Notes under the pieces: generated by a model
Database searches by the model: none
The model's input: only the letters and a program-made list of their open reading frames with translations
What the model was told of the DNA's origin: nothing
NCBI GenBank assembly: GCA_025355465.1
Contig: JANXZO010000042.1
Location: forward strand, 1-64,000
Reading direction: 5' to 3'
Source of the DNA: Bacteroidales bacterium
GTDB lineage: Bacteria > Bacteroidota > Bacteroidia > Bacteroidales > FEN-979
DNA length: 64,000 bases
Position numbers and translations under genes: made by a program
Shown here: piece by piece, positions 1 to 64,000 of the stretch
Layout of the letters: every line of letters begins with the position of its first letter
How positions within the stretch are numbered: the first letter of the stretch is position 1

Positions 1-120
1 TTCTCCTGGTTTGAAAGTTACCGAAGACTCAGTAAAGACTATGAATACCTGACTGATACAAGTGAAACGATGATCCAATTAGCAATGATCAGGCTTATGC
101 TTAACAGAATCGAAAAATAA
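1..120 (+). CDS. IS5-type transposase, C-terminal fragment (cut by window edge)
   Basis: The first 120 bases read open into TAA as 39 residues, beginning FSWFESYRRLSKDYEYL. This W-x-x-x-Y-R-R-L-S-K-D-Y-E block is the typical C-terminal end of DDE transposases of the IS5 group, where it follows the last catalytic Glu. The catalytic residues themselves lie outside the window, so activity cannot be judged. The next gene starts only after 88 bases. Family assignment rests on this one motif; it could equally be called an IS4/IS5-superfamily fragment. Confidence 0.75.
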   Translation, partial: FSWFESYRRLSKDYEYLTDTSETMIQLAMIRLMLNRIEK

Positions 121-122
121 AA

Positions 123-140
123 TCAAAACAGTTTCTTATT
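123..140. repeat. possible right terminal inverted repeat of the IS element
   Basis: Just after the transposase stop lies caaaacagtttctta followed by TTAAA. A short conserved end directly behind the transposase stop, next to a T/A-rich target, is what an IS5-type element would show. The left end is outside the window, so neither the inverted repeat nor the target duplication can be matched. This is a positional guess. Confidence 0.25.
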
Positions 141-148
141 AAATTAAT

Positions 149-156
149 TATTTTTG
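149..156 (+). promoter_or_regulatory. Bacteroidetes -7 promoter element (TATTTTTG)
   Basis: TATTTTTG fits TAnnTTTG exactly and lies 51 bases before the start of the secreted protein at 208. No clear -33 TTTG is seen at the usual spacing. It lies just outside the presumed IS end. Confidence 0.5.
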
Positions 157-207
157 TGATAACAAGACAGATGAAATGACCATTCATGTTCACAAAAACA
201 ACAAACC

Positions 208-825
208 ATGAAAAAAAATCTTATAGCCGCCTTTTTATTATGCTTTTCGATGGTCGCTGCTGCACAATCGAAATATACCCTCGCCGACGTAAGAAACGCC
301 CGTTCTCTGATATGGTTTGGCCTTGATTTCTCGCAGGCCAGATTTTACGGTCCTTTTGTTGATAAGGTAAAGATCAAGGATACGGATCTCCAGGCATGGA
401 ATACCTCGTTTACCTCTGATAAGGGATTTTTATGGATGGGGATCGACCTGAAAAAGCTTCTGGGGATGAACTACGTCTTCGCAGACCTGTCAGTTGTTAA
501 CGATCACAACAGGGACATTGCAGTGGAAGATTTATTCGGAAATACCGATAAGGAGAAGCCAAGCTGGAACGAAGACAGGGTGATAAAAATGATCAGGAAA
601 TATGAGCCGAAAGAAAAAGATGGTATTGGCCTGGTTATGATTGTTGAGAGTTTTGATAAAACCACGGAGATGGCCACTATTTGGGTGACCTATTTTGATC
701 CATCAACCAGGGAGGTGATCAGAACCCGTAAATATTTTGGAAAGGCCAGTGGATCAGGCGCTAAACATTGGCCAAATGCTGTTGTTAATATCCTTAACGA
801 ACTGAGGAAGAATAGCATCTATTAA
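208..825 (+). CDS. hypothetical secreted protein
   Basis: A 205-residue protein with a clear signal peptide: Lys3-Lys4, a hydrophobic stretch to about residue 17, and a likely cut after AAA-Q near residue 20. It has no lipobox, no sorting domain and no further membrane segment, so it is probably periplasmic. The mature part is mixed alpha/beta with many aromatic and charged residues (WFGLDFSQARFYGPF near residues 36-50). I do not recognise a family. It stands alone between the IS remnant and a bidirectional terminator shared with the convergent peptidase gene. ATG at 208 is chosen because the signal peptide begins right there and a -7 element lies upstream. Confidence 0.8.
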   Translation: MKKNLIAAFLLCFSMVAAAQSKYTLADVRNARSLIWFGLDFSQARFYGPFVDKVKIKDTDLQAWNTSFTSDKGFLWMGIDLKKLLGMNYVFADLSVVNDHNRDIAVEDLFGNTDKEKPSWNEDRVIKMIRKYEPKEKDGIGLVMIVESFDKTTEMATIWVTYFDPSTREVIRTRKYFGKASGSGAKHWPNAVVNILNELRKNSIY

Positions 826-840
826 TTGCAGGCTGACATA

Positions 841-883
841 AAAAAAGCAGGGGCGACTTGTCATGTTGCCCCTGCTTTTTTTT
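841..883. terminator. bidirectional intrinsic terminator
   Basis: GCAGGGGC (847-854) pairs perfectly with GCCCCTGC (868-875) around a 13-base loop. The stem is flanked by A6 on the left and T8 on the right, so it works for both the gene at 208 and the convergent peptidase gene ending at 892. Confidence 0.9.
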
Positions 884-891
884 AGCACGAA

Positions 892-3534
892 TTACTTATT
901 GATAACAATTCGACGAGTGACAATCGAAGCATCGGCCACCATTCTCAGCATATATAATCCATCAGGCAGGCTTGCTACGTTTACCGAAATACTGGTCGCA
1001 TCATCAGAAATCGTCTTGGTCAGCACAGTCTGTCCCTGCATATTCACCAACTCGACCCTGCCAATTTTCCTGTTGTAGTTGGTTACATCGAGGCTGACAA
1101 CCTCCCTGACCGGGTTTGGAAATACCCTGATATTATCTTCAGCGGATTTCGGTTCAACTCCCAACGGGTATTTACCGACGTTTATGGATAACAGATAAGT
1201 TCCGGTTTGCCCTGTGTATTTAGGTGATACCTGGAACCATACAGGTCCTCCGTTCGGAAGCTGGATGTTGTTTGGGATCATATCGTCAAACACCTCCGAT
1301 CCGTTAACCCCATCGGTAGAATACATGAAGATCGCATCCAGGGTATAAGTAGTACCGTTGTTCCCGAAGCTGGCGTCGAATAATTTACCTCCAACGCTGT
1401 AAGAGTTCCCCTGGGGAAGATCGATTTTGTAGAGATCATAGTCAACTCCGGTATTGCAGTTTGACCCGTTTGTTGTGACGATCGCTTCATTCCCCGAGAA
1501 GGTAACCGGAAGGTTTGAAGCTTCGGCAATGGTGTTATTTGGTTCATAAATATCGGCTGAAAGTTCTTCCAGCTTAACAGTGACCTTGATCGGATTCTGG
1601 TACGTTGATGACCCCGTGAGTTCCCAATTGCTGCCATCGGGTTTGTGCTGCAAGGCCAGGAGATAAGTGCCTGGCTCAGCCGTCAGATGGGAACTTTGAA
1701 AGGTTAGTCCGTCGGTGAAGTGTGTCCCGGCAGGTATAGTTGCACCAGTCATTTCCTGGATGGTCTCAACAAATGAACCGTCGAGGTTATAGAGCGAAAC
1801 ATCGAGGGTTCCCGAGAAAGTTGTCGAACCAAAGTTGGCGATGTCAAGATGAACGGACAAAGCGCCATTCTGGGTCAGGGTGGTTCCCGGGGTTACGGTT
1901 ATGGGAAGGTATAGCTCAATGGGATTCTGGTTCACCACATCGATCTGAACCCAGTTGGTATAGCTGCCACTGTTCTCAACCTGGTACCAGTTCCCTCCGG
2001 TTGGCCTGTAATAGATTCCGATGTAATAGGTGCCAGGCAAAATATTGAAAGAGCCGGGATTGTTAAAAGTTAATCCGTCGGTATAATGGTAACCACCTTG
2101 CAGCGACTGACTGGTAAGGATTTCGACAAAATCGACAAAAGCATTTGTATTGTCGAAAAGGGCAGCACAATAGTCGCCCTGGAAGGTATTGGTGCCGGCA
2201 TTGGCAATGTCTGTATGTATGGAAAAGGAGTTGCCATAGGCAACTGTTGTGGTGGAGGGTGTTATGTTTGCGTAAAGTTGCATGGTGTAGGTTGTGCCTC
2301 CGCCACCACCGCCTCCGCCACCACCGCCTCCGGCAGATTTGATGCCGATGAGAGCCTGGTGTCCGCTGTTAAAACCACCAGTTCCGCCTCCGGTTCCTAC
2401 GCCGCCCGGATTCATGGCATCGATGGCGAAGTAACCATCATAACTGCCCGACCATCCCCAGTTAAAATGAAAAAAATCGTTGCCGTCATAACCGTCACAA
2501 TCGAAGCAATGGCCGCCTCCACTTCCGAATCCGGCGTAAAGAATTGGCCTGCTGGCATCAAGTTCAGTTTTTAACAGACTGATCCATTGCGCATCACTAT
2601 AATTTTCACGGGCAATTCCCTGCATGTCGGTCGGATAGCCGAAATAGGTCTTCATTGCATATTCGGCACAATTTGTTACTGGGCTTTTTGAGGAGATAAC
2701 ATAAGCTCCACTGCCCCCCTGGGAGGCAACGCCGAAGTTCATGTCGACGCCAACCCCGCAGTGGAACATCAGTTTGGCTACTGCATCGTTTGCCGAAGTG
2801 ACACTGTTTGGCATCGATGCCCATTGATAGGTGGTACCTGCAAAATCAGCAGAAAGCGTTCCATAGGTATTGTGGTTATAGGAATGAAAACCTGAACCGG
2901 TTTCAGGAAAATTCCAGTACTTCATGATCTGGGCCATGGCGGTGGCAACACATCCTGTCACGGTTAATTCTCCGTACTGGTTATCGTACGGACTGAGTGC
3001 GTTATAATAAGGCCGCTGGTCCCAGGTGGTCTGTATCAGCGCCGCCACGGTGTTGCCTACTTTCAGTGTGCCTCCGAAATTTCCGGGTTTTAGCAAAGCC
3101 TCCCAATCCGCTTTGATCTTGTCGGTTGCCGGAAGATTGTTATCGATCACGTAGGCGATCTGGTCGGAATATTCGTGTAACCAGGCAGCAACATGCGGAG
3201 GCATGCTCTTCGTATCGAAACCTTTCTGGTCTGAGTATGCAAGTACAGGCTTTACCTGGTCATCGGCAGAAACAATGATGAAGCCTTTTCCTGCAATTAC
3301 ATTGAACACGTAAAAGCACAAATTATTCTGCACCTGGCCTGATGCATCAGTAGCCGGGACCGACTCTTTATAAACAAGTTCAAGCGTAGGAGAATTTTTA
3401 AGAAGTGGCGAATTGCCCCGGGTAAGTAAAAACTGCTTTCCTGCAGCCTGTGCTGTCTTTTCATCAACCTGCTTTGCATATGTCGATCCGACGAAAAGAA
3501 ACACCATCAGAAAATAGGTAAAAATTCGTTTCAT
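892..3534 (-). CDS. secreted C10-family (streptopain-like) cysteine peptidase with T9SS sorting domain
   Basis: An 880-residue exported peptidase. Order: signal peptide (1-20), Spi-like propeptide (about 21-150), C10 catalytic domain (about 160-400), poly-Gly linker (402-413), two repeated Ig-like/CARDB-like domains (about 415-640), a pre-peptidase C-terminal type domain (about 660-790) and a T9SS type A sorting domain (about 800-880, beginning VFPNPVREVVSLDV). The catalytic Cys is Cys195 in TVTGCVATAMAQIMKYW and the catalytic His is His342 in GGGHCFDCDGY, followed by the family's FHFNWGWSG block (355-363). Family knowledge: C10 enzymes include streptopain and interpain and are made as inactive zymogens. 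It is monocistronic and probably exported through the outer membrane by T9SS and anchored or released. The paired beta domains are likely spacers or binding modules. A weak -7-like TATTTTCG lies about 70 bases upstream. Confidence 0.92.
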   Translation of the reverse strand: MKRIFTYFLMVFLFVGSTYAKQVDEKTAQAAGKQFLLTRGNSPLLKNSPTLELVYKESVPATDASGQVQNNLCFYVFNVIAGKGFIIVSADDQVKPVLAYSDQKGFDTKSMPPHVAAWLHEYSDQIAYVIDNNLPATDKIKADWEALLKPGNFGGTLKVGNTVAALIQTTWDQRPYYNALSPYDNQYGELTVTGCVATAMAQIMKYWNFPETGSGFHSYNHNTYGTLSADFAGTTYQWASMPNSVTSANDAVAKLMFHCGVGVDMNFGVASQGGSGAYVISSKSPVTNCAEYAMKTYFGYPTDMQGIARENYSDAQWISLLKTELDASRPILYAGFGSGGGHCFDCDGYDGNDFFHFNWGWSGSYDGYFAIDAMNPGGVGTGGGTGGFNSGHQALIGIKSAGGGGGGGGGGGGTTYTMQLYANITPSTTTVAYGNSFSIHTDIANAGTNTFQGDYCAALFDNTNAFVDFVEILTSQSLQGGYHYTDGLTFNNPGSFNILPGTYYIGIYYRPTGGNWYQVENSGSYTNWVQIDVVNQNPIELYLPITVTPGTTLTQNGALSVHLDIANFGSTTFSGTLDVSLYNLDGSFVETIQEMTGATIPAGTHFTDGLTFQSSHLTAEPGTYLLALQHKPDGSNWELTGSSTYQNPIKVTVKLEELSADIYEPNNTIAEASNLPVTFSGNEAIVTTNGSNCNTGVDYDLYKIDLPQGNSYSVGGKLFDASFGNNGTTYTLDAIFMYSTDGVNGSEVFDDMIPNNIQLPNGGPVWFQVSPKYTGQTGTYLLSINVGKYPLGVEPKSAEDNIRVFPNPVREVVSLDVTNYNRKIGRVELVNMQGQTVLTKTISDDATSISVNVASLPDGLYMLRMVADASIVTRRIVINK

Positions 3535-3659
3535 GGTTTTCGGTTTTAAGGATTTGTTGTTAATTATTTCACTAACAGATTTAAAATCAAATGAATCCGA
3601 CTACGAAAATACGACATATTTTATGGAAAAGCAAATGGGAGCAACTGAGGCAAAATAGT

Positions 3660-3667
3660 TACTTTTG
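3660..3667 (+). promoter_or_regulatory. -7 promoter element of the mevalonate operon (TACTTTTG)
   Basis: TACTTTTG matches TAnnTTTG exactly. Transcription would begin a few bases downstream, near 3674, so the in-frame TTG at 3665 sits inside the promoter and cannot be the start codon. This fixes the first gene's start at ATG 3713. No good -33 box is visible. Confidence 0.65.
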
Positions 3668-3712
3668 TGCCCTGATATTTATTGTAATAGCAATTTGACA
3701 GGCTACATTTCC

Positions 3713-4714
3713 ATGGAAAAGCGGAAGAATGACCATATTGCGCTTGCATTTTCTTCGCAAATTAATGAATCCCTTGCGGATCAACGGTTTACTTATGAGC
3801 CAATGTTGGGTTCACATGTACTGGGCGATTTAGACCCGGTTGCTTTTCTGGATAGGGAGTTAAAGGTCCCTATGTGGGTTTCAAGCATGACCGGGGGTAC
3901 CGATCTGGCCCGGATTATCAATACTAATCTGGCCCGGGCATGTAATGAGTTTGGAATGGGAATGGGACTCGGTTCCTGCAGAATTCTGCTCGACGACATG
4001 TCCAGATTCCCTGATTTTGATATGCGGGAGGTGATTGGCAAAGATCTGCCGCTTTACGCCAACATTGGAATTGTTCAGGTTGAAGATATGCTGGAGAATA
4101 AAAGCATACCGAAACTGACAGATCTTGTTGAACGGTTGAAGGCGGATGGTTTGATCATTCACGTGAATCCTGTGCAGGAGTGGATTCAGAATGAAGGGGA
4201 TTTACTTAAACATCCGCCGGTTGAAACGATTGAGAGATTCCTGTCCATCACAGGGATGAAGGTGATTGTAAAAGAGGTAGGTCAGGGGATGGGTCCTGAA
4301 AGTATCGCAAGACTGATGCAGTTACCCATCGAAGCGTTTGAACTGGCTGCGCTTGGCGGGACTAATTTTGCCAGTGTGGAGATGGCCCGGAGCGGACCTG
4401 CAAAACAGGATATGTATGGTCCGTTGGCTAAAATAGGTCATACCGCAAGTGAAATGCTGGGTGTAATCAATGGACTGGTCTCTTCAGGGAAGCCTGTTTC
4501 TTGTCGTCAGATTATCATTTCAGGGGGCATCGGCTCGTTCCTGGATGGATATTTTTATATGTCAAAAAGCCTTTTGCCTTCTGTATATGGTCAGGCTTCC
4601 GGATTTCTGCGGTTTGCCAGGGGTGATTACGAGGAGTTGAGAAATTATGTTATTGGGCAAATAAACGGATTGAAATTCGCAAGAGCCTTTCTTAAGGTAA
4701 AAAACGGAGCATGA
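3713..4714 (+). CDS. fni: type 2 isopentenyl-diphosphate delta-isomerase (FMN-dependent)
   Basis: A 333-residue cytoplasmic enzyme that interconverts isopentenyl and dimethylallyl diphosphate using reduced FMN. Seen: N-terminal MEKRKNDHI (the family's RKxxHI), the SSMTGGT loop near residue 60, NPVQEWIQNEGD with the conserved Gln/Glu near residue 150, VKEVGQGMG, GGTNFASVE and a C-terminal GGIGSFLDG phosphate-binding segment. Length fits the family (about 340). An upstream TTG would add 16 residues but lies in the -7 element, so ATG 3713 is used. It is the first gene of a five-gene mevalonate operon; its stop overlaps the next start (ATGA). In organisms with the mevalonate route, which delivers only isopentenyl diphosphate, such an isomerase is essential. 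Confidence 0.93.
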   Translation: MEKRKNDHIALAFSSQINESLADQRFTYEPMLGSHVLGDLDPVAFLDRELKVPMWVSSMTGGTDLARIINTNLARACNEFGMGMGLGSCRILLDDMSRFPDFDMREVIGKDLPLYANIGIVQVEDMLENKSIPKLTDLVERLKADGLIIHVNPVQEWIQNEGDLLKHPPVETIERFLSITGMKVIVKEVGQGMGPESIARLMQLPIEAFELAALGGTNFASVEMARSGPAKQDMYGPLAKIGHTASEMLGVINGLVSSGKPVSCRQIIISGGIGSFLDGYFYMSKSLLPSVYGQASGFLRFARGDYEELRNYVIGQINGLKFARAFLKVKNGA

Positions 4715-6024
4715 GAACCAGAATACTTAAAGGCTTTTCCAAGCTGACCGAGAATCAGAAACGTAATCTTATCGCGCAGTACTGCAAGGATCCTGAGGGG
4801 GCTGAAGGGGAGATGAAAAGTCTGCTGTTTGCTGATCCTGAGGAACGCAAAAATTTTCTCGAACTCAGCGAAAACACCATCAGCAGTTTTCACCTGCCGT
4901 ATGGAATAGTGCCCAATGTTGTTGTTGATGGGAAGGTATATCATGTACCGATGGCAATTGAGGAGAGTTCCGTAGTTGCCGCGGCCTCTCACAGCACAAG
5001 GTTTTGGGCCGAACATGGTGGCTTCAGGGTGAAACAATTGTCGACCATCAAGCTTGGCCATGTTTATTTCCGTTGGTTCGGCGAACCTGCCGCTCTGCTT
5101 CAGCGCTGGGATCAGCTTAAAGCTCACCTGCTCGAACATTTGAAAAAGGTAACTGCCAGCATGGTGCACCGCGGTGGCGGAGTTATCAGCCTGGAACTGA
5201 TTGATGAAACCAGGTCGATTGAGAATCTCTACAAGCTTGAACTGGAGGTTGATACTGTGAATTCGATGGGAGCCAACTTTATTAACACCTGCCTTGAGGA
5301 CATGGCAGAAGGGTTGGAGGTGTTTTTCGGCGACGGCAAAGAAATTAATGACAGAGAATGCCAGGTTTCGATGGCCATTCTGAGTAATAATACAGCAAAA
5401 TGCACCGTCACGGTGGAGGCCTCCTGCCAGATTGACTCACTTTCAAGGATCACCGAAGGGATGCCTGTTGGATTATTTGCAGATAAAATGGTGCTGGCTT
5501 ACCAGATTGCCCACATGGATACTTATCGGGCAGCAACACACAACAAGGGTATTATGAATGGGGTGGATGCTGTTCTCATTGCTACGGGAAACGATTTCAG
5601 AGCGGCTGAAGCGGCAACCCACGCATATGCTTCCCGCAGCGGTCAGTATCGCGGACTTAGCTGGTGCGAAGTCAGGGATGAAGTTCTTACCTTGGGGCTG
5701 ACATTGCCACTCGCCGTGGGAACCGTCGGAGGAATAACAAACCTCCATCCGCTGGCAAGGCTTTCGCTGGAGATATTGGGTAATCCTTCGGCACGTGATC
5801 TGATGGGCATTGTCGCCGCTGTTGGACTTGCAACGAACTTCGCCTCTGTAAGAAGTCTCGTCACCACTGGTATTCAGAAGGGTCATATGCGGCTGCACCT
5901 GTCGAATATGCTCAATGCGCTGAATGCGGATGAAGAGCAGCGCAAGGAGGCAGAAATTCATTTCAGGGGCAAAAAGGTCAGTTATTCCGCCGTAAAGCAT
6001 TTTATCAATGGACGAGGTCATTGA
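4711..6024 (+). CDS. hydroxymethylglutaryl-CoA reductase, class II-like
   Basis: A 437-residue soluble reductase lacking the membrane anchor of eukaryotic forms. It makes mevalonate from HMG-CoA. Seen: ENTISSFHLPYGI (54-66), the MAIEESSVVAAAS block with the catalytic Glu at 84/85, DTVNSMGAN (181-189), the catalytic Lys259 in ADKM, Asp286 in NKGIMNGVDAV, ATGNDFRAAEA (291-301) and the catalytic His392 in KGHMRLHL near the C-terminus. All four classic catalytic residues (Glu, Lys, Asp, His) are present. Length matches class II bacterial enzymes (about 430). NADH versus NADPH preference cannot be read from the sequence. It overlaps fni by 4 bases (ATGA) and the next kinase by 17 bases, so translation is coupled. 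Confidence 0.92.
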   Translation: MRTRILKGFSKLTENQKRNLIAQYCKDPEGAEGEMKSLLFADPEERKNFLELSENTISSFHLPYGIVPNVVVDGKVYHVPMAIEESSVVAAASHSTRFWAEHGGFRVKQLSTIKLGHVYFRWFGEPAALLQRWDQLKAHLLEHLKKVTASMVHRGGGVISLELIDETRSIENLYKLELEVDTVNSMGANFINTCLEDMAEGLEVFFGDGKEINDRECQVSMAILSNNTAKCTVTVEASCQIDSLSRITEGMPVGLFADKMVLAYQIAHMDTYRAATHNKGIMNGVDAVLIATGNDFRAAEAATHAYASRSGQYRGLSWCEVRDEVLTLGLTLPLAVGTVGGITNLHPLARLSLEILGNPSARDLMGIVAAVGLATNFASVRSLVTTGIQKGHMRLHLSNMLNALNADEEQRKEAEIHFRGKKVSYSAVKHFINGRGH

Positions 6025-6928
6025 CCTGCGGGCCAACGGCAAATTGCTTTTGGCGGGCGAATATCTCGTTCTTTCCGGTGCCAGGGCACTGGCCCTGCCA
6101 GTCAGGTTTGGTCAGCGACTACGGGCCTGCCCGATTTCAAATCCACTCCTGCGATGGTCAGCCTGTCAGCCTTCGGGCAAGTGGTTTGGTTGTGAAATCG
6201 ATCTGAATTTTTTCCAGGTATTAAACACTACCGATAATACTGTTTCCGGTTGGTTGGTAATGCTCCTTCATGCAGCCCGTTTGCTAAATCCCGGTTTTCT
6301 TCGCAACCAGCATGGCTACATTGTAACAACCGAAACCGAATATCCCATGTCATGGGGATTGGGAAGCAGTTCTACACTCATTGCGATGGTGGCGCACTGG
6401 GCGGCAGTTCCGGTTTTTGATCTCTTCAGACTTATTTCAAATGGTTCGGGGTTTGACATCGCCTGCGCCGACCGCTCCTCTCTTATTAGCTATCAGCTTC
6501 AGAATGGTCTTCCGTTGGTTTCAGAACTCAATCCCGGAAAAGCACTTCGTAGCAACACTTACTTTGCCTGGCTCGGTAAAAAGCAGGAAAGCCATGTTGA
6601 AGTGGAGAAATTTTTACAACAAAGGTTCCGCCCGGAATACGAGATTGCCCGAATTTCTGAAATTGCATTGGAAATTTCCAACTCGGAGAGTGTTGGCGGG
6701 TTGATAGAACTTGTGAAGGAACACGAACAGATACTGGGCAGCATACTATGCAAAGAGCCGGTAGCAGAGCGCTTCCCCGGGTTTCCGGGAACCGTAAAAT
6801 CACTCGGTGCGTGGGGTGGCGATTTCGTGATGTTTGTAACAGCCATGGAGTTGGAAGGGGTAAAAAACTTCCTGTTATTTCATGGTATAACAGATGTTTT
6901 TACATTTGATGAAGTAAAAGCTAATTAG
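6008..6928 (+). CDS. GHMP-family kinase of unassigned substrate (phosphomevalonate kinase candidate)
   Basis: A 306-residue GHMP kinase. Seen: motif 1 region GKLLLAGEYLVLSGARALALPV (11-32), the ATP-binding motif 2 PMSWGLGSSSTL (113-124) and NGSGFDIACA (145-154), whose Asp150 lies where GHMP kinases keep their catalytic Asp. The GSGFDIA signature resembles the Bacteroidetes GHMP kinases named for a GYDIA motif, whose substrate I do not know to be proven. It lies between HMG-CoA reductase and diphosphomevalonate decarboxylase. The operon has a convincing mevalonate kinase (8036) but no other gene for the second phosphorylation, so phosphomevalonate kinase is the natural inference. A 17-base overlap with the reductase gene and one-base overlap (TAGTG) with the next gene show coupling. 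Confidence 0.85.
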   Translation: MDEVIDLRANGKLLLAGEYLVLSGARALALPVRFGQRLRACPISNPLLRWSACQPSGKWFGCEIDLNFFQVLNTTDNTVSGWLVMLLHAARLLNPGFLRNQHGYIVTTETEYPMSWGLGSSSTLIAMVAHWAAVPVFDLFRLISNGSGFDIACADRSSLISYQLQNGLPLVSELNPGKALRSNTYFAWLGKKQESHVEVEKFLQQRFRPEYEIARISEIALEISNSESVGGLIELVKEHEQILGSILCKEPVAERFPGFPGTVKSLGAWGGDFVMFVTAMELEGVKNFLLFHGITDVFTFDEVKAN

Positions 6929-8025
6929 TGAACACTTCACCGCTTTCTGTTTTTTCTCAGAGCACCGTTCGGAAATCACCATCCACAGAGGGATTATGCT
7001 GTTCGTCGTGGCGCAGTCCAGCCAATATTGCGATCATCAAATACTGGGGAAAAAGGCCAGGGCAGATACCTGCGAACCCTTCCCTGAGCATGACGCTTTC
7101 AAATGCCTGCACCACCAACACGGTCATGGCAGCCAGTGCAAATCTCCCGTCATTGCTGATCAATGGGGATATAAAACATCCATTCCATCACAAACTCAAT
7201 ATTTTTCTGGAATGGATGAAACAGGAAATTCCGGCTCTTGAGGGATTGACATTCCATGTAGAAACAACAAACAGTTTTCCGCATTCCACAGGCATCGCCT
7301 CCTCCGCTTCAGGTATCAGTGCCTTCACACTATGTCTCCTGGAAATCGCATCGCAACTTACCGACGTCCGGCTTTCAACGGAGGAGCTTCTGGCGCTGGC
7401 ATCCTATGCCTCCAGGGTAGGGTCGGGAAGTGCCTGCAGATCACTTTATGGAGGTTTTACCATCTGGGGAGCCTCATCACTTGTCGCCGGCTCATCCGAT
7501 CATTTTGCCTTGCCTGTCAATGACATGGTACATCCCGACCTGGCTGATCTCCGCGATGCAATACTGGTGGTTTCAAGTAAGCCGAAAAGCATTGCAAGTT
7601 CCTACGGCCATCAGCTGATGAAGGAACATCCATACGAACGTTGCCGTATTACCCAAGCCGGCAACAATTTCAGTCAGGCGATGCTGGCTTTACAATCGGG
7701 CGATCTGGATCTGCTTGGTAAAATATCTGAAAATGAGGCACTTTCACTGCATTCGCTGATCATGACATCACCCGGCGGCGACATATTGTTCGAGCCGGGT
7801 TCCATCGCCGTCATCAAGAAGGTAAAACAGTTCCGATCCGGCGGGTTACCAATTTTTTTCACCCTTGATGCAGGTCCGAACGTACATCTCCTTTATCCAA
7901 ACAATGCAAAAGTGCAAGTGGAGAACTTTATTCGACAAGAACTCATGCCGCTTTGCGAAGAGGGTACCATAATTTTTGATCACCGGGGATCCGGCCCCCT
8001 GCGGTTGTCTCAAAGTTCCCGGTAA
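6928..8025 (+). CDS. mvaD: diphosphomevalonate decarboxylase
   Basis: A 365-residue GHMP-superfamily enzyme that phosphorylates and decarboxylates diphosphomevalonate to isopentenyl diphosphate. Seen: SPANIAIIKYWGKR (30-43) with the conserved Lys, the P-loop HSTGIASSASG (119-129), GSGSACRSLYGGF with the conserved Arg171, and FTLDAGPNVHLL with the catalytic Asp314. These residues match true decarboxylases rather than mevalonate 3-kinases, which lose them. GTG 6928 is the start, overlapping the previous stop by one base (TAGTG); the region before residue 28 is not conserved, so a later start is possible but no better codon is seen. About 10 bases separate it from the mevalonate kinase gene. Confidence 0.92.
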   Translation: MNTSPLSVFSQSTVRKSPSTEGLCCSSWRSPANIAIIKYWGKRPGQIPANPSLSMTLSNACTTNTVMAASANLPSLLINGDIKHPFHHKLNIFLEWMKQEIPALEGLTFHVETTNSFPHSTGIASSASGISAFTLCLLEIASQLTDVRLSTEELLALASYASRVGSGSACRSLYGGFTIWGASSLVAGSSDHFALPVNDMVHPDLADLRDAILVVSSKPKSIASSYGHQLMKEHPYERCRITQAGNNFSQAMLALQSGDLDLLGKISENEALSLHSLIMTSPGGDILFEPGSIAVIKKVKQFRSGGLPIFFTLDAGPNVHLLYPNNAKVQVENFIRQELMPLCEEGTIIFDHRGSGPLRLSQSSR

Positions 8026-8035
8026 TTTCACCAAA

Positions 8036-8989
8036 ATGAATATCCGACAAACCTTTTCGGCCAAAATTCTGATGTTCGGTGAATACTCTGTACTGCTTGG
8101 TAGTCGTGCCCTAAGTATCCCATTTTCACAGTTTACGGCAATGCTTTCACGACCAGATTGTCCTTCCGGCAGTGAGGCTGAAAAAAGTAACCACCAGTTG
8201 AAACTGTTTTTCGGATTTCTGACAAAAAGGGCTGACTTGTTTGGCGAAACACTTGATCTTGCGAAATTTGGCATAGATGTTTCCGCCGGTCTCTTTTTTA
8301 AATCCACGATCCCGGTAAGCTATGGACTCGGGAGTTCCGGAGCGCTTTGTGCTGCTGTGTTTAGCCGGTATGGTCAGCCTCAGATTTCTGAATTGCTGAA
8401 CCATGCCGGTGATCTGGCACGCCTCAGGAATATTTTTGTAGAAATGGAGTCGTTTTTCCATGGAAAAAGTTCCGGATTCGATCCGTTGGTTATCTTTATG
8501 AACACACCGCTTTGCCTGAACCGGGAAGGGAATCCCGCAGTTGCAACCTTTTCGATGGCAATCAGCCGGGAGAACTACGAAATATTTCTTGTTGACACAG
8601 GCCGGCCGGGCCACACAGGTTCTCTGGTTCCCGGTTTTTTAACGCAATTTGCTCCCGACGGATTGCCGACACCCGAAGGTTACAAGCTAAGTAGTCTGGC
8701 AGGGCAATGCATTGACGGACTGATGTCAGGAGACCACACACTGCTTTGGGAAGCTGTTGAAGCCTTGTCTGTCGAACAGTTTGAATGGTTACGACCCATG
8801 ATTCCTGAACACATGAATTCAGCATGGTCCGAAGGTATTTCAACCGGTCTTTTCCGGCTTAAATTATGCGGCTCGGGCGGTGGAGGTTACCTGCTGGGCT
8901 TTACCCGAAACAGTGAGGAGACATCTCGATATTTCGCCAGCCGGAAAATGATCACGATCCCGGTCGCCCTGCCTTTTAATAAAGCCTGA
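8036..8989 (+). CDS. mevalonate kinase (GHMP family)
   Basis: A 317-residue kinase making 5-phosphomevalonate. Seen: SAKILMFGEYSVLLGSRAL (8-26), the ATP loop IPVSYGLGSSGAL (92-104), the mevalonate-kinase type FHGKSSGFDP (141-150) with catalytic Asp149, and the glycine-rich motif 3 LKLCGSGGGGYLLGF near the C-terminus. The ATG at 8036 is preferred over an upstream start at 7976: the latter would overlap mvaD by 50 bases and the added 20 residues are unlike any GHMP kinase, while 8036 follows the mvaD stop by 10 bases. Its last 14 bases overlap the end of the convergent TPR protein gene. Substrate inferred from motif and operon. Confidence 0.87.
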   Translation: MNIRQTFSAKILMFGEYSVLLGSRALSIPFSQFTAMLSRPDCPSGSEAEKSNHQLKLFFGFLTKRADLFGETLDLAKFGIDVSAGLFFKSTIPVSYGLGSSGALCAAVFSRYGQPQISELLNHAGDLARLRNIFVEMESFFHGKSSGFDPLVIFMNTPLCLNREGNPAVATFSMAISRENYEIFLVDTGRPGHTGSLVPGFLTQFAPDGLPTPEGYKLSSLAGQCIDGLMSGDHTLLWEAVEALSVEQFEWLRPMIPEHMNSAWSEGISTGLFRLKLCGSGGGGYLLGFTRNSEETSRYFASRKMITIPVALPFNKA

Positions 8990-10916
8990 GGAGTGTCTCC
9001 TTTTTTCGTGGTGCCAGGAATATTCCCTCCTTCTCCAGTTCTTCGAGGCCCGGCTTGCCAAGGGTAAGTTTTTGATTAATGTTCTGTGCGCGAAGCAGGT
9101 AACTGCCTGCAGCGGCTTTGTCGTTTTTATTCACCGAAACTGCAACCATTCCAAGGATTGCATTTAGGTTCCCGGGATCCGACACCAGGCAGGTGTAGTA
9201 ATAACCGGCGGCTTTTGCATCATTGGATTGTTCAAAATAGCAGTCGCCGGCTATCCGGTTAAGTTCGGGGATCGCTGCATTAATTGATAAACCTCTTGTG
9301 GAAACTTCCAGTGCCTTATTATAGTTTTTCTCTTGAAAACTTAGCATGCCCAGGTTCACGTAGGCAGCGAGATAATCGGGTTTGATTGCGATAGTCTTTG
9401 AAAAATCATCCATCGCTGCGGTATTATTTCCGGTGTTTACATAGGTCACTCCACGGTTAAATCTTGCATTTGCGTTGGCAGGTTCAAAGTCGATTGTTTT
9501 GGAAAAATCAGCAATGGCCAGTTCAGGCTGCCCCATATTACCGTATACGATGGCGCGGTTTTGATAAACTGCCTTGCAATCCTTGTCGATGGCAAGCGCC
9601 TTGTTCAGATCCTGCAGGGCTTCAGTCCACCTGGCCGCCATGGTATAGGCGACACCGCGGTTAACATACGGCAGCGCCTCCTGGTCGGGGTATTGGCTTA
9701 TGACGTCCGTCCACAGCGTTTCGCCATCATGCCACGCCCGGCAGCGTGCATTGGTGAGAAACAAACACATAAGGCTGAAAAGTGAGAGCAGCGTAATAAG
9801 GGGTGCATGCCATCCACGGTTTTTCTGTGCCAGTTGGCTGGCTCCCCAAACAAGGATAAAGAAGAATCCAAAGTATGCAACATAGGTGTACCTGTCGGCA
9901 GAAAAAGCAATTCCTACGGCAAAGATCTGAAGCAGGAAAATGATGTTGACCAGGAAGAACAGGATGCCGAAAATTATCGCGGGCCAACGATGTCTGTAGT
10001 GAAATGCCAGAAACACACCGGCTGAAATTACCACCGGATTAACGAAATAGAATAAAACTTTGCTGAAACCCCCGAAATGTGGATAAGGATACCATGCACT
10101 GAGTGACAACGGAGCGAAAAATCTGATCATATACCAACTGATGGTATAAAAGGCATAAAATATTCTGTTTGTGAAACTGATGTCAGCATTCCCGGCAAGA
10201 AATGCTTCTGATTTTAGTCCCACGCGATAGATTATATAAATCCCAAGAATACCAAAAAGCAGCGATAAAAGAAAATAGGGGATCTTCTCCATGATCAGCT
10301 GAAATCTCAGCGGACGTTTCAAATAGTAATCGATGAGCAGGAAACACAACGGGAGGGTAACCGCTTCGATTTTGGAGAACAGCGCGAAGATGAAGAACAG
10401 GTAAGCCATTGCCTTGTTCCTGGATCCGTTATCCTGATTTTGATGTTGCCGGATATAGAAAAGCATCGAAGCCAGGTAAAACATACTGTATAAAACGTCT
10501 TTCCGCTCAGAAATCCAGGCAACCGATTCGACCCGCATCGGATGAATGCCGAACAGGAGGGCGCCGAATGCCGCAAAAAGCGGATTTATCTTCAGCATCC
10601 TGAGAATCTGGAAAACAAGTGCCGTACATAACAGGTGCAGGATCAGGTTTGTGAGATGACGGGGAAACGGATTGTCTCCGAAGAGCTGTTGCTCAACGGA
10701 AAAGGTGAGCAGCGGCAGGGGAACATAGGAGCCATTCACCGGTCGTGTGAACATCTTTGCGACCGAATGTAAATTTAGTTCTTTGACAAGCGGATTATTG
10801 ACTACATATTTATCATCGTCCCAGGTAGGCATATAACCATTTCGCAGCGAAGGAATAAAGGCCAGCAGGGTGACAATAAGGATGGCTCCGAGGAGTAGGG
10901 CCGGGTGTTTTATCAT
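8976..10916 (-). CDS. polytopic membrane protein with C-terminal TPR domain (TMTC/GT-C-like)
   Basis: A 646-residue protein with about 10-12 membrane segments in the first 410 residues, then TPR repeats (about 440-620; e.g. NRAIVYGNMGQPELAIADFSKTIDFEPANANARFNRGVTY). The first loop carries WDDDKYVVNNP, an acidic motif placed as in GT-C glycosyltransferases, and HPMRVESVAWISERKDVL is typical of the TMTC-like family, whose eukaryotic members are O-mannosyltransferases using lipid-linked mannose. Transfer activity is inference. The upstream in-frame start at 10979 would add 21 residues overlapping the neighbouring gene; ATG 10916 sits right before the first membrane helix and is preferred. Its neighbour upstream is another GT-C-like membrane protein, ending 34 bases before this start. 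Confidence 0.85.
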   Translation of the reverse strand: MIKHPALLLGAILIVTLLAFIPSLRNGYMPTWDDDKYVVNNPLVKELNLHSVAKMFTRPVNGSYVPLPLLTFSVEQQLFGDNPFPRHLTNLILHLLCTALVFQILRMLKINPLFAAFGALLFGIHPMRVESVAWISERKDVLYSMFYLASMLFYIRQHQNQDNGSRNKAMAYLFFIFALFSKIEAVTLPLCFLLIDYYLKRPLRFQLIMEKIPYFLLSLLFGILGIYIIYRVGLKSEAFLAGNADISFTNRIFYAFYTISWYMIRFFAPLSLSAWYPYPHFGGFSKVLFYFVNPVVISAGVFLAFHYRHRWPAIIFGILFFLVNIIFLLQIFAVGIAFSADRYTYVAYFGFFFILVWGASQLAQKNRGWHAPLITLLSLFSLMCLFLTNARCRAWHDGETLWTDVISQYPDQEALPYVNRGVAYTMAARWTEALQDLNKALAIDKDCKAVYQNRAIVYGNMGQPELAIADFSKTIDFEPANANARFNRGVTYVNTGNNTAAMDDFSKTIAIKPDYLAAYVNLGMLSFQEKNYNKALEVSTRGLSINAAIPELNRIAGDCYFEQSNDAKAAGYYYTCLVSDPGNLNAILGMVAVSVNKNDKAAAGSYLLRAQNINQKLTLGKPGLEELEKEGIFLAPRKKETLLRLY

Positions 10917-10950
10917 GTCATGATATTTTGTTGAACAAAAGAAAGAATTT

Positions 10951-12975
10951 TTACGGAATACGCAAACCGTAACCCTCATAATTCAGCTGATACAGGGTGG
11001 TTGGTTCATCGTCATCCTCGCCGGACTTCATTATTTTGGTCCTGATGGCCTGATATTTAAATTCAATAAAGGTCATAAATCTCTCTACTGTGTTGTTGGT
11101 CCGGGAGGTCTTCTGGTCGGCAAAAGCGCGGAGGTTTGCCGTCAATATATGTGTCACTTTTGCCTTCATCAGTAAACGCAACAATGAATCCGGGTAGATT
11201 ATCGATATTGGCGAAGGCTGGCTGCCCAGCATGGATTTAATAGAATTGTAATCGGAGGATGGGGTGATCCCGGCACGGGTTAACGCGTCGAGGGTTCCCG
11301 CCCTTGTGCTGTCAGGGAAATCCATTACATAGAACCGTACATTGAAGGCATTGGTATCATTGCTGATCCCGTAGCCGACGATTCCATTCTTGAAGGCATA
11401 ATACAACTCCTTCGAAACCGGAGTGTTATTGAGCGATGTGGCTGAGATCAGGTAGTAAGGCTTCTGATTTTTCTGCCAGTCGGCAAGTATTGAGCCGCCG
11501 GGATAAGATAAGAGGTTCATTATCCCATAGTGCTTTCTCCCGTGTCCGTAAATGAAAGAGATGGAGGGCTTGCGGCAGGCTACCACCGCTTCGGGGGGTA
11601 ACTGAGCTGCGCCCAGTTCGCTTAGTTTGCAGTAGTTTTTCCAGTCGGGGGTCAGGTTTGAGGATTTATCAGTGATCTTCCTTGCGGCAACGACGGCAGG
11701 GATGGTGGTGCGGATTGCCATGATAAGCAGGAGAAGTAAGAGAACAGGAAGAATTCCCTGGATCAGCGGGTTCGCCTTCAGATAAACAATGGCATAAGGC
11801 AACGAGAGGATGATAAGAATTGCCGGCGGGATCAAGGGAATAATAAATCTGCTCTGGCCCCAGATTGTATGGGCAATGAAAAAGGTGATCAAAATAAAGA
11901 CGAGAAGGTAAAGGGCAGCGAAAAAGATGTAGACATTTTTCCGGAGATAAATGATCCCCGAAGCTAGGATCATGAGGTAGGTGAGAACCGCTACAACCGG
12001 GTATAAGGTATATGAATCCGTACTACGCAACCCAAGGATTGACCAAAGGTGTTTTGATAGAAAGAGATTTGAATTGGATGCAAACCGGTGTAAAAATCCC
12101 GTTAAGGTCTCTGTGCCCAGCGTTGGATTATAATAGTCCTTCGAATACAGACTCTTTAGCTGCAGGTCAAAACTGACGTCGGAGACTCCCCAGATGAGTA
12201 ATTTGAAAATTTGAAAAGCCAGTAATAACAGGGTAAAGGCTACCATGAACCAGGCCAGATTTTTCCATTTACCTTTAATCAGGAAGAACCCGGTGATCGC
12301 GAAGCCGGCAGCATATCCGATCGAACGTGTCAGACCCAGCCCTAATATAGACAAGGCAAGAATGAGATGCTGCCTGATAAAAGCACCGTTAGGCTTTTCG
12401 TCTGGCGAGTCCAGGAAGAATCTGAAAAAAAGCAGGAATGTCAATCCCTGGAAAAACATGAAGCAGGCTTCACTGAAAGTTTGGCTCGCATAGTAAAGGA
12501 TGCCTGAGTTAACAGATGCCAGGATCATCATCCCGGTTAGCAGTATCGCTGGTATCCGTCCCTTGAAGGCATGAAAGGTCAGGGCGGTGAAGGCAAGCAG
12601 GAAAACCAATGAGAGCAGTTTCAGGGGAAGCAGGCTGATGCCGAAAAGTGCTACAAACGGACTGAGAATGACAGGGTACAAAGGCCCCTGGGTCACGGGT
12701 AGTGTGAAATGTTTGATAAAATCATCGGCCCTGATAATATACGCAGAATCATCCACTGTCAGGCTGATCCGGATATCGAACATCAAAAGCCCGGTCAGGA
12801 GCGTCAGTGCCATTGAAAGCCAGAAAACCTTATCAAGTCTGGGAACAAGAAATGCTTCCATCCTGGTCATCAGGGGGATTTCGGTATTCAGATGCTCATT
12901 TTTTTCAGTTTTACCTGGTGATTTATCCGGTGAGGTCCGGCTGGATTTAGCATGGACTGGTTTTTTCCTGGGCAT
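10951..12975 (-). CDS. polytopic membrane protein, GT-C glycosyltransferase-like
   Basis: A 674-residue protein: basic cytoplasmic N-terminus (1-45), about 10-11 membrane helices (50-440), then a soluble C-terminal domain (about 450-674) likely outside the cytoplasm. After the first helix comes SLTVDDSAYIIRADDF (71-86), an acidic pair where GT-C enzymes such as ArnT/PMT place their catalytic Asp. This supports a role in sugar transfer from a polyprenyl carrier, but donor and acceptor are unknown. It is followed by the TMTC-like gene in the same direction and preceded by the peroxiredoxin gene 51 bases upstream, so the three may be co-transcribed. Confidence 0.8.
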   Translation of the reverse strand: MPRKKPVHAKSSRTSPDKSPGKTEKNEHLNTEIPLMTRMEAFLVPRLDKVFWLSMALTLLTGLLMFDIRISLTVDDSAYIIRADDFIKHFTLPVTQGPLYPVILSPFVALFGISLLPLKLLSLVFLLAFTALTFHAFKGRIPAILLTGMMILASVNSGILYYASQTFSEACFMFFQGLTFLLFFRFFLDSPDEKPNGAFIRQHLILALSILGLGLTRSIGYAAGFAITGFFLIKGKWKNLAWFMVAFTLLLLAFQIFKLLIWGVSDVSFDLQLKSLYSKDYYNPTLGTETLTGFLHRFASNSNLFLSKHLWSILGLRSTDSYTLYPVVAVLTYLMILASGIIYLRKNVYIFFAALYLLVFILITFFIAHTIWGQSRFIIPLIPPAILIILSLPYAIVYLKANPLIQGILPVLLLLLLIMAIRTTIPAVVAARKITDKSSNLTPDWKNYCKLSELGAAQLPPEAVVACRKPSISFIYGHGRKHYGIMNLLSYPGGSILADWQKNQKPYYLISATSLNNTPVSKELYYAFKNGIVGYGISNDTNAFNVRFYVMDFPDSTRAGTLDALTRAGITPSSDYNSIKSMLGSQPSPISIIYPDSLLRLLMKAKVTHILTANLRAFADQKTSRTNNTVERFMTFIEFKYQAIRTKIMKSGEDDDEPTTLYQLNYEGYGLRIP

Positions 12976-13026
12976 GGGTCAGAACTTAATCAGATCCATG
13001 TAAAATTAGATGAATTTTTAATTCTG

Positions 13027-13758
13027 CTAAGGCAGTTTTTTGAACAACATGTACCACGATACATATTCAATCTCGCTGGGCTTCTCCGTCAGCAGTTTAT
13101 CCGCTTCGGCTGAAGTCTTTGGACTTTGAAGTAATACCTCCTGCCCGGGCGTCCAGTTGGCGGGCATCAGTACATTATTCTTTTCTGAAGTCTGAAGCGC
13201 GATCAGCGTCCGTTTGATCTCCTCCATATTTCTGCCTACATTCATCGGATAAAAGAAAATGGCAGCGATCTTGTCATTCGGGTCAACAATAAAGACACCC
13301 CTGACATCTTTTGTGGTACTTGAAAAGGAGTGAATCATGCCGTATTTTGATGAAATCGAATGATCTTTATCGGAAATCAGCGGGAATCTGATCTTCTGGG
13401 CATCTCTCCCTTTGTACTTGATCGTTTCAAGCGATTTCACCCATTCAATGTGGCTTGAAACCGCATCCGTTGAGAGAACCATGAGCCTTGTATTCAGTTT
13501 TTCGAAATCTTCCTGCATGGATGAAAGTTCAAGAATTTCCGAACTGCATACTGCTGTAAAATCGGCAGGATGGCTGAATAAAATGGTCCATTTTGAATTG
13601 TTATTGTCAGGGAAAGTGATTGTGCCAGTTGTTGATTCAGCCGTAAATTTTGGTGCCATTTCACCGATAGGCGGGATTCTGCTCTCTTTGGAGTCCTGTG
13701 CCAGTCCTGCCTTAACGAACAGAACCATGATTGCTATAATGATTGAAATCTGCCTCAT
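13027..13758 (-). CDS. exported 1-Cys peroxiredoxin (Prx6-like)
   Basis: A 243-residue thiol peroxidase with a signal peptide (1-20, ending GLA-Q). The active-site motif PADFTAVC (64-71) contains Pro64, Thr68 and peroxidatic Cys71; there is no other Cys in the mature protein, so it is a 1-Cys enzyme. The long C-terminal region, with VRGVFIVDPNDKIAAIFFYPMNVGRN, matches Prx6-type proteins. Cytosolic forms are common; the leader here points to a periplasmic location, where the reductant is not obvious. No thioredoxin-like partner lies nearby. A perfect -7 element (TATATTTG, minus strand) lies 28 bases before the ATG. Confidence 0.9.
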   Translation of the reverse strand: MRQISIIIAIMVLFVKAGLAQDSKESRIPPIGEMAPKFTAESTTGTITFPDNNNSKWTILFSHPADFTAVCSSEILELSSMQEDFEKLNTRLMVLSTDAVSSHIEWVKSLETIKYKGRDAQKIRFPLISDKDHSISSKYGMIHSFSSTTKDVRGVFIVDPNDKIAAIFFYPMNVGRNMEEIKRTLIALQTSEKNNVLMPANWTPGQEVLLQSPKTSAEADKLLTEKPSEIEYVSWYMLFKKLP

Positions 13759-13785
13759 AATGATATTAATTTAGATTAAATAAAA

Positions 13786-13793
13786 CAAATATA
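13786..13793 (-). promoter_or_regulatory. -7 promoter element for peroxiredoxin (TATATTTG)
   Basis: Read on the minus strand, TATATTTG matches TAnnTTTG exactly and ends 27 bases before the ATG. No -33 TTTG is seen at 19-21 bases. Confidence 0.5.
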
Positions 13794-13998
13794 CAACAAA
13801 ACCGATGAATTGATATTACAGGAAGCGTTTTTTTGATTTATTTAATGATTCGGGGCGGCTTTTCAGGCAAATGTTTTCATTAAACCAATAACAATGATGG
13901 TCTTAGATGGGTTATGGTAATCCTCACAGAAATTATTGCCACTTAGCTTGCGGAAAATCATACATATTTCAAACATAGCAAAATAATTACATCAATAA

Positions 13999-14030
13999 TT
14001 GGTAATTAGACTAAATCTATATTATATTTG
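13999..14030 (+). promoter_or_regulatory. promoter (TTG-N21-TATATTTG)
   Basis: TATATTTG at 14023-14030 is an exact -7 element with TTG at 13999-14001, a 21-base spacing. The 5' leader to the ATG at 14124 would be about 85 bases. Confidence 0.55.
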
Positions 14031-14123
14031 TATATTAATATCGTGTTTGACATAAGTTTGACAAACAAAATTGTGGGATATAAGGCCTAAGGATATGCTG
14101 ACATAGTTTAACATCTCAAGGTT

Positions 14124-15476
14124 ATGAAAACATACAGGATACCAGTAATCGTTTTTATGATGCTTTCTTTCTCTTTGCCACTCTTTTCACAATGGATTGT
14201 TCAGCATTCGGGCTTGCCAGCTTCTTTGAACCCGACACTTCTGCTTTCGGCAGTAGATTCGAATGTCTGCTGGGGGGTACAGGGCGATTTGAACACCCCA
14301 ATCCTCAATCAGAAATGTGTATTAACAACCGATGGAGGTCTAAATTGGAGTCTAAAGGATATTCAGGGAATCTCCGGGCTGTATGTCGCATCTGTAGCGG
14401 GATTAAATGCCACCACAGCCTGGATTGCAGTTTATGATTCAACCAGGATAACCAGTGGAGGGATTTTCAAAACAACCGATGGCGGATTGACCTGGATAAA
14501 ACAATCGTCGGCCTTTCCGGGCGCGGGTGGACACCCAATGAAAATATATTTCTTCGACGCAAATAACGGTTTATGTACCGGCCAGCCAAGGAGCGGGTAC
14601 TGGGAGATCTACACAACATCAGATGGAGGAACAAACTGGACACGTGTCCTATCCGCCAATATACCTCCACTGGCTTCTGGAGACTATGGAGGCTACGGGG
14701 CAGGCGCCGGCAATAGTTTCTGGTTTAACTCAGCCTCATGTTCAGTATATAGAACAACTGACAAAGGATTGACCTGGTCAGTGGCCAGGAATATATTTCC
14801 CCCCACAGCTTTTTTCTTAGAAGTTGCATTCAAGAATACACTGAATGGCCTGGCCATTTCTTATTATGGAGATGAAAAAAATAAGGTTTCAAGTTCAACT
14901 GACGGAGGAGCTAGCTGGACCCGGCTCTCTGTCCCTCCATCTGTGCCTTCAGCCGCCCGGATCACTTACGTGCCAGGAACAAGCGGGTCCTACTTCGTCA
15001 CATCATTTAAAAACACAGGATACCCTCAGACGGCCATGTCAGGCTCAATGTACACAAATGATGACGGACTTACCTGGATACCGTTTGATAGCCTTTCACA
15101 TGGGTCAACTTCATTTTTTAATAATACAATAGGATGGAGTGCTGGGTGCGGCGACACAATCTTCAAATGGCAGGGTAAATACCCGCTTGGCATCAGTGAC
15201 GTTAAACAATCCTCCATAAAAGTTACACTCAGCCAGAATTATCCCAACCCGTTCGCCGCATTAACTGTTATTCAATATCAGATCCCAAATTCATCAAAAG
15301 TATCTTTAAAAGTGTTCAATATTCAGGGCAAGGAAGTTGCAACATTGGTTAACGAGGAAAAACCGGCGGGGTCCTACCAGGTGAATCTTTCTTCCGGCAG
15401 TTTGAGCACCGGAATCTATTACTACCGTTTACAGGTGGGTGAATCTGTGCAGACAAAAAAACTATGTATTTTATAA
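14124..15476 (+). CDS. secreted YCF48/BNR-like beta-propeller protein with T9SS sorting domain
   Basis: A 450-residue secreted protein: signal peptide (1-22), a six- or seven-bladed propeller (about 25-355) made of repeats such as TTDGGLTWIKQSS, TSDGGTNWTRV, TTDKGLTWSV, STDGGASWTRL and TNDDGLTWIPF (the BNR/Asp-box and YCF48 pattern), then a T9SS type A sorting domain (about 365-450: LSQNYPNPFAALTVIQYQIP... ending GESVQTKKLCIL). Function unknown; the propeller may bind a surface ligand. The sorting domain has the YPNPF form often seen in Ignavibacteria-like lineages, unlike the VFPNP form of the peptidase at 892 in this same window. Single gene with its own promoter; 33 bases before the next gene. 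Confidence 0.88.
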   Translation: MKTYRIPVIVFMMLSFSLPLFSQWIVQHSGLPASLNPTLLLSAVDSNVCWGVQGDLNTPILNQKCVLTTDGGLNWSLKDIQGISGLYVASVAGLNATTAWIAVYDSTRITSGGIFKTTDGGLTWIKQSSAFPGAGGHPMKIYFFDANNGLCTGQPRSGYWEIYTTSDGGTNWTRVLSANIPPLASGDYGGYGAGAGNSFWFNSASCSVYRTTDKGLTWSVARNIFPPTAFFLEVAFKNTLNGLAISYYGDEKNKVSSSTDGGASWTRLSVPPSVPSAARITYVPGTSGSYFVTSFKNTGYPQTAMSGSMYTNDDGLTWIPFDSLSHGSTSFFNNTIGWSAGCGDTIFKWQGKYPLGISDVKQSSIKVTLSQNYPNPFAALTVIQYQIPNSSKVSLKVFNIQGKEVATLVNEEKPAGSYQVNLSSGSLSTGIYYYRLQVGESVQTKKLCIL

Positions 15477-15509
15477 AACATAGATTAAACGCATTTAACC
15501 GGTAATGCT

Positions 15510-17183
15510 GTGAGAAGGTATATATTATTCTCAACGTTAATTGTTGTTTTTATAACTGGTTGTAAAAAAGACAAATTAAATGTGCCTGATGACTTCCTCG
15601 GTTATGTTCAGAAATTCGAGAATGAAGCAGGACTTAGGGGGAAAATTCTTGATATTGAAAAACAAGGATTGAAAATTGAATTTGCAGATTTTACCGGCAA
15701 AGATTATGTCGGACTTTGCAATTATGAAAACCCTATCAGGGTAGAGGTCGACCTGTCTTACTGGAATAATGCTTCTGATACAACACGGGAGTTAGTGTTA
15801 TTTCATGAATTAGCACATGGATTTCTTGGTATTCATGATCATCGTAACGACACTTTGCCCAATGGAGATTGGAAAAGCATAATGCGCGGTGCACCTGCGA
15901 TTGTGAAATCTCATAAATTGGAATATGGCACACACCGAAATTATTATTTAGATGAAATATTTCTTGATAATATTAAAGATCCCTCATGGGCGTATAGACC
16001 TTCGGTGATTGAATGTATATCAAAGGATAATGATTTCGGATTGCTTCAGGTAACTTCTGAAAAGTCGAAATTTCTGACTATAAAAAATAAAGGAAATAAG
16101 GCGGTGTTTGTAAATTCCATAAAGGCATCTGATTGTTTCTATTCAAATTTTACTGGTTCCATACAACCAAATGATTCAATAGATATAAAAGTTTCATTTA
16201 TTCCTGCTGAACAAAAAAAATATTCAGGTGTTATACAAATAGATCATACAATCTTATACGATACAGAAATTCAACCCCTGACAATTGAAGTTCATGGAGA
16301 AGGTTCCACCTCTTTTGCCATCGGTGAATGGAAGGAAATAACCCCATTCCAGGGGGCAGCACGTTATCAGGCCTCCGCTTTCAGTGTAAACGGCAGTGGA
16401 TTTGTTTGCCTTGGCATAGCCTATTCCAGTAATACAGTAAATGAAATATGGGAAAATAATCAGTCCAATCTATGGGTTAAGAAAAATAATTTTCCCGGAG
16501 CATCTCGAAATTATCCGATTGGTATGAGCATTAATGGAAAAGGTTACCTGGGTTTAGGCAGTAAAAAGAACGATTTTTGGGAATATGATTATTCAGCGGA
16601 TACATGGACAAAGAAGAGCGATTTTCCCGGACCTGCCCGTGTTTTATCGGTTAATGCTTCAGCTACAGGTAAAGGATATGTGGGTTTGGGTTACGATGGT
16701 TCATCACTGTTTACTGATTTTTGGGAGTATGACCCTGTAGTTGATACATGGACACAGCTACCAGATTACCCAGGAAAAGGAAAAATTTATGCAGCTGCAT
16801 TTGTTGTTAATGGGAATCTCTATGTAGGGACAGGAGCTGATGCGGAAATCGCTGATGGTCATAGTGGATCTGATTTTTGGGAATTTGACACTTCAACAAA
16901 ACATTGGTCTCAAAAATCTGATTTTCCGGGAGGGAACACCAATTCTGCAATTTCACTTTCTATAAATAATTACGGTTATATAGGCGGTGGGAGCCAGGAG
17001 GGTGGAAATGGCACCGATAACCCATTCTGGGAATACAACCCGCTCAATGATAAATGGTCGAAAAAAGCCTATATGCCTCGTTTTTCTTCTGGCGGTGCTT
17101 TTTTCAGCAGGGACAATAGAGGGTATTTTGGTATAGGTTACATGACAAGTCCCTTCTTCTGGGAGTTTAATCCCAATAAATGA
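15510..17183 (+). CDS. lipoprotein: putative zinc metallopeptidase + Ig-like domain + Kelch propeller
   Basis: A 557-residue lipoprotein. Seen: leader ending FITGC with lipid Cys18; a protease-like domain (about 25-165) with VLFHELAHGFLGIHDHRND, giving HExxHxxxxxH plus a following D, a metzincin-like zinc motif but with Gly one place off; an ASPM-SPD2-Hydin/choice-of-anchor type beta domain (about 170-265); and a Kelch-type propeller (about 275-557) with repeats like DFWEYDPVVDTWTQLPDYPG. Fusion of a peptidase-like head to a Kelch propeller is unusual. The start is GTG at 15510, because the in-frame ATG choice nearby (15505) runs into a stop and the leader begins MRRYIL. Codon use is richer in A/T than in its neighbours. 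Substrate unknown. Confidence 0.8.
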   Translation: MRRYILFSTLIVVFITGCKKDKLNVPDDFLGYVQKFENEAGLRGKILDIEKQGLKIEFADFTGKDYVGLCNYENPIRVEVDLSYWNNASDTTRELVLFHELAHGFLGIHDHRNDTLPNGDWKSIMRGAPAIVKSHKLEYGTHRNYYLDEIFLDNIKDPSWAYRPSVIECISKDNDFGLLQVTSEKSKFLTIKNKGNKAVFVNSIKASDCFYSNFTGSIQPNDSIDIKVSFIPAEQKKYSGVIQIDHTILYDTEIQPLTIEVHGEGSTSFAIGEWKEITPFQGAARYQASAFSVNGSGFVCLGIAYSSNTVNEIWENNQSNLWVKKNNFPGASRNYPIGMSINGKGYLGLGSKKNDFWEYDYSADTWTKKSDFPGPARVLSVNASATGKGYVGLGYDGSSLFTDFWEYDPVVDTWTQLPDYPGKGKIYAAAFVVNGNLYVGTGADAEIADGHSGSDFWEFDTSTKHWSQKSDFPGGNTNSAISLSINNYGYIGGGSQEGGNGTDNPFWEYNPLNDKWSKKAYMPRFSSGGAFFSRDNRGYFGIGYMTSPFFWEFNPNK

Positions 17184-17200
17184 AACAAGGGAAGAGCAGA

Positions 17201-17234
17201 AAAAAGAAATCCCCACCAGAAATGGTGAGGATTC
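17201..17234 (-). terminator. intrinsic terminator of the tRNA unit
   Basis: On the minus strand, AATCCTCACC (17224-17233) pairs with GGTGGGGATT (17208-17217), 9 of 10 pairs with a 6-base loop, followed by TTTCTTTTTT. It lies 9 bases beyond the tRNA 3' end. The plus strand has no T run after the stem. Confidence 0.8.
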
Positions 17235-17242
17235 TTCGGTAG

Positions 17243-17314
<72 letters not shown>

Positions 17315-17352
17315 ATATGTTTTTCTGTACTTTTGTGCGGAATTTCAGACTG

Positions 17353-17383
17353 CAAAGATAGCTTTTCCGTTGAATTATTACAA
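17353..17383 (-). promoter_or_regulatory. promoter of the initiator tRNA (TTG-N20-TATCTTTG)
   Basis: Read on the minus strand: TTG at 17383-17381, 20 bases, then TATCTTTG at 17360-17353, a textbook Bacteroidetes -33/-7 pair. Transcription would start about 30 bases before the tRNA. Confidence 0.85.
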
Positions 17384-17406
17384 CAGACCCCGTAATATTT
17401 TATTTG

Positions 17407-17600
17407 GTGAACCCCGAAATACCTGATAAACAGAATGTAATACAAAATATATTTATCCGGATTCCTGTACTTCTCTGCGGAATATTGTTTACATGTTGGG
17501 GGGCGTGGGTGTATCCCTTCCATTATTACCAGCAACCCCATTCCTCATCGCAGCAAACGCCTGTTTCTACCGGATTGTAGCCAGGTCTGTCATGCAAACC
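17407..17600 (+). pseudogene. decayed DUF454 (YbaN-like) membrane protein fragment with frameshift
   Basis: From GTG 17407 the frame reads a plausible start, ...NVIQNIFIRIPVLLCGILFTCWG, with a membrane-like segment, then loses sense at a run of six G (17498-17503). In the next frame the sequence goes on as LGGVGVSLPLLPATPFLIAANACFYR, which is very like the LPLLPTTPFLLLA signature of DUF454/YbaN inner-membrane proteins. One extra G would join the two parts. After about 17580 the similarity ends and the era promoter begins, so the 3' half of the gene is missing. It thus looks like a truncated and frameshifted remnant. I judge the family by the LPLLPxTPF motif only. Confidence 0.55.
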
Positions 17601-17612
17601 CGATATTTTGTG

Positions 17613-17620
17613 TACCTTTG
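17613..17620 (+). promoter_or_regulatory. -7 promoter element for era (TACCTTTG)
   Basis: TACCTTTG fits TAnnTTTG exactly, followed by C as often seen in this phylum. The leader to the ATG at 17691 is about 65 bases. It lies right after the DUF454 remnant, so the remnant's frame after 17600 is promoter, not gene. Confidence 0.65.
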
Positions 17621-17690
17621 CTGCGGAATACCTTTATTATCAGCACGATTTATTGCGTTGCTTTCCACTTTTCGGGGTTAAATAATTATT

Positions 17691-18578
17691 ATGTCACACA
17701 AGTCAGGATTTGTCTCCATCATCGGTTATCCAAATGTCGGAAAGTCCACTTTGATGAACGTCCTTGTTGGGGAGAAGCTGTCCATCATCACACACAAGGC
17801 ACAAACTACCCGTCATCGTATCATGGGAATTTTCAACGGGGAGGATTTTCAGATCGTTTATTCCGACACGCCCGGCATTTTAAAACCTCATTATAAGCTG
17901 CACAAGGCGATGATGGCAGCAGTTCTCGGTTCTATGCATGATGCCGATATCATTGTGCTGATGACCGAACCTGGAAACGAATTCAAACAGGAGGAGATCC
18001 TTGAAGGGCTTCGGAATGCACATGTCCCAGTGATTGTTCTGATTAACAAGATTGATCTTGGCGACATGCAGGTGATGGAGGGGGAGGTTGAAAAATGGAA
18101 ATCAGCCATGCCGGCTGCGACCATTCTGCCTGTTTCTGCCCTTCACAAACTGAATCTTGACCAGGTGCTCAAATCAATCCTTTACTTCCTGCCCGAAGCG
18201 CCTCCTTTTTATCCGAAAGATGAACTTACCGACCGCTCGCAAAGGTTCTTTGTGTCGGAGATCATTCGCGAAAAGATCCTGCTGAATTTCCATCAGGAGA
18301 TTCCCTATTCAGCCGAGGTCAATGTTGAGTCATTTAAAGAGGAGGATCATCTGACCCGGATTGCGGCTACGATCTATGTGGCACGTGATACTCAGAAAGG
18401 TATTTTGCTTGGACATCAGGGTAAAGCAATCAAAAAGCTGGGCACAGATGCCCGTAAAGACATTGAGGCTTTCCTTGATAAACATATTTTCCTTGAACTT
18501 CACGTAAAAGTCGCGAAGGATTGGCGCGAGGATGAAAGAGCGCTGAAACGGTTTGGTTACACGGAAGGAATGAGTTAG
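17691..18578 (+). CDS. era: GTPase Era, 16S rRNA maturation factor
   Basis: A 295-residue GTPase that binds the 3' end of 16S rRNA during small-subunit assembly. Seen: G1 GYPNVGKST (12-20), G2 region TTRHRIMG, G3 DTPG (59-62), G4 NKID (121-124), and a C-terminal KH domain with [11 protein letters not shown] (about 243-253). Length matches the family. It comes first in a string era-der-hslR-tonB; 52 bases separate it from der. It acts in the cytoplasm, loosely at the membrane. Confidence 0.97.
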
Positions 18579-18630
18579 GAAGATTAAGGGTTTAGAAATT
18601 AATGAGTTTAAGAGTTATATTAATCCGTTT

Positions 18631-19950
18631 ATGACAAATATTATCGCCATCGTAGGTCGTCCGAATGTAGGAAAATCAACACTTTTTAATCGCTTATGCG
18701 GAGGCCGTGATGCCATCGTAGATACTGTAAGCGGAGTAACCCGGGATCGTCATTACGGGAAATCGGATTGGAACGGATTTGAATTTTCCGTTATTGATAC
18801 CGGGGGATATGTGGATAATTCAGGCGATGTTTTCGAATCAGAGATCAAGAAACAGGTTACCCTGGCCATTGAAGAATCAGATGTGATACTTTTTCTGGTT
18901 GACTTGCGTGAAGGGCTTACTGCCATGGATGAAGATGTAGCAAAGATGCTGAGAAGGGCCAGAAAAAAGGTTTTCCTTGTAGCCAACAAACTCGACAGCA
19001 ACAAGCAGGTGAATGACATCCACGAGTTTCATTCGCTCGGGCTGGGTGAGGTTTATGGTATTTCGTCCATGAATGGAAGTGGTACCGGCGAACTGCTGGA
19101 CGATATGGTGAAGGTGCTGGTGATTCCCGAAAATCCTGATGATGCCTTTGAACCCAAAGAGGAGTTGCCGAAAATTGCCATTGTAGGTCGTCCCAATGCC
19201 GGCAAATCCTCCTTTGTAAATGTCTTACTCGGCAACGATCGCAATATCGTAACCCCGGAACCAGGAACCACGCGTGATGCGATCCACTCCCATTACCAGT
19301 ATTTCGGAATGGATTTCATGCTGATTGATACCGCGGGTATCCGTAAAAAGGCAAAGGTGGTAGAGGACATTGAATTTTATTCTGTTATGCGCGCCATCAG
19401 GTCAATTGAAAGCAGCGATGTCTGCATCCTGATGGTAGATGCCGAACGCGGTTTTGAATCACAGGATCTCAATATTTTTTCACTGATCGAAAAAAATCAT
19501 AAAGGTGTTGTGATCCTTGTCAATAAGTGGGACCTTGTGGAGAAGGAAACAAATACTCATAAGTATGTTGAAGATGCAATCCGTGACGAGATTGCCCCGT
19601 TCCGCGATGTCCCTGTTATTTTCACCTCGGTGACACAAAAACAACGGATTTTTAAAGCCGTGGAAACAGCCATCCAGGTTTACAAGAACAAGACTAAAAA
19701 AGTAAGCACCTCGAAGCTTAATGATTACATCCTGCCGATCATAGAGAAAAATCCCCCACCGGTCTCCAAGGGAAAATACGTCAGGATCAAATATGCCATG
19801 CAACTGCCGACAGCATTTCCCTCCTTTGCATTTTTTTGCAATCATCCCCAATACTTAAAGGAGCCCTATAAGCGTTTTATTGAGAATAAGCTTCGCGAAG
19901 AGTACGATTTCTCTGGGGTTCCCATTGAGGTCTACTTCCGGATGAAATAA
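18631..19950 (+). CDS. der: ribosome-associated GTPase Der (EngA)
   Basis: A 439-residue tandem GTPase needed for large ribosomal subunit assembly. Two complete G domains are visible: GRPNVGKST (8-16), DTGG and NKLD in the first; GRPNAGKSS (about 185-193), DTAGIRKK and NKWD in the second; then a KH-like domain (about 360-439, ending PIEVYFRMK). The tandem layout is unique to Der. The next gene starts 4 bases after its stop, so the pair is co-transcribed. Confidence 0.97.
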
Positions 19951-19954
19951 CTGT

Positions 19955-20341
19955 ATGGAGGAAGGTATCCGCATCGATAAGTGGCTGTGGACAGTGCGTG
20001 TTTTCAAGACCCGTACCCAGGCAACCGAAGCCTGCCGTGCCGGAAAAGTCAGGGTCAATGATAAAATTGCAAAGCCCTCTCATGAGGCAAAGCCTGGGGA
20101 AACAATAACCATCTCCATCGCACCGGTGAACAAAACCGTTCATGTTCTGGATCTGCCTGTTAGCCGGTTAGCAGCCAAGTTGGTGCCCGGCTACATGCAG
20201 GACTTAACTCCGGCGGAGGAGTGTGAAAAGCTGAAGATGATGCGTTCGGTGTCTTTTGAACATCGTCTGCGTGGGCTTGGACGTCCTACGAAAAGAGAAC
20301 GCAGGGAGATTGAACATCTGAAAAAGAAACTTGGCGAATGA
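19955..20341 (+). CDS. hslR: S4-domain RNA-binding protein, Hsp15-like
   Basis: A 128-residue protein with an S4 RNA-binding domain at the N-terminus (MEEGIRIDKWLWTVRVFKTRTQATEACRAGKVRVNDKIAKPSHEAKPGETI), the typical RLDKWLW...R...GxVxVNG pattern. The C-terminus is basic (RPTKRERREIEHLKKK). Family knowledge: Hsp15 binds stalled 50S subunits carrying nascent chains and helps recycle them. It fits beside two ribosome-assembly GTPases. Its stop overlaps the tonB start (ATGA). Confidence 0.9.
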   Translation: MEEGIRIDKWLWTVRVFKTRTQATEACRAGKVRVNDKIAKPSHEAKPGETITISIAPVNKTVHVLDLPVSRLAAKLVPGYMQDLTPAEECEKLKMMRSVSFEHRLRGLGRPTKRERREIEHLKKKLGE

Positions 20342-21108
20342 GTCGCAGCCGGCTACCGGATCTGCTTGATCTTGCTTTTGAAGGCAGGAACAAGGAGTAT
20401 GGCGCTTACGAATTGCGTAAAAGATATCCCAGGTACCTGGCCATATCAACTGTACTCGGAGCCATCGTTTTATTTTTAGCGGTTATCGGACCATTTCTTT
20501 ACTACTATTTCACGCCTGTAACACTGATGGAAGGCGGGGTATTATTTGATGTTGAATATTATTCCATGATCACACCACCTGAGGACCCCAGCCTTTTAAT
20601 TCCTTCGATGGCAAAACCAATGCAGGAAGAGAGTGTGGCCCCGGTAGTCTCAGATACTGTTAAACCTGAAAACGTTAAACCGATTGAAACAAACCCGGTA
20701 AAGAAGGAGGAAGAAAAGGTACAGGCCGACTCAGCCGGGAAAGGAAACAGCAACCTTGGGATCGGCCCTGGAACCGGCGAAAATACCGGGGTAGCAACGG
20801 TTATTGATGTATATCCCCGATACCCTGGTGGTGACGAAGCCAGGCTTTATTACCTTCGGAAAAATACCCACTACCCCGAGGCTGCCATAAAGGCTCTGGT
20901 TCAGGGCGTGGTCATGGTTGTTTTTATTGTGGAGTTGGATGGATCCCTTTCTTCGCTTGAGGTGAACAAAGGAATTGGGGGTGGCTGTGATGAGGAAGCA
21001 CTCCGTGTAACACGCGGTATGCCAAAATGGGAACCCGGGAAAAGAGCGGGGAGAGCCGTACGGGTGATGGTTCGTATGCCGATCGTTTTCAGGATCCCGG
21101 GCAGGTAA
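20338..21108 (+). CDS. TonB-type energy transducer
   Basis: A 256-residue inner-membrane protein. Order: cytoplasmic N-terminus with the Bacteroidetes motif LAFEGRNKEYGAYELRKRY (12-30), one membrane helix (about 35-58), a Pro/Lys/Glu-rich periplasmic linker (about 85-150), and a TonB C-terminal domain (about 165-256: YPRYPGGDEARLYYLRKNTHYPEAA ... IVFRI). It passes proton-motive energy from ExbBD to TonB-dependent receptors. No exbB/exbD lie nearby. It ends the era-der-hslR string, followed by a strong terminator. Which receptor it serves cannot be read; one TonB receptor is coded at 43903. Confidence 0.92.
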   Translation: MSRSRLPDLLDLAFEGRNKEYGAYELRKRYPRYLAISTVLGAIVLFLAVIGPFLYYYFTPVTLMEGGVLFDVEYYSMITPPEDPSLLIPSMAKPMQEESVAPVVSDTVKPENVKPIETNPVKKEEEKVQADSAGKGNSNLGIGPGTGENTGVATVIDVYPRYPGGDEARLYYLRKNTHYPEAAIKALVQGVVMVVFIVELDGSLSSLEVNKGIGGGCDEEALRVTRGMPKWEPGKRAGRAVRVMVRMPIVFRIPGR

Positions 21109-21147
21109 AAAAAAGAAGGGGCGACCGTACGATCGCCCCTTCTTTTT
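21107..21147. terminator. bidirectional intrinsic terminator
   Basis: AAAAGAAGGGGCGA (21111-21124) pairs fully with TCGCCCCTTCTTTT (21133-21146) around the loop ccgtacga, with A and T runs on either side. It serves tonB (plus) and the small Cys-rich gene (minus). Confidence 0.95.
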
Positions 21148-21161
21148 TAGATAGAAGAAAA

Positions 21162-21407
21162 TTACTTCTTCTCAGGTGTTGCTGTTGCAGCGCCTTCTTT
21201 CTTGGCATCTTTTGCGCAGCAGCTTTTGCCCTCTTTCGAATGAGCACATGCAGCTTTCGTCTTGGCATCGCAAGATGATTTTGTCTCTTTGGTGCATTCC
21301 TTCTTCTCAGCAGGTTTTGCAGTTTTATCCTGAGTCTGGGGAGTCTGAGCAAAGGTCAGTCCGGCAAACAGGACAACGGCCGAAAACATTAAAACAATCT
21401 TTTTCAT
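21162..21407 (-). CDS. small exported Cys/Lys-rich protein
   Basis: An 81-residue protein with a clear signal peptide (1-20, cut before QTPQ). The mature 61 residues are low-complexity, rich in Lys, Ala, Glu, Thr, with five Cys (38, 46, 54, 63, 64) and one His (56). Spacing CTKETKSSC-DAKTKAAC-AHSKEGKSCC suggests metal binding or disulfides, but no known family is recognised. It has a textbook promoter (TTTG-N20-TAATTTTG) and a strong terminator, so it is probably a well-expressed single gene. Periplasmic or secreted; function unknown. Confidence 0.85.
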   Translation of the reverse strand: MKKIVLMFSAVVLFAGLTFAQTPQTQDKTAKPAEKKECTKETKSSCDAKTKAACAHSKEGKSCCAKDAKKEGAATATPEKK

Positions 21408-21455
21408 AATTATAGGGTTTGGTGAATTTGTTCAATTAACATCTTAATAACGACG

Positions 21456-21487
21456 CAAAATTAGTATTAGTATTTTAATTATACAAA
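21456..21487 (-). promoter_or_regulatory. full-consensus promoter (TTTG-N20-TAATTTTG)
   Basis: On the minus strand, TTTG (21487-21484), 20 bases, then TAATTTTG (21463-21456). Both boxes and the spacing match the Bacteroidetes housekeeping consensus. It drives the small Cys-rich gene with a leader of about 40 bases. Confidence 0.85.
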
Positions 21488-21527
21488 ACCAGATCGTTAA
21501 ATATTTGTTAAAATGCAGAAATTCATG

Positions 21528-24182
21528 TTATTCAGGAATGGCGTTCGACAATACTGTCAGTAACGTTTCCTGGTCGAATGGTTTGGCAATGTAATGTGTA
21601 CATCCGACAGCTAAAAAAGTTTCCCGCTCCTGGTGCATGGTATATCCAGTTACGGCGATGATAGGTGTTTTTTCATAACCGGCAATCTTCCGGATCTCTT
21701 TTGTAGCCTCCAGACCGTTCATCCCAATACCAAGGTTGATATCCATCAAAACGGCTGAGTAGTTTTTTTTCCTGATCATCTGAAGTGCAGTTTCAGCATC
21801 CTGGGAGAAGTCGACCAGATAATAATTGCGCAGGAAGAACAGGGTAAGATCTTTATTTACCTGGTTATCTTCAACGAGTAATACAGAATGTCGCGGGACA
21901 GGTTTGCTTTTTATCCTGTGCTCCGCAACAGCAACTCTCTCAGTTTCTGAAGGGGTAAGTATTTTTGGCCCCTCCTCCTTCATGGCCGGAAGCCAGATGT
22001 TGAAGGTGGAACCTTTACCAAGCTCGCTCTCCAGGGTTATTTTCCCATTCAAAAGGTCAATGATCTTTTTGCTGATTGTAAGCCCTATTCCGCTGCCCTG
22101 GTATTGTCTTCCAAATCCTTCACTAACCTGTCTGAACTCCTGAAAAATGATGTCGAAATACTCCTTTCCGATCCCTATCCCTGTGTCGGTGACCTGAACA
22201 ATATGCCAGGAATTTCCCTCTTCCTGTATTTTATTCGTCTCAATGACCACATTACCATGTTCCGTGAATTTGATGGCATTATCAAGGATATGCCTGAATA
22301 ATTGTTTGAACAGGTGTTCATCGGATTCGACAAACAACGCGCTTACATTGGAGGTATTTAATTTTATCTGCTTTTCAATGGCAAATCCTTCCATCGATTT
22401 TACAACAGACCCAATGCTGTCTTTAAGGTTTATCTTTTTTGGTGAGATGGAAATTTTTCCTGCCTCCAGCTGCGAAAGTGTAATAATCGAATTCAGTGTG
22501 ATCATGAGGCGCCGACCGGAGGAATGAATATTTCCGGCCATTGTATTGTACTCGGTATCTTTTAGCTCCTCCCTTAGTATTTCTGCGAAGCCGAGAATGC
22601 CATTCAGGGGTGTACGTAATTCGTGGCTGATATTGGCCAGAATGGAAGACTTCAGTTTATCGGATTCCTCTGCCTTCTCCTTGGCGATGATCAGCTCCTT
22701 TTCATAGAGTTTCCTGAGTGTAATATCCCTGTCGGCGCCCCGGTACCCAAGATATTTTCCGTTATCATTGAACACAGGAACGCCCGATGATTCGAGGTAG
22801 ACAATCTTACCGGATTTGTGTAGCGCCCTGGTTTCGATGAAATTGAGCGGTTTAAACTCATGAACATAACTCCGGAGGTTTGTCTTTACGGAGATAACAT
22901 CCTCAGGGAGTAAAAATTCGAAGGGTGATCTTCCGATCATCTCCTCGCGTGAGTATCCGAGAATGTCAATGATTTTTGACGAAACATACTGGTACTTCCA
23001 TTCCGGATCAATTTCCCATATCCAGTCGTTGGTGAGGTCAACAATCTCCCGGAGCCGGTTTTCGCTTTTCTGAAGATTGGCTTCCGCCAGTTTTCTCAAG
23101 GTTATGTCCCGAAAAATGCCAAAGGTTCCGCTGAAATGTCCATCCTGATGGAACTGAGGTGTAGCCGTCACAATAATCCATCTTCGCTCGTTGTCGGGTC
23201 TGATGATCTCCAACTCATACATACTCTTCTGTCCCTCCTTACGGATGGCGGTTTGCTGGTTTATCTGATAGGCAGAGGATGGCTCCAGAAAATCCGGCAG
23301 CAGACTTCCGATCATTTTATCGGGTGGGAGTCCGAAGATTTCGCAGGCCGCCGGGTTGGCATAGGTAAACCGTTCATCCGCGTCTACCACCCCCAGTCCT
23401 TCGCCCGTGTTCTCGACCAGGTCGCGATAACGCTCCTCGCTTACCTTCAATGCAACCTCCTTTGCCACCAGTTCCGTGTTGTTCCTCACGATCAAAAGGC
23501 AAATGTTCCCATCCAGGATGTCAATGCCGGTTCCGCCAATCTGTACCGGAATGCGAACGCCGGACCGACTCATCCATTCAGCCTCAAAAATATTCACGGT
23601 TTCCAGCCTTTTCATGGTAGATGCAAAAGGCTCACGTGCAAAAACTTTGTAGTCATAAGATCCGATCAACTCCTCTTTCAGGTAGCCTAACATTTCGCAG
23701 CAAGATTTATTTGCTTCGACGATCCTTCCGTCACCCGGACTTGCAATCAGGATGGCATCCTTGGCTAGTTCAAATAATGCGCGGTACTTTGCTTCACTTT
23801 TCTGGACTATCTTCTCCGATTTATCAAGTCTGATTCTGATGGTTTTTTTTAATTCCTTAAAATTGATAGGTTTGGTAATGTAATCATCAGCTCCCATCTG
23901 CATCCCCATCCGCACATCTTCCCTTTCCGCTTTGGCGGTCATAAAGATGAAGGGAATCCTTTGGGTCGAGAACCCGGATTCAAGTTTTGAATAGACCTGA
24001 TATCCGTCAAACTTTGGCATCGATATGTCGCAAAGAATCAGGTCGGGAAGAAACCGGCATGCCATTTCGATCCCTATAGCCCCGTCCACGGCTTTCAATA
24101 CTTCATATCCCTCTTCACGGAGAAAATCAGATGTAGTCTCCATCAGAATCCTGTCGTCTTCGATAATCAGAATTTTTTTCAT
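21528..24182 (-). CDS. hybrid sensor histidine kinase (REC-PAS-PAS-PAS-HisKA-HATPase-REC)
   Basis: An 884-residue soluble kinase. Order: receiver (1-120; MPKFDG with phospho-Asp near 52, KPIN Lys near 104), three PAS/PAC domains (about 130-500; e.g. REEMIGRSPFEFLLPED), HisKA with ANISHELRTPLNGILGF (His near 523), HATPase (DNAIKFTEHGNV, DTGIGIG, GSGIGLTIS), and a second receiver (about 765-884; LLVEDNQVNKDL, MDINLGIGMNG). No membrane segment, so input is cytoplasmic or comes via the first receiver. Its start overlaps the stop of the membrane kinase upstream by 4 bases, so the two probably form one relay in which the membrane kinase may phosphorylate its N-terminal receiver. Confidence 0.93.
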   Translation of the reverse strand: MKKILIIEDDRILMETTSDFLREEGYEVLKAVDGAIGIEMACRFLPDLILCDISMPKFDGYQVYSKLESGFSTQRIPFIFMTAKAEREDVRMGMQMGADDYITKPINFKELKKTIRIRLDKSEKIVQKSEAKYRALFELAKDAILIASPGDGRIVEANKSCCEMLGYLKEELIGSYDYKVFAREPFASTMKRLETVNIFEAEWMSRSGVRIPVQIGGTGIDILDGNICLLIVRNNTELVAKEVALKVSEERYRDLVENTGEGLGVVDADERFTYANPAACEIFGLPPDKMIGSLLPDFLEPSSAYQINQQTAIRKEGQKSMYELEIIRPDNERRWIIVTATPQFHQDGHFSGTFGIFRDITLRKLAEANLQKSENRLREIVDLTNDWIWEIDPEWKYQYVSSKIIDILGYSREEMIGRSPFEFLLPEDVISVKTNLRSYVHEFKPLNFIETRALHKSGKIVYLESSGVPVFNDNGKYLGYRGADRDITLRKLYEKELIIAKEKAEESDKLKSSILANISHELRTPLNGILGFAEILREELKDTEYNTMAGNIHSSGRRLMITLNSIITLSQLEAGKISISPKKINLKDSIGSVVKSMEGFAIEKQIKLNTSNVSALFVESDEHLFKQLFRHILDNAIKFTEHGNVVIETNKIQEEGNSWHIVQVTDTGIGIGKEYFDIIFQEFRQVSEGFGRQYQGSGIGLTISKKIIDLLNGKITLESELGKGSTFNIWLPAMKEEGPKILTPSETERVAVAEHRIKSKPVPRHSVLLVEDNQVNKDLTLFFLRNYYLVDFSQDAETALQMIRKKNYSAVLMDINLGIGMNGLEATKEIRKIAGYEKTPIIAVTGYTMHQERETFLAVGCTHYIAKPFDQETLLTVLSNAIPE

Positions 24183-26272
24183 AACCTAACCGGTTTAATT
24201 TCAATAATCGGCAATAGAACCTTCACACGTGTACCTTTTCCCTGAATACTGTCAATTGTAATGGATCCGAGATGGGTGTCAACACATCGTTTTACAATGG
24301 ATAGCCCCAGCCCGGTGCCCTGGTAATCAGTGGCATTTTCACCCCGCTGAAACGGTTCAAATATTGATGGCATATCCTTTTCCGGAATTCCCACACCCTG
24401 GTCTTCGATGCTGAATTCCATATGATTTCCAGGCGCCCCATAAACATCAAAGCTTACAACAGACCCATGCGGTGAGAATTTCAGAGCATTGGAGATAAGA
24501 TTCGAAATAATATATCGCACAAGTTCCTTGTCCATTTGTACCAGCTTGACCGGAAGGCTGTAGGTCATTTTAACATCAACGTTAGACTTGAAAATCAAAA
24601 CATTGTCATTTATTATACCCTGGCAAAGTGCCTCAAGGTTAAATTCTGACGGGTTGAGCCTGAATTTTCCCGACTGGTCTTTGGCGACAAGGGAAAGGTT
24701 GTTAAGAAATGCGAGCAATTGATTAACCGCTTCGTGAATCCGGACAAAGACCGTCATTTTTTTCTCGGCTGACCATTTTTCGTCATACATTTCAAGAAGT
24801 TGCGTATTGGAAGAGATGGCAGACAACGGCGTTCGGAATTCATGGGAGACTGTTGATATAAATTGTGTCTTAAGTCTGTTCAATTCCCCTTCCTTTTGCA
24901 GCATGCGTTGAAGTGCCATTTCTGCCTCTTTGCGGGTAGTAATATTGCGGATTACCGCCAGGTAATCGCCCATCCTGGTTTGTGTGAGGGTAGTATCGTA
25001 ATATTTTCGATGGCCATTAGGCATTAGAACAGAGAAATCGAATGATTGGGATTGCCCGGTCTTGTTAACATCGACAATGGCCTCCCTGAGAAATGGTGAC
25101 ACTGAATGGGGCAGCACCTCTTCAATGTTCTTTCCGATCATATCCGGGTTGAAGAGCGGAAAATCTTCCTGATTGTTAATATGAAAATCGCTGATAATCC
25201 CGAAAAGATTGATTCTGAAAAGGTGATCAGGAATAGCCGACAGGATTGCGGTGTTTTTGGATTCTGCATCCGTGAAAGAGGTGAGGAGATCATTCTTCTC
25301 ATGAATAATCTGAGCCAACTCCTTTTTCTGAAGAAAAAACCGCTCAATCATAAAAGCGATTTGTCCGAATTCATCCCTCTTTTCCGAAAGCGGTTTGATG
25401 GTATCGGTGTTTTCGAGGGCCAGACTTTTTGTTATCTGTTCCAGCGGCAGATAAATCCACCGGTAAAGTGCAAAGGCTGTCAGAAGAAGTAAAAGCAGTG
25501 CAAAGCTGAAATAAAAAAGGCTGGTAATCAAGGTGATTTCCATGTAGGATATCAACAAAGGTTGTTCTTTTCTGAAATCCAGATAACAAACTGTTTTGTG
25601 ATCCCACGAAGTCAGCGGAACAATGGTCCCCAGTTCGGATGGATATTCCGCCGGCATGCTGCTTTTGAGAGAAGGCAAAACAATGATACTTGACCCCGAC
25701 AGGTCTTCGAGATGTTTAAGGGCAGGCTCATTGATTGCTCTTGCAACAATAAAAAAACCGGATGGTTGTTCGACCATCAAAGTATCACTTGTCGGTCTGA
25801 TGGTGCCGGCAGCAAATTCATAAACTGCTGAAAGCTGATTCGAAAAATAGCAGGCAGTTTTATTTTTAATAAGGAATTGAAACAGGGAGTCAGTGATCAG
25901 GCTGGAAAGATTTATTGATTCAGGCAGATGTGAACCAGCGTATAATAGGTTTTTTTCCTTGTTGAATACCCACAGGGCTTCCAGCCTGTATGTTGCGGTC
26001 AGCGTCGATAAACTCGATTTGCTCCAATTGGTGTCGGGATGCTTCGCAAACGTAACCATCTCATCCCATACCGAATAGTCTCTGATGAGGGTCTTTAATT
26101 GATGCTCGCCGGTGCGAAGGGCATTTATCACCCTGGCATCATGCTCCTTCTGATAGTACCTGACAAGGAGGCTGTCTCTGCGGGCTTTTATCTGCAAAAA
26201 AAGCAGAAAGGAGAGGATAATTATTAATGCAAGTACGGTAAACCCAATCAATATTTTGGTACGTACTTTCAT
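24179..26272 (-). CDS. membrane sensor histidine kinase with CHASE4-like sensor
   Basis: A 697-residue kinase. Order: membrane helix (about 7-27), periplasmic sensor (about 30-240) with DYSVWDEMVTF as in CHASE4 domains, second helix (about 250-275), HAMP-like stretch (to 330), PAS (about 345-465), HisKA with FISTVSHEFRTPLSAISS, and HATPase with NALKFSPHGS, DQGVGIP and GTGLGLSIV. There is no receiver of its own; the next gene, overlapping by 4 bases, supplies two. An in-frame TTG at 26293 would add 7 residues but overlaps a -7 element (minus-strand TATATTTG, 26298-26291), so ATG 26272 is preferred. Ligand unknown. Confidence 0.9.
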   Translation of the reverse strand: MKVRTKILIGFTVLALIIILSFLLFLQIKARRDSLLVRYYQKEHDARVINALRTGEHQLKTLIRDYSVWDEMVTFAKHPDTNWSKSSLSTLTATYRLEALWVFNKEKNLLYAGSHLPESINLSSLITDSLFQFLIKNKTACYFSNQLSAVYEFAAGTIRPTSDTLMVEQPSGFFIVARAINEPALKHLEDLSGSSIIVLPSLKSSMPAEYPSELGTIVPLTSWDHKTVCYLDFRKEQPLLISYMEITLITSLFYFSFALLLLLLTAFALYRWIYLPLEQITKSLALENTDTIKPLSEKRDEFGQIAFMIERFFLQKKELAQIIHEKNDLLTSFTDAESKNTAILSAIPDHLFRINLFGIISDFHINNQEDFPLFNPDMIGKNIEEVLPHSVSPFLREAIVDVNKTGQSQSFDFSVLMPNGHRKYYDTTLTQTRMGDYLAVIRNITTRKEAEMALQRMLQKEGELNRLKTQFISTVSHEFRTPLSAISSNTQLLEMYDEKWSAEKKMTVFVRIHEAVNQLLAFLNNLSLVAKDQSGKFRLNPSEFNLEALCQGIINDNVLIFKSNVDVKMTYSLPVKLVQMDKELVRYIISNLISNALKFSPHGSVVSFDVYGAPGNHMEFSIEDQGVGIPEKDMPSIFEPFQRGENATDYQGTGLGLSIVKRCVDTHLGSITIDSIQGKGTRVKVLLPIIEIKPVRL

Positions 26273-26290
26273 ATCATCGAAATATCCACT

Positions 26291-26298
26291 CAAATATA
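26291..26298 (-). promoter_or_regulatory. -7 promoter element for the two-kinase operon (TATATTTG)
   Basis: TATATTTG on the minus strand, exact match, 18 bases before ATG 26272. It overlaps the alternative TTG start, which argues against that start. No -33 box is clear. Confidence 0.4.
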
Positions 26299-26349
26299 TG
26301 GAAATGTTTGGAAAATAAATAGAATATTAAATCGGATGCAGCCGACCTT

Positions 26350-26802
26350 CTACTCCCTGTTTTTTGTATCGATGATAATGGTAACAGGACCGTCGTTAAT
26401 CAGACTTACTTTCATCATAGCTCCGAATTCACCTGTCTGCAAAGGCTTGTTAAGGCCCTGTTCCAGCAGCTTGATAAATTCGTGATACAAAGTATGGGCT
26501 GTTTCATGCTTTGCGGCACGGATATAGGATGGCCGGTTGCCTTTCTTTATGCTTGCATGAAGGGTAAACTGGCTTATCAAAAGGATTTCTCCTGCAATAT
26601 CCAGGATGGAACAATTCATAACACCATTACCGTCATTGAAAATTCTCAGCCGAAGGATTTTACCAGAAAGCCACTCCAGATCCTCCACTGTATCCCGCTC
26701 CTCGATGCCGGCCAGGATGACCATTCCAGGTCCAATAGAACCGTTAATTATGCCATTGATCGTGACACTTGCCGTGTAAACACGTTGGATGACCGCCCTC
26801 AT
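26350..26802 (-). CDS. dtd: D-aminoacyl-tRNA deacylase
   Basis: A 150-residue enzyme that removes D-amino acids (and Gly from mischarged tRNA-Ala) from tRNA. Seen: N-terminal MRAVIQRVYTASVTI, the LLISQFTLHASIKKGNRPSY block with the conserved SQFT loop, and C-terminal NDGPVTIIID with the cross-subunit Gly-Pro motif. These two motifs define the family. A longer frame from 26952 adds 50 unrelated residues; ATG 26802 is the universal start of this family. It diverges from pdxJ across about 90 bases. Confidence 0.95.
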   Translation of the reverse strand: MRAVIQRVYTASVTINGIINGSIGPGMVILAGIEERDTVEDLEWLSGKILRLRIFNDGNGVMNCSILDIAGEILLISQFTLHASIKKGNRPSYIRAAKHETAHTLYHEFIKLLEQGLNKPLQTGEFGAMMKVSLINDGPVTIIIDTKNRE

Positions 26803-26866
26803 TTGGATTATTAATTTTGCATAAGAATTAAGCGTTGCAGATGACGGGTTTTTAGGTGGTTTATAG

Positions 26867-26874
26867 TAGTTTTG
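26867..26874 (+). promoter_or_regulatory. -7 promoter element for pdxJ operon (TAGTTTTG)
   Basis: TAGTTTTG, exact TAnnTTTG match followed by C, 16 bases before the pdxJ ATG. No -33 box at the usual spacing. Confidence 0.55.
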
Positions 26875-26890
26875 CAGAAATTTCGACGGA

Positions 26891-27604
26891 ATGACGAAAC
26901 TGAGCGTAAATATAAATAAAATTGCCACGTTGAGGAATGCCCGAGGCGGCAATATGCCCGACCTGATCAGGACCGCGATCGATTGCGAGCGTTTTGGTGC
27001 AGAGGGGATAACTGTTCATCCAAGGCCCGATGAAAGGCATATCCGGTACAAGGATGTATTTGACCTGAAGCCATTACTCGCCACCGAATTTAATATTGAA
27101 GGTTTTCCCGGACAACCATTTATCGACCTGGTTCTCGCGATTAAACCCGCCCAGGTCACGCTGGTCCCTGACCCTCCGGATGCAATTACCTCAAATGCGG
27201 GTTGGGATACAATAAAAAACGAAGCGTTTTTGAAGGAGGTAATCAGTGAGTTTCAACGAAACGGTATCCGTACCTCCATTTTTATTGAAACCGATGTCAA
27301 CATGATCCGAAAGGCTGCGGATACCGGCACAGACCGTATTGAACTCTACACGGAGTCGTATGCCCGAGGCTATTCATTCGATCGCGAAGCCGCGGTGAAG
27401 CCTTTTTCTGAAGCAGCCACCGTAGCCTCAGAAGTTGGACTGGGATTAAATGCGGGGCATGATCTGAATCTTGAGAACCTCAGGTATTTCAGAGAAAACG
27501 TAAAGGGTTTGCTGGAGGTATCAATTGGCCATGCACTTATCTGTGATGCCCTGAACTTCGGACTGGAAAATACGATTCAACTATACCTCAGACAACTTAA
27601 ATAA
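26891..27604 (+). CDS. pdxJ: pyridoxine 5'-phosphate synthase
   Basis: A 237-residue TIM-barrel enzyme joining deoxyxylulose 5-phosphate and 1-amino-acetone 3-phosphate to give pyridoxine phosphate (vitamin B6). Seen: [17 protein letters not shown] at the N-terminus, [13 protein letters not shown] (40-52) with the catalytic His/Arg set, [14 protein letters not shown] and [15 protein letters not shown] near 190. Length matches the family. Note that it needs deoxyxylulose 5-phosphate, while isoprenoids here go by mevalonate, so the cell must keep a DXP synthase for B6. First gene of a likely operon with M19 dipeptidase, 23 bases downstream. Confidence 0.97.
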
Positions 27605-27627
27605 TCAGGAATGAGGAGGAAAGAAGA

Positions 27628-28869
27628 ATGAGACGTCTTTTGTTGTTTTCCTGTGCATTGCTTGCCGGACTTGGCAGTTTAGCCGGTAATGATGATCCCG
27701 CGATCATCGCGAAGGCCGCAAAGATACATGCTTCGGTAATTACCATCGATTCGCACACCGATACGCCTTTGCGGATGATGCAGCCGGGTTTTGATCTGAA
27801 TGTCTGGCACGATCCTCACAAAGAGTACTCCAAGGTAGATTTTCCACGGATGAAGGAAGGGGGGCTTGACGGTGTCTTTTTTGGCGTGTTTGTTTCGCAA
27901 GGGCCGAGGAATCCCGAATCGTTTGAAAAGGTGAAACAGCGGGCCCTTGTATTATTCGACACCATCAAGGCTGCTGTAGGACGGTATCCTGACATTGCCG
28001 GATTTGCTGTTTCAGATGCCGATGTAACCCGGTTGACGAAGCAGGGAAAAAGGTCTGTATTTATTGGAATTGAGAATGGATATGCCATTGGCAGAGACCT
28101 CTCACTCATCAGTACTTTTTATCTGAAGGGGACAAGGTATATCACCCTTTGTCATACCAAAAACAACGACATCTGCGACTCTTCGACCGACAGTACCGAA
28201 CACAACGGATTAAGTCCGTTTGGTTATGAGGTAGTACGTGAAATGAATGAAGTGGGAATAATGGTTGATGTTTCCCATATTTCGGACAAGGCATTGTATG
28301 ATGTCCTTTCTACATGTAAAGCTCCCGTGATCGCATCTCATTCTTGTGCCAGAGCACTCTGCAATAATCCGCGGAACCTCCCGGATGTCCTGCTGGCAGC
28401 TATTGCAAAGAATGGAGGAGTCATCCAGATGTGTATCCTCAGCGATTATGTAAAAACTCCCGAACCAAATCCGGCCAGGGATTCGGCCAGGGCTGCCGTA
28501 CGGAAGAAATTTCATGATTTCGACGGACTCACTGACGAGGAGATGAAAGCGGCGCGGACAGCCTGGAATGCCGTCAATGCGAAGTATCCGCAGAAGCTGG
28601 CCAATGTTTCAGATGTGGCAGATCATATCGACCACATCGTCAAAGTTGCAGGGATTAATCATGTGGGGATAGGTACTGATTTTGACGGCGGTGGTGGAGT
28701 TCAGGGATGTTATGACGCGGCTGAAATGGGCAACATCACCCTTGAGCTTGTCAAAAGAGGGTATTCTAAGAGTGAAATCCGCAAAATATGGGGTGGTAAC
28801 CTGATGCGCGTGTTGTCAAGAACGGATAAGATTGCACAACGATATAAAATTAGTTGTGGTTGTCGTTAA
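27628..28869 (+). CDS. exported membrane dipeptidase (peptidase family M19)
   Basis: A 413-residue zinc dipeptidase with a signal peptide (1-20). Seen: the metal motif IDSHTDTPLRMM (about 41-52), GIENGYAIG with the bridging Glu, DVSHISDKAL, ASHSCARAL and HVGIGTDFDGGGG near the C-terminus. These mark the M19 amidohydrolase fold that splits dipeptides, including some with a C-terminal D-residue. Location is periplasmic. A gene-end signal is not seen before the PrsW-like gene 21 bases further on, so they are probably co-transcribed. Confidence 0.93.
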   Translation: MRRLLLFSCALLAGLGSLAGNDDPAIIAKAAKIHASVITIDSHTDTPLRMMQPGFDLNVWHDPHKEYSKVDFPRMKEGGLDGVFFGVFVSQGPRNPESFEKVKQRALVLFDTIKAAVGRYPDIAGFAVSDADVTRLTKQGKRSVFIGIENGYAIGRDLSLISTFYLKGTRYITLCHTKNNDICDSSTDSTEHNGLSPFGYEVVREMNEVGIMVDVSHISDKALYDVLSTCKAPVIASHSCARALCNNPRNLPDVLLAAIAKNGGVIQMCILSDYVKTPEPNPARDSARAAVRKKFHDFDGLTDEEMKAARTAWNAVNAKYPQKLANVSDVADHIDHIVKVAGINHVGIGTDFDGGGGVQGCYDAAEMGNITLELVKRGYSKSEIRKIWGGNLMRVLSRTDKIAQRYKISCGCR

Positions 28870-28890
28870 CATTCAGCGAATTATATTCAC

Positions 28891-29892
28891 GTGGTTAGTA
28901 AAATTGTCGTAAGTCTTATTCCGGTTTTTCTCCTGCTTTTATTATTGCTGTACCTCGACAGCATGAAACTGGTAAAAAAACATCTCCTGTCCCTTTGCCT
29001 GATTTGGGGTGTGATAAGTGCCATCATGAGTTTTTTTTCCAACACCTGGCTTATTCAACACCTTGGAATCCCTTTTGATACCTATTCGGGATTTGTAGCG
29101 CCAGTGCTTGAAGAAGTTATCAAACTCCTGTTATTATGGGTATTGGTGCGCAAAAACAGGATCGGGTTCATGATTGACGGAGCCATTTACGGCTTCTCCA
29201 TTGGCGCTGCATTTTCATTTTGCGAAAACCTCTATTATCTTTTTGCTTTTGCAGGAGAACAGGGCAATCTGGCAGTGTGGATCACCAGGGGCTTTGGAAC
29301 AGCCGTTATGCATTGCGGAACCACTGCGATCTTTGGGATCCTTTGCATGAGCGCCATCAACCGTAAAGCCAGCCTTGCAATGGCAACCATAACAGGTGCT
29401 GCAGCCGCAATCCTTATTCATGGGATATTCAACCAGTTTCTTCTTTCCCCGCTGGTCTCCACACTGTTGGTTCTTATCGTCATCCCGGCTACCATCGCGG
29501 TGATATTTAAGAACAATGAAGGAACAATACGCAAATGGCTTGAACTGGAATTTGATTCTGAGGTGGCCATGTTGCAAATGATCAGAAAAGGAAAATTCGC
29601 AGAGACCCGGACAGGTGAATTTCTGATGTCGGTAAAAAATCATTTTCCAACGGAGGTTGTTGTTGATATGTACTGCTTCATCAGCCTTTATCTTGAACTA
29701 TCCCTGAAAGCCAAAAGCATGATGATGCTTCGTGAAAATGATATCATCGTTGCTTCCGATCCCGAAACACCTGCTAAGCTCAAGGAATTGAAGGCCCTTG
29801 AGATTAGCATCGGAAAGGCAGGATACCTCGCCATTTCCCCGGTATTACGCATGAGCCGGAAAGACCTGTGGAAGATTTCGTCCCTGGGTTAA
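28891..29892 (+). CDS. PrsW-family intramembrane metalloprotease
   Basis: A 333-residue protein with 7-8 membrane helices in the first 215 residues and a soluble C-terminal domain. Seen within helices: EEVIK (74-78), FSFCEN (108-113) with Glu112, His141 and HGIFN with His177, matching the EExxK / FxxxE / HxxxD-type motifs of PrsW. Family knowledge: Bacillus PrsW cuts the anti-sigma RsiW at site 1 to free SigW. Here an ECF sigma gene and a one-pass candidate anti-sigma follow directly, so it may act on that protein. Start is GTG 28891; it gives the usual hydrophobic first helix and DSMKLVKK motif, which the next ATG would lose. Confidence 0.88.
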   Translation: MVSKIVVSLIPVFLLLLLLLYLDSMKLVKKHLLSLCLIWGVISAIMSFFSNTWLIQHLGIPFDTYSGFVAPVLEEVIKLLLLWVLVRKNRIGFMIDGAIYGFSIGAAFSFCENLYYLFAFAGEQGNLAVWITRGFGTAVMHCGTTAIFGILCMSAINRKASLAMATITGAAAAILIHGIFNQFLLSPLVSTLLVLIVIPATIAVIFKNNEGTIRKWLELEFDSEVAMLQMIRKGKFAETRTGEFLMSVKNHFPTEVVVDMYCFISLYLELSLKAKSMMMLRENDIIVASDPETPAKLKELKALEISIGKAGYLAISPVLRMSRKDLWKISSLG

Positions 29893-29941
29893 GCAGGAAA
29901 TTTCATATCTTTCACCAACTTTTTCAACTTTATCCGTATTT

Positions 29942-30487
29942 ATGACAGAAAAGGATGATAATGAACTTGTCTATGAAGTGATAAAGGGCAGTATCTCCTC
30001 CTTCGAAGTGCTCATTGACAGATATCAGAAACCCATCTTTAACCTGGTGCTAAAAATGGTTAGCGATACGGAAACAGCACGTGATTTAACACAAGATATT
30101 TTTTTAAAGGTCTTTGAAAAGTTGGGAAGTTTTGATTTCAGATACCGGTTTTTCAGTTGGTTATACAGAATTGCCATCAACACAACCACCGACTGGCTGA
30201 CTTCAAAACGCTCCATTATTAGTCGGGAGCAGGCTGACTTAATTGCCGGGGAAGAACCCGACGACAATCTGCGCGATGAACAGAGCAAAAGGCTTCATGC
30301 CGGGTTACGGCTGTTGCCGGGAGAATATCGCATTTTGTTGTTGCTGAAATATTATTGTGGATTTTCATATGAGGAGATTGCAGAGACAACCCATTTGCCT
30401 GTAAAGAAAATTAAATCCAGATTGTTTATTGCCAAGGAACAGTTAGCGAAGATTTTGATTGCAAAAGGATTTTTCGAAAATGAATGA
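29942..30487 (+). CDS. ECF-type RNA polymerase sigma factor
   Basis: A 181-residue sigma-70 family factor with only regions 2 and 4. Region 2 (about 18-90) has LTQDIFLKVFEKLGSF and RFFSWLYRIAINTTTDWL; region 4 (about 120-172) has LKYYCGFSYEEIAETTHLPVKKIKSRLFIAKEQL, a clear helix-turn-helix. Downstream, the candidate anti-sigma gene overlaps its stop by 8 bases. A near-consensus TATCTTTC lies about 35 bases upstream of the ATG, in the 49-base gap after the PrsW gene, so it may have its own or an autoregulated promoter. Targets unknown. Confidence 0.93.
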   Translation: MTEKDDNELVYEVIKGSISSFEVLIDRYQKPIFNLVLKMVSDTETARDLTQDIFLKVFEKLGSFDFRYRFFSWLYRIAINTTTDWLTSKRSIISREQADLIAGEEPDDNLRDEQSKRLHAGLRLLPGEYRILLLLKYYCGFSYEEIAETTHLPVKKIKSRLFIAKEQLAKILIAKGFFENE

Positions 30488-31169
30488 AAGGGATAATATA
30501 GAAACTTCACTGTGGGAACAAATCGAACGCCAGTTTGATCGCGAACGATCTGCTGCCGTAGAGGTCGATCTGAAAAAGGAAATACTAAATCAAATCAATA
30601 TGGAAAGCTATAAACAACCTCCAAAAAAGGAAGAAATCAGGGTCGTACAACGTTTTTGGTCAAGACCTGCATTTAAATTAGGATTCACTTTTGCCATGGG
30701 TGCATTTGTTGGTTTTTTGATTTTCAGCCTGCTTAACGTGAATCTTATCGGTACGGATAACCCGGCTCCTGAAATGAAAGGAACCCTTTACGATTCAAGG
30801 TCGTTTGACAACATGAGGACGGCGGATGTGCTTCAGTATGAAAGCCCGCTTGCGAAAGCAGTTTGCAATGTGAGGTACTCTGCAAAAGTTGTGGAATTGA
30901 GAATAGAACTTTCCTCACTTTACCCTGTAAAATCGACACTGGAGTTTGACTTTAACAATTTTGAAGTGCTCAATGTTCAGAATGTGCAGGTGAACGATCA
31001 GTCCACGGCCATGGCCGCGGCCAATTTTGTTCAGATCAACAATGTCGGAGACAATAAATTCATTGTTCAGCTATACAATAAAAATAGTCTGCCACACCAG
31101 ATCGATTTCAAGATTTATCAGTACGATTCCCCGATCTATCAAAATTCAGTTCAGGTGAATAAGGAGTAG
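30480..31169 (+). CDS. one-pass membrane protein, candidate anti-sigma factor
   Basis: A 229-residue protein: charged cytoplasmic N-terminus (1-62) with DLKKEILNQI, one membrane helix (about 66-86) and a periplasmic domain of about 140 residues. It overlaps the sigma gene by 8 bases, which is the classic position of an anti-sigma. It lacks the HxxxCxxC zinc motif of ZAS-type anti-sigmas, and I find no named domain. ATG 30480 is chosen over a TTG at 30459 because it fits the overlap and the TTG is inside sigma region 4. The periplasmic domain would be what the PrsW-like protease or another protease senses or cuts. Role inferred from position and topology. Confidence 0.75.
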   Translation: MNERDNIETSLWEQIERQFDRERSAAVEVDLKKEILNQINMESYKQPPKKEEIRVVQRFWSRPAFKLGFTFAMGAFVGFLIFSLLNVNLIGTDNPAPEMKGTLYDSRSFDNMRTADVLQYESPLAKAVCNVRYSAKVVELRIELSSLYPVKSTLEFDFNNFEVLNVQNVQVNDQSTAMAAANFVQINNVGDNKFIVQLYNKNSLPHQIDFKIYQYDSPIYQNSVQVNKE

Positions 31170-31182
31170 TTATAAAAAGGGT

Positions 31183-34100
31183 TCATCTTTTTCTGAAGTT
31201 CTCAAAATAGTTGATCCCCTTTCTCAGGATATCCGTTAACAGGGTAAAATAGAGGCTCAGGGACATCAACCAAATAACTCCGAGGTTGAACCAGAAGGTG
31301 TCGATTACGATATTGCCGATAAATTTGACCGGCGCATAGAAATGAGCCCGGCCGTTCCGGGACAGCGGTTCCATAAACACGGGGTCTTTTTTACGAATGA
31401 GTTGATCCTGGTCTGCAATAATTTTATTTTCACTCCCTTTGTTCAGCACAAGATCGGCCAGGTTGTCATTGTAATAGGTTTCCCTGAATTTGTAAACCGC
31501 CTCTTCGCCCATATCGGAAACAAGTTTTGCATACAGGGCATCCCGCCTGGAGGTTACTTCCGAGAGGCGCGAGGAAAAATGCCGGCTTAAGGAATCAAGG
31601 TAATTTTTGGCCAGGTCGACGATCCGGATGTCAAAATTTTTCGCCGACATTGTTTTAAGCCCTGTCAATGGTACGAACCCTGCCTCCGTTTGCAAAAGAG
31701 GAATTTCGTGTTGAAGGATGGAAACGAACCTTGTGGTGGCTTTCTGATTCTCCTTTTTGATGGAATTCCGCTGACATTCGTCAAATTCTGATTGAAGGGT
31801 CGGAATAACATAGGAGGTGATGTAGCCGTAACGTGAGATCTCCTTATCGTACGGATAGAAAATCCGTTCGTATTTATTGTTTCGGAACTGTTCTACCGCA
31901 AGGGCTTCAAAAGTCCACCTGGAGGTCATGACATCGCCAACCAGGGGGACGTTGACCCGCGAAGCAATGGATGGATTCAGGTAATCGAATCCTACGATGG
32001 TTCCGCTAAGCAGCAACTGGGGGACCAGGATGAAAGGGATGAGGATATAAATGGCAACCACAGAATTGAGTCCGGCAGAGATGTTCAGCCCCACCAGGTT
32101 TGCGAAACAAGAGGTAGAGAAAAGAATGAGCCAGTAACTCAGGGTCATGCCATGTATCCCGAGAATCAGGTTGCCTGCCAACACATATAGCAGGGTTTGA
32201 ATGCCGGAAAGAACAAAAAGGAGGATGATTTTTGAATTGATGTAGCTGAACCTGCTTAGGTGGAGGAACGCCTCCCTTTTTAGTATTTTACGGTCCTTGA
32301 TGATCTCTTCGGCGCTGACCATCATGCCAAGGAAAAGCGAGACCACTACGCTCATAAACAGATATGGAACCAGGTTGCGGTTATCGCTGAAGACATACTC
32401 GTCGCCGAATTTATACCTGGTCAGAAATGCGAGAAGTGCAGCAAGGAATGGAGCTTCAAGCAGGTTGATCAGCATATACTGTCGGTTGGTGACCTTCGTT
32501 AACAAGTTACGGATGCTGAAGATGCGGAACTGTTTGAACAGCCCCGGAATCTTGAAATAACTCCTGGGCACTTCTTGTTTTTCTTCGGTTACCTTAAGAA
32601 ACGGCTGTATTTGCTGCCGGAAGGCGTTATACCATTCAGCCGGGGTCTTTTTTCTGTTGCCCGTGAACCGGCCATATTCATTGATGATTTTGGTTTCGGT
32701 TATTTGCAGTAGTTGTTCGGGGTTCACATAACCGCAACTCTGGCATTCGCTCTCGTCGGGATTGACATGGTTCCCAGCCTGTTTGAAGTAGGTGAGTGCA
32801 TCTATCGGATTTCCGAAATAGATTGGGTAGCCACCTTTGTCGAGGATGAATATTTTGTCGAATAATTTGTAAATATCAGAGGATGGCTGATGGATGTTAA
32901 CCACAACCAACCTTCCTTTCAGTGTCTGCTCCTTCAGCAGCAACATCACCATTTCCGAGTCCATGGAGGAGAGTCCGCTGGTAGGTTCATCGGCGAAGAG
33001 CACAGATGGCTCACGAATCAATTCCAGAGCGATGTTCAATCTTTTACGTTGTCCGCCGCTGATGAACTTATTAATGGGGTCACCGACGGTAAGGTTTCGT
33101 ATTCCGATCAGGTCAATATCTCTTAAGACCTGCATCACAGAACGGATTATTTGCCGTTTGGAGAAATCCCGGAAGCAAAGTTTTGCATTATAATAGAGGT
33201 TCTGGAAAACAGTAAGTTCTTCAATCAAAAGGTCGTCCTGTGGTACGAAACCAATAATCCCCTGGAGTTTCTCCTTATCGCTTTCAAGGTTATTTCCATT
33301 GATAAGGATACTTCCATCATTCAAAGGCAGATTTCCGTTAAGTACGTTCAGCAGGGTTGACTTTCCTGCACCGCTGCCTCCCATCACTCCGATAAGTTCC
33401 CCGGAATTGGTGGTGAAGCTGAATGGATGGATGCCGTTTGTGCTGTTTTTGAAACGGAATTCAATCTCCTTGGCTGTAAACTCAATCGTGATTTTTTCCG
33501 ACGTATGCAGAAAGCAGGAAACTGCATCGGCATAATAGACAGGTGCAATTTTCAGGTTCTTAATGATGGTCCCGTTCGAAAATACAAAGGAACGGAATGG
33601 ATGTATGATATGTCCGTTAAGGAATAGTTCATCACCCCCGGTGTACCTGCAAATCATGGTACGAGAAGAGGGTGCAAAGAGGATAAACATCTTTCCATCA
33701 AGATGTTCACGATGAAGAAGTTTTTTCCTTGTTTGCTTTTCAGACCTGTCGGAAGTAATGATCAGGAGGTGGTCAGGGTGAATGCCGTCACCCATTGGAT
33801 TGGTAATAAACGCTACCGAATCATTGAACTCCTGGTCGGGAGCATTGAAAGAGGATTTGAATATCTTCAGAAAGCCATGGAATCTTTGCTCCGCTTCGGG
33901 TGATGCCCCATTCTGACCCCCTGAAATTTCATTCAGGAATTCCAGGAACTTAATGAATACGATGAGCCTGTCACGGGAAGTAAGATGTTTTTTGATTTTC
34001 TGACAGATGGCTGCAGTTTTTTCAACGACGTCGGAATCGCCAATCTCTGTCTCATCAGGTTGATGAAATTGCACCAGTTCATCGAAGAGTTTCAGGTATT

Positions 34101-34239
34101 CATCCAGTTCCTGTGCATTCAGGTGCTGACTAAGGTAGGATTCGAGAATTTTCCGTGAATCATTAGAAATATTACTTTTAACCGAGGCAGCAACAATGGC
34201 AAAAAGTTGCACCAGGGCCATCAGGATGGGTTCGGACAT
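31183..34239 (-). CDS. ABCG-type transporter (ATPase-permease fusion) with TerB-like N-terminus
   Basis: A 1018-residue protein. Order: helical N-terminal region (about 1-110, resembling TerB-like bundles), a beta-rich FHA-like or linker part (about 140-250), an ABC ATPase (about 255-500) with Walker A GVMGGSGAGKST, Q-loop FVPQDD, signature ISGGQRKRLNIALE, Walker B VLFADEPTSG and H-loop VNIHQPSS, then DESECQSCGYVNPE with a Cys pair, and an ABC-2 type permease (about 590-790 and a last helix near 990) with a large extracytoplasmic loop between. ATPase-first order is that of the ABCG/White group. Such giant forms are common in Bacteroidetes; substrate unknown. Transcribed alone; convergent with the anti-sigma gene, 13 bases apart. 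Confidence 0.88.
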   Translation of the reverse strand: MSEPILMALVQLFAIVAASVKSNISNDSRKILESYLSQHLNAQELDEYLKLFDELVQFHQPDETEIGDSDVVEKTAAICQKIKKHLTSRDRLIVFIKFLEFLNEISGGQNGASPEAEQRFHGFLKIFKSSFNAPDQEFNDSVAFITNPMGDGIHPDHLLIITSDRSEKQTRKKLLHREHLDGKMFILFAPSSRTMICRYTGGDELFLNGHIIHPFRSFVFSNGTIIKNLKIAPVYYADAVSCFLHTSEKITIEFTAKEIEFRFKNSTNGIHPFSFTTNSGELIGVMGGSGAGKSTLLNVLNGNLPLNDGSILINGNNLESDKEKLQGIIGFVPQDDLLIEELTVFQNLYYNAKLCFRDFSKRQIIRSVMQVLRDIDLIGIRNLTVGDPINKFISGGQRKRLNIALELIREPSVLFADEPTSGLSSMDSEMVMLLLKEQTLKGRLVVVNIHQPSSDIYKLFDKIFILDKGGYPIYFGNPIDALTYFKQAGNHVNPDESECQSCGYVNPEQLLQITETKIINEYGRFTGNRKKTPAEWYNAFRQQIQPFLKVTEEKQEVPRSYFKIPGLFKQFRIFSIRNLLTKVTNRQYMLINLLEAPFLAALLAFLTRYKFGDEYVFSDNRNLVPYLFMSVVVSLFLGMMVSAEEIIKDRKILKREAFLHLSRFSYINSKIILLFVLSGIQTLLYVLAGNLILGIHGMTLSYWLILFSTSCFANLVGLNISAGLNSVVAIYILIPFILVPQLLLSGTIVGFDYLNPSIASRVNVPLVGDVMTSRWTFEALAVEQFRNNKYERIFYPYDKEISRYGYITSYVIPTLQSEFDECQRNSIKKENQKATTRFVSILQHEIPLLQTEAGFVPLTGLKTMSAKNFDIRIVDLAKNYLDSLSRHFSSRLSEVTSRRDALYAKLVSDMGEEAVYKFRETYYNDNLADLVLNKGSENKIIADQDQLIRKKDPVFMEPLSRNGRAHFYAPVKFIGNIVIDTFWFNLGVIWLMSLSLYFTLLTDILRKGINYFENFRKR

Positions 34240-34282
34240 GGACTCGGAGGTTAGTCAGAATCAAGAGAACGTATGATGAACC

Positions 34283-34314
34283 AAAAAAAACCCGCCCCTT
34301 TTGGAGGCGGTTTC
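34283..34314 (-). terminator. intrinsic terminator behind the lipoprotein gene
   Basis: On the minus strand AAACCGCCTCC, loop AAAA, GGGGCGGGTTTTTTTT: a GC-rich stem with one bulged G, then eight T. It lies 19 bases past the stop of the lipoprotein gene. Confidence 0.75.
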
Positions 34315-34333
34315 TTAGTTCATTTGAATGAAA

Positions 34334-35185
34334 TTACTTCGTAAAAGTGAGCCGGACGCTTTCAGTAAGTTCTGATATCCCGGCTGCTTTTTGCTGTGCC
34401 AGTTTCTTGCCCGGTACAATGTCATAATTTGTCCACACAACCTGCAATTTGGCAACTGCATCAGCTACCGGTTTCATGTTGGAGTCGGTGTTGTATGCCT
34501 GAAGAATTGTCAGCAGTTTATCGTAATTATTTTTCTGCTTTGCAATGATTTCGGTAATCCTTGTATTGTCTTTTGCAACCTCATTGAGCGATGCAGCAAG
34601 ATAAAGTCCTTCGGTGAAAGCTCCTGTAGCAATGAGAACAGCGATCTGGTTGCGATTGTTTTTCGACAGAAAATCATTGGTCATTCCAAACACCTTATTG
34701 ATGGTGGCAACGAGTGAATCCTTTTTGTTGCTGTATTTCTTAACTTTTTCAAACAAGGTGTTATCATAAACACCTGCAATGCCCAGTTCATCGGCCAGTT
34801 TGTTTGTAGCTCCGAGAAATTTGTTTGTCTCGTCGGTGCGGTTATAAGTGGCAGAGTAACTGAGGTCGGCACTGTACACGCCGAGGTTAAGCGCTTTGGC
34901 TTTTTCGGTGGCATATTTGCCTACATTGTCCGGACTGTTGGTAATATCGAAGATGAAACCGGCTTTTGCATTTTCGAGCAAGGTGGTTACTTCAAACGGA
35001 GTGGGGAACTGATAAAGAAGGCTTTGTGATTCCGGGCTTAGTGTCACTTCTTTCTTCACAGTATCGGCAGTTGCCTCATTTGCTTTTTTATCCTGATTTG
35101 CAGCGTTATTGCATCCGGAAAAGGTGAGAACAAGGATTAAAGCTGCCAGTAAAGAGCCGGAAAATTTGGTTGTGAATGCTTTCAT
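34334..35185 (-). CDS. hypothetical lipoprotein
   Basis: A 283-residue protein with a lipoprotein leader ending TFSGC (lipid Cys near 25), then a Lys/Ala/Glu linker and an all-helical domain (about 50-283). Typical stretches are FPTPFEVTTLLENAKAGFI, ATEKAKALNLGVYSADLSYSATYNRTDET and NQIAVLIATGAFTEGLYLA. It looks like a conserved Bacteroidetes lipoprotein family without a known role. It is a single gene, with a terminator downstream and a long AT-rich gap upstream. Likely inner or outer membrane anchored in the periplasm. Confidence 0.8.
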   Translation of the reverse strand: MKAFTTKFSGSLLAALILVLTFSGCNNAANQDKKANEATADTVKKEVTLSPESQSLLYQFPTPFEVTTLLENAKAGFIFDITNSPDNVGKYATEKAKALNLGVYSADLSYSATYNRTDETNKFLGATNKLADELGIAGVYDNTLFEKVKKYSNKKDSLVATINKVFGMTNDFLSKNNRNQIAVLIATGAFTEGLYLAASLNEVAKDNTRITEIIAKQKNNYDKLLTILQAYNTDSNMKPVADAVAKLQVVWTNYDIVPGKKLAQQKAAGISELTESVRLTFTK

Positions 35186-35327
35186 AAAATCGGTTGAGGG
35201 TTTGTTCGTAAAATAGTGATTAACGTACTTTTCTGGAATTTAAGTGAGTACTATGCGAAATTAATTCAATTTTTTCAATCCGTGACAATTTTTTAAATTA
35301 TTGTCTCGCTGCTTTTTGTTCTCCTGG

Positions 35328-36278
35328 TTAGCCATGTTTGATAAGAACTTTTAGAACACCAGGCTTTTGTGCCATCGCGAAAGCCTCAATGATTTTGGGG
35401 AATTCGAAGATTTTTGATATGAGTGGTTCAGGGTTTACCAAACCCTGACTGAGCAGACTTAAGGCAGGCTCAAAAAGACCGCATCTTGAGCCAATGATCT
35501 CGAACTCATTGATTACAATCTGATTAAGATCGATCTTTTCGGGATTTGCGACGGTCGTTTTCAGCACCAGTTTCCCCCTCGGGAAAAGATGCGAAAGTGC
35601 CAGATTGATACCTTTTGAATCTCCGGTACAATCAACACATACTTCTGCTTTCTGATTTCCGCCGAGCGCGGATAAGGGCATAGCGTTCAACCCCATTTTC
35701 AAAGCCTTGAGGATTTTGCCTTCGTTCAAATCGAAGGTTGTATAATTGCATCCATTAAGACGGAATACTTGCGAAATAAGCATACCCAGTTTACCTGCTC
35801 CGAAAATGAAAACATTTTGTGAGGGTTTGATCTGGATTTGTTCAAAAATTTCAATTGCTGCAGCCAGGGGTTCTGTAAATACTGCCGAAGTTAGCGCAAG
35901 GCCTTCCGGAATAACATGAAGGTTTTTCTCAGGCAAAGCGACATAATCTGCAAATACTCCAGGGTGGCCATCAATTCCCAGTACCGTGCGGTTGTTACAA
36001 TGGGTCGATCTGCCGGTCTGGCAAAGATAACATTCACCGCACGAACAGTTGATCTCACCCACCACGATCTTCCCGTATAAATAGCTGTCGCTGGAAATAA
36101 CTTCCCCTACGAATTCATGGCCGGGTATCCCATTAAACCCCATGTAACCCTGAAGAATTTCAATATCCGTGTTGCAGATTGAGGAATAGAGAACCCGAAT
36201 AAGGACCTCCCCGTTAATAGGTTTTGTCTTCGGAACTTCACATAAAGATAATGTCCCATCAAAAACTAGCGCTCTCAT
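35328..36278 (-). CDS. zinc-dependent alcohol dehydrogenase-like (MDR) oxidoreductase
   Basis: A 316-residue enzyme of the medium-chain dehydrogenase family. Seen: catalytic zinc ligands Cys35 and GHE (His54, Glu55), structural zinc ligands Cys80, Cys83, Cys86 and Cys94, a Rossmann motif VFIFGAGKLGMLI (about 155-167) and VCVDCTGDSKGI. It is a little shorter than usual (340-360). The overall look is of sorbitol/threonine-type or sugar-alcohol dehydrogenases; substrate and NAD versus NADP are not clear (FDLN after the Rossmann motif hints at NAD). Stands alone between the lipoprotein and the large sensory island. Confidence 0.88.
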   Translation of the reverse strand: MRALVFDGTLSLCEVPKTKPINGEVLIRVLYSSICNTDIEILQGYMGFNGIPGHEFVGEVISSDSYLYGKIVVGEINCSCGECYLCQTGRSTHCNNRTVLGIDGHPGVFADYVALPEKNLHVIPEGLALTSAVFTEPLAAAIEIFEQIQIKPSQNVFIFGAGKLGMLISQVFRLNGCNYTTFDLNEGKILKALKMGLNAMPLSALGGNQKAEVCVDCTGDSKGINLALSHLFPRGKLVLKTTVANPEKIDLNQIVINEFEIIGSRCGLFEPALSLLSQGLVNPEPLISKIFEFPKIIEAFAMAQKPGVLKVLIKHG

Positions 36279-36365
36279 AAGTCAATTTTTAACATCCTGA
36301 GTGGCATCCCTGATAAACGATCCAAAGTTCGAAAAAATTCTCTGAATTAGCGTATACCTCCGCCA

Positions 36366-39300
36366 TCATCCTTGCTTTTCAGGAATGGTGATAATAAATT
36401 CAGTAAATTCTCCTTCCTGCGATTTAACTTCAAGCTTCCCTTTATGAATCTGTGTAACAATATCAAAGCTCATGGAAAGTCCCAATCCGGTCCCTTTACC
36501 GGTAGGCTTCGTGGTAAAAAACGGGTTGAATATTTTTTCACGTATGTGTTCTGGAATCCCTGACCCGTTGTCGCGAATCCTGATCTCAATACTGGACCCG
36601 ATTTTTTTTGTACTGGTCAACACTTCAGGGCTGAATCCCTGGATCCCTTTCCTGGCTTTCTCGTCAACTGCATAACAGGCATTATTCACGATATTCAGGA
36701 TCACGCGGCTGAGGTCCTGGGGAATTATGGCAGCCTTTCCCACGGCCGGGTCGAGGCTTGTTTTCAGACTCGTGTTGAAACTTTTATCCTTGGCACGCAT
36801 TCCATGGTAGGCAAGATTAACATATTCCGTAACCAGGTTGTTCATTTCAACCTGCTCATATTCACCTGTTTTGCCACGAGAATGCTGCAACATTCCTTTT
36901 ACAATGCTTTCAGCACGTTTGCCATGCTCGTTGATCTTTTGAACATTCCCTTTGATCATCCCGATCAACTCATCAAATTCATCATGCTGTCCGGTAGTAA
37001 TCGAATCCTTCATTGCTTCCAGCGCTTCTTTAAGCTCTACCGCAAGTTCGGCTGAGAGGGAAGAGAAATTATTTACAAAATTCAACGGATTCTGGATTTC
37101 GTGGGCGATACCCGCCGTGAGCTGACCCAGAGATGCTAATTTTTCGGATTGAACAAGCTGATCCTGCGTGTCTTTTAGATGTTGCAATGTCGATTGCAGG
37201 TCTTCCAGGATGCGGGTTTTGATGAAGGCAGAAATGATATGCTCCTTGGAGTTCCGGATGAAATTCAGGTCATGTTGTTCATAGGCGAGTTCACGACTCA
37301 TGTTTTCAAGCATCAGGAACGCTTCTACCTTGTGGTCTACTTTGATAACAAGTACCAGCATGGATCTGGGCACTTCCAGGTCGGGCATCTCCCGGTCTTC
37401 AGAAAATGAGCTGAACTCTTTTTTCAGGAAGATGTCCTCATAGATCTCTTCCGTGTTTTTCAGGTAACGTTTTTCGGCTTGTGCCAGGGTTAACTGAACA
37501 TCTTCCAGAAGCCTGATATCCCATCCGAAGCTGGCTTTAAAGCGGAAAGTGTCGGTTTTTTTATCAAGGATAAGGGCTGTTGCCTTTTCCACCGACCTGA
37601 TCATTTTGGTCTTTTCCAGCAAGGATTGCAGCAGGTTGGAGAAGTGAATCTCGGAATTGATGGATTTTACCAGGATGTTTATTTTTTCGAGTTCGTCATT
37701 CTTGTTGGCCAACTCCGCCGATTGATGTTCGATCTCCTCCTTCTGTTGTACAACCTCTGCGGTGCGCTGAACTATTTTTTGCTCCAGCTGTCTTTTTTCC
37801 CTTAGGAGTTGTCTGTTTCTGAGTATGACAATCAGGTACATAACGCCACATGTAACCAATACATACAGCAGGTAGGCCCACCATTGTGAATACCAGGGGG
37901 AGAGGATCCTAACGTTGAATGTAGCCTCCGTGCTGATTGAACCATACACGTTTTTGGCTTTGACGCGAAACACATAATTTCCCTTTGGAAGGTTTGTATA
38001 TTCTTTGTGGGTTTTTGTATTCCAGTCCGACCATGATTCCTCAAATCCTTCCAGTTTGTATTGGAATTCTAACTCTCCCAGGGCAGAATAATAGGGAACA
38101 GAATATTCGAACACCAGACTGTTATCACGGAAGGGTAAAACCGTGTTCATCATTCTCAGGCTGTCTTCCCGTGATCGGATATTACCGGCGTAAATAACTG
38201 AATCGTTATGGACTGCCACCTGCCTGATGATCACTTTCGGAATGTTGCGGTTGGGTAAAACAATGGAAGGGTTGAAGCAGATCATTCCATCGGGTCCGCC
38301 AAACCAGGTTATGCCATTCGATTCGGGATAGATAGCCCATACAACCACCTTTTCCACCGGAAGGAACGGAACCTGGTTTTTAATATACCTGAGTTTATTC
38401 TTTTCAAATAGCGTGAGTTCTGACTCATCAGCCGCCGTGGTCCAGATGTTTCCATCATCTTCCTGGATCATGGAGGTAAACCATGGATTTGCACCGGTAC
38501 TATCCTGTCCCAGGAGGTAATAGGGTTTGAAACGGAAGGCGACCTCGTCAAAAATGTAAATTCCGTCGCGTGTTGCATTTAAAATCTGCCCGTCGATAAA
38601 ATTGATACTGTTGCTGTTCGCGGCGGGCAGGCCGGCATTTACACCAAAGTGATCAAGTTTTTGAAGGGCGGGTGAATACCGGAACAACCCTTTCGTAAGT
38701 GTATTTCCCCAGATGTTACCTTTGGCATCTTCATGGAGGTCACGAATTTCTCCGGTAAGGCCCGCAATCCTGGCGACCTTCCAACGGCCTCCCGACTTGA
38801 CAATTCTTACCAATCCTTCAGTTTGTCCCACGTAAACGGCTTCGGGATCGAGGTGTGAACTGCACAGGGAGAGTGAAAATCCTTCGTTGATGAGAACGGG
38901 TTGTTGCCTGGCAACTGTAAAGATTCCCTGGGTTGTGGCTACAATCAACTCCTGGCCATAAGGATGCATAGCCCAGCAGGCAGTGATGATAATGGGAGCA
39001 GCCTTGAATTCGGGTATTTTTTCGTCGTAAAAATAAAGCCCCTGGTATGTGGAAACGACAAGCTGTTCCTGAAACCTGATTATTTGGGTAACACTGCCGT
39101 TTAGCCCCGAGCGTTCATCAAAATAGGTGAGTTGGGAGGGTATTTCAATCATGGCCAGCCCATTGTTCAGGGCCACCCAAAGGTGGTTAAACGGATCCGC
39201 GTAAACGGCATGTACATAATCAGTTATCATCCCGGCTTTTTTATCAATCCGCTGAATGATCTTTCCGTCAGGCGACAGGATCACCACACCCTCCCGGGTA

Positions 39301-40106
39301 GTTCCGAAAGCGAAGGCTCCATTGGAGAGGCATGCACCGGAGGTGATAATACTTTTCCGAAACAGATCTTCGGTGTGCATATCAAGCGGTGACAATCCAT
39401 TGCCATTAAGTATATAAAGGCCCTGGGTAGCGGTTGTTACCAATACTTCATTGTTACGGAAGGCGAACATAGCCTTGACTTCGATTGCCCCCGATAACCG
39501 GGCACCTCCGGCCAGCGGCTTAATTTTCCCATCCTTAAGTTCAACCAACCCTGTCTCTTTCAATTGCAGGAAGAGCCTTTTATTTACGTAGAATCCTGCC
39601 AGGATATTCTGATCGGAATGCCATCTTTTTAGTGCATTTTTCTGCCAGGTGAATACCTCATGGGCGGAGATAAACAGGATGCCATTGGGTGTGCAATAGG
39701 TGTAGTTTACATCTTGAAAAACCGGAATTTCCGTTGTTTTTTTTGGCAGGATGGAACGGAAAACCATCTCCCCTGTGGCATTCGAAATAAGGTAGCCGAT
39801 CTCACCCCTGGCACCAACGAAAATTGTTCCGGCACGGTCGACAGCGAGGGAAGAGACTTTTGTAATTTTTTCGGTAGCGATGAGCCTCCAGGTGTTTCCG
39901 TCGTACTGCAAAACTCCGGCGAAGTTCCCGAAATACATCATTCCGCGATGGTCCCGGACAACGGCGAAATTTTGTGCATGGGCTTTGTATTCAGCAGTTG
40001 TAAAATTCTTCAGATAGGGATTCCCGACCTCTAAGGGGGTACCGGGTTTTCCCTGTGTGGGGAGCATCCAGAGTAGCAATAGTATGACTAAAAGTGACTT
40101 ATTCAT
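36366..40106 (-). CDS. propeller-type membrane sensor histidine kinase (Reg_prop/Y_Y_Y-GAF-HK)
   Basis: A 1246-residue kinase. Order: signal peptide (1-19), periplasmic two-bladed set of Reg_prop propeller repeats (about 30-640), a Y_Y_Y domain (about 680-765; [16 protein letters not shown]), a membrane helix (about 775-797), coiled coil (800-840), GAF-like domain (about 840-970), HisKA with [17 protein letters not shown] (His near 1000) and HATPase ([25 protein letters not shown]). Unlike the usual hybrid two-component systems with this sensor it has no receiver or AraC output. Its output half is closely similar to the soluble kinase at 49764. It is the last gene of a leftward operon, 7 bases after the NTT-HEAT gene. 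Confidence 0.93.
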
Positions 40107-40113
40107 AGTCCAT

Positions 40114-43020
40114 TTATTTTACAACATTTAATGAACGGAGGTTCAGGTACCGTTCAGCCAGTAGCAGGTTGCCGGTCATGAATTCAAAAAGTACCTCTTC
40201 CGGAACGATTTTTTCATCTCCCGGACCTATCGCTATGGCAAGCGGAACCAGCTCTATTTCCGGGACCGGTGCAAACAGCGGAGACTCTTTCAGCCGGAGG
40301 ATAGTTTCAAAAAGCAGGATTCCCGGAGTTTTCTGACGTTCTTTGATTTTTTCGACGATCTTTTGAATGCGCGGATCCTCTTTTTTCTCAAACCTTCTGA
40401 TAGTACTCAAATAATATTGTTCGTTGTGACAAAACAACATCCAGGCGGCTAACTCGCCCAGCACCACGTCGGGATTTACAAGGTGTGCAGCAAGCACTGA
40501 TTCGTCGCTGGTACCATCTCTTTTTTGAAGCAATCCAAGATGATATATTGCGCATGCTTTGGTCCATCGGTTGATTTTGGTAAAATCCTTGTTGATGATC
40601 TCGTGCAGACGATCATACCGGGTTAATTTTTCCTGAGGGAATCGAAAGCGAAAGCGGTGCAGACGCTCCTGAAGGGGGATGTCCTCAAAAAGTGGAAGGA
40701 ACATCACCTTTATCTCGTCAGAAAAAGTCATATCACAGATCTCCAAGGCATAAACTCTGGCTTTGACATCCTGGCTTTCAATGGTTTCCCTGATATGCCG
40801 GATTGTTCTTGTATCATAAAGCAGTGAAAGGAGCAGGAAGATATTTTCTTTTTTTTCTTCAAGCTCCTGAAGCAAAGCATTTTGGAGTACCATGTTTTCC
40901 GTGTAACCTTCTGTGTCGAGCAGGTTTGCCATGATCCATACCATGATTTCCACCGACTCTTCAATGGTTTGGGTAATAAACGGGGACTCTGAAACGGAGG
41001 CATGGTATTCCAGGTTGCTCAGGGAGAGCATCACCTGGTATCGTACATCTTTGTCCGGATAACTGATCTTGTTACGGAGCAGCTTTACGGCTTTTTCTCC
41101 CCCTACCGATTCATAGATACGAATAATACGAAGTTGCCCGATTTTATGATCAGCAATTTTGTCAAAGTATTGGTCCAGTTCGGCAAGGATTGGAGCCCCG
41201 ATCATCTTTAACGCCATGCAAGAGACACTTCCATATTCGGGGGAAACAAGATTTTCGATCAGGATGGACCATAGTTCGTAGCGTTTTATTTTTCCGGCTG
41301 AGATTATTGCCGCTTTTTTAACATTAGGAACAGGGTCTTTCAGAAGTTGGATCAGAATCTTGTAGGTATTGTATCTTCCTGAATATCCAGCTAATCTTGC
41401 GGCATTTTCCCGGGTATGGGGATCCCCTGATCGGGAGAGTTGAACAAGGAAATCGAAAGAAAAATCTTCTGCCTCCTTTATCTCTTTACGTTTTTGCTGA
41501 ATTTTTTCTGCTATGTCAGATTTAATGGATTGCGGAGCTGCGGCATAGGCATTTTCCATGGCCTGGTCGATAGCTGCCGGCGCAATTTTTTCGAAAACCT
41601 CGACCAGGTGATGAATGTTATCGGAGGAGGAGGCTAAAAGCGACCTTTCTATTAACGCAACCTCTGTTGTTGAAGGGTTAATCAATTCGTGCTGAATTTC
41701 GCTGATTTTTACTTTGAGCAGATTACGATACTCCGAATACATTTTAACACTGAGCCATATCCACAAACCGAGTACGGCAAGGAAAAAATAATTGAAATAG
41801 ACCAGGTTGAAAACAGAAAAGCTGGACAAGATAAGAATTACAACACCGGTAACCACGGTGCCTAACGCCTTGGGAATTCCTTCAATCTGGTTTTGAAAGG
41901 TGAGTCGCTGTTCGTTGGGTACCGGCTGGTATAGCAATTGGAATGCGGGTTCATACACAGCGCCCCGTACCGATCTTTCAAACAATCGGGCCAGGGCCAG
42001 GAAGGCAAAGAAAAGACCTGTAGGGCCATACAGACTTCCAAAAAGGGCGGCGAGCAGGATACTGAAAGCAAGAATCAGGGGGAGGGAGATAAGGCTTGGT
42101 TTAAGTCCGTACTTGTCGAGAAATCTACCGGAAACAAGCTTGAAAATCAATTCGACAATCGCCACAAAGCCAAGGAATATACCAAAGAAGCGGGCAATGG
42201 TTTCCGGGTTGTTATCGAATTCACCTTTGGTTTGCGACAGAAAGAGGAAATCAACAAACAGGTATCCGAATATGGGCAACAGTGCCATCATGGAGATAAG
42301 CAGGAAATATGGTTTTTTGATCAGGTTCAGATAATTCCATTCAGATCTTATTTTGGCTGCACTTTTGGCCGCTGGCAGTTGAATTCCCTGAAGCTGTTCT
42401 GAAAAGGTTTTGAAAATAATAAGTACAATAATGAGGCAGATAAATAGCGAGAATGATGAGAGGAAAAGGAGGTCGGGGGTTTTAAGGAACTGCAACATTA
42501 AAGGGATAGAGAAATAGCCGATGATGGTGGAGATTACCTCTCCGATACTGATGAGCCCGAAAATTCGTTTCCCCTGCCGGATGTTGAAAAGTTTGCCAGC
42601 CAATCCCCAGAAATTAACAAGGGTAATATAAACCATCACCCTGACCCAGGTATATAAGATAAAGGCAAGCCAGGCGGTATCGTACATCCACACACCGGTG
42701 CTGATTGCAAGAACGGAAATAAAGACAAAAATGAATTTAAATATAACCTGCTGGGAAAAGCTTGAGCGTTTGTCGATAAGGGTGAATATCCACCATGCAA
42801 GGCATACAATAATCCCGGATGCAATGAATGATACGGGGATCATCTTTGGTGGGAAATGCTTCAGGAAGATTGCATTGGAGGCGGTGAAATAACAGGAAAG
42901 CGACAACCCTACAAAAAAGGAGAAAAGCATCATCAGAAAGACAGGACTTGCTTCCTCCTTTCTGATATTCAACGTTTTCAAAATCCAGGTTTTCTGCTTC
43001 ATGTTACTGTTTGCGATCAT
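40114..43020 (-). CDS. nucleotide translocase-like membrane protein fused to HEAT repeats
   Basis: A 968-residue protein. The first 440 residues form about 12 membrane helices in the pattern of NTT/TlcC ATP-ADP translocases and related MFS folds (FFVGLSLSCYFTASNAIFLKHFPP, ILYTWVRVMVYITLVNFWGLAGKLF). The rest (about 450-960) is soluble, with HEAT-like repeats (DPHTRENAARLAGYSG, DPVPNVKKAAIISAGKI, YPDKDVRYQVMLSLSNLEY). Related fusions exist in free-living bacteria and are not proven transporters. Its ATG overlaps the previous stop (ATGA), supporting the first Met. In the operon it sits between a formyltransferase-like enzyme and the propeller kinase. It may be a transporter-sensor that signals through its HEAT platform; that is inference. 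Confidence 0.85.
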   Translation of the reverse strand: MIANSNMKQKTWILKTLNIRKEEASPVFLMMLFSFFVGLSLSCYFTASNAIFLKHFPPKMIPVSFIASGIIVCLAWWIFTLIDKRSSFSQQVIFKFIFVFISVLAISTGVWMYDTAWLAFILYTWVRVMVYITLVNFWGLAGKLFNIRQGKRIFGLISIGEVISTIIGYFSIPLMLQFLKTPDLLFLSSFSLFICLIIVLIIFKTFSEQLQGIQLPAAKSAAKIRSEWNYLNLIKKPYFLLISMMALLPIFGYLFVDFLFLSQTKGEFDNNPETIARFFGIFLGFVAIVELIFKLVSGRFLDKYGLKPSLISLPLILAFSILLAALFGSLYGPTGLFFAFLALARLFERSVRGAVYEPAFQLLYQPVPNEQRLTFQNQIEGIPKALGTVVTGVVILILSSFSVFNLVYFNYFFLAVLGLWIWLSVKMYSEYRNLLKVKISEIQHELINPSTTEVALIERSLLASSSDNIHHLVEVFEKIAPAAIDQAMENAYAAAPQSIKSDIAEKIQQKRKEIKEAEDFSFDFLVQLSRSGDPHTRENAARLAGYSGRYNTYKILIQLLKDPVPNVKKAAIISAGKIKRYELWSILIENLVSPEYGSVSCMALKMIGAPILAELDQYFDKIADHKIGQLRIIRIYESVGGEKAVKLLRNKISYPDKDVRYQVMLSLSNLEYHASVSESPFITQTIEESVEIMVWIMANLLDTEGYTENMVLQNALLQELEEKKENIFLLLSLLYDTRTIRHIRETIESQDVKARVYALEICDMTFSDEIKVMFLPLFEDIPLQERLHRFRFRFPQEKLTRYDRLHEIINKDFTKINRWTKACAIYHLGLLQKRDGTSDESVLAAHLVNPDVVLGELAAWMLFCHNEQYYLSTIRRFEKKEDPRIQKIVEKIKERQKTPGILLFETILRLKESPLFAPVPEIELVPLAIAIGPGDEKIVPEEVLFEFMTGNLLLAERYLNLRSLNVVK

Positions 43021-43892
43021 AATATTTTCGGGTGAAGCGGTAACTCATAGGTTGCCGACACATCGTTTGAGACAGGTTCCTGCAATTGCTGTTTTACCGT
43101 GTCCGGAATTGTTTTGTCGAAGTCCAACAGGTTAAGGGCTTCCATCTGATCCTGGGCACGGCGGGCAAGGATTTCAAGCAGCAAATCCATGGTCATCCAA
43201 CCACTGATACTGTTGATTTTTAGCAAGAGAGGTATGATGTTCGGCGGATAATGCCCATCATTCAAACGAATATTAATCTCCGGAGAGATACCGACAACAG
43301 GCCCGCCATCAATGATCTCAGTTACCTTGTGAATAACAATCGGTGAGGTGTTCAGGCCCTGATGCATGAGTTCCTGAAAGGGTTGAGCGCCGACGCCGAT
43401 GTTACAGGCAAGGTTTGATGGATGAAAATTGAAAGCCCCGAAAGGCGGGTATTCATAGAGAAACCCATCCAGCCTCTGGCCAAAACAATTCATGATAAGG
43501 AGCTCAGGATTCCAGGAGAAAAATATCTGCCGGAAGTAATCAGTTTTTACCTTTCCGGTATAACATGGGATCCCGGCGTCAAGTGATGTAAGGATGATCC
43601 GGTTCCTGATCTCTTCCCGTTCGGCCGGTGTGTAGTTGCTCCAAATACGCTTTTTAAGTGATATCCTGGCATTCGGGTCTTCCGGATCATCGGTAGCCAG
43701 CCCGACAATGTTCAACAGATGGGGATATTTTTGTTTAAACCGTATGAGCGATTCGAGTACGATCTGCCCCCCGATGGCACTGCCAAAAACCACAACCCTC
43801 AATCCGTTCTCAGCCCATACCGGTAACCTTTCAGGTACATAGTATCCACCCCATGCAGACTCCGCATCAATTATTTTACCGGATGAAGTCAT
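43017..43892 (-). CDS. formyltransferase-like protein
   Basis: A 291-residue cytoplasmic protein of the formyltransferase fold. It keeps the catalytic triad pattern seen in Fmt and PurN: Asn155 and His157 in FGAFNFHPSN, and Asp195 in TEIIDGGPVVG, 38 residues on. The N-terminal 45 residues are extra, and VVVFGSAIGGQIVLESL looks like a nucleotide-type binding start. It lacks the C-terminal tRNA-binding domain of methionyl-tRNA formyltransferase, and the neighbours are not ribosomal, so it is not fmt. Likely a small-molecule formyltransferase or a ligand-binding relative. Co-transcribed with the TonB receptor gene (10 bases upstream) and the NTT-HEAT gene (4-base overlap). Confidence 0.85.
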   Translation of the reverse strand: MTSSGKIIDAESAWGGYYVPERLPVWAENGLRVVVFGSAIGGQIVLESLIRFKQKYPHLLNIVGLATDDPEDPNARISLKKRIWSNYTPAEREEIRNRIILTSLDAGIPCYTGKVKTDYFRQIFFSWNPELLIMNCFGQRLDGFLYEYPPFGAFNFHPSNLACNIGVGAQPFQELMHQGLNTSPIVIHKVTEIIDGGPVVGISPEINIRLNDGHYPPNIIPLLLKINSISGWMTMDLLLEILARRAQDQMEALNLLDFDKTIPDTVKQQLQEPVSNDVSATYELPLHPKIL

Positions 43893-43902
43893 ATCAACTT
43901 GA

Positions 43903-46503
43903 TTATAAGTCGTAAGATAACCGGATCAGCAAATGCCTTCCACGTTGGAGAATCTCTGTCGGGCTTGTAATTCCGTCAGCAGCTTTTGTACCCGGATCAA
44001 AATAAGTAGTATTTAAAATGTTGTTGCAGACCAGCTGAAGGGCGAGTCCCGGAACAATCTTTTTATTCTCATAGGTTACGGCTCCGTTCACAATGGCAGT
44101 GGCAGGGAAGGTGTCGAAATTTAACGGAACAGTGGTTCCTTCACCGGTTTTGCGATCGCCAACAAAATTAAGCCTAAGGTTGATGTTCAGCTGGTTAAAA
44201 AATGATTTGTTGGCTCCGATATTAAACTGGTGACTGGAGATATCACCGACCCGGTTATCCACAGCGCCGATTTCAGAGTAGGTTTGCCTGGGATCACAAA
44301 AGGTATAATTGAAGTAGGCAGAAAATCCTTCTATCTGGTAGCTGGCATTCGCCTGGATACCGGTGATCTGAAACTTCCCGATGTTGGCGTTTTGGACCTT
44401 TCCGCCGCTACCTTCCACTTTGATGGTTCCGACAACATTGTCGATATAATTTCGATAAACTGAGATGTCGGCCTGAAAGGCTTTGTTGAGACGGAACCCG
44501 GCACTGATTTCTAAATTCTGGATGTTTTCGGTCTTTAGCGATGGATTTGGGATCCGGTTGCCGATAGCCGAATATTTTGTCCAGTTTGACACATTCATGA
44601 TACCTCGTGAATAGATCGCCTTGATTGTGAATTTTCCGGGAGAATATACCAGGGCGAGCCTGGGGCTTAGTTCACTTCCGAACCCATCGTTATCACGCAC
44701 TTTGTTGTAGTCATACCGTAATCCGAAGGTGATCCTGAATTTTCTGAATGCCTGGAATGTCCCCTGCGAATAAACTCCAACATCCCAGATGTTGAAATCG
44801 TTGCCACCTTTGGGTGATGGGAGGATGACTGCCGAGTCCTGCGGGGTAGGGGTCAGACTGCTGTAATAGGCGCCCTGCAGGGTGCTGTTTCGGATTTCAA
44901 AACCTGAAACAAGGTCAAACCGGGAGAAAGGCGTGTAGATCACTTTTAATTCATTCCGGAGTTGTTTCGACAGCTGGAAATTGTACTGTGTGATCCACTG
45001 CGGGGCTGTGTTGCTGACAAGGTCGGCCAGTTTCTTGTTCCCCCTTGCATAGTTAGACACATAAACAAGCCGGGCATCTTCAGTAACGGAATGGATACGA
45101 TAGGTTGTAATGTTCGAAAGAAATACCTTTTCGCTAAGTTGATTTTCATATTTAGCATAGAAGAACGAGAGTTGAGGAACCCAGTTTTGGCCGTTATCTG
45201 ACCCGGCCACATATGTGTCGGTATATTGCGTAAGTCCGCCTCTGTTGTATTTCCATGTTTGAAATCCGATGGTAAAGTTGCCGAACTTAATCTTTGCGTT
45301 CATCAGCCAGGAGTTGGTTTTATTGGAAAACCCTACCTTGGTCCCGTTCACAATTTGGCTATAACCCGATTTATCAAGGTTCCTGGCCGTTTCTGCACCC
45401 AGGGGTGTTAGCGACAGCTGGCTGGAATCGGGAGAAAGGGTGTAATATGGATTGTTAAAAGGCAGATTGTTGGCGATCAGGTATTGTTTGGCTCCGGACG
45501 ACATGTCAAGCAGTTTATTATAGTTTACATTATTATAAACATCCGGATTGAAGTCAAAGTAAGATTGGCTGGATATGTCCATTTCGTCAGAATGGTAAAG
45601 TCTGCCTGTCACGGTAAATGAAAGGTTACGTCTTTTCCCGGAGATACTCAGATCCAGGGTGGTTGTATTATAGGAGCCGTAATTTGCACTGGCGCTTATG
45701 CCGATGCTCCTCCCCGGTTTTATGGCTTCAACGGAGGTTCGCATGATGACATTGATAACTCCGGCAAATGCATTGGGTCCGTACATGGTAGAGGCCGGGC
45801 CATAGATGATTTCAACTCGTTCGATATTTGATAAGGGGTACTGACGGTCGATATAGGCCCAGTTTGTCCACAGATCGTTCTCCTCGATACCGTCAAAAAG
45901 CAGCAGTGTTTTTTCAGTGTTGTTTTGACGGAAACCACGTTGATAAATATTCGCATATTCAGGACCATAAAACATGGAAAGGTCAAACCCCGGCACATCT
46001 TTGAGCAGCTCAACAAGATCGTTGTATCCCCTTTTTTTAATGTCATCACGGGTGACAACAACAATGGTGGCCGGCGCTTCATAGATCGACTCTGCCTTTT
46101 TTGAAACTGAGGTAACGATCTGCGTGCCGCCGGTAAGTTTTATGGAATTGACCATGCTGATAAAAGCCGGGGGATCAAACAGATTTGCTTCATAGGTAGG
46201 ATTCAGCTGAAGGAGAAATCCCGTTTCGATCGCCGCCTGATCGAGCGAATCAATGGCAATAAAAGTCATGGCAAGAAGCCGGTAGGCCTCTACCTTTTGT
46301 TTCTCATTAAACCCTTTGTTGATACAGGGGTCCAGTAATTTTATTGCGTCAATAAATTTTCCGTTTTCATAAAGCTTTCTTGCATCACTCAACGTAACAT
46401 CACTGCACTGCTGTGCCTTCAAGGGGGTAGAAAGCATCGTGAGGACGAAAGTTAAAGCCCACAAGAGTGATAATGAAAGAAGCGGTAAAAATGGTTTATT
46501 CAT
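43903..46503 (-). CDS. TonB-dependent outer-membrane receptor with N-terminal TPR-like domain
   Basis: An 866-residue outer-membrane receptor. Order: signal peptide (1-31, ending LKAQ), a helical TPR-like region (about 35-125: DARKLYENGKFIDAIKLLDPC), a plug domain (about 140-255: APATIVVVTRDDIKKRGYNDLVELLKDVPGFDLS ... NIERVEIIYGPASTMYGPNAFAGVINVI) and a 22-strand barrel (about 260-866, last residues LLIRLSYDL). It lacks the carboxypeptidase-like domain of SusC proteins and no SusD follows, so it is not a glycan uptake pair. The TPR-like region between leader and plug is unusual. ATG 46503 is preferred to the start at 46533 since the leader begins at MNKPFLPLL. Ligand unknown. 44 bases after the nSTAND gene. 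Confidence 0.92.
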   Translation of the reverse strand: MNKPFLPLLSLSLLWALTFVLTMLSTPLKAQQCSDVTLSDARKLYENGKFIDAIKLLDPCINKGFNEKQKVEAYRLLAMTFIAIDSLDQAAIETGFLLQLNPTYEANLFDPPAFISMVNSIKLTGGTQIVTSVSKKAESIYEAPATIVVVTRDDIKKRGYNDLVELLKDVPGFDLSMFYGPEYANIYQRGFRQNNTEKTLLLFDGIEENDLWTNWAYIDRQYPLSNIERVEIIYGPASTMYGPNAFAGVINVIMRTSVEAIKPGRSIGISASANYGSYNTTTLDLSISGKRRNLSFTVTGRLYHSDEMDISSQSYFDFNPDVYNNVNYNKLLDMSSGAKQYLIANNLPFNNPYYTLSPDSSQLSLTPLGAETARNLDKSGYSQIVNGTKVGFSNKTNSWLMNAKIKFGNFTIGFQTWKYNRGGLTQYTDTYVAGSDNGQNWVPQLSFFYAKYENQLSEKVFLSNITTYRIHSVTEDARLVYVSNYARGNKKLADLVSNTAPQWITQYNFQLSKQLRNELKVIYTPFSRFDLVSGFEIRNSTLQGAYYSSLTPTPQDSAVILPSPKGGNDFNIWDVGVYSQGTFQAFRKFRITFGLRYDYNKVRDNDGFGSELSPRLALVYSPGKFTIKAIYSRGIMNVSNWTKYSAIGNRIPNPSLKTENIQNLEISAGFRLNKAFQADISVYRNYIDNVVGTIKVEGSGGKVQNANIGKFQITGIQANASYQIEGFSAYFNYTFCDPRQTYSEIGAVDNRVGDISSHQFNIGANKSFFNQLNINLRLNFVGDRKTGEGTTVPLNFDTFPATAIVNGAVTYENKKIVPGLALQLVCNNILNTTYFDPGTKAADGITSPTEILQRGRHLLIRLSYDL

Positions 46504-46547
46504 ATTTTGTATTTTATCAGTCGACAGCAGCAAAATATATTTCCGGA

Positions 46548-49500
46548 TCAGGGCAGATCTGCCCTGGTTTTTTCATAAGGGATATCCGCTCCGGCAAATT
46601 TATTCCACTCCTCAGCGGTCAGGTTACGTTTCACCTTCTTCAAAAGTTCCTGTGCCATGGCAGCGCATTCGGTTGAAAATATCCGGATGGTTTTATCGGC
46701 ACTGCATGATATCAGGTGCTTATCATCGGATGAATAAGTAATGTCATACACCCAAAGATCATTTTTCTCGATAGAAATCGGCTTGCCTTCCCGTGATTGC
46801 ATACTGCCGATTTTAACAGTTTTGTCATAACCCGAAGAGGCGAGGTAGTTTCCGTTCCGGCTAAAAGTAAGGGCTGTCACCCCCGACGTATGTCTGCCGA
46901 TGAGCACAAAAGGCCGTTCCGTTAAATGTTCTGTGTTCCATATCCGTATTGAGCCGCTGGAAAACCCTGCTGCCAGCAGGTTGCCGGATTCACTGCAGGC
47001 AATGGAAAGGATCGGGTCAGCGGAGTTGAAAACCGTTACAGGAGTGGCTGATTTTATGCTAAAGTTGATGATTTTCAGCTTCCCTGCTGAACCTCCGTAG
47101 GCAAGAAATTCTCCGCCAGGTAAAAAGGTCAGGGCTTGTATTTTCCCACTTAAGGAATCAAGCAGAACCTTATGGAAAATATCGTTGCTGAAATCCCAAA
47201 GGAAAATTTTCCCGTCGGCGCTGCAACTGGCGAATTGTTGTTTTCCCGGGTTGCTGGCCAGATCGTTGACGGTGGATGAATGAGCCTGGATTACAATGGG
47301 TAGTGCATCGCTATCGCCTGGTTTCCAGATGTAAATTTTACCACTGAAAGTACCTGCAATGATGTACTTTGAATCGGCCGTGACGAGCACGGACCTGAAT
47401 TTTTCATGAAGGGATTTGGAAAGTTTACGTGATACTGGTTTTGAGTCCTGTGTAAGTGGTGGCTTCCATTCATAAACGTTGCCATCGTCACTGCATGAGA
47501 TCAGGAGTTTGCCATCTGTCGAAAGGGCAGCAGCCCTTACTCCATCCTCGTGTCCACGCAAAACAATCTGGTCATCGAGAATTGCGGAAAGTGCGGCATA
47601 GATATCAGGATCGTTTTCCTTGCCTTTGTTTTCCAGATTAAATTTATACCCCTGCAAGGCCAGTAAGGCAGGAAGATCGTCTTTTACCGTACCGGCATAC
47701 TGACTGGCCTGAATGGCCATGGTACGTGCCACCGAGAGTAGTCTCAGGCGCTGGGTGTTTTTCTCTGATACCTCAGCCTTCACCCGTTCATTGTCTGCAA
47801 TCTGCTTCTGCGAAAGGGCCACCTGCCTCTGAACCTGCGCCTCATCCCTGGCTTGTATTGCCTGATCGCTGGCAACCACTGCCTTCTGCCTTTCCGTAAC
47901 AGCAACTTTTGTTTGCATCTGCGCGATAAGCTGTTGCTTTACCGCATACTGCCGTTGTTGTTCGGTAATGAGTTTTTGTTGCTCTGCAATCTCCTGTTGC
48001 TGGTCTGAAATCCGTTTTTGCAGGATTGCTTCCTTTCGCTGCACATCGGTACGTTTGCTTGCTGCCACTGCCAGCTTCTGCTTTTCAACAGCCTCCTTGC
48101 TGCTTGCTTCTGCCTTAAAACGGAGGTTCAGTGAGATAATCAGGAAAAGGATGGAAATGACGGAGGCTACGCCCAGGATAATAGCGAAGTTTCTTGCCCG
48201 TTTTAAATTTCGTTTCTGCAGGTTCTCCTTCCTGGCAATTTCCAATTCATATTGCTTCTTGCTGTAATCGAGAAAAGTGATGGTCCTGTCGAATGCAGGA
48301 TCATAACGCATAGCCCAGGTGCCATTTGGCTTGTTCTGTTCTTTCCACTGAAGTGCCAGCTGGAGTTCAGGATTTACCCATAAGCCTGATTTTCCTGCCT
48401 GGTAAAGCTCTGCCGATTTAGACAACCGAAGGTAAAGCTGGGCAGACTGACTCTCCTCTTCCACCCATTTTCGAAGTCTGACCCACACCCGCATAATACT
48501 TTCATGGGAGATGTCGATGGTGGTTTCAGGAGTCAGGTCAAAATGGGCTGGTGGCATAAGAAACGCCCTGCCGGTTTCGCGGAAACTGCTGATCACCCGC
48601 ACCAGGTCTTCCATTTTCGAACCAGCGAGTGTACATATTTCATGCAGCTGTGTAGGACGCCGGGTGCCACGGCTATCGGTGCCCACATCGGTTAAAGCCT
48701 TAAATAATTTCTCTGCAATAAATTTGCTGGACTGATCCCTGAGTTCTCCGTAAATCTCCTCCAGGTGAACTGAAAGGGCCTCATTCATTGTACCGATAGC
48801 TTCGTAATGGGCAATCGAAATAGGTTGATCTCCGATCCGGTTTAATGACCAGTAGTCCCAGGTACGCATCAGGGCGTGTTGCAGGATGGGTAGCTGGTCA
48901 GGATCGTCACCCACTTCATCGAGCAGCCGTTTTACCAGGTCTTCTGCAATGGTGCAACCCTTGAGATGGATCGGACCCGTGATGGCCATTCTGCGTTCTT
49001 CATTCTTCATCCGTGGAACCAGGTAATAACCCTGGTTGATAATTTCGCTGAGATCCCTGTATTCTGTACAATCGTCGAGAAAATCAGTTCGCATGGATAA
49101 AACAATATACACCGGAATCTCCTGCTGTTTTACCGTATGAATGATGAGGTTAACGAAACTTGCTGCTTCGGAAAAATTCTGCGCACTGGCCCGGGTTTTC
49201 TTGAATCTGAACAACTCTTCAAACTGGTCAATGATGATCAGGTGGGAAACGCCCTTATTTGCCTCTTTTAAAACCCGCACCAGGCCGTCACTTCCTGATT
49301 TCAGCATTTCGGTGATCTGATCGCATGGGAGTTGACGTGTTTTCACCGCTTCGGCAAGGTTGCCGATCGGATCATCTCCCGGTTTAAAAATGGAGAGTCT
49401 CCAGCTGGCCTGAAGATCACCGGTTTTATTCTTAATTACAGCGGGAACAAGTCCTGCTTTGATCAAGGAGGATTTTCCGCAACCCGAAGATCCTACAATG

Positions 49501-49637
49501 GCAAGGAATCTTGAATCAGACAACTTTGCAATTAATTCCTGGACCTGAATTTCCCGGCCAAAAAACAAATCATCTTCTTCGATTTCATAGCTTCGTATTC
49601 CGGGAAAAGGGTTGCTGTGAAAACTTGACGAGGCCAT
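46548..49637 (-). CDS. nSTAND-type ATPase with membrane helix, coiled coil and WD40 propeller
   Basis: A 1030-residue signal-type ATPase. Order: Walker A GSSGCGKS (49-56), Walker B HLIIIDQFEELF (132-143), winged-helix-like stretch to about 450, one membrane helix (483-503), a long Gln/Lys-rich coiled coil (505-635) and WD40 repeats (about 690-1010; SCSDDGNVYEWK, SCSADGKIFLWDF, SSGYDKTVKI, SCSADKTIRIFS). Family knowledge: such NACHT-like STAND proteins switch by oligomerising on a signal. No effector domain (nuclease, protease, TIR) is fused. The ATG 49637 is chosen over 49691, since a -7 element lies between them. It leads the leftward string and faces the kinase-PP2C operon. Confidence 0.9.
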   Translation of the reverse strand: MASSSFHSNPFPGIRSYEIEEDDLFFGREIQVQELIAKLSDSRFLAIVGSSGCGKSSLIKAGLVPAVIKNKTGDLQASWRLSIFKPGDDPIGNLAEAVKTRQLPCDQITEMLKSGSDGLVRVLKEANKGVSHLIIIDQFEELFRFKKTRASAQNFSEAASFVNLIIHTVKQQEIPVYIVLSMRTDFLDDCTEYRDLSEIINQGYYLVPRMKNEERRMAITGPIHLKGCTIAEDLVKRLLDEVGDDPDQLPILQHALMRTWDYWSLNRIGDQPISIAHYEAIGTMNEALSVHLEEIYGELRDQSSKFIAEKLFKALTDVGTDSRGTRRPTQLHEICTLAGSKMEDLVRVISSFRETGRAFLMPPAHFDLTPETTIDISHESIMRVWVRLRKWVEEESQSAQLYLRLSKSAELYQAGKSGLWVNPELQLALQWKEQNKPNGTWAMRYDPAFDRTITFLDYSKKQYELEIARKENLQKRNLKRARNFAIILGVASVISILFLIISLNLRFKAEASSKEAVEKQKLAVAASKRTDVQRKEAILQKRISDQQQEIAEQQKLITEQQRQYAVKQQLIAQMQTKVAVTERQKAVVASDQAIQARDEAQVQRQVALSQKQIADNERVKAEVSEKNTQRLRLLSVARTMAIQASQYAGTVKDDLPALLALQGYKFNLENKGKENDPDIYAALSAILDDQIVLRGHEDGVRAAALSTDGKLLISCSDDGNVYEWKPPLTQDSKPVSRKLSKSLHEKFRSVLVTADSKYIIAGTFSGKIYIWKPGDSDALPIVIQAHSSTVNDLASNPGKQQFASCSADGKIFLWDFSNDIFHKVLLDSLSGKIQALTFLPGGEFLAYGGSAGKLKIINFSIKSATPVTVFNSADPILSIACSESGNLLAAGFSSGSIRIWNTEHLTERPFVLIGRHTSGVTALTFSRNGNYLASSGYDKTVKIGSMQSREGKPISIEKNDLWVYDITYSSDDKHLISCSADKTIRIFSTECAAMAQELLKKVKRNLTAEEWNKFAGADIPYEKTRADLP

Positions 49638-49667
49638 AGTTAGCTTATAAAGAGGTTTTCTTTTATT

Positions 49668-49675
49668 CAAATTTA
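49668..49675 (-). promoter_or_regulatory. -7 promoter element of the leftward operon (TAAATTTG)
   Basis: Minus-strand TAAATTTG, exact TAnnTTTG, 30 bases before ATG 49637 in the 126-base gap between divergent operons. The gap is AT-rich and other near matches exist, so the call is modest. Confidence 0.4.
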
Positions 49676-49763
49676 AACAAATATGATTCAAAATTTAATA
49701 ATTTTATGGGCTGATGCTTAAATAGCATAATTTTACGGAAAGCAATCTGTCACGATCTCGTCC

Positions 49764-50636
49764 ATGGACCAGGAATTATCAAACGATTTAGAGGGAATGA
49801 AAGCCCGTTTAGAGGCCATGCGGAGTCAGTTGATGCAGTCTGAAAAAATGGCATCGCTGGGCGAATTAACAGCCGGTATCGCCCACGAAATAAAGAATCC
49901 GCTGAATTTCATTACCAATTTCTCTGAAATATCGCTGGACCTTATCGAAGAACTGCGATTGGAGTTAACGGCATGCGCTGCTGTCATCCCTGCAGAACAG
50001 GGCGGCAACATTGAATCGATCCTTGCGGATCTTCAGGAAAACGCAAAAAAAATAATTGAACACGGCAAACGGGCCGACAGTATCGTTCGCGGAATGCTGC
50101 TTCATGCGCGGGGAACTCCCGGAATGACGCAGCCAACCGATATCAATGCACTCCTGTCGGAATATGTAAACCTGGGATACCATGGAATGAGAGCAGCAGA
50201 TAACACATTTAATATTAAGATCGAGAGTAGTTATGATCCTGCGGTAGGGGTGCTTGATGTCGTTCCCCAGGACCTTGGCCGCGTGTTCCTGAACCTTATC
50301 AATAACTCCTGCTACGCGACGGACCAGAAAAAGAAGGAGACAAAGGGCAGTTATACACCAACCCTGAGGGTGAAAACCAAAAGCTTCGACGACGAAATAC
50401 ATATTATTATTCATGACAATGGAAATGGAATCCCATCAGCGATTGCAGATAAAATATTCAACCCTTTTTTCACTACCAAACCTGCCGGGTCAGGCACTGG
50501 ACTGGGGTTGTCGATCAGCCGGGATATAATCAATGAACACCATGGTGAGATTATTCTTAAGTCACAGGATGGTGAATACACAGAGTTTTTGATCAAACTG
50601 CCAAAAAAGCCTGCTACAAACCGCACAAATGTTTAA
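49764..50636 (+). CDS. soluble histidine kinase without sensor domain
   Basis: A 290-residue cytoplasmic kinase: short coiled coil (1-27), HisKA with [24 protein letters not shown] (His41), and HATPase ([44 protein letters not shown]). No sensor and no membrane segment. It matches the last quarter of the propeller kinase at 36366 nearly end to end, including EHGKRA-SIV-GML-H, VNL-YHGMRA and [10 protein letters not shown]. It opens the rightward operon, 15 bases before a receiver-PP2C gene, which is its likely phosphate acceptor. Its input may come from protein partners. Confidence 0.93.
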   Translation: MDQELSNDLEGMKARLEAMRSQLMQSEKMASLGELTAGIAHEIKNPLNFITNFSEISLDLIEELRLELTACAAVIPAEQGGNIESILADLQENAKKIIEHGKRADSIVRGMLLHARGTPGMTQPTDINALLSEYVNLGYHGMRAADNTFNIKIESSYDPAVGVLDVVPQDLGRVFLNLINNSCYATDQKKKETKGSYTPTLRVKTKSFDDEIHIIIHDNGNGIPSAIADKIFNPFFTTKPAGSGTGLGLSISRDIINEHHGEIILKSQDGEYTEFLIKLPKKPATNRTNV

Positions 50637-50651
50637 TATCATTCGAACGCT

Positions 50652-51836
50652 ATGAACGAGAATCAGTTTAACAATATCAGAATAATGGTGGTCGATGACG
50701 AGGTAGACCTTGAGCCCCTGATCCGTCAAAAATTTCGCCGGCACATTCGCGATGGCATCTACAATTTTGTATTTGCCCACAACGGACTGGAGGCGCTTAC
50801 AAAGCTTATCGAGTTTCCGGAGATCGGGATCATCCTGTCCGACATCAACATGCCCGAAATGGATGGCCTCACCCTGCTGATGAAGCTCAAAGAACTGAAA
50901 AACCCGGGATTGAAAACAGTGGTTGTTTCGGCCTATGGCGATATGGATAATATCAGGACGGCCATGAACCGGGGGGCATTTGATTTTCTGACGAAGCCTA
51001 TCAACTTCGACGACCTGGAGATTACCATCAATAAAACCATGGAGGAGATCCTTCAGATCCGCACCTCACTTGAAGAACATGATCAGCTTATATCCATACA
51101 GCAGGATCTGCAAACAGCCCATGATATTCAACAGGCGATCCTTCCGAAAGTGTTCCCTCCATTCCCTCACCGCAGCGAATTTGATATCTATGCTTCGATG
51201 ATCGCTGCCAGGGAGGTTGGTGGAGACTTCTACGATTTTTTCATGATCGACAATGACCGGCTCGGTTTTGTGATTGGCGATGTTTCCGGCAAGGGGGTCC
51301 CTGCTGCCATCTTTATGGCAGTTAGCCGTACCCTGATACGGGCCACAGGATTAAAAGCCATTCCCACGGATGAATGCATGAACTATGTGAACAGCTTGTT
51401 GTGCAACGAAAGCGTTTCGTGTATGTTCGTTACCGTTTTCTACGGTATCCTGGATACACTCACAGGGGAACTGGAGTATGTAAACGCGGGTCATAATCCT
51501 CCCTATATTCTCTCGGGGAAGGAGATGAAAAAAGTTGCAATGACCGGCGGAACTATCCTCGGCTGCATCGATAATTTCAAGTACTTTTCTGCAAAAACCT
51601 ATCTGCAGGCCGGCGATTGCCTCTTCCTGTATACCGACGGTGTGACTGAGGCTTTCAATAAGGAGGAAAAGGTTTTCGGTGAGGAACGCCTGGAATCATT
51701 CCTTCAGCAGCGTCTGAACGGGCCCCTTGAGGAGATCGTAAAAGATACCATCAACGAGGTGAATCTTTATTCGACCGGGGTGGCGCAATCCGATGATATC
51801 ACCCTGCTTGCAATCCGCTATAATGGCAAGTCATGA
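50652..51836 (+). CDS. response regulator with PP2C/SpoIIE phosphatase output
   Basis: A 394-residue protein. Receiver (about 8-130): acidic pair Asp15-Asp16, phospho-Asp64 in SDINMPEMDG, Lys115 in FLTKPINF. A helical linker (130-165), then a SpoIIE/RsbU-type serine phosphatase (about 170-394) with EVGGDFYDFF (188-197), GDVSGKGVPAA (209-219), AGHNPP and a terminal QSDDITLLAIRY; the metal-binding Asp residues are present. Family knowledge: such enzymes remove phosphate from STAS anti-anti-sigma proteins. A STAS protein is encoded 20 bases downstream, so the signal path kinase - receiver - phosphatase - STAS is complete. No RsbW-like serine kinase is found in the window. Confidence 0.95.
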   Translation: MNENQFNNIRIMVVDDEVDLEPLIRQKFRRHIRDGIYNFVFAHNGLEALTKLIEFPEIGIILSDINMPEMDGLTLLMKLKELKNPGLKTVVVSAYGDMDNIRTAMNRGAFDFLTKPINFDDLEITINKTMEEILQIRTSLEEHDQLISIQQDLQTAHDIQQAILPKVFPPFPHRSEFDIYASMIAAREVGGDFYDFFMIDNDRLGFVIGDVSGKGVPAAIFMAVSRTLIRATGLKAIPTDECMNYVNSLLCNESVSCMFVTVFYGILDTLTGELEYVNAGHNPPYILSGKEMKKVAMTGGTILGCIDNFKYFSAKTYLQAGDCLFLYTDGVTEAFNKEEKVFGEERLESFLQQRLNGPLEEIVKDTINEVNLYSTGVAQSDDITLLAIRYNGKS

Positions 51837-51856
51837 ATGATTAAGGCATCCGCAAA

Positions 51857-53068
51857 ATGAACATCATTGCCCGTAAATCAGAGGATCTGGATCTTCTTGA
51901 GATTCATGGACGGATAGACGGACTGACGGCATCTGAAATCAAGCAGCACTTCGATCATGCCGCAGCCGGGGGAACACGCACACTGGTTGCCGATTTTGGC
52001 AATGTTACCTACATGAGCAGCGCAGGGTTGAGAATTATTATTCAAACCCACAAATCCTTGCTATTAATTGGTGGGCAATTTATCCTTATTTCCGTTCCTG
52101 TCGCAGTTTCTGAGGTGTTTCGCCTGAGCGGGATGGATAAATTTTTATGCATTTACGCCAACCTGGAGGCGCTGCGTATGGGATTTCAGCCCCGGCAGGC
52201 AGCGCCGTCTATTGAATCCATTGAAATTGATGGTATCCGGTTTGACCGTCTCCACAGGCCCGGCGCTCCCGGAAAACTGTTCGCCATCGGATCGCCGGGA
52301 AAACTTGCCGGTTCAGATTACCACCGGTACGATGTAGCCAGAGTCATGCAAACCGACCTGACCTATGCTGTCGGCCTGGCAGCGCTGGGAGTGGAGTACG
52401 AAGATTTTCACAACCTGTTTGGTGAATCGGTGATAATCGGGCATCAGTTTTTTTCTTACCCTGCAGTTCCGCACCCTTTGGTAGATTATTCATTTTGTTC
52501 CCCTGAATCAAGTCATACCGTGAATTTTCTTCATGGTTTTGGAATGAAAGGGCAGATTCATGAAGTTCTTCGTTTTGATTCAAGTCATGAAACGCCTACG
52601 CTCGATTGTTTAATGCAAGCCGCTGCCCAGGTCGCTGTGACCGCTATTTTTGGCGTCGTCATCCTGGCAGCCAGCGGAGGAATATTGGGAATGCACCTGA
52701 AACGGTCGCCTGTTGTTGAAAACAAGCCTGCCGATGCGGATATCCTTGGATTAAAATCCTTTTCCGACTGGTTAAGCTTTCCGCTTGAGGAAGAGGATGT
52801 CCATAAAACCATCGTAGGCACTGGAATAATTTCAAAAACTCCATCCGAATTATCCTCCGCCAATAAACCGATGTTTCCCGATGAGGGCAATCTTCACATT
52901 CATGCAGCTGTTTTTGAAAACGGGCTGTGGAGCGTGAATCCCGATGAATTCGAGCATGAATTGGACCGCGTGCTTCATGAATTTGCAGTAGAGAAGGTAG
53001 TCCACCTTTTACCGGCATCCAGGTTAAAAGGCGGATTTATTGGAATTATTAACCTTGAGTTGGCCTAA
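51857..53068 (+). CDS. STAS-domain protein with unknown C-terminal region
   Basis: A 403-residue protein. The first 110 residues are a STAS domain; TYMSSAGLRI (51-60) puts Ser55 where anti-anti-sigma proteins are phosphorylated. Residues about 125-403 match no family I know. They hold a mostly soluble part (130-260: GSPGKLAGSDYHRYDVARVMQTDLTYAVGLAALGVEYEDF), a possible hydrophobic helix (about 256-276: AVTAIFGVVILAASGGILGMHL) and a C-terminal part with GNLHIHAAVFENGLW. Typical STAS proteins stop at about 110 residues. Its TAA overlaps the next ATG (TAATG), tying it to the ABC permease. It may carry the PP2C signal to the transporter; this is inference. Confidence 0.85.
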   Translation: MNIIARKSEDLDLLEIHGRIDGLTASEIKQHFDHAAAGGTRTLVADFGNVTYMSSAGLRIIIQTHKSLLLIGGQFILISVPVAVSEVFRLSGMDKFLCIYANLEALRMGFQPRQAAPSIESIEIDGIRFDRLHRPGAPGKLFAIGSPGKLAGSDYHRYDVARVMQTDLTYAVGLAALGVEYEDFHNLFGESVIIGHQFFSYPAVPHPLVDYSFCSPESSHTVNFLHGFGMKGQIHEVLRFDSSHETPTLDCLMQAAAQVAVTAIFGVVILAASGGILGMHLKRSPVVENKPADADILGLKSFSDWLSFPLEEEDVHKTIVGTGIISKTPSELSSANKPMFPDEGNLHIHAAVFENGLWSVNPDEFEHELDRVLHEFAVEKVVHLLPASRLKGGFIGIINLELA

Positions 53069-55911
53069 TGGACCTCTGGATCGGTGCACTAAATCTTGGT
53101 TTTCTTTATGCCTTCATGGCAGTAGGTACATTCATTACGTATAAGATCTATTCTTTCCCCGATATAACCATTGACGGGACTTTTACGCTCGGGGCAGCTG
53201 TTGCCTCTATCCTGATTGTGGATGGGTGGGATCCGTTTCTTGTTTTACCGGTAGCCTTTGCGGTAGGTTCGATGGCAGGGTTCGTCACAGGTTTTATTCA
53301 CACCCGGTTCAAGATAGAAGGATTGCTGGCCGGTATCCTTGTGATGACCGCACTCTATTCGGTGAACCTGCATGTGATGGGGAAATCGAATGTGCCGCTG
53401 CTCAATAGCACCACCTTTGTTACGGTCATCGACGCATTCAATCCGGGGATCAATCCCGAATTATGGTGTGCATTCTTTCTTACACTTACCATGCTGTTGT
53501 TCTGGATGGCAATCTCCGGGTTCCTGAAAACTGACATTGGAATCACGATGCAGGCTACCGGAAATAATCCGGTCATGGTATCTGCGCAGGGAGTTTCCGT
53601 GAACGCGGTAAAGATCTTTGGAATTGCCCTGGCCAATGGGTTTGTCGGAGTCTCGGGCGCACTGGTGGCGCAATACCAGGGATTTGCCGACATCGGGATG
53701 GGGATCGGTTCCATAATTTTCAGCCTTGCAGCGGTAATCATCGGGGAGGCCATTATCAGACGTCGTTCCGTCTTTCTTAAAATATTGGGAGTTATTCTCG
53801 GATCTGTTATTTTCCGAATGGCTGTTGCCTTTGCACTGCGCCTGGGCATGAATCCCAATGATCTTAAAATCATCACCGCAATTTTTGTGCTTGTCACCAT
53901 TATTACAACCAATGCGTTCGGGAAAAATGAGAGCGGCCCGGTCACAAAATTCCTCAGACGTCACCGCCGGTGGGTTGTTTCAGGCGCTGTTGGAGTATTA
54001 CTTGCCATCGCAGCTTACCTTGTTTATCAGTCAGTCTCACAGGGTGCGGTATCGGCGAAAAGGATCAGGATCGGCATGATTCTGGCCAATCAGAGTTCTC
54101 TCATGACCAATACACGTAATGGTTTTTACGAGGAGATGCACAAACTTGGTTACCGCAATGGTGAAAACTGTGACATCATCGAACTTAATGCGGAAGGCGA
54201 TATTCCCACCAATAAAACCATGGTTGATCACCTCCTTTCGATGGATGTCGACATCCTTGTTCCCATCTCCACGGCCTCTACCCAGGCAGTGATCAGCAAG
54301 GTAAAGGATAAGCCCGTAGTGTTTGCCACCGTTGCCGATCCTTTCGTCATCGGAGCCGGAACAAATGATACCAGTCATATGCCCAATGTGACCGGTGTTT
54401 ATGGTTCGGCACCCAGCCGTGAACTACTGGAAATTTTCACAACGATGTACCCGGGACCACGGACAATAGGAACCATCTATAACCCGGCTTACCCCAATAC
54501 AAAAGTTAACCTGAACCATTTTCTGGATGCCCTGAAGTATTTTCCCAATATCAAACTTGAGGAGGTAGCGGTTTCCGGAACCAACGAAGTAAACCAGGCT
54601 GCACAGGCATTATCTTCGAAGGATATATGCGCCTTTGTTTTGATCAACGACCTTACGGTCTTTAATTCACTTGAGTCTGTGGTAAAGGTCTCCAGACAGC
54701 GTAAAATACCTATCTTCACCAATGATGCAGAGCGACTTGCGGATGGAGTTCTGCTTGTTTACGGATATGAATATTATGTTAGCGGGCTACAGGCGGCACA
54801 CCTGGTCGACAGGATTCTGAAAGGAGAGAACCCGTCAAAGATACCTTTTGAAAAATTTAAACTCACTACCTACGGGATAAATTATGATGTGGCAAAACAA
54901 CTCGGTATCACCTTCCCTGAATCCATAAAAAAGGCGGCTGAAGCAAAGGTGATAAATGGGAAACTTACCAAACCCGACTATGTGTTGCCGGGTGAGATAA
55001 GGTTGGCAAAACCTGCCAGGGTGGCCTTGTTCCAGATCAATAGTAATTCTATGATCGGACTTACGGTGGAGGGATTTATGGAAAAACTTAAAAAGGATGG
55101 TGTCACTGACTTGGGAATGCTGACCCTGAAGCATTTTGATGCGCACGGAGACTATATCACCGGTCAAACAATTGCCAAATCTATTCAGACTGACGATTTC
55201 GATTATATTGTAACTTTTTCAACGGTGGCTATGCAGATGGTCGCGAACAGCAACAAGACCATTCCCCATGTCTTTTGTGCTGTCACGGATCCGGTCAGGG
55301 CAGGTGTTGCGAAAAGTCTGACCGACCACCAGGCAAATCTAACCGGTCTCGCAACTCCGCAGCCTGTTGAAGCCACCATTGCACTCATGCGAAAACTGAT
55401 GCCCAAAGCGAAGCGAATCGGCATGGTATGGAATACAGGTGAAATAAATTCAGAGATATGCACCGAGAAGGCCCGGGTTGCCTGCCGGAAATATGGTTTC
55501 GAGCTTGTCGAAAAGACCATCACAAATCTCAATGACCTCGAAGATGCCGTTGCGTCACTCAGATACCCCGGGATTGATATCTTCTATATCTCCGGAGATG
55601 TGATGATCTCACAAACAATTCCAACGCTGGCAAAAAAGATGACCAGTTGGAATGTGCCGTTTTTTACCAATACATCAGATGACATCAATTCGGGTACGTT
55701 CCTCAGCCTTGGCGCTGATTATTTCGAAGTTGGGCAGAAAGCCGCAGCCCTGTTCGAACAGGTTCTCCTCGGCGCCAGTCCAAAAGCAATTCCCATTGAA
55801 AGCTATGTGCCGATGGCCTTGACAGTGAACCTTTTACTGGCGAAGAAACTGAAGATAAACATCCCCGACTCGGTGATAAACAAGGCGAAAATCATTATCC
55901 CTCGGCGATGA
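53068..55911 (+). CDS. ABC permease fused to two substrate-binding domains
   Basis: A 947-residue fusion. Residues 1-290 are a permease of the branched-chain/TrpX type with 8-9 helices (FPDITIDGTFTLGAAVA at 30-46, MQATGNNPVMVSAQGVS near 161). A linker helix (303-320) follows, then two solute-binding domains of the ABC_sub_bind type: about 331-622 (RIRIGMILANQSSL ... ADPFVIGAGTNDT) and about 648-947 (PARVALFQINSNSM ... VTDPVRAGVAKSLTDHQANLTG). The two are paralogues. Normally such domains are separate lipoproteins; here both are tethered outside to the pore. Family relatives move tryptophan/tyrosine or similar small molecules; the ligand here is unknown. The next gene, overlapping by 4 bases, codes the ATPase. 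Confidence 0.92.
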   Translation: MDLWIGALNLGFLYAFMAVGTFITYKIYSFPDITIDGTFTLGAAVASILIVDGWDPFLVLPVAFAVGSMAGFVTGFIHTRFKIEGLLAGILVMTALYSVNLHVMGKSNVPLLNSTTFVTVIDAFNPGINPELWCAFFLTLTMLLFWMAISGFLKTDIGITMQATGNNPVMVSAQGVSVNAVKIFGIALANGFVGVSGALVAQYQGFADIGMGIGSIIFSLAAVIIGEAIIRRRSVFLKILGVILGSVIFRMAVAFALRLGMNPNDLKIITAIFVLVTIITTNAFGKNESGPVTKFLRRHRRWVVSGAVGVLLAIAAYLVYQSVSQGAVSAKRIRIGMILANQSSLMTNTRNGFYEEMHKLGYRNGENCDIIELNAEGDIPTNKTMVDHLLSMDVDILVPISTASTQAVISKVKDKPVVFATVADPFVIGAGTNDTSHMPNVTGVYGSAPSRELLEIFTTMYPGPRTIGTIYNPAYPNTKVNLNHFLDALKYFPNIKLEEVAVSGTNEVNQAAQALSSKDICAFVLINDLTVFNSLESVVKVSRQRKIPIFTNDAERLADGVLLVYGYEYYVSGLQAAHLVDRILKGENPSKIPFEKFKLTTYGINYDVAKQLGITFPESIKKAAEAKVINGKLTKPDYVLPGEIRLAKPARVALFQINSNSMIGLTVEGFMEKLKKDGVTDLGMLTLKHFDAHGDYITGQTIAKSIQTDDFDYIVTFSTVAMQMVANSNKTIPHVFCAVTDPVRAGVAKSLTDHQANLTGLATPQPVEATIALMRKLMPKAKRIGMVWNTGEINSEICTEKARVACRKYGFELVEKTITNLNDLEDAVASLRYPGIDIFYISGDVMISQTIPTLAKKMTSWNVPFFTNTSDDINSGTFLSLGADYFEVGQKAAALFEQVLLGASPKAIPIESYVPMALTVNLLLAKKLKINIPDSVINKAKIIIPRR

Positions 55912-56720
55912 TCAGAATCAGCGGCATAACAAAAAAATTCAATTCAGGATCAATCGACGAGGTTGAGGCGCTGAAGGAGATTGACCTGCTTATTGACCGG
56001 CACGAATTCGTTACCCTGATCGGGACCAATGGTTCGGGAAAATCCACCCTCCTGAATATGGTTGCCGGAAATATTCTTCCCGACCAGGGGAGTATTGAGA
56101 TCGATGGGAGGGTTGTTACAAATCAAAAGGAATACCGCCGTGCTGCCTATGTCTCCAGGGTTTTTCAGAATCCATACCTCGGTACAGCCCCGGGCATGAC
56201 CATTGCTGAAAATCTGCTTATGGCCTATTATCGCGGAAAGTCCAGGTACCCCAGAATCAGCCTTACAAAATCGCTGCAGGAACTTTTCAAAGACAAGCTG
56301 TCAATTCTGGAAATGGGTCTCGAGGAACGACTCAACCAGATTGTCGGAACCCTGTCTGGCGGTCAGCGGCAGGCCATCACCCTGCTTATGGCTGTACTGC
56401 AGTCACCAAGCGTCCTGCTTCTTGACGAGCACACGGCTGCCCTCGACCCGAAGACCGCAAACCAGGTGATCCGTCTGACCCAGAAATTTGTTTCTGAAGG
56501 TAAACTAACAACGCTGATGATCACGCATTCGATGAAGCAGGCGCTGGAAATGGGCGACCGGACAATCATGATGCATCACGGCCGCATTATTGAGGATATT
56601 CCGGCTACAGAGAAAAAGCGACTCACGGTAGAGGATCTGCTTGCTAAATTTGAGGATATCCGTAAACGTGAAAAACTCACACCGGAATTGGTTAAATCAC
56701 TCAGAGGCCTTTACCTGTGA
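55908..56720 (+). CDS. ABC transporter ATP-binding protein
   Basis: A 270-residue ATPase partner of the fused permease. Seen: Walker A LIGTNGSGKSTLL (about 36-48), Q-loop SRVFQNPYLG, signature GTLSGGQRQAI (about 147-157), Walker B VLLLDEHTAALDP and H-loop MITHSMKQAL. A variant Walker B, DEHTAALDP instead of DEPTAALDP, is the form common in this TrpX-like transporter group. Its start overlaps the permease stop (ATGA). Its end overlaps the end of the convergent GNAT gene by 20 bases. It closes the rightward kinase-PP2C-STAS-transporter operon. Confidence 0.94.
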   Translation: MIRISGITKKFNSGSIDEVEALKEIDLLIDRHEFVTLIGTNGSGKSTLLNMVAGNILPDQGSIEIDGRVVTNQKEYRRAAYVSRVFQNPYLGTAPGMTIAENLLMAYYRGKSRYPRISLTKSLQELFKDKLSILEMGLEERLNQIVGTLSGGQRQAITLLMAVLQSPSVLLLDEHTAALDPKTANQVIRLTQKFVSEGKLTTLMITHSMKQALEMGDRTIMMHHGRIIEDIPATEKKRLTVEDLLAKFEDIRKREKLTPELVKSLRGLYL

Positions 56721-57207
56721 GACGTTTAATGTAGAAAACCTTTCCATCACCAGGCTTGTAGAAATCTTTTATTTCAGCTTCCAGTTTATAATGCATGGAG
56801 GTGTAAAAATGCCTTGTCGGAGCATATTTTTCGAGGGTTGATGTTTCTGCAATTAGCATTCTTCCACCCATTTCACGAACGGCTTCATGGGTTTTTTCGA
56901 GCAACAACCGGCCTATCCCTTTGCCACGGTGATTGTTGTGGGTGCCGATCCAGTAAAGGTCGAAAGTGCCTTCAGATCCGGCAACCGGACCGAAACAGGA
57001 ATAAGCGATTGTTTGGTTTTCAAGTTCTGCGAATATGAAAAAATAATCACTGGCCTCTCCGTGGTCAAGCCGTTCCTGAACAAGTTCAACAGCAACCGGT
57101 ATTTCGATATCGTAGAAGAATCCGGTTGAAACCAGAATATCACGAACGATTTCGAGGTCCTCCTGGCGTACATTGGTTCTGAATCCGGGCGTTGTTTTTT
57201 CTGGCAT
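56701..57207 (-). CDS. GNAT-family N-acetyltransferase
   Basis: A 168-residue acetyl-CoA-dependent transferase with motif A HNNHRGKGIGRLLLEKTHEAV (about 92-112) and the usual beta strands around it (TFDLYWIGTH, MLIAETS, FYTSMHYKLEAEIKDFY). It is the last gene of a four-gene operon after two ATP-grasp ligases and an aminomutase, with only 3 bases between it and the gene before. An acetyltransferase beside lysine 2,3-aminomutase recalls ablB, which makes N-epsilon-acetyl-beta-lysine, but here two ligases lie between. The acceptor is thus probably beta-lysine or a peptide of it; inference only. Confidence 0.85.
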   Translation of the reverse strand: MPEKTTPGFRTNVRQEDLEIVRDILVSTGFFYDIEIPVAVELVQERLDHGEASDYFFIFAELENQTIAYSCFGPVAGSEGTFDLYWIGTHNNHRGKGIGRLLLEKTHEAVREMGGRMLIAETSTLEKYAPTRHFYTSMHYKLEAEIKDFYKPGDGKVFYIKRLTGKGL

Positions 57208-57210
57208 CTG

Positions 57211-58206
57211 TCAGTTGTTAAACGTTGGCAGCGAATGTCCCAACGCATGTTCTACAATTTTTCTGATCATCTGAAGCGAATTTAGCCCGGCTCTATCAGA
57301 TGCTGCTGCAAATCCTCCGGAACCCGACAGACAGGGGTTAGCATTGATGTCGATCACATAAGGCTTGTCATTCATGTCGATGCGAAAATCCAGTCTTACA
57401 TATCCTTTCAATCCGAGCTGATTCCAACATCTTTTGCAGATCGAAACCATTTGTCTGTGCAATGATTTATCGATGATGATTTCGAAGGTTCTTCGGGTGT
57501 TCAGGTATTCGAACGAATTCTCCTTCCATTTGGCCGTATATCCCATCATCCTTGGCTTCCCCGCGGGGTAATCGATGAAATTCATCTCGGCAAAAGGCAA
57601 TACTTCCGGTCCTTTGGCACCTGCAATGACAGAGATATTAAATTCACGGCCTTCAATAAATTCCTCCACAAAATAGTAGTCTTTACTCTTGTTTCGGATT
57701 TTATCAATGAACTCCTTGTCATTGCCGGAAAATACGCAATCCTCATCAAGTCCAAGGGATCCCTCCTCCCAGATCGGTTTCAGGATATACCTTTTACCCG
57801 GCTCAATCTTATGAAGTTCATCCATTTCGCACCAGCCGGGGGTAGGCACGCCGAGTCTTTTCATTTCAATTTTGGCACGAACTTTATTGGCAGCAAAAAA
57901 GAGCGGTATGAGCGGCGAACCGGTGAACGGGATATTGAGTGAATTGTAGATTGCCGCCGGAAAGTAAACAAATTCACCATGGTTATTGATGGTTTCGACC
58001 AGGTTGAAAATGAAACAGGGATTGAGGTTCCTTATCAGGTCATGTGTCTTCTGAAGATTCAGATCAACCTGTCCGGTTTTGACCCTGAATCCCAGCTGTT
58101 TCAAGGCTTTTCTTACAATGCTGACCTGTTCCAGCACATCCAGCTCATCATCAGTGGCTTGTTTACCCAGCTTGTTGTATAGTATCAGTGCAAGATCATT
58201 CGTCAT
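57211..58206 (-). CDS. ATP-grasp ligase, D-Ala-D-Ala ligase-like (second of pair)
   Basis: A 331-residue ATP-grasp enzyme. Seen: N-terminal domain with CFIFNLVETINNHGEF (substrate side), ATP part YILKPIWEEGSLGLDEDCV (about 138-156), VEEFIEGREFNISVI, and metal-binding VRLDFRIDMNDKPYVIDINANPCLSGSGGF (near 270-300). The final DINANPCL replaces the ENNPxPG/ EVNPLPG of true D-Ala-D-Ala ligases, so the amino acid pocket differs. It lies 20 bases after its paralogue and 3 bases before the GNAT gene. Predicted to form an amide or peptide bond; substrates unknown. Not a cell-wall ddl: no mur genes are near and two copies sit with an aminomutase. Confidence 0.88.
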   Translation of the reverse strand: MTNDLALILYNKLGKQATDDELDVLEQVSIVRKALKQLGFRVKTGQVDLNLQKTHDLIRNLNPCFIFNLVETINNHGEFVYFPAAIYNSLNIPFTGSPLIPLFFAANKVRAKIEMKRLGVPTPGWCEMDELHKIEPGKRYILKPIWEEGSLGLDEDCVFSGNDKEFIDKIRNKSKDYYFVEEFIEGREFNISVIAGAKGPEVLPFAEMNFIDYPAGKPRMMGYTAKWKENSFEYLNTRRTFEIIIDKSLHRQMVSICKRCWNQLGLKGYVRLDFRIDMNDKPYVIDINANPCLSGSGGFAAASDRAGLNSLQMIRKIVEHALGHSLPTFNN

Positions 58207-58226
58207 AATGATGATTTTGAGATGTT

Positions 58227-59201
58227 TTATCGGATCCTGCTTAAGGCCGACTGCATGATCATACTGATGAGTCCGGTAAAATCAATGCCTTGGAGCGTGC
58301 AGATGATCGGAAGATCGGAGTGGATGGGATTCAGTCCGGCCAGCGGGTTCACCTCGATGAACCCCGGATCGCCATTCGCATCGAGCCGTATATCAACACG
58401 TCCGGCATCCCTGCAGTTCAGCGTGCGCCAGGCAGCCAATGCCAGGTGCGAACACCGGTTGGCAATTTCATCGTCTACTATTCTGTAGGTTACCCGGCCA
58501 ACATAGTCTTCCTTATTAAGGTAGGAATAACCGTGCGCCTCGGCATTTTCGGTAAACATTACCTCCATGGTCCCGAGCGATCGGGCCGCCTCGCCTGTCC
58601 CGGCAATGGCGATGGTGAACTCACGACCGGGAAGAAATGTCTCCACGATGAGGCCCAGTTTGTATTTAGGTAGCAGGATTCTGCAGCTGTTGTTGAGTTC
58701 AGCCGGATTGTTCACCTTCGACATGGAGTCGATTCCTTTGCCTGTTCCTTCAGCAAAAGGTTTTACAAAAAGGGGGTAGGGAAGGTCAACCTGTGAAATA
58801 TCTGCTTCCTCGGCCACCAGCGCAAAGTCGGGAGTGGCAAGTCCTGCATCGCGAATCACCCGCTTGGTCATTCCTTTATGGAGGGTGAGCGCGAGTACCA
58901 TCGGATCAGAAAAGGTGTAAGGGATGTTAAACACATCGAGGATGGCAGGTACCTGTGCCTCACGGCCAATTCCGTACATCCCTTCACAGATGTTGAAAAC
59001 AAGGTCCCACCGGTCGCCCCTGTCAAGCCGTGCGATGAGCTGACGGGCGTGACCGATCCGGTCGGTGATATAGCCCAGCTCCCTCAGCGCGCCTTCAATG
59101 CCCGCAATGGTCTCCTCCTTATCGAATTCGGCAGTTTCTTCTTCGGAAAATCCTTCCTTGAGGTATTCCGACCGTAAATCATACGTGAGTCCGATTACCA
59201 T
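58227..59201 (-). CDS. ATP-grasp ligase, D-Ala-D-Ala ligase-like (first of pair)
   Basis: A 324-residue ATP-grasp enzyme. Seen: LVFNICEGMYGIGREAQVPAILDVFNIPYTFSD (about 66-98), the family's substrate and ATP-lid region, LFVKPFAEGTGKGI, VETFLPGREFTIAI, and the metal motif VDIRLDANGDPGFIEVNPLAGLNPIHSDLPI (about 268-298). Fold and motifs are those of D-Ala-D-Ala ligase, but its place, 3 bases after an aminomutase gene and before a second ligase, argues for a special peptide product. It differs a good deal from its neighbour, so the two probably join different parts in order. Confidence 0.88.
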   Translation of the reverse strand: MVIGLTYDLRSEYLKEGFSEEETAEFDKEETIAGIEGALRELGYITDRIGHARQLIARLDRGDRWDLVFNICEGMYGIGREAQVPAILDVFNIPYTFSDPMVLALTLHKGMTKRVIRDAGLATPDFALVAEEADISQVDLPYPLFVKPFAEGTGKGIDSMSKVNNPAELNNSCRILLPKYKLGLIVETFLPGREFTIAIAGTGEAARSLGTMEVMFTENAEAHGYSYLNKEDYVGRVTYRIVDDEIANRCSHLALAAWRTLNCRDAGRVDIRLDANGDPGFIEVNPLAGLNPIHSDLPIICTLQGIDFTGLISMIMQSALSRIR

Positions 59202-59204
59202 AGC

Positions 59205-60476
59205 CTACAGGTTGCTGTCGGGATACCTGAAGACCTTGTCTTCGTAATTCTTAAGCAGGGTAAAGCCATCCTCCTGTCCCATGTAGTAGTCGGGGAGGAG
59301 TGGAATTTTTCCGCCGCCCCCGGGAGCATCCACTACATATGTAGGTACGGCATAACCGCTGGTATGACCCCTTAAGCCCTTAATTATTTCCAGACCTTTT
59401 TGAATCGAGGTCCGGAAGTGTCCGGACCCGACAACCGGATCGCATTGGTAAAGGTAGTATGGACGTACTCTTATCTTCAACAGTCCGTGCAGCAGGTTTT
59501 TCATCACGTTAACATCGTCGTTGATTCCTTTCAGCAGCACAGTCTGGCTTCCAAGCGGGATGCCGGCGTTGGCAAGCTTTTCACAGGCGTCTTTCACCTC
59601 CGGGGTGATTTCATCGGCATGGGTGAAATGGATACTCATAAAAAGTGGATGGTACTTCTTGAGCATGTTGACAAACGAACGGGTAATCCGCTGCGGTAAC
59701 ACAACTGGTACTTTGGTCCCGATACGGATGATCTCAACATGCGGGATGCTTCTCAACCGCGACAACAGGTATTCAACGTGCAGGTCTGGCATGGTGAGCG
59801 GATCTCCGCCAGAAATCAGCACATCCCGAACCTCTTTATGCTGTTCTATGTAATTCAGACCTGCCTCCCAGGCTTTCACGCCGATATGGCATTTGTCCTT
59901 GGCCACCATCCGTGTTCTGGTGCAGTACCGGCAATAGGTTGAACAAAATCCTGTAACCAGGAATAAAACCCTGTCGGGATAGCGGTGAACGATATTTTCG
60001 ACCGGACTGTCATGTTCTTCCGACAGCGGATCGGAGGCCTCCCCGTTGTGAATGAGAAATTCGTCGAAAACAGGCACCACACTTCTTCGGAGAGCTTGTT
60101 CCGGATTGTCGAAGTCGAGCAGACTTATGTAATACGGAGAGATGCGCAGCGGCAGCGACTGACTGTTTTTTCCATCCGGTTTCACTTCATTGTCGGATAG
60201 TCGGATGTATCTGGCAAGCTGATCGATGGAACGGGCGCTGTTTTTAATCTGCCAGTGCCAGTTGTTCCAGTCTTTCACTGAAGCTTCCGGGAAATAGGTT
60301 TGCATGAATGCAAGCGAACGCTCACTGATCAGCGGCTTTTCTCGATCGGTGCGCGATTTCAGGTACTCGTCTAGCAGGGAGGCTTCGTCGATGAACGTGG
60401 ACTTACTTGGAGGCTCTTCTTCTTCGGGTATTTCGATGTTCGGGGTGATCAGCTTTTCATTTGGACTTTTTTCCAT
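59205..60476 (-). CDS. kamA: KamA-family radical SAM aminomutase, probably lysine 2,3-aminomutase
   Basis: A 423-residue radical SAM and PLP enzyme. Seen: iron-sulfur motif Cys178-x3-Cys182-x2-Cys185 in GFCSTYCRYCTRTR, ISGGDPLT, and the PLP lysine Lys390 in VVDAPGGGGKIP. Asp346 (YQCDP) and Asp383 (VVDAP) match the two Asp that hold the epsilon-amino group of lysine in the clostridial enzyme, so lysine is the likely substrate, giving beta-lysine. Glutamate-type relatives change these residues. Length fits (416 in the clostridial enzyme), with an acidic N-terminal extension of about 25 residues. First gene of the four-gene operon; 3 bases to the first ligase. Activity is inferred. Confidence 0.88.
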   Translation of the reverse strand: MEKSPNEKLITPNIEIPEEEEPPSKSTFIDEASLLDEYLKSRTDREKPLISERSLAFMQTYFPEASVKDWNNWHWQIKNSARSIDQLARYIRLSDNEVKPDGKNSQSLPLRISPYYISLLDFDNPEQALRRSVVPVFDEFLIHNGEASDPLSEEHDSPVENIVHRYPDRVLFLVTGFCSTYCRYCTRTRMVAKDKCHIGVKAWEAGLNYIEQHKEVRDVLISGGDPLTMPDLHVEYLLSRLRSIPHVEIIRIGTKVPVVLPQRITRSFVNMLKKYHPLFMSIHFTHADEITPEVKDACEKLANAGIPLGSQTVLLKGINDDVNVMKNLLHGLLKIRVRPYYLYQCDPVVGSGHFRTSIQKGLEIIKGLRGHTSGYAVPTYVVDAPGGGGKIPLLPDYYMGQEDGFTLLKNYEDKVFRYPDSNL

Positions 60477-60572
60477 TTTGCATTTTACGGTTTGGAGGAT
60501 CGGATTTTTGAGGTCCTTTCCGGTCTGTTATTTCGTTGATAAAAGCAGCTGCAAATAGGTAACAAATTTGTG

Positions 60573-60580
60573 TACTTTTG
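60573..60580 (+). promoter_or_regulatory. -7 promoter element (TACTTTTG)
   Basis: TACTTTTG, exact TAnnTTTG match, 53 bases before the ATG of the alpha/beta hydrolase gene. No clear -33 box. Confidence 0.55.
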
Positions 60581-60633
60581 ACATTGAAATACGATTTTTT
60601 TTCAACAATATTGTGTTAATAAACCAGCTCTGA

Positions 60634-61404
60634 ATGAAGCTTTTTTATCGTCACTCCGGAAGGGGTCGTCCAGTCGTAATCCTGCATGGTCTTTTCGGCC
60701 TGTCCGATAACTGGATTACCTTTGCGCGGCAGCTAAGCAGTAGCTATTCTGTGTATACTCCTGACCTGCGTAATCATGGCCAATCTCCCCACAGCAATGT
60801 CTTCGACTTTGCCTCTCTTGAGGATGACGTGCTTGAACTGGCAGAGGATCATGGACTGGAGGATATTGTTTTGATGGGCCATTCGCTGGGAGGCAAGACG
60901 GCGATGTTTTTTGCACTGCACCACCCTGATTTGCTGCATAAGCTTGTGGTTGTAGATATCAGCCTTCACCGGTCTCCACCTTCAACTGAACACCAAACCC
61001 TTGTAAATGCAATGCTTTCCGTGGATTTCAGTGCGGCATCCTCGAGGTCAGATGTGGAAAAACAGTTGATGCCGCTGGTAAAGAGTGAGAAGCTCAGGAA
61101 GTTCCTTCTTAAAAACGTTTACTGGCGAGACCGAAACAAACTCGATTGGCGGCTGAATATAAAGGCGATCAATGAAAACCTGCCCGCAATTTTCGGCAGC
61201 GTGACTGAAACCGGTAAGTTTTCCGGACCCGCCTTGTTTGTCAGGGGTGCTTTATCCCGCTACATCCATGATGATGATATTCCAGACATCAAAGCAAAAT
61301 TCCCCGGGGCAGAGGTGCGGACAATAGCCGGTGCCGGCCATTGGGTTCACGCAGATGCACCCGGAGAATTTTTTAGTATGGTGAAAGAGTTTATTGACAG
61401 GTAA
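60634..61404 (+). CDS. alpha/beta-hydrolase, YbfF-like esterase
   Basis: A 256-residue cytoplasmic hydrolase. Seen: oxyanion segment ILHGLFGLSDNW (16-27), nucleophile elbow GHSLGG (about 90-95) with the catalytic Ser, and the catalytic His in GAGHWVHADAPGEF near the C-terminus; the acid is probably in the RGALSRYI stretch region. This pattern fits YbfF-type esterases active on acyl-CoA or small esters. Its stop codon touches, base to base, the end of the convergent LiaF-like gene. Substrate unknown. Confidence 0.9.
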   Translation: MKLFYRHSGRGRPVVILHGLFGLSDNWITFARQLSSSYSVYTPDLRNHGQSPHSNVFDFASLEDDVLELAEDHGLEDIVLMGHSLGGKTAMFFALHHPDLLHKLVVVDISLHRSPPSTEHQTLVNAMLSVDFSAASSRSDVEKQLMPLVKSEKLRKFLLKNVYWRDRNKLDWRLNIKAINENLPAIFGSVTETGKFSGPALFVRGALSRYIHDDDIPDIKAKFPGAEVRTIAGAGHWVHADAPGEFFSMVKEFIDR

Positions 61405-62343
61405 TCAATAGCGCAGGATTTCGATTTTCGACACGGCGGTCTTGATGGTCAGGTAAACCTTGTTCCTGCTTGAATTAAAACCTGGCGTCTGGTAAACACC
61501 GTCTCCCTTTTTGTCAAGTCCTTCAAACTCCTTGCTAACCAGGAAAGACTCGGATCTTACTTCGCAACCGCTTCCCTTTGGAACCGACACTTTGATGGAG
61601 GAGGCTCCTGCATTAAATGTCATGACGGTTTTTGGATTCTTCTCCCCGATGGTAACATCAATGGAGGAAGCTCCTGCGTTGAATACAGTGGTGTCTATCC
61701 TGTAATCCCTCAGGTCGAGCGTGATCTCAGCGGCGCCAATGTCGAAATCCAGGTTCCAGGCCGGTTTCTCATTCAGGGTAATGTCAACCTTGTTTTTTAC
61801 ATCCGAACGACGCACATAGGTTTTCTCCATTTTCAGGTTTACACTTTTTACCCCGTTTGAATCGCTTGTGGTTAGTGAGTAATTTCCAATATTTCCGGTC
61901 TTACTGAATGACATAAAATCTGAAGTAACCCCTTGTATTCCGAAATTTCCCGCGGCAGCCACAAGTTTCAGAACTCCTTTTCGGGAAAGGGAATCAAATG
62001 GTACGGTGAGTGTCTGATCACTGGAGTTTCCTGCAGAATCTGACTCTTCATCATCAAAATTCCAATCGGATCCTGTGATTTCATGATTATGAAAGAAATA
62101 CCAGGGGGAGCGGTGGGTGAGACGGTCGAAGAATGCTATGGTAAAAGCAAGAACGACCAGAAGGCCGGCAATTTTTATCCAGTCCTTTACAGGAAGGATG
62201 GAGATTCCCCACAAGATGAGAATCAGAGGCCAGAGGCTCCAGAAGGCCCGCATTCCAAATTCAAGCACGCCGAAGTTGTTCAGCATGAATAATACCCCGA
62301 TCGCGATCAGGATAAAAGCCCAGAAAACATGACGGTATTTCAT
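61405..62343 (-). CDS. LiaF-like membrane protein (DUF5668 + cell-wall response domain)
   Basis: A 312-residue protein with three or four N-terminal helices (about 5-75: HVFWAFILIAIGVLFMLNNFGV ... WSLWPLILILWGISIL ... IKIAGLLVVLAFTIAFF) and a soluble beta-rich domain (about 120-312) with repeats such as AGASSIDVTIG and AGASSIKVSVPKG. This is the layout of LiaF/VraT-like cell-envelope stress proteins. It follows a PspC-domain gene by 12 bases, a pairing common in envelope-stress operons. The phenotype is not known in this phylum. Confidence 0.85.
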   Translation of the reverse strand: MKYRHVFWAFILIAIGVLFMLNNFGVLEFGMRAFWSLWPLILILWGISILPVKDWIKIAGLLVVLAFTIAFFDRLTHRSPWYFFHNHEITGSDWNFDDEESDSAGNSSDQTLTVPFDSLSRKGVLKLVAAAGNFGIQGVTSDFMSFSKTGNIGNYSLTTSDSNGVKSVNLKMEKTYVRRSDVKNKVDITLNEKPAWNLDFDIGAAEITLDLRDYRIDTTVFNAGASSIDVTIGEKNPKTVMTFNAGASSIKVSVPKGSGCEVRSESFLVSKEFEGLDKKGDGVYQTPGFNSSRNKVYLTIKTAVSKIEILRY

Positions 62344-62355
62344 AACTGTATATTT

Positions 62356-62832
62356 TTATTTTTTCTTGCCTGAAAATGCATTGATGAGGAGGCCAACCCC
62401 GATAACAATAATGATGACCGGCCAGAGATCGCTGAAATCAAAACTCGGAAAAAACTCATCGGCCAGGAAAAGAATACCCAGCGTAATCAAAACGAGCCCG
62501 CCGATCAGACTTCCTTTCTGTCGCTGTTTCGCAGGGTTTATGGATGAATTAAGAGGCTGGTCAGGAGAGGTAGTGCTTTCCGGAGATGAATTTTCCGGTT
62601 GTGCGGGATTGGTGGCACTCTGGTTTGCTGCGTTTGTGAATTCCATTGGCTTTTCGGGAGTTACAATCCACAAAATGAGGTAGATGATCACACCTCCGCC
62701 ACCGGCAAAAGTGAGAATAATAAACAATAGTCGGACAAGCATCGGATCCATCAGAAAATATTCTCCAAGTCCGGCTGCCACACCACCGACTTTTCGGTCC
62801 GTTCGGCTTCTGTAAAAACGTTTGGGTTCCAT
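62356..62832 (-). CDS. PspC-domain membrane protein
   Basis: A 158-residue protein. The first 60 residues are a PspC domain (RFYRSRTDRKVGGVAAGLGEYFLMDPMLVRLLFIILTFAGGGGVIIYLILWIVTP), then a Ser/Pro/Gln-rich linker (62-108) and two short helices at the C-terminus (GGLVLITLGILFLADEFF, WPVIIIVIGVGLLI) like the start of LiaF. PspC proteins take part in membrane-stress responses. It is co-transcribed with the LiaF-like gene. No PspA or sensor is near. Confidence 0.9.
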   Translation of the reverse strand: MEPKRFYRSRTDRKVGGVAAGLGEYFLMDPMLVRLLFIILTFAGGGGVIIYLILWIVTPEKPMEFTNAANQSATNPAQPENSSPESTTSPDQPLNSSINPAKQRQKGSLIGGLVLITLGILFLADEFFPSFDFSDLWPVIIIVIGVGLLINAFSGKKK

Positions 62833-62953
62833 TTATTTCAGTTTTTGGGTGATTTCGTGGTTTTAGACGTGCCGTAATTAGAAAGGTTACAGCAAACCAG
62901 CCGGCAAGTGGTGTGATATCATAAAAAGTAAAAACCTTCCGGAATCCACGTGT

Positions 62954-63787
62954 TTAATCGGCAGGTTCCTGTTTCTTTGCGTAAATGCGGGAGGAGATGG
63001 CAACACTGATTTCAAAAAGTGCATACAGCGGGATAGCCACCACCAGCTGGCTGAAAATATCAGGGCTCGGAGTGATCACCCCGGCCAGTATCAGGATGAT
63101 GACGAGTGCATGTTTCCGATATTTTTTCAACAGCTTTGGGGTGACGATTCCAATCTTGGTAAGGAAAAGGACCAGCACCGGCAATTCAAAAAGCAGTCCC
63201 ATCAGCAGGGTCATCAGGGTAATGGAACTCACATAAGAATTTAGGGCAATCTGATTGGCTACGGATGCACTTACTACGTATCCGCCTAAAAAATTGATCA
63301 TCAGCGGGGCAACAATAAAATAGCTGAAAAGTACCCCCAGGATAAACAAAATGGATATGATGGTCACCGCTCCGCGCGAACTGCGTACCTCATTTTCGGT
63401 TAACCCGGGTTTTACAAATCTCCATAGCTCCCATAGCACGTAGGGCAGGGCAATAATCAAACCGGCAACGAGCGAAATGTTCATATGCGACATGAATTGT
63501 CCGGCCAGACTTATATTGATCAGGTTGAAAGAGGAAGGGTCTACACAAAGGGAAGGCATTGAAAACGATTCACCCAGTTTGCAGAGCAGGCGATAGGTAA
63601 TGAAAGATTTCGATTTGGGCGCCAGTATGATATCGTCAAACAGCACCTCCTTGAACATGAAGGCAACAATCGATGTTACCAGAATTGCAATCAGACTTCT
63701 CCAGAGGGTTCCCCGTAACTGGTCCAGATGTTCCCAGAAAGTCATCTCTGTCTCTTCATCGGTTCCCGGAAATCGTTTTCCCCACAT
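62954..63787 (-). CDS. tatC: twin-arginine translocase subunit TatC
   Basis: A 277-residue inner-membrane protein that recognises twin-arginine signal peptides and exports folded proteins. Seen: MTFWEHLDQLRGTLWRSL with the conserved Glu/Leu pair, FMSHMNISLVAGLIIALPYVLWELWRFVKPGLTENE (the family hallmark with ALPY, FxxPGL), and six helices. An ATG at 63745 is the start of the conserved part; 63787 gives a short acidic extension and is kept since the frame is open and no promoter rules it out. TatA/B genes are not in the window. Divergent from the gene at 63884. Confidence 0.95.
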   Translation of the reverse strand: MWGKRFPGTDEETEMTFWEHLDQLRGTLWRSLIAILVTSIVAFMFKEVLFDDIILAPKSKSFITYRLLCKLGESFSMPSLCVDPSSFNLINISLAGQFMSHMNISLVAGLIIALPYVLWELWRFVKPGLTENEVRSSRGAVTIISILFILGVLFSYFIVAPLMINFLGGYVVSASVANQIALNSYVSSITLMTLLMGLLFELPVLVLFLTKIGIVTPKLLKKYRKHALVIILILAGVITPSPDIFSQLVVAIPLYALFEISVAISSRIYAKKQEPAD

Positions 63788-63835
63788 TTGGTGCTTTTTA
63801 ACCGGGCAAAGGTAGGTATAAATATTTTCGTCATT

Positions 63836-63867
63836 CTTGTAAAAGGAACCGGAATTTTGTATTTTTG
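63836..63867 (+). promoter_or_regulatory. promoter (CTTG-N20-TATTTTTG)
   Basis: TATTTTTG at 63860-63867 is an exact -7 box with CTTG at 63836-63839, 20 bases upstream, as in the Bacteroidetes consensus. The ATG at 63884 follows by 16 bases. Confidence 0.75.
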
Positions 63868-63883
63868 AATAAAATAAACCTAT

Positions 63884-64000
63884 ATGCCTGAACGTGAAAT
63901 TATCCTTGAACAGATGCTTAAGGTGTTAAAAGACATTGAGACAAATACTTGTGATAAGCAGTTCTTCCCTGAAACAAATCTCATTGAGAAGAGGCTTGAT
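63884..64000 (+). CDS. 5' end of a gene cut by the window; possible acyl-carrier-like protein
   Basis: The last 117 bases read open as 39 residues: MPEREIILEQMLKVLKDIE, then ...FFPETNLIEKRLD at the edge. A first amphipathic helix followed by a PETNL-type loop and LD at the point where acyl carrier proteins have their D-S-L site fits the ACP fold. The key Ser would be the next residue, outside the window, so this is only a hint. A good promoter lies just upstream. Confidence 0.55.
   Translation, partial: MPEREIILEQMLKVLKDIETNTCDKQFFPETNLIEKRLD

Follow-up and report, generated by a model that had tools for sequence, protein, structure and literature searches.

In Flavobacteriaceae, phosphomevalonate kinase (PMK) seems to be missing, and a GHMP kinase has been suggested as a stand-in, with a homoserine kinase and a galactokinase also noted (PMC4026382). 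In Legionella, PMC13001223 reports PMK as absent in all species analysed and HMG-CoA synthase as also absent in most. For trypanosomatids as well as halophilic archaea, PMC6832408 cites reports of a leucine-to-mevalonate route. In the literature searched, with most subscription papers outside its scope, we found no description of a leucine feed into the mevalonate pathway or of a GHMP-kinase PMK in Bacteroidota, and the term 'GYDIA' occurs in only two insect papers. Here we analyse a window of 64,000 nucleotides (the whole stretch of DNA examined) from a Bacteroidales genome and propose that its mevalonate operon includes a PMK of the GYDIA family and is supplied with leucine-derived HMG-CoA, an explanation to which, as a whole, we assign a probability of roughly 60%.

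The operon (positions 3713-8989) consists of five ORFs, each overlapping or abutting its neighbour (Table 1). This layout, together with the family matches of all five genes, bears out the mevalonate operon of the initial annotation. HMG-CoA reductase (HMGR), mevalonate kinase, mevalonate 5-diphosphate decarboxylase (MVD) and type 2 isopentenyl-diphosphate isomerase (IDI-2) are shared with the classical bacterial mevalonate pathway; here, however, a GHMP kinase occupies the PMK position, HMG-CoA synthase is undetected and dxr is also present. The start codon of MVD overlaps the TAG of the kinase gene, and the listed TTG start of the mevalonate kinase ORF, at 7976, falls within MVD. The mevalonate kinase motifs HGxSSGxDP and CGSGGGG are invariant among the aligned homologues (10/10). 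No Rfam match was obtained across positions 3000-9500, and promoter and terminator scans gave signals not clearly above those of shuffled sequences. Given the 6008 product as PMK, the operon probably carries all steps from HMG-CoA to DMAPP: HMGR would yield mevalonate, the 8036 gene product mevalonate 5-phosphate, the GYDIA kinase (6008) mevalonate 5-diphosphate, MVD IPP and, finally, IDI-2 DMAPP.

Table 1. Genes of the mevalonate operon, with their profile matches and the curated cut-offs of the models
Predicted product	Position	Strand	Match	Curated cut-off (bits)	Remarks
IDI-2 (fni), type 2 isopentenyl-diphosphate isomerase	3713..4714	+	TIGR02151, 176.2 bits, E 8e-52	281.3 (match below)	ATG at 3713
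Class II HMG-CoA reductase	4711..6024	+	TIGR00532, 284.9 bits; PF00368, E 3e-83	259.95 for TIGR00532 (match above)	
GYDIA-family GHMP kinase, proposed PMK	6008..6928	+	NF040656, 265.7 bits	225 (match above)	
MVD, mevalonate 5-diphosphate decarboxylase	6928..8025	+	TIGR01240, 172.3 bits	171.35 (match above)	GTG start; diphospho-type residues
Mevalonate kinase	8036..8989	+	TIGR00549, 76.7 bits	163.05 (match below)	Likely ATG at 8036

NF040656, to which the 6008 product belongs, is entered in NCBIfam as 'GYDIA family GHMP kinase' and is classed there as a hypothetical equivalog. The kinase family is already named, though uncharacterised, which the initial annotation missed; it has no assigned function, whereas we argue for a putative PMK role of the 6008 product. 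The window protein reads GFDIA where most members have GYDIA. Across the family, GS[GAM]xD[IVL]A is found in all 110 sequences and K[ST]LGAWGGD in 106 of them. Profile alignment to the Streptococcus pneumoniae PMK (3gon) places GSGYDIA against GSMGDLA and KSLGAWGGD against KSSGAGGGD, with GEY common to both, and the PMK-like motifs GEY, GS..D.A and KS.GA.GGD are present in the kinase; a solved mevalonate kinase in the same alignment output has GEH and GAGGGG instead. With S. pneumoniae counterparts for GSGYDIA, KSLGAWGGD and GEY alike, the earlier claim that the signature differs from those of known PMKs is not supported.

The AlphaFold model of the 6008 product (pLDDT 93.4) has the same fold as the S. 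pneumoniae-type PMKs (3gon, 1k47). Its best VIA-align matches are 3gon (Z 25.9 over 277 residues, 3.0 A, approximately 21% identity) and 3k17 (Z 25.7), with 8tfo, titled 'Structure of MKvar' and read as a mevalonate kinase, just 1.1 Z below 3gon. By Foldseek E-value, mevalonate kinases come ahead of PMK (1kkh at 1.7e-15 versus 1k47 at 2.0e-13, rank 13), and the solved structure closest in sequence is likewise a mevalonate kinase. Because none of the NCBIfam PMK models matches the 6008 product at E 0.1 or better, we do not file it as an orthologue of known PMKs.

A separate PMK or isopentenyl phosphate kinase (IPK) elsewhere in the genome would have spoken against the PMK assignment made in the initial annotation, and both searches were negative. 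The GHMP kinases found in the genome, apart from those of the operon, are a galactokinase, an HddA-like and an IspE-like protein (assigned by eye), none of them a second PMK; the amino-acid kinases found were named by eye as a UMP kinase, aspartokinases and a carbamate kinase, and no PF00696 match was judged, again by eye, to be IPK-like. The 6008 product itself is a GHMP kinase and does not have the amino-acid-kinase fold of IPK. It stands as the best PMK candidate. HMGR lies directly upstream of the kinase in 74 of 80 loci. A second neighbourhood listing confirmed five of the six loci counted as lacking this neighbour, three of which start at a contig end; in the sixth (L139), the kinase had been missed by the gene caller, and the second listing places it beside HMGR. 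This HMGR-adjacent kinase is a better PMK candidate than the homoserine kinase and galactokinase of PMC4026382. An operon encoding every step from HMG-CoA to DMAPP would cast the GYDIA family as PMK, and we consider it quite probable that this family is an uncharacterised PMK, non-orthologous to the known ones.

The substrate of MVD bears directly on this assignment. By the residues that separate diphosphomevalonate from monophosphomevalonate decarboxylases, as laid out in Table 4 of PMC3857490, the window MVD has the equivalents of Lys21, non-Arg27, Ser139, Ser141, Ser192 and Asp283. The diphospho-type residues recur in 34/34 relatives, the alignment being limited to the 34 proteins whose loci gave an MVD match of E 1e-30 or stronger. 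Because these residues are of the diphospho type, mevalonate diphosphate would be needed. The converse arrangement, in which MVD uses mevalonate 5-phosphate and the GYDIA kinase is a GHMP-fold IPK, unrelated to known IPKs, of an alternative mevalonate pathway, appears improbable. The best PDB match of MVD is indeed the A. thermophila phosphomevalonate decarboxylase, with which it shares a His at a position that is Met in the E. faecalis enzyme, and no IPK of the amino-acid-kinase type was found in the genome. Against this stand the equivalents of Lys21, non-Arg27, Ser139 and Ser192 in the window MVD and its relatives, the score of 172 bits with TIGR01240 versus 80 with the phosphomevalonate decarboxylase model NF040704, and the PMK-like motifs and top VIA-align match of the kinase. 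We accordingly rejected MVD as a phosphomevalonate decarboxylase, which one residue and the best PDB match favour but the other discriminating positions contradict. In two relatives (G163 and G171), the kinase and MVD are fused in one 700-aa frame, an arrangement compatible with consecutive steps in either order.

HMG-CoA synthase was already noted as lying outside the operon; this is correct, and the absence extends genome-wide, which the initial annotation missed. We regard it as a more puzzling gap than that of PMK, as it raises a second question, where carbon enters the pathway. Of 18 further kinase-bearing genomes in the class, no more than seven matched PF01154 over its cut-off; as this model alone was therefore distrusted, a profile (A2) was built from those seven synthases and the search repeated. 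It recovered the same seven, a divergent archaeal-type synthase in G183 (4e-16) and a marginal match in G148. New here is that HMG-CoA synthase is undetected, by PF01154 or profile A2, in this genome and in 11 kinase-bearing relatives of its order (12/12), as well as in 11 of the 18 others, these 11 also lacking a credible dxr.

Since the usual HMG-CoA-making enzyme is absent, a leucine feed is probable, if only somewhat favoured on gene content and gene order. HMG-CoA would then come not from acetoacetyl-CoA via HMG-CoA synthase but from leucine/isovalerate breakdown through acyl-CoA dehydrogenase, methylcrotonyl-CoA carboxylase (MCC) and methylglutaconyl-CoA hydratase. Contig 62 of this genome (L189) encodes an acyl-CoA dehydrogenase, MCC alpha and beta and a hydratase in one cluster, the substrates of the dehydrogenase and hydratase being assigned from position; this leucine-catabolic cluster should make HMG-CoA. 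The MCC beta subunit best matches a solved methylcrotonyl-CoA carboxylase (697 bits, versus approximately 272 for T. maritima-type propionyl-CoA carboxylases), although 9tps, a chain labelled propionyl-CoA carboxylase, scores nearly the same (692 bits). The lyase of this genome best matches solved HMG-CoA lyases.

In one of the 80 loci, that of Marinilabiliaceae N1Y90 (L137), leucine-type genes run into the mevalonate genes to form a single nine-gene cluster on one strand: MCC beta, hydratase, MCC alpha and acyl-CoA dehydrogenase, abutting IDI-2, HMGR, GYDIA kinase, MVD and mevalonate kinase, with intergenic gaps that, as judged by translations, do not exceed approximately 40 nt. The dehydrogenase scores up to 338 bits with short-chain types versus approximately 250 or less with isovaleryl-CoA dehydrogenases. 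The best HMG-CoA lyase match in this genome scores 55 bits, in a 524-aa frame, and none exceeds 56 bits; the genome lies outside the set covered by the HMG-CoA synthase searches. As in the trypanosomatid and halophilic archaeal route (PMC6832408), leucine carbon would reach isoprenoids without a prior cut to acetyl-CoA; unlike those reports, the Bacteroidota case is built from gene content and gene order, with this one fused cluster.

A different supply of HMG-CoA, from an unrecognised HMG-CoA synthase or a reversed HMG-CoA lyase rather than leucine, is the most serious competitor but rather unlikely. The 11 genomes without credible dxr or detectable HMG-CoA synthase need some source of HMG-CoA. 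Each of them carries a lyase-like gene that scores 188-202 bits, short of the 246-bit cut-off, and in the five inspected no MCC lies within approximately 10 kb of that gene. The synthase profile, however, reached even the divergent synthase of G183, and a reversed lyase fits poorly with the lyase-like matches, none above 56 bits, in the L137 genome. That the synthase simply sits in an assembly gap can practically be dismissed: this genome is in 75 contigs (98.77% complete), but the enzyme is equally undetected in its 11 kinase-bearing order relatives and in 11 of the 18 others, and five of the latter 11 are single-contig genomes rated 100% complete. Very improbable, too, is an operon for mevalonate salvage or breakdown, with mevalonate taken up and HMGR working oxidatively. 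TIGR00532 is named as a degradative family and HMG-CoA lyase-like genes are present in the genome, but the gene run also holds three further enzymes that lead from mevalonate to IPP, along with IDI-2; inspection by eye revealed no uptake gene beside the operon, and both the prevailing HMGR-kinase adjacency and the absence of dxr from the majority of kinase-bearing genomes searched beyond the order speak against this reading.

The HMG-CoA lyase search covered 58 of approximately 202 genomes, including 20 of the 24 in the family. Within the family, a strong lyase-like match occurs in 9/9 kinase-bearing and 7/11 kinase-free genomes, and an association of this gene with the operon was rejected as not significant (Fisher p 0.09). 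Two order relatives that have the kinase, G184 (79% complete) and G185, lack HMG-CoA synthase as well as a strong match to the lyase. As do the non-significant association, the single fused cluster among 80 loci and the short-chain matches of the L137 dehydrogenase, this counts against the leucine feed.

Should leucine be the source, isoprenoid synthesis would depend on amino-acid breakdown, which bears on physiology and pathway annotation. We tentatively extend the proposal to many Bacteroidota, which might make isoprenoids from leucine with leucine-catabolic HMG-CoA as the sole entry, no HMG-CoA synthase and a private PMK family, some lineages, such as that of L137, having an operon dedicated to the route from leucine to DMAPP and devoid of HMG-CoA lyase. 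If true, the leucine-fed pathway would be essential wherever the MEP route is missing; outside the order, the majority of the kinase-bearing genomes searched lack dxr. A dxr match in G025 (23.2 bits, cut-off 21.7), located in a 666-aa frame, is regarded as spurious. The initial annotation proposed the operon as a lineage marker relative to the MEP route, which is not supported as stated, as dxr is found in this genome and in all 40 relatives examined and the MEP route has not been replaced here. Because dxr and the IspE-like kinase are present, the genome appears to carry both routes.

The mevalonate operon consists of five genes arranged head to tail and flanked on both sides by a minus-strand gene. 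By family scan, these genes encode IDI-2, class II HMG-CoA reductase (HMGR), a GYDIA-family GHMP kinase, diphosphomevalonate decarboxylase (MVD) and mevalonate kinase (MVK). HMGR, the GYDIA kinase and MVD score over the curated cut-offs, and IDI-2 and MVK under them; MVK probably starts at ATG 8036, not at the listed 7976. The GYDIA kinase is a member of NF040656, a hypothetical equivalog in the NCBI classification, and gene content, sequence comparisons and a structural model suggest, with a probability of about 0.8, that it is the phosphomevalonate kinase (PMK).

Coordinates of the operon and of related features
Location	Coordinates	Feature
Window	892-3534 (-)	880-aa secreted protein adjoining the operon; by eye, C10-type peptidase with C-terminal sorting tail
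Window	3713-8989 (+)	mevalonate operon
Window	6008	GYDIA kinase gene
L031, L032 (G163 and G171, one genus)	394-2496, 373-2475	GYDIA kinase-decarboxylase fusion, single 700-aa frame
L056 (G181)	1417-3780	787-aa frame, N-terminal HMGR; C-terminal part by eye aminoglycoside/choline-kinase-type domain
L021 (G183, order relative)	1480-2547	by eye, archaeal-type HMG-CoA synthase
L137 (G195, Marinilabiliaceae bacterium N1Y90)	2106-12917	nine-gene leucine-mevalonate cluster
L189 (contig 62 of the window's genome)	11955-13828	tandem lyase-like genes, 337 and 293 aa

The initial annotation made the PMK assignment dependent on there being no separate PMK or isopentenyl phosphate kinase in the genome, and neither was found among its GHMP and amino-acid kinases, because these resemble different enzymes: named by eye from translations, the former are galactokinase-, HddA- and IspE-like, and the latter UMP kinase-, aspartokinase- and carbamate kinase-like. 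The motifs HGxSSGxD and GSGGGG, which we take to be mevalonate-kinase-like, are invariant in the fifth gene product (10 of 10 aligned), so that the two operon kinases would split the two steps. The residues that mark diphosphate-type decarboxylases, as given in Table 4 of PMC3857490, are present in the window decarboxylase and in all 34 relatives, and hence mevalonate diphosphate should be the substrate. Pointing the other way, this protein has a His in common with the phosphomevalonate decarboxylase of A. thermophila, which is also its top PDB match. The motifs GS..D.A and KS.GA.GGD of the GYDIA kinase profile are in register with the solved S. pneumoniae PMK, but by sequence, mevalonate kinases outscore PMK against this profile. 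For the AlphaFold model (pLDDT 93.4), the top VIA-align match is the PMK 3gon (Z 25.9, 277 residues, 3.0 A), followed by 3k17 (Z 25.7) and by 8tfo (Z 24.8), which was read as a mevalonate kinase, whereas Foldseek E-values rank the PMK and mevalonate kinase structures in the reverse order.

NF040656 is over the cut-off in 19 of 148 sampled genomes of the phylum, the window's genome included, and in 12 of 41 when this genome is taken with 40 relatives. A scan of named genomes yielded 567 relatives, and 80 were kept; HMGR lies directly upstream in 74 of them, and the pair also occurs in L139, a 75th case. Within the window's own family, the operon is patchy, yet a single supported clade of 13 tips unites its kinase and HMGR sequences. 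The MEP-route marker dxr was detected in the window's genome and all 40 relatives searched; among 18 further genomes of the class that carry the kinase, it was undetected in 17 and marginally matched in one, and among 15 named genomes reached from loci, it was found only in G195. Judging from this gene content, the operon adds a further route in its own family, and most of the other genomes searched apparently rely on it alone.

HMG-CoA synthase was undetected with PF01154 and with profile A2, built from seven synthases, in the window's genome, in all 11 kinase-bearing relatives, and in 11 of the 18 further genomes with the kinase, five of them single-contig and rated 100% complete. The negative result is credible because A2 recovered its seven source cases (E below 1e-236) and independently reached the divergent archaeal-type synthase of G183 (4e-16). 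Neither HMGR nor the GYDIA kinase was found in G183. Four Bacteroidales/Bacteroidia MAGs with GYDIA kinase and HMGR (G196, G199, G197 and G198; loci L075, L076, L077 and L116) yielded neither a match to dxr nor a strong one to HMG-CoA lyase.

Leucine breakdown could supply HMG-CoA, which HMGR would pass to the mevalonate pathway; PMC6832408 cites work on trypanosomatids and halophilic archaea in which leucine was reported to feed isoprenoids. The strongest single piece of evidence for such feeding here is the L137 cluster (one of 80 loci), which joins a leucine-catabolic set to the whole operon on one strand, in the order carboxylase beta, hydratase, carboxylase alpha, dehydrogenase, IDI-2, HMGR, GYDIA kinase, MVD and MVK, with a divergent TetR-like regulator upstream. 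The cluster contains no HMG-CoA lyase gene, and the best lyase match in that genome, within a 524-aa frame, scores 55 bits; unless HMGR used the product, leucine breakdown there would therefore stop at HMG-CoA. For the 11 genomes without detected HMG-CoA synthase or credible dxr, leucine feeding is a conjecture. We infer all activities from sequence, structure and gene order.

In 58 genomes searched for HMG-CoA lyase, every match was below the cut-off (0/58); the search pointed to a cluster on contig 62 of the window's genome, encoding carboxylase beta, enoyl-CoA hydratase, biotin carboxylase alpha, two lyase-like proteins and acyl-CoA dehydrogenase. Among solved structures, the carboxylase beta best matches P. 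aeruginosa methylcrotonyl-CoA carboxylase (697 bits), followed by a chain labelled propionyl-CoA carboxylase (692 bits); sequence gives no substrate assignment for the hydratase and dehydrogenase. The same cluster also occurs in G149 and G163, in G155, where the contig end truncates it, and in G148, which lacks the kinase; in G155 and G148, two additional genes lie in between. Within the order, 12 genomes carry the kinase, and 10 of them have lyase-like matches over 170 bits, the exceptions being G184 and G185. The first lyase of the contig 62 cluster matches solved HMG-CoA lyases (138 bits); the second, whose score with the HMG-CoA lyase model is lower, may have a different function.

Follow-up and report, generated by a model that had tools for sequence, protein, structure and literature searches.

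A PrsW, ECF sigma factor and anti-sigma locus in a Bacteroidales genome, probably the remnant of a wider intramembrane-proteolysis module

Three adjacent forward-strand genes in the window (the whole 64-kb stretch of Bacteroidales DNA that was analysed) encode, in this order, a PrsW-family intramembrane protease (28891..29892; GTG start, 333 aa, Pfam PF13367), an ECF sigma factor of 181 aa (29942..30487; Sigma70_r2 and Sigma70_r4_2) and a single-pass membrane protein of 229 aa (30480..31169; ATG at 30480), a putative anti-sigma factor whose intact relatives match the RsiW/RseA anti-sigma domains. Judging from sequence comparisons, the trio is probably a regulated-intramembrane-proteolysis circuit of the sigmaW/RsiW/PrsW type, of which the window copy is a stripped remnant, eroding or repurposed. 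The wider module in which relatives carry the trio appears to be the more interesting finding.

In such a circuit the anti-sigma factor would hold the sigma factor at the membrane; PrsW would cut it first, on the outer side, near a membrane-proximal GT box, and a second, inner cut would be made by a site-2 protease, the only one of the window genome being G000:C61 (Peptidase_M50, E 1e-53). The freed sigma factor would transcribe its own gene and, in relatives, also genes for GT-box proteins and an outer-membrane metalloprotease.

The protease, the sigma factor and its predicted promoter

The PrsW protein scored 78.1 bits against PF13367 (Pfam cut-off 23.5, E 9e-22) and 24.1 bits against the Bacillus-type NCBIfam model NF033739, for which the equivalog cut-off is 225; by these profile scores it is a member of the PF13367 family and not a Bacillus equivalog. 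The EExxK, FxxxE and His motifs are hallmarks of PrsW (PMC4602095). The first-pass annotation of this DNA had called them intact, and all are present: E74/E75/K78 (EExxK), F108/E112 (FxxxE), H141 and H177 are invariant across 56 relatives and sit in transmembrane (TM) helices 3–6 of the AlphaFold2 model (mean pLDDT 86.5). Seven TM helices are predicted, along with an all-alpha C-terminal cytosolic domain (residues 207–333, about 29509–29889, + strand). This domain had no Pfam or PDB match and Foldseek found no relative of it; it is present in every locus, whether sigma is there or not, and is conserved rather than variable. PrsW is present in a single copy in the window genome.

The sigma factor matched PF04542 and PF08281 above cut-off and scored 92.7 against TIGR02937 (cut-off 42.9); it has regions 2 and 4 only, as ECF sigma factors do. 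Its top NCBIfam scores were to RpoE (104 bits) and SigW (101 bits), both under the equivalog cut-offs, and it is 58–62% identical to its nearest relatives.

Before the sigma gene lies a predicted ECF promoter, CCAACTT-N14-GTATT (29915..29940, + strand); the CCAACTT consensus resembles the −35 element of SigW (PMC6713349). This was the single match within the window, with a mean of 0.03 expected by chance. CCAACTT-N14/15-GTAWT or a close variant was found in 32 of 37 gaps between PrsW and sigma genes (the window and 31 of 36 relatives) and in 1 of the 18 gaps at loci lacking sigma; these gaps are often shorter than the sigma-positive ones, which somewhat favours absence of the element. From the conservation of this promoter-like element we infer that the sigma factor would be autoregulated. 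A regulon scan of the window genome returned three sites against seven for a reversed control pattern; thus, only the sigma promoter is credible in this genome. The predicted −10 element is all but adjacent to the ATG of sigma (29942), only 3–5 nt ahead of it in the window (29936–29944) as in most PrsW–sigma gaps, and the transcript would therefore be leaderless or begin inside the gene.

The anti-sigma domain and its loss together with sigma

Searched as a single protein, the membrane protein of the window gave no Pfam, NCBIfam or PDB match, and single sequences gave just sub-threshold matches to zf-HC2 and RseA_N; the identity of the domain emerged solely from a profile built on relatives. 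With the N-terminal domains of 27 relatives in the profile, the best PDB match was RsiW (5wuq_C, E 1.5e-7, positions 5–76 of 79) and the second was RseA (1or7_C, E 1e-3). In the AlphaFold2 model of an intact relative, L083, helices span residues 3–14, 20–32, 34–55 and 63–69, and a TM helix (94–117) is followed by a disordered stretch with the GT box and then by an Ig-like beta-sandwich; for this periplasmic domain the pLDDT is about 90, and Foldseek returned adaptin-ear and cohesin-like folds (E about 1e-4). By profile and model, the relatives carry a complete four-helix class I anti-sigma domain with its zinc cysteines replaced. The HxxxCxxC motif is absent from every aligned relative domain, with no Cys at those positions; the motif is missing in about 44% of class I anti-sigma domains (PMC7406223). 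The absence of this ZAS zinc motif from the window protein, which we confirm, had been taken as a sign of a new kind of anti-sigma. This did not hold: the relatives have an ordinary class I domain, with RsiW as its nearest and RseA as its next nearest match, and the window copy is the same domain with helices 1–2 deleted. A class II (CnrY-like) anti-sigma was considered as well; it was dropped once the intact relatives showed a class I domain and survives for the shortened window copy.

The PrsW subfamily was represented by 78 loci when 100 related genomes and the GTDB species contigs were searched; as PrsW served as the entry point, sigma pairs lacking it are under-sampled, and counts across the loci are not phylogenetically independent. 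The first-pass annotation had reported a PrsW gene directly before a sigma gene and a membrane protein gene overlapping it by 8 nt. The coordinates agree, and the search for the trio, which it had proposed for other Bacteroidota, showed PrsW immediately ahead of the sigma and membrane-protein genes in 36 of the 78 loci. Five further loci have the order sigma, membrane protein, GT-box protein (here called cargo), outer-membrane protein, PrsW. Since the arrangement is conserved in 36 relative loci and in five with the second gene order, it is not due to chance. Carriers include Bacteroidales, Prolixibacteraceae, Lentimicrobiaceae and Calditrichota; on an Ignavibacteriota contig the end of a membrane-protein gene is followed by cargo, outer-membrane protein and PrsW. 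The titles of L143, L144 and L084 (Alphaproteobacteria, Hyphomicrobiales and Draconibacterium orientale) look like those of mislabelled MAGs; L143 is nearly identical to the Bacteroidales locus L149, and L144 and L084 group with Bacteroidales loci.

The 41 sigma-linked membrane proteins have the anti-sigma domain, and all nine without an adjacent sigma gene (L090, L099, L102, L104, L108, L159 and the copies in G041, G034 and G037:C208) are without it, most of them starting at a methionine just past the domain. The nine cases represent perhaps four separate events. Such repeated joint losses of sigma and precisely the anti-sigma domain amount to natural deletion experiments; this co-loss is the best indirect support for the first ∼70 residues of the intact membrane protein serving the sigma factor. 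The TM and periplasmic part persists where sigma, and in some cases PrsW too, is missing; thus, it has another role. In G041, G034 and G037:C208 (L078–L080) the membrane protein gene, with no anti-sigma domain, sigma or PrsW, stands alone at the same site, behind the M19 dipeptidase gene.

The single sigma-less locus that has the promoter element, L098 (also L190; G010:C205), is a natural deletion of sigma and anti-sigma: between PrsW and the cargo gene it retains the promoter and, behind it, a dead sigma gene reduced to about 35 codons. At another locus of that genome, L097, sigma and anti-sigma are present and cargo is absent.

In the window an M19 membrane dipeptidase gene (27628..28869, + strand) is a conserved neighbour, with pdxJ (26891–27604) upstream of it; together they form the setting in which one branch of the family is inserted, and they lie outside the circuit. 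On the other side (31183–34239) there are a convergent gene for a 1018-aa ABC transporter fused with an ABC-2 membrane part and then a gene for a 283-aa family-less protein; this pair, with an adenosine deaminase gene, is syntenic in sigma-less relatives.

The GT-box module and the status of the window copy

Downstream of the trio, most relatives carry between one and four copies of a gene for a GT-box (COIL) protein, the cargo; it is 310–460 aa long, has a TM helix and shows a conserved segment next to the membrane. Then comes a gene for a protein of ∼980 aa with a signal peptide, a HExxH metalloprotease-like part (33 of 33), a weak propeller match and an Omp85-like barrel. The trio had been described as a self-contained signalling cassette; the three genes do form a conserved unit, but with these additions in most relatives it is not self-contained. 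On the PrsW tree, whose deep branches are weakly supported, the five-gene set is scattered through the clades, which fits a module that is ancestral and was lost repeatedly. Three to four tandem cargo gene copies occur in L089, L112, L131 and L142, and degenerate FDxEKLG repeats in the C-terminal part of the cargo in some loci (L121, L130, L142 and L154).

The GT box, defined as G[TS][MILVF] (or GA[MF]) no more than 35 residues after the TM helix, was found in 44 of 48 anti-sigma-like proteins and in all 62 cargo proteins, against a background of 0.12–0.15 per 35 residues. When anti-sigma and cargo profiles were compared, the GT-box region alone matched, at 88% on fragments and at a weak 23% over the full length, so that the case for a shared box rests mainly on position and counts. 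In the window the box reads KGTL (30777..30788, + strand), between the TM helix (residues 67–85, 30678..30734, + strand, from hydrophobicity) and the predicted periplasmic Ig-like beta-sandwich domain (30816..31157, + strand, from the L083 model and Foldseek). We propose the GT box as the candidate region of PrsW recognition or cutting. The N-terminal TM helix of the cargo in L103, L106, L110 and L118 ends in a lipobox-like cysteine, suggesting lipoproteins, and these cysteines argue against one universal cut.

The promoter element also precedes the GT-box cargo gene at 13 of 37 loci and, in the genomes of four relatives, seven of eight dispersed cargo paralogues (five strict, two relaxed), as compared with none of 328 unrelated ORFs. 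The same promoter-like element lies 44–46 nt before short peptides that look like NHLP-leader RiPP precursors, with a double-Gly end (L197, G033:C221; L203, G028:C52). Two proteins of ∼125 aa (L196 and L206, G033) with a TM helix, a GT box and a C-terminal FCSGGG have the same promoter.

Tentatively, we suggest for the intact relatives a scheme that we would still call doubtful: one PrsW, with its unique cytosolic domain, would trim both the anti-sigma factor and the TM-anchored GT-box proteins, the freed sigma factor would transcribe the genes for the GT-box proteins and the outer-membrane metalloprotease-barrel, and the cargo, having the same GT box, could compete with the anti-sigma for PrsW and in this way signal its own supply. 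If true, Bacteroidota and neighbouring phyla would have a surface-protein system not described so far, with a built-in feedback on cargo supply.

It is nearly an even question whether PrsW mainly processes the GT-box proteins, with sigma and anti-sigma as a regulatory add-on reporting the occupancy or activity of PrsW, and we lean slightly against it. PrsW, COIL and outer-membrane protein genes occur without sigma and anti-sigma in separate clades (L098; L121/146/147; L130/138; L135; L154/156; L132/134/145/151), the GT box is common to both substrate classes, and polymorphic toxins offer a precedent for an export or release peptidase (PMC3482391). Still, the shared motif is short and its profile–profile score modest; moreover, L090, L099, L102 and L104 keep PrsW and a short membrane protein with no cargo, thus cargo is not the sole reason for PrsW to exist.

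Returning to the trio as a sigmaW/RsiW/PrsW-type circuit, we consider the state of its window copy. In every close sigma-carrying relative the anti-sigma has 31 more residues than in the window, all within the N-terminal domain. DNA alignment with five relatives placed a single clean in-frame 93-nt gap in the window at about 30503/30504; this deletion is known from one assembly, and an assembly error is possible in principle. The class I domain, no longer complete, is reduced to a predicted remnant (30480..30602, + strand; from alignments of relatives and the L083 model) of the first eight residues, the end of helix 3 and helix 4, helices 1–2 and the start of helix 3 being gone. The window has no zinc motif because the deletion removed the segment where the motif would lie. 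Class I domains bind sigma region 4 through helix 1 and region 2 through helix 4 (PMC7406223); the window protein, now without the region-4-contacting helix, may not inhibit sigma at all. Neither the COIL nor the outer-membrane gene was found in the window genome by the same type of query that finds them in eight and seven relatives, respectively. Across 14 genomes an intact anti-sigma domain goes with the presence of cargo and barrel genes, and a shortened or missing one with their absence (Fisher 6e-4, the genomes not being independent; in G041, G034 and G042 the barrel gene alone was searched).

We consider it unlikely that the window cassette is fully functional, with helix 4 and the end of helix 3 sufficing to block sigma region 2. 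Such an anti-sigma would be minimal, of about the size of a CnrY-type class II anchor. The reading frames, the gene overlap, the promoter and the PrsW motifs are all preserved, and the PrsW branch of the window is not longer than that of its neighbour (0.27 vs 0.33). In L112, too, the anti-sigma has no recognisable helix 1–2 segment and adjoins an intact sigma gene and four cargo genes; thus, the reduction is not quite unique to the window. Three points speak against full function: contact with sigma region 4 through helix 1 is general among class I domains (PMC7406223), helices 1–2 are retained in all of the closer relatives that carry sigma, and the window genome has lost the cargo genes. 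Under the remnant reading, the window sigma would probably be held weakly, by helix 4 on region 2, since helices 1–2 are deleted, and would have no recognisable target except itself, since the GT-box and outer-membrane genes are gone. As PrsW and sigma are still intact open reading frames, a weak or altered function is possible.

That PrsW is a coincidental neighbour with an unrelated job, the anti-sigma being cleaved by another site-1 protease, is very improbable: site-1 proteases do differ between anti-sigmas, e.g. signal peptidases for RsiV and RsiP (PMC10202637), but PrsW adjacency is conserved in 36 loci, PrsW stays in the gene set in the second gene order in Bacteroidota and Calditrichota, and the best match of the anti-sigma domain is RsiW, a known PrsW substrate.

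Comparison with known systems

Bacteroidota have many ECF sigma factors, only about 6% of them with an adjacent class I anti-sigma (PMC7406223). Our literature search found no paper on PrsW circuits in Bacteroidota, and the wider module appears undescribed in the literature searched. With protease, sigma, anti-sigma, promoter and predicted targets together, the PrsW substrates and the sigma regulon become directly testable.

The circuit resembles the sigmaW/RsiW/PrsW/RasP system of Bacillus subtilis in its PrsW-family protease with EExxK and His motifs, in an ECF sigma factor that scores highly against SigW, in the class I anti-sigma domain of the intact relatives with RsiW as its best PDB match, in a predicted promoter with an AAC-type −35 and a GTA-type −10, and in the presence of a site-2 protease in the genome. 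It differs in that the protease gene directly precedes the sigma gene, PrsW has an extra C-terminal domain, the zinc cysteines of the anti-sigma are replaced and a periplasmic Ig-like domain is present; relatives also link GT-box cargo and an outer-membrane metalloprotease to the system, and in the window the anti-sigma domain is partly deleted. With the sigmaE/RseA system of Escherichia coli it shares a zinc-free class I domain on a single-pass membrane protein. The site-1 protease, however, is a different one, DegS in the case of RseA, and PrsW and the GT box are absent in the E. coli system.

A PrsW-dependent export of toxins, with PrsW fused to the toxin, was proposed by Zhang et al. 2012 (PMC3482391). 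The idea of PrsW releasing exported proteins with variable C-terminal parts is similar. The N-terminal PrsW fusion typical of that export was not seen in our loci, PrsW being a separate protein; unlike the toxins, the cargo is separately encoded, has its own TM anchor and would be under an ECF sigma factor that shares the protease.
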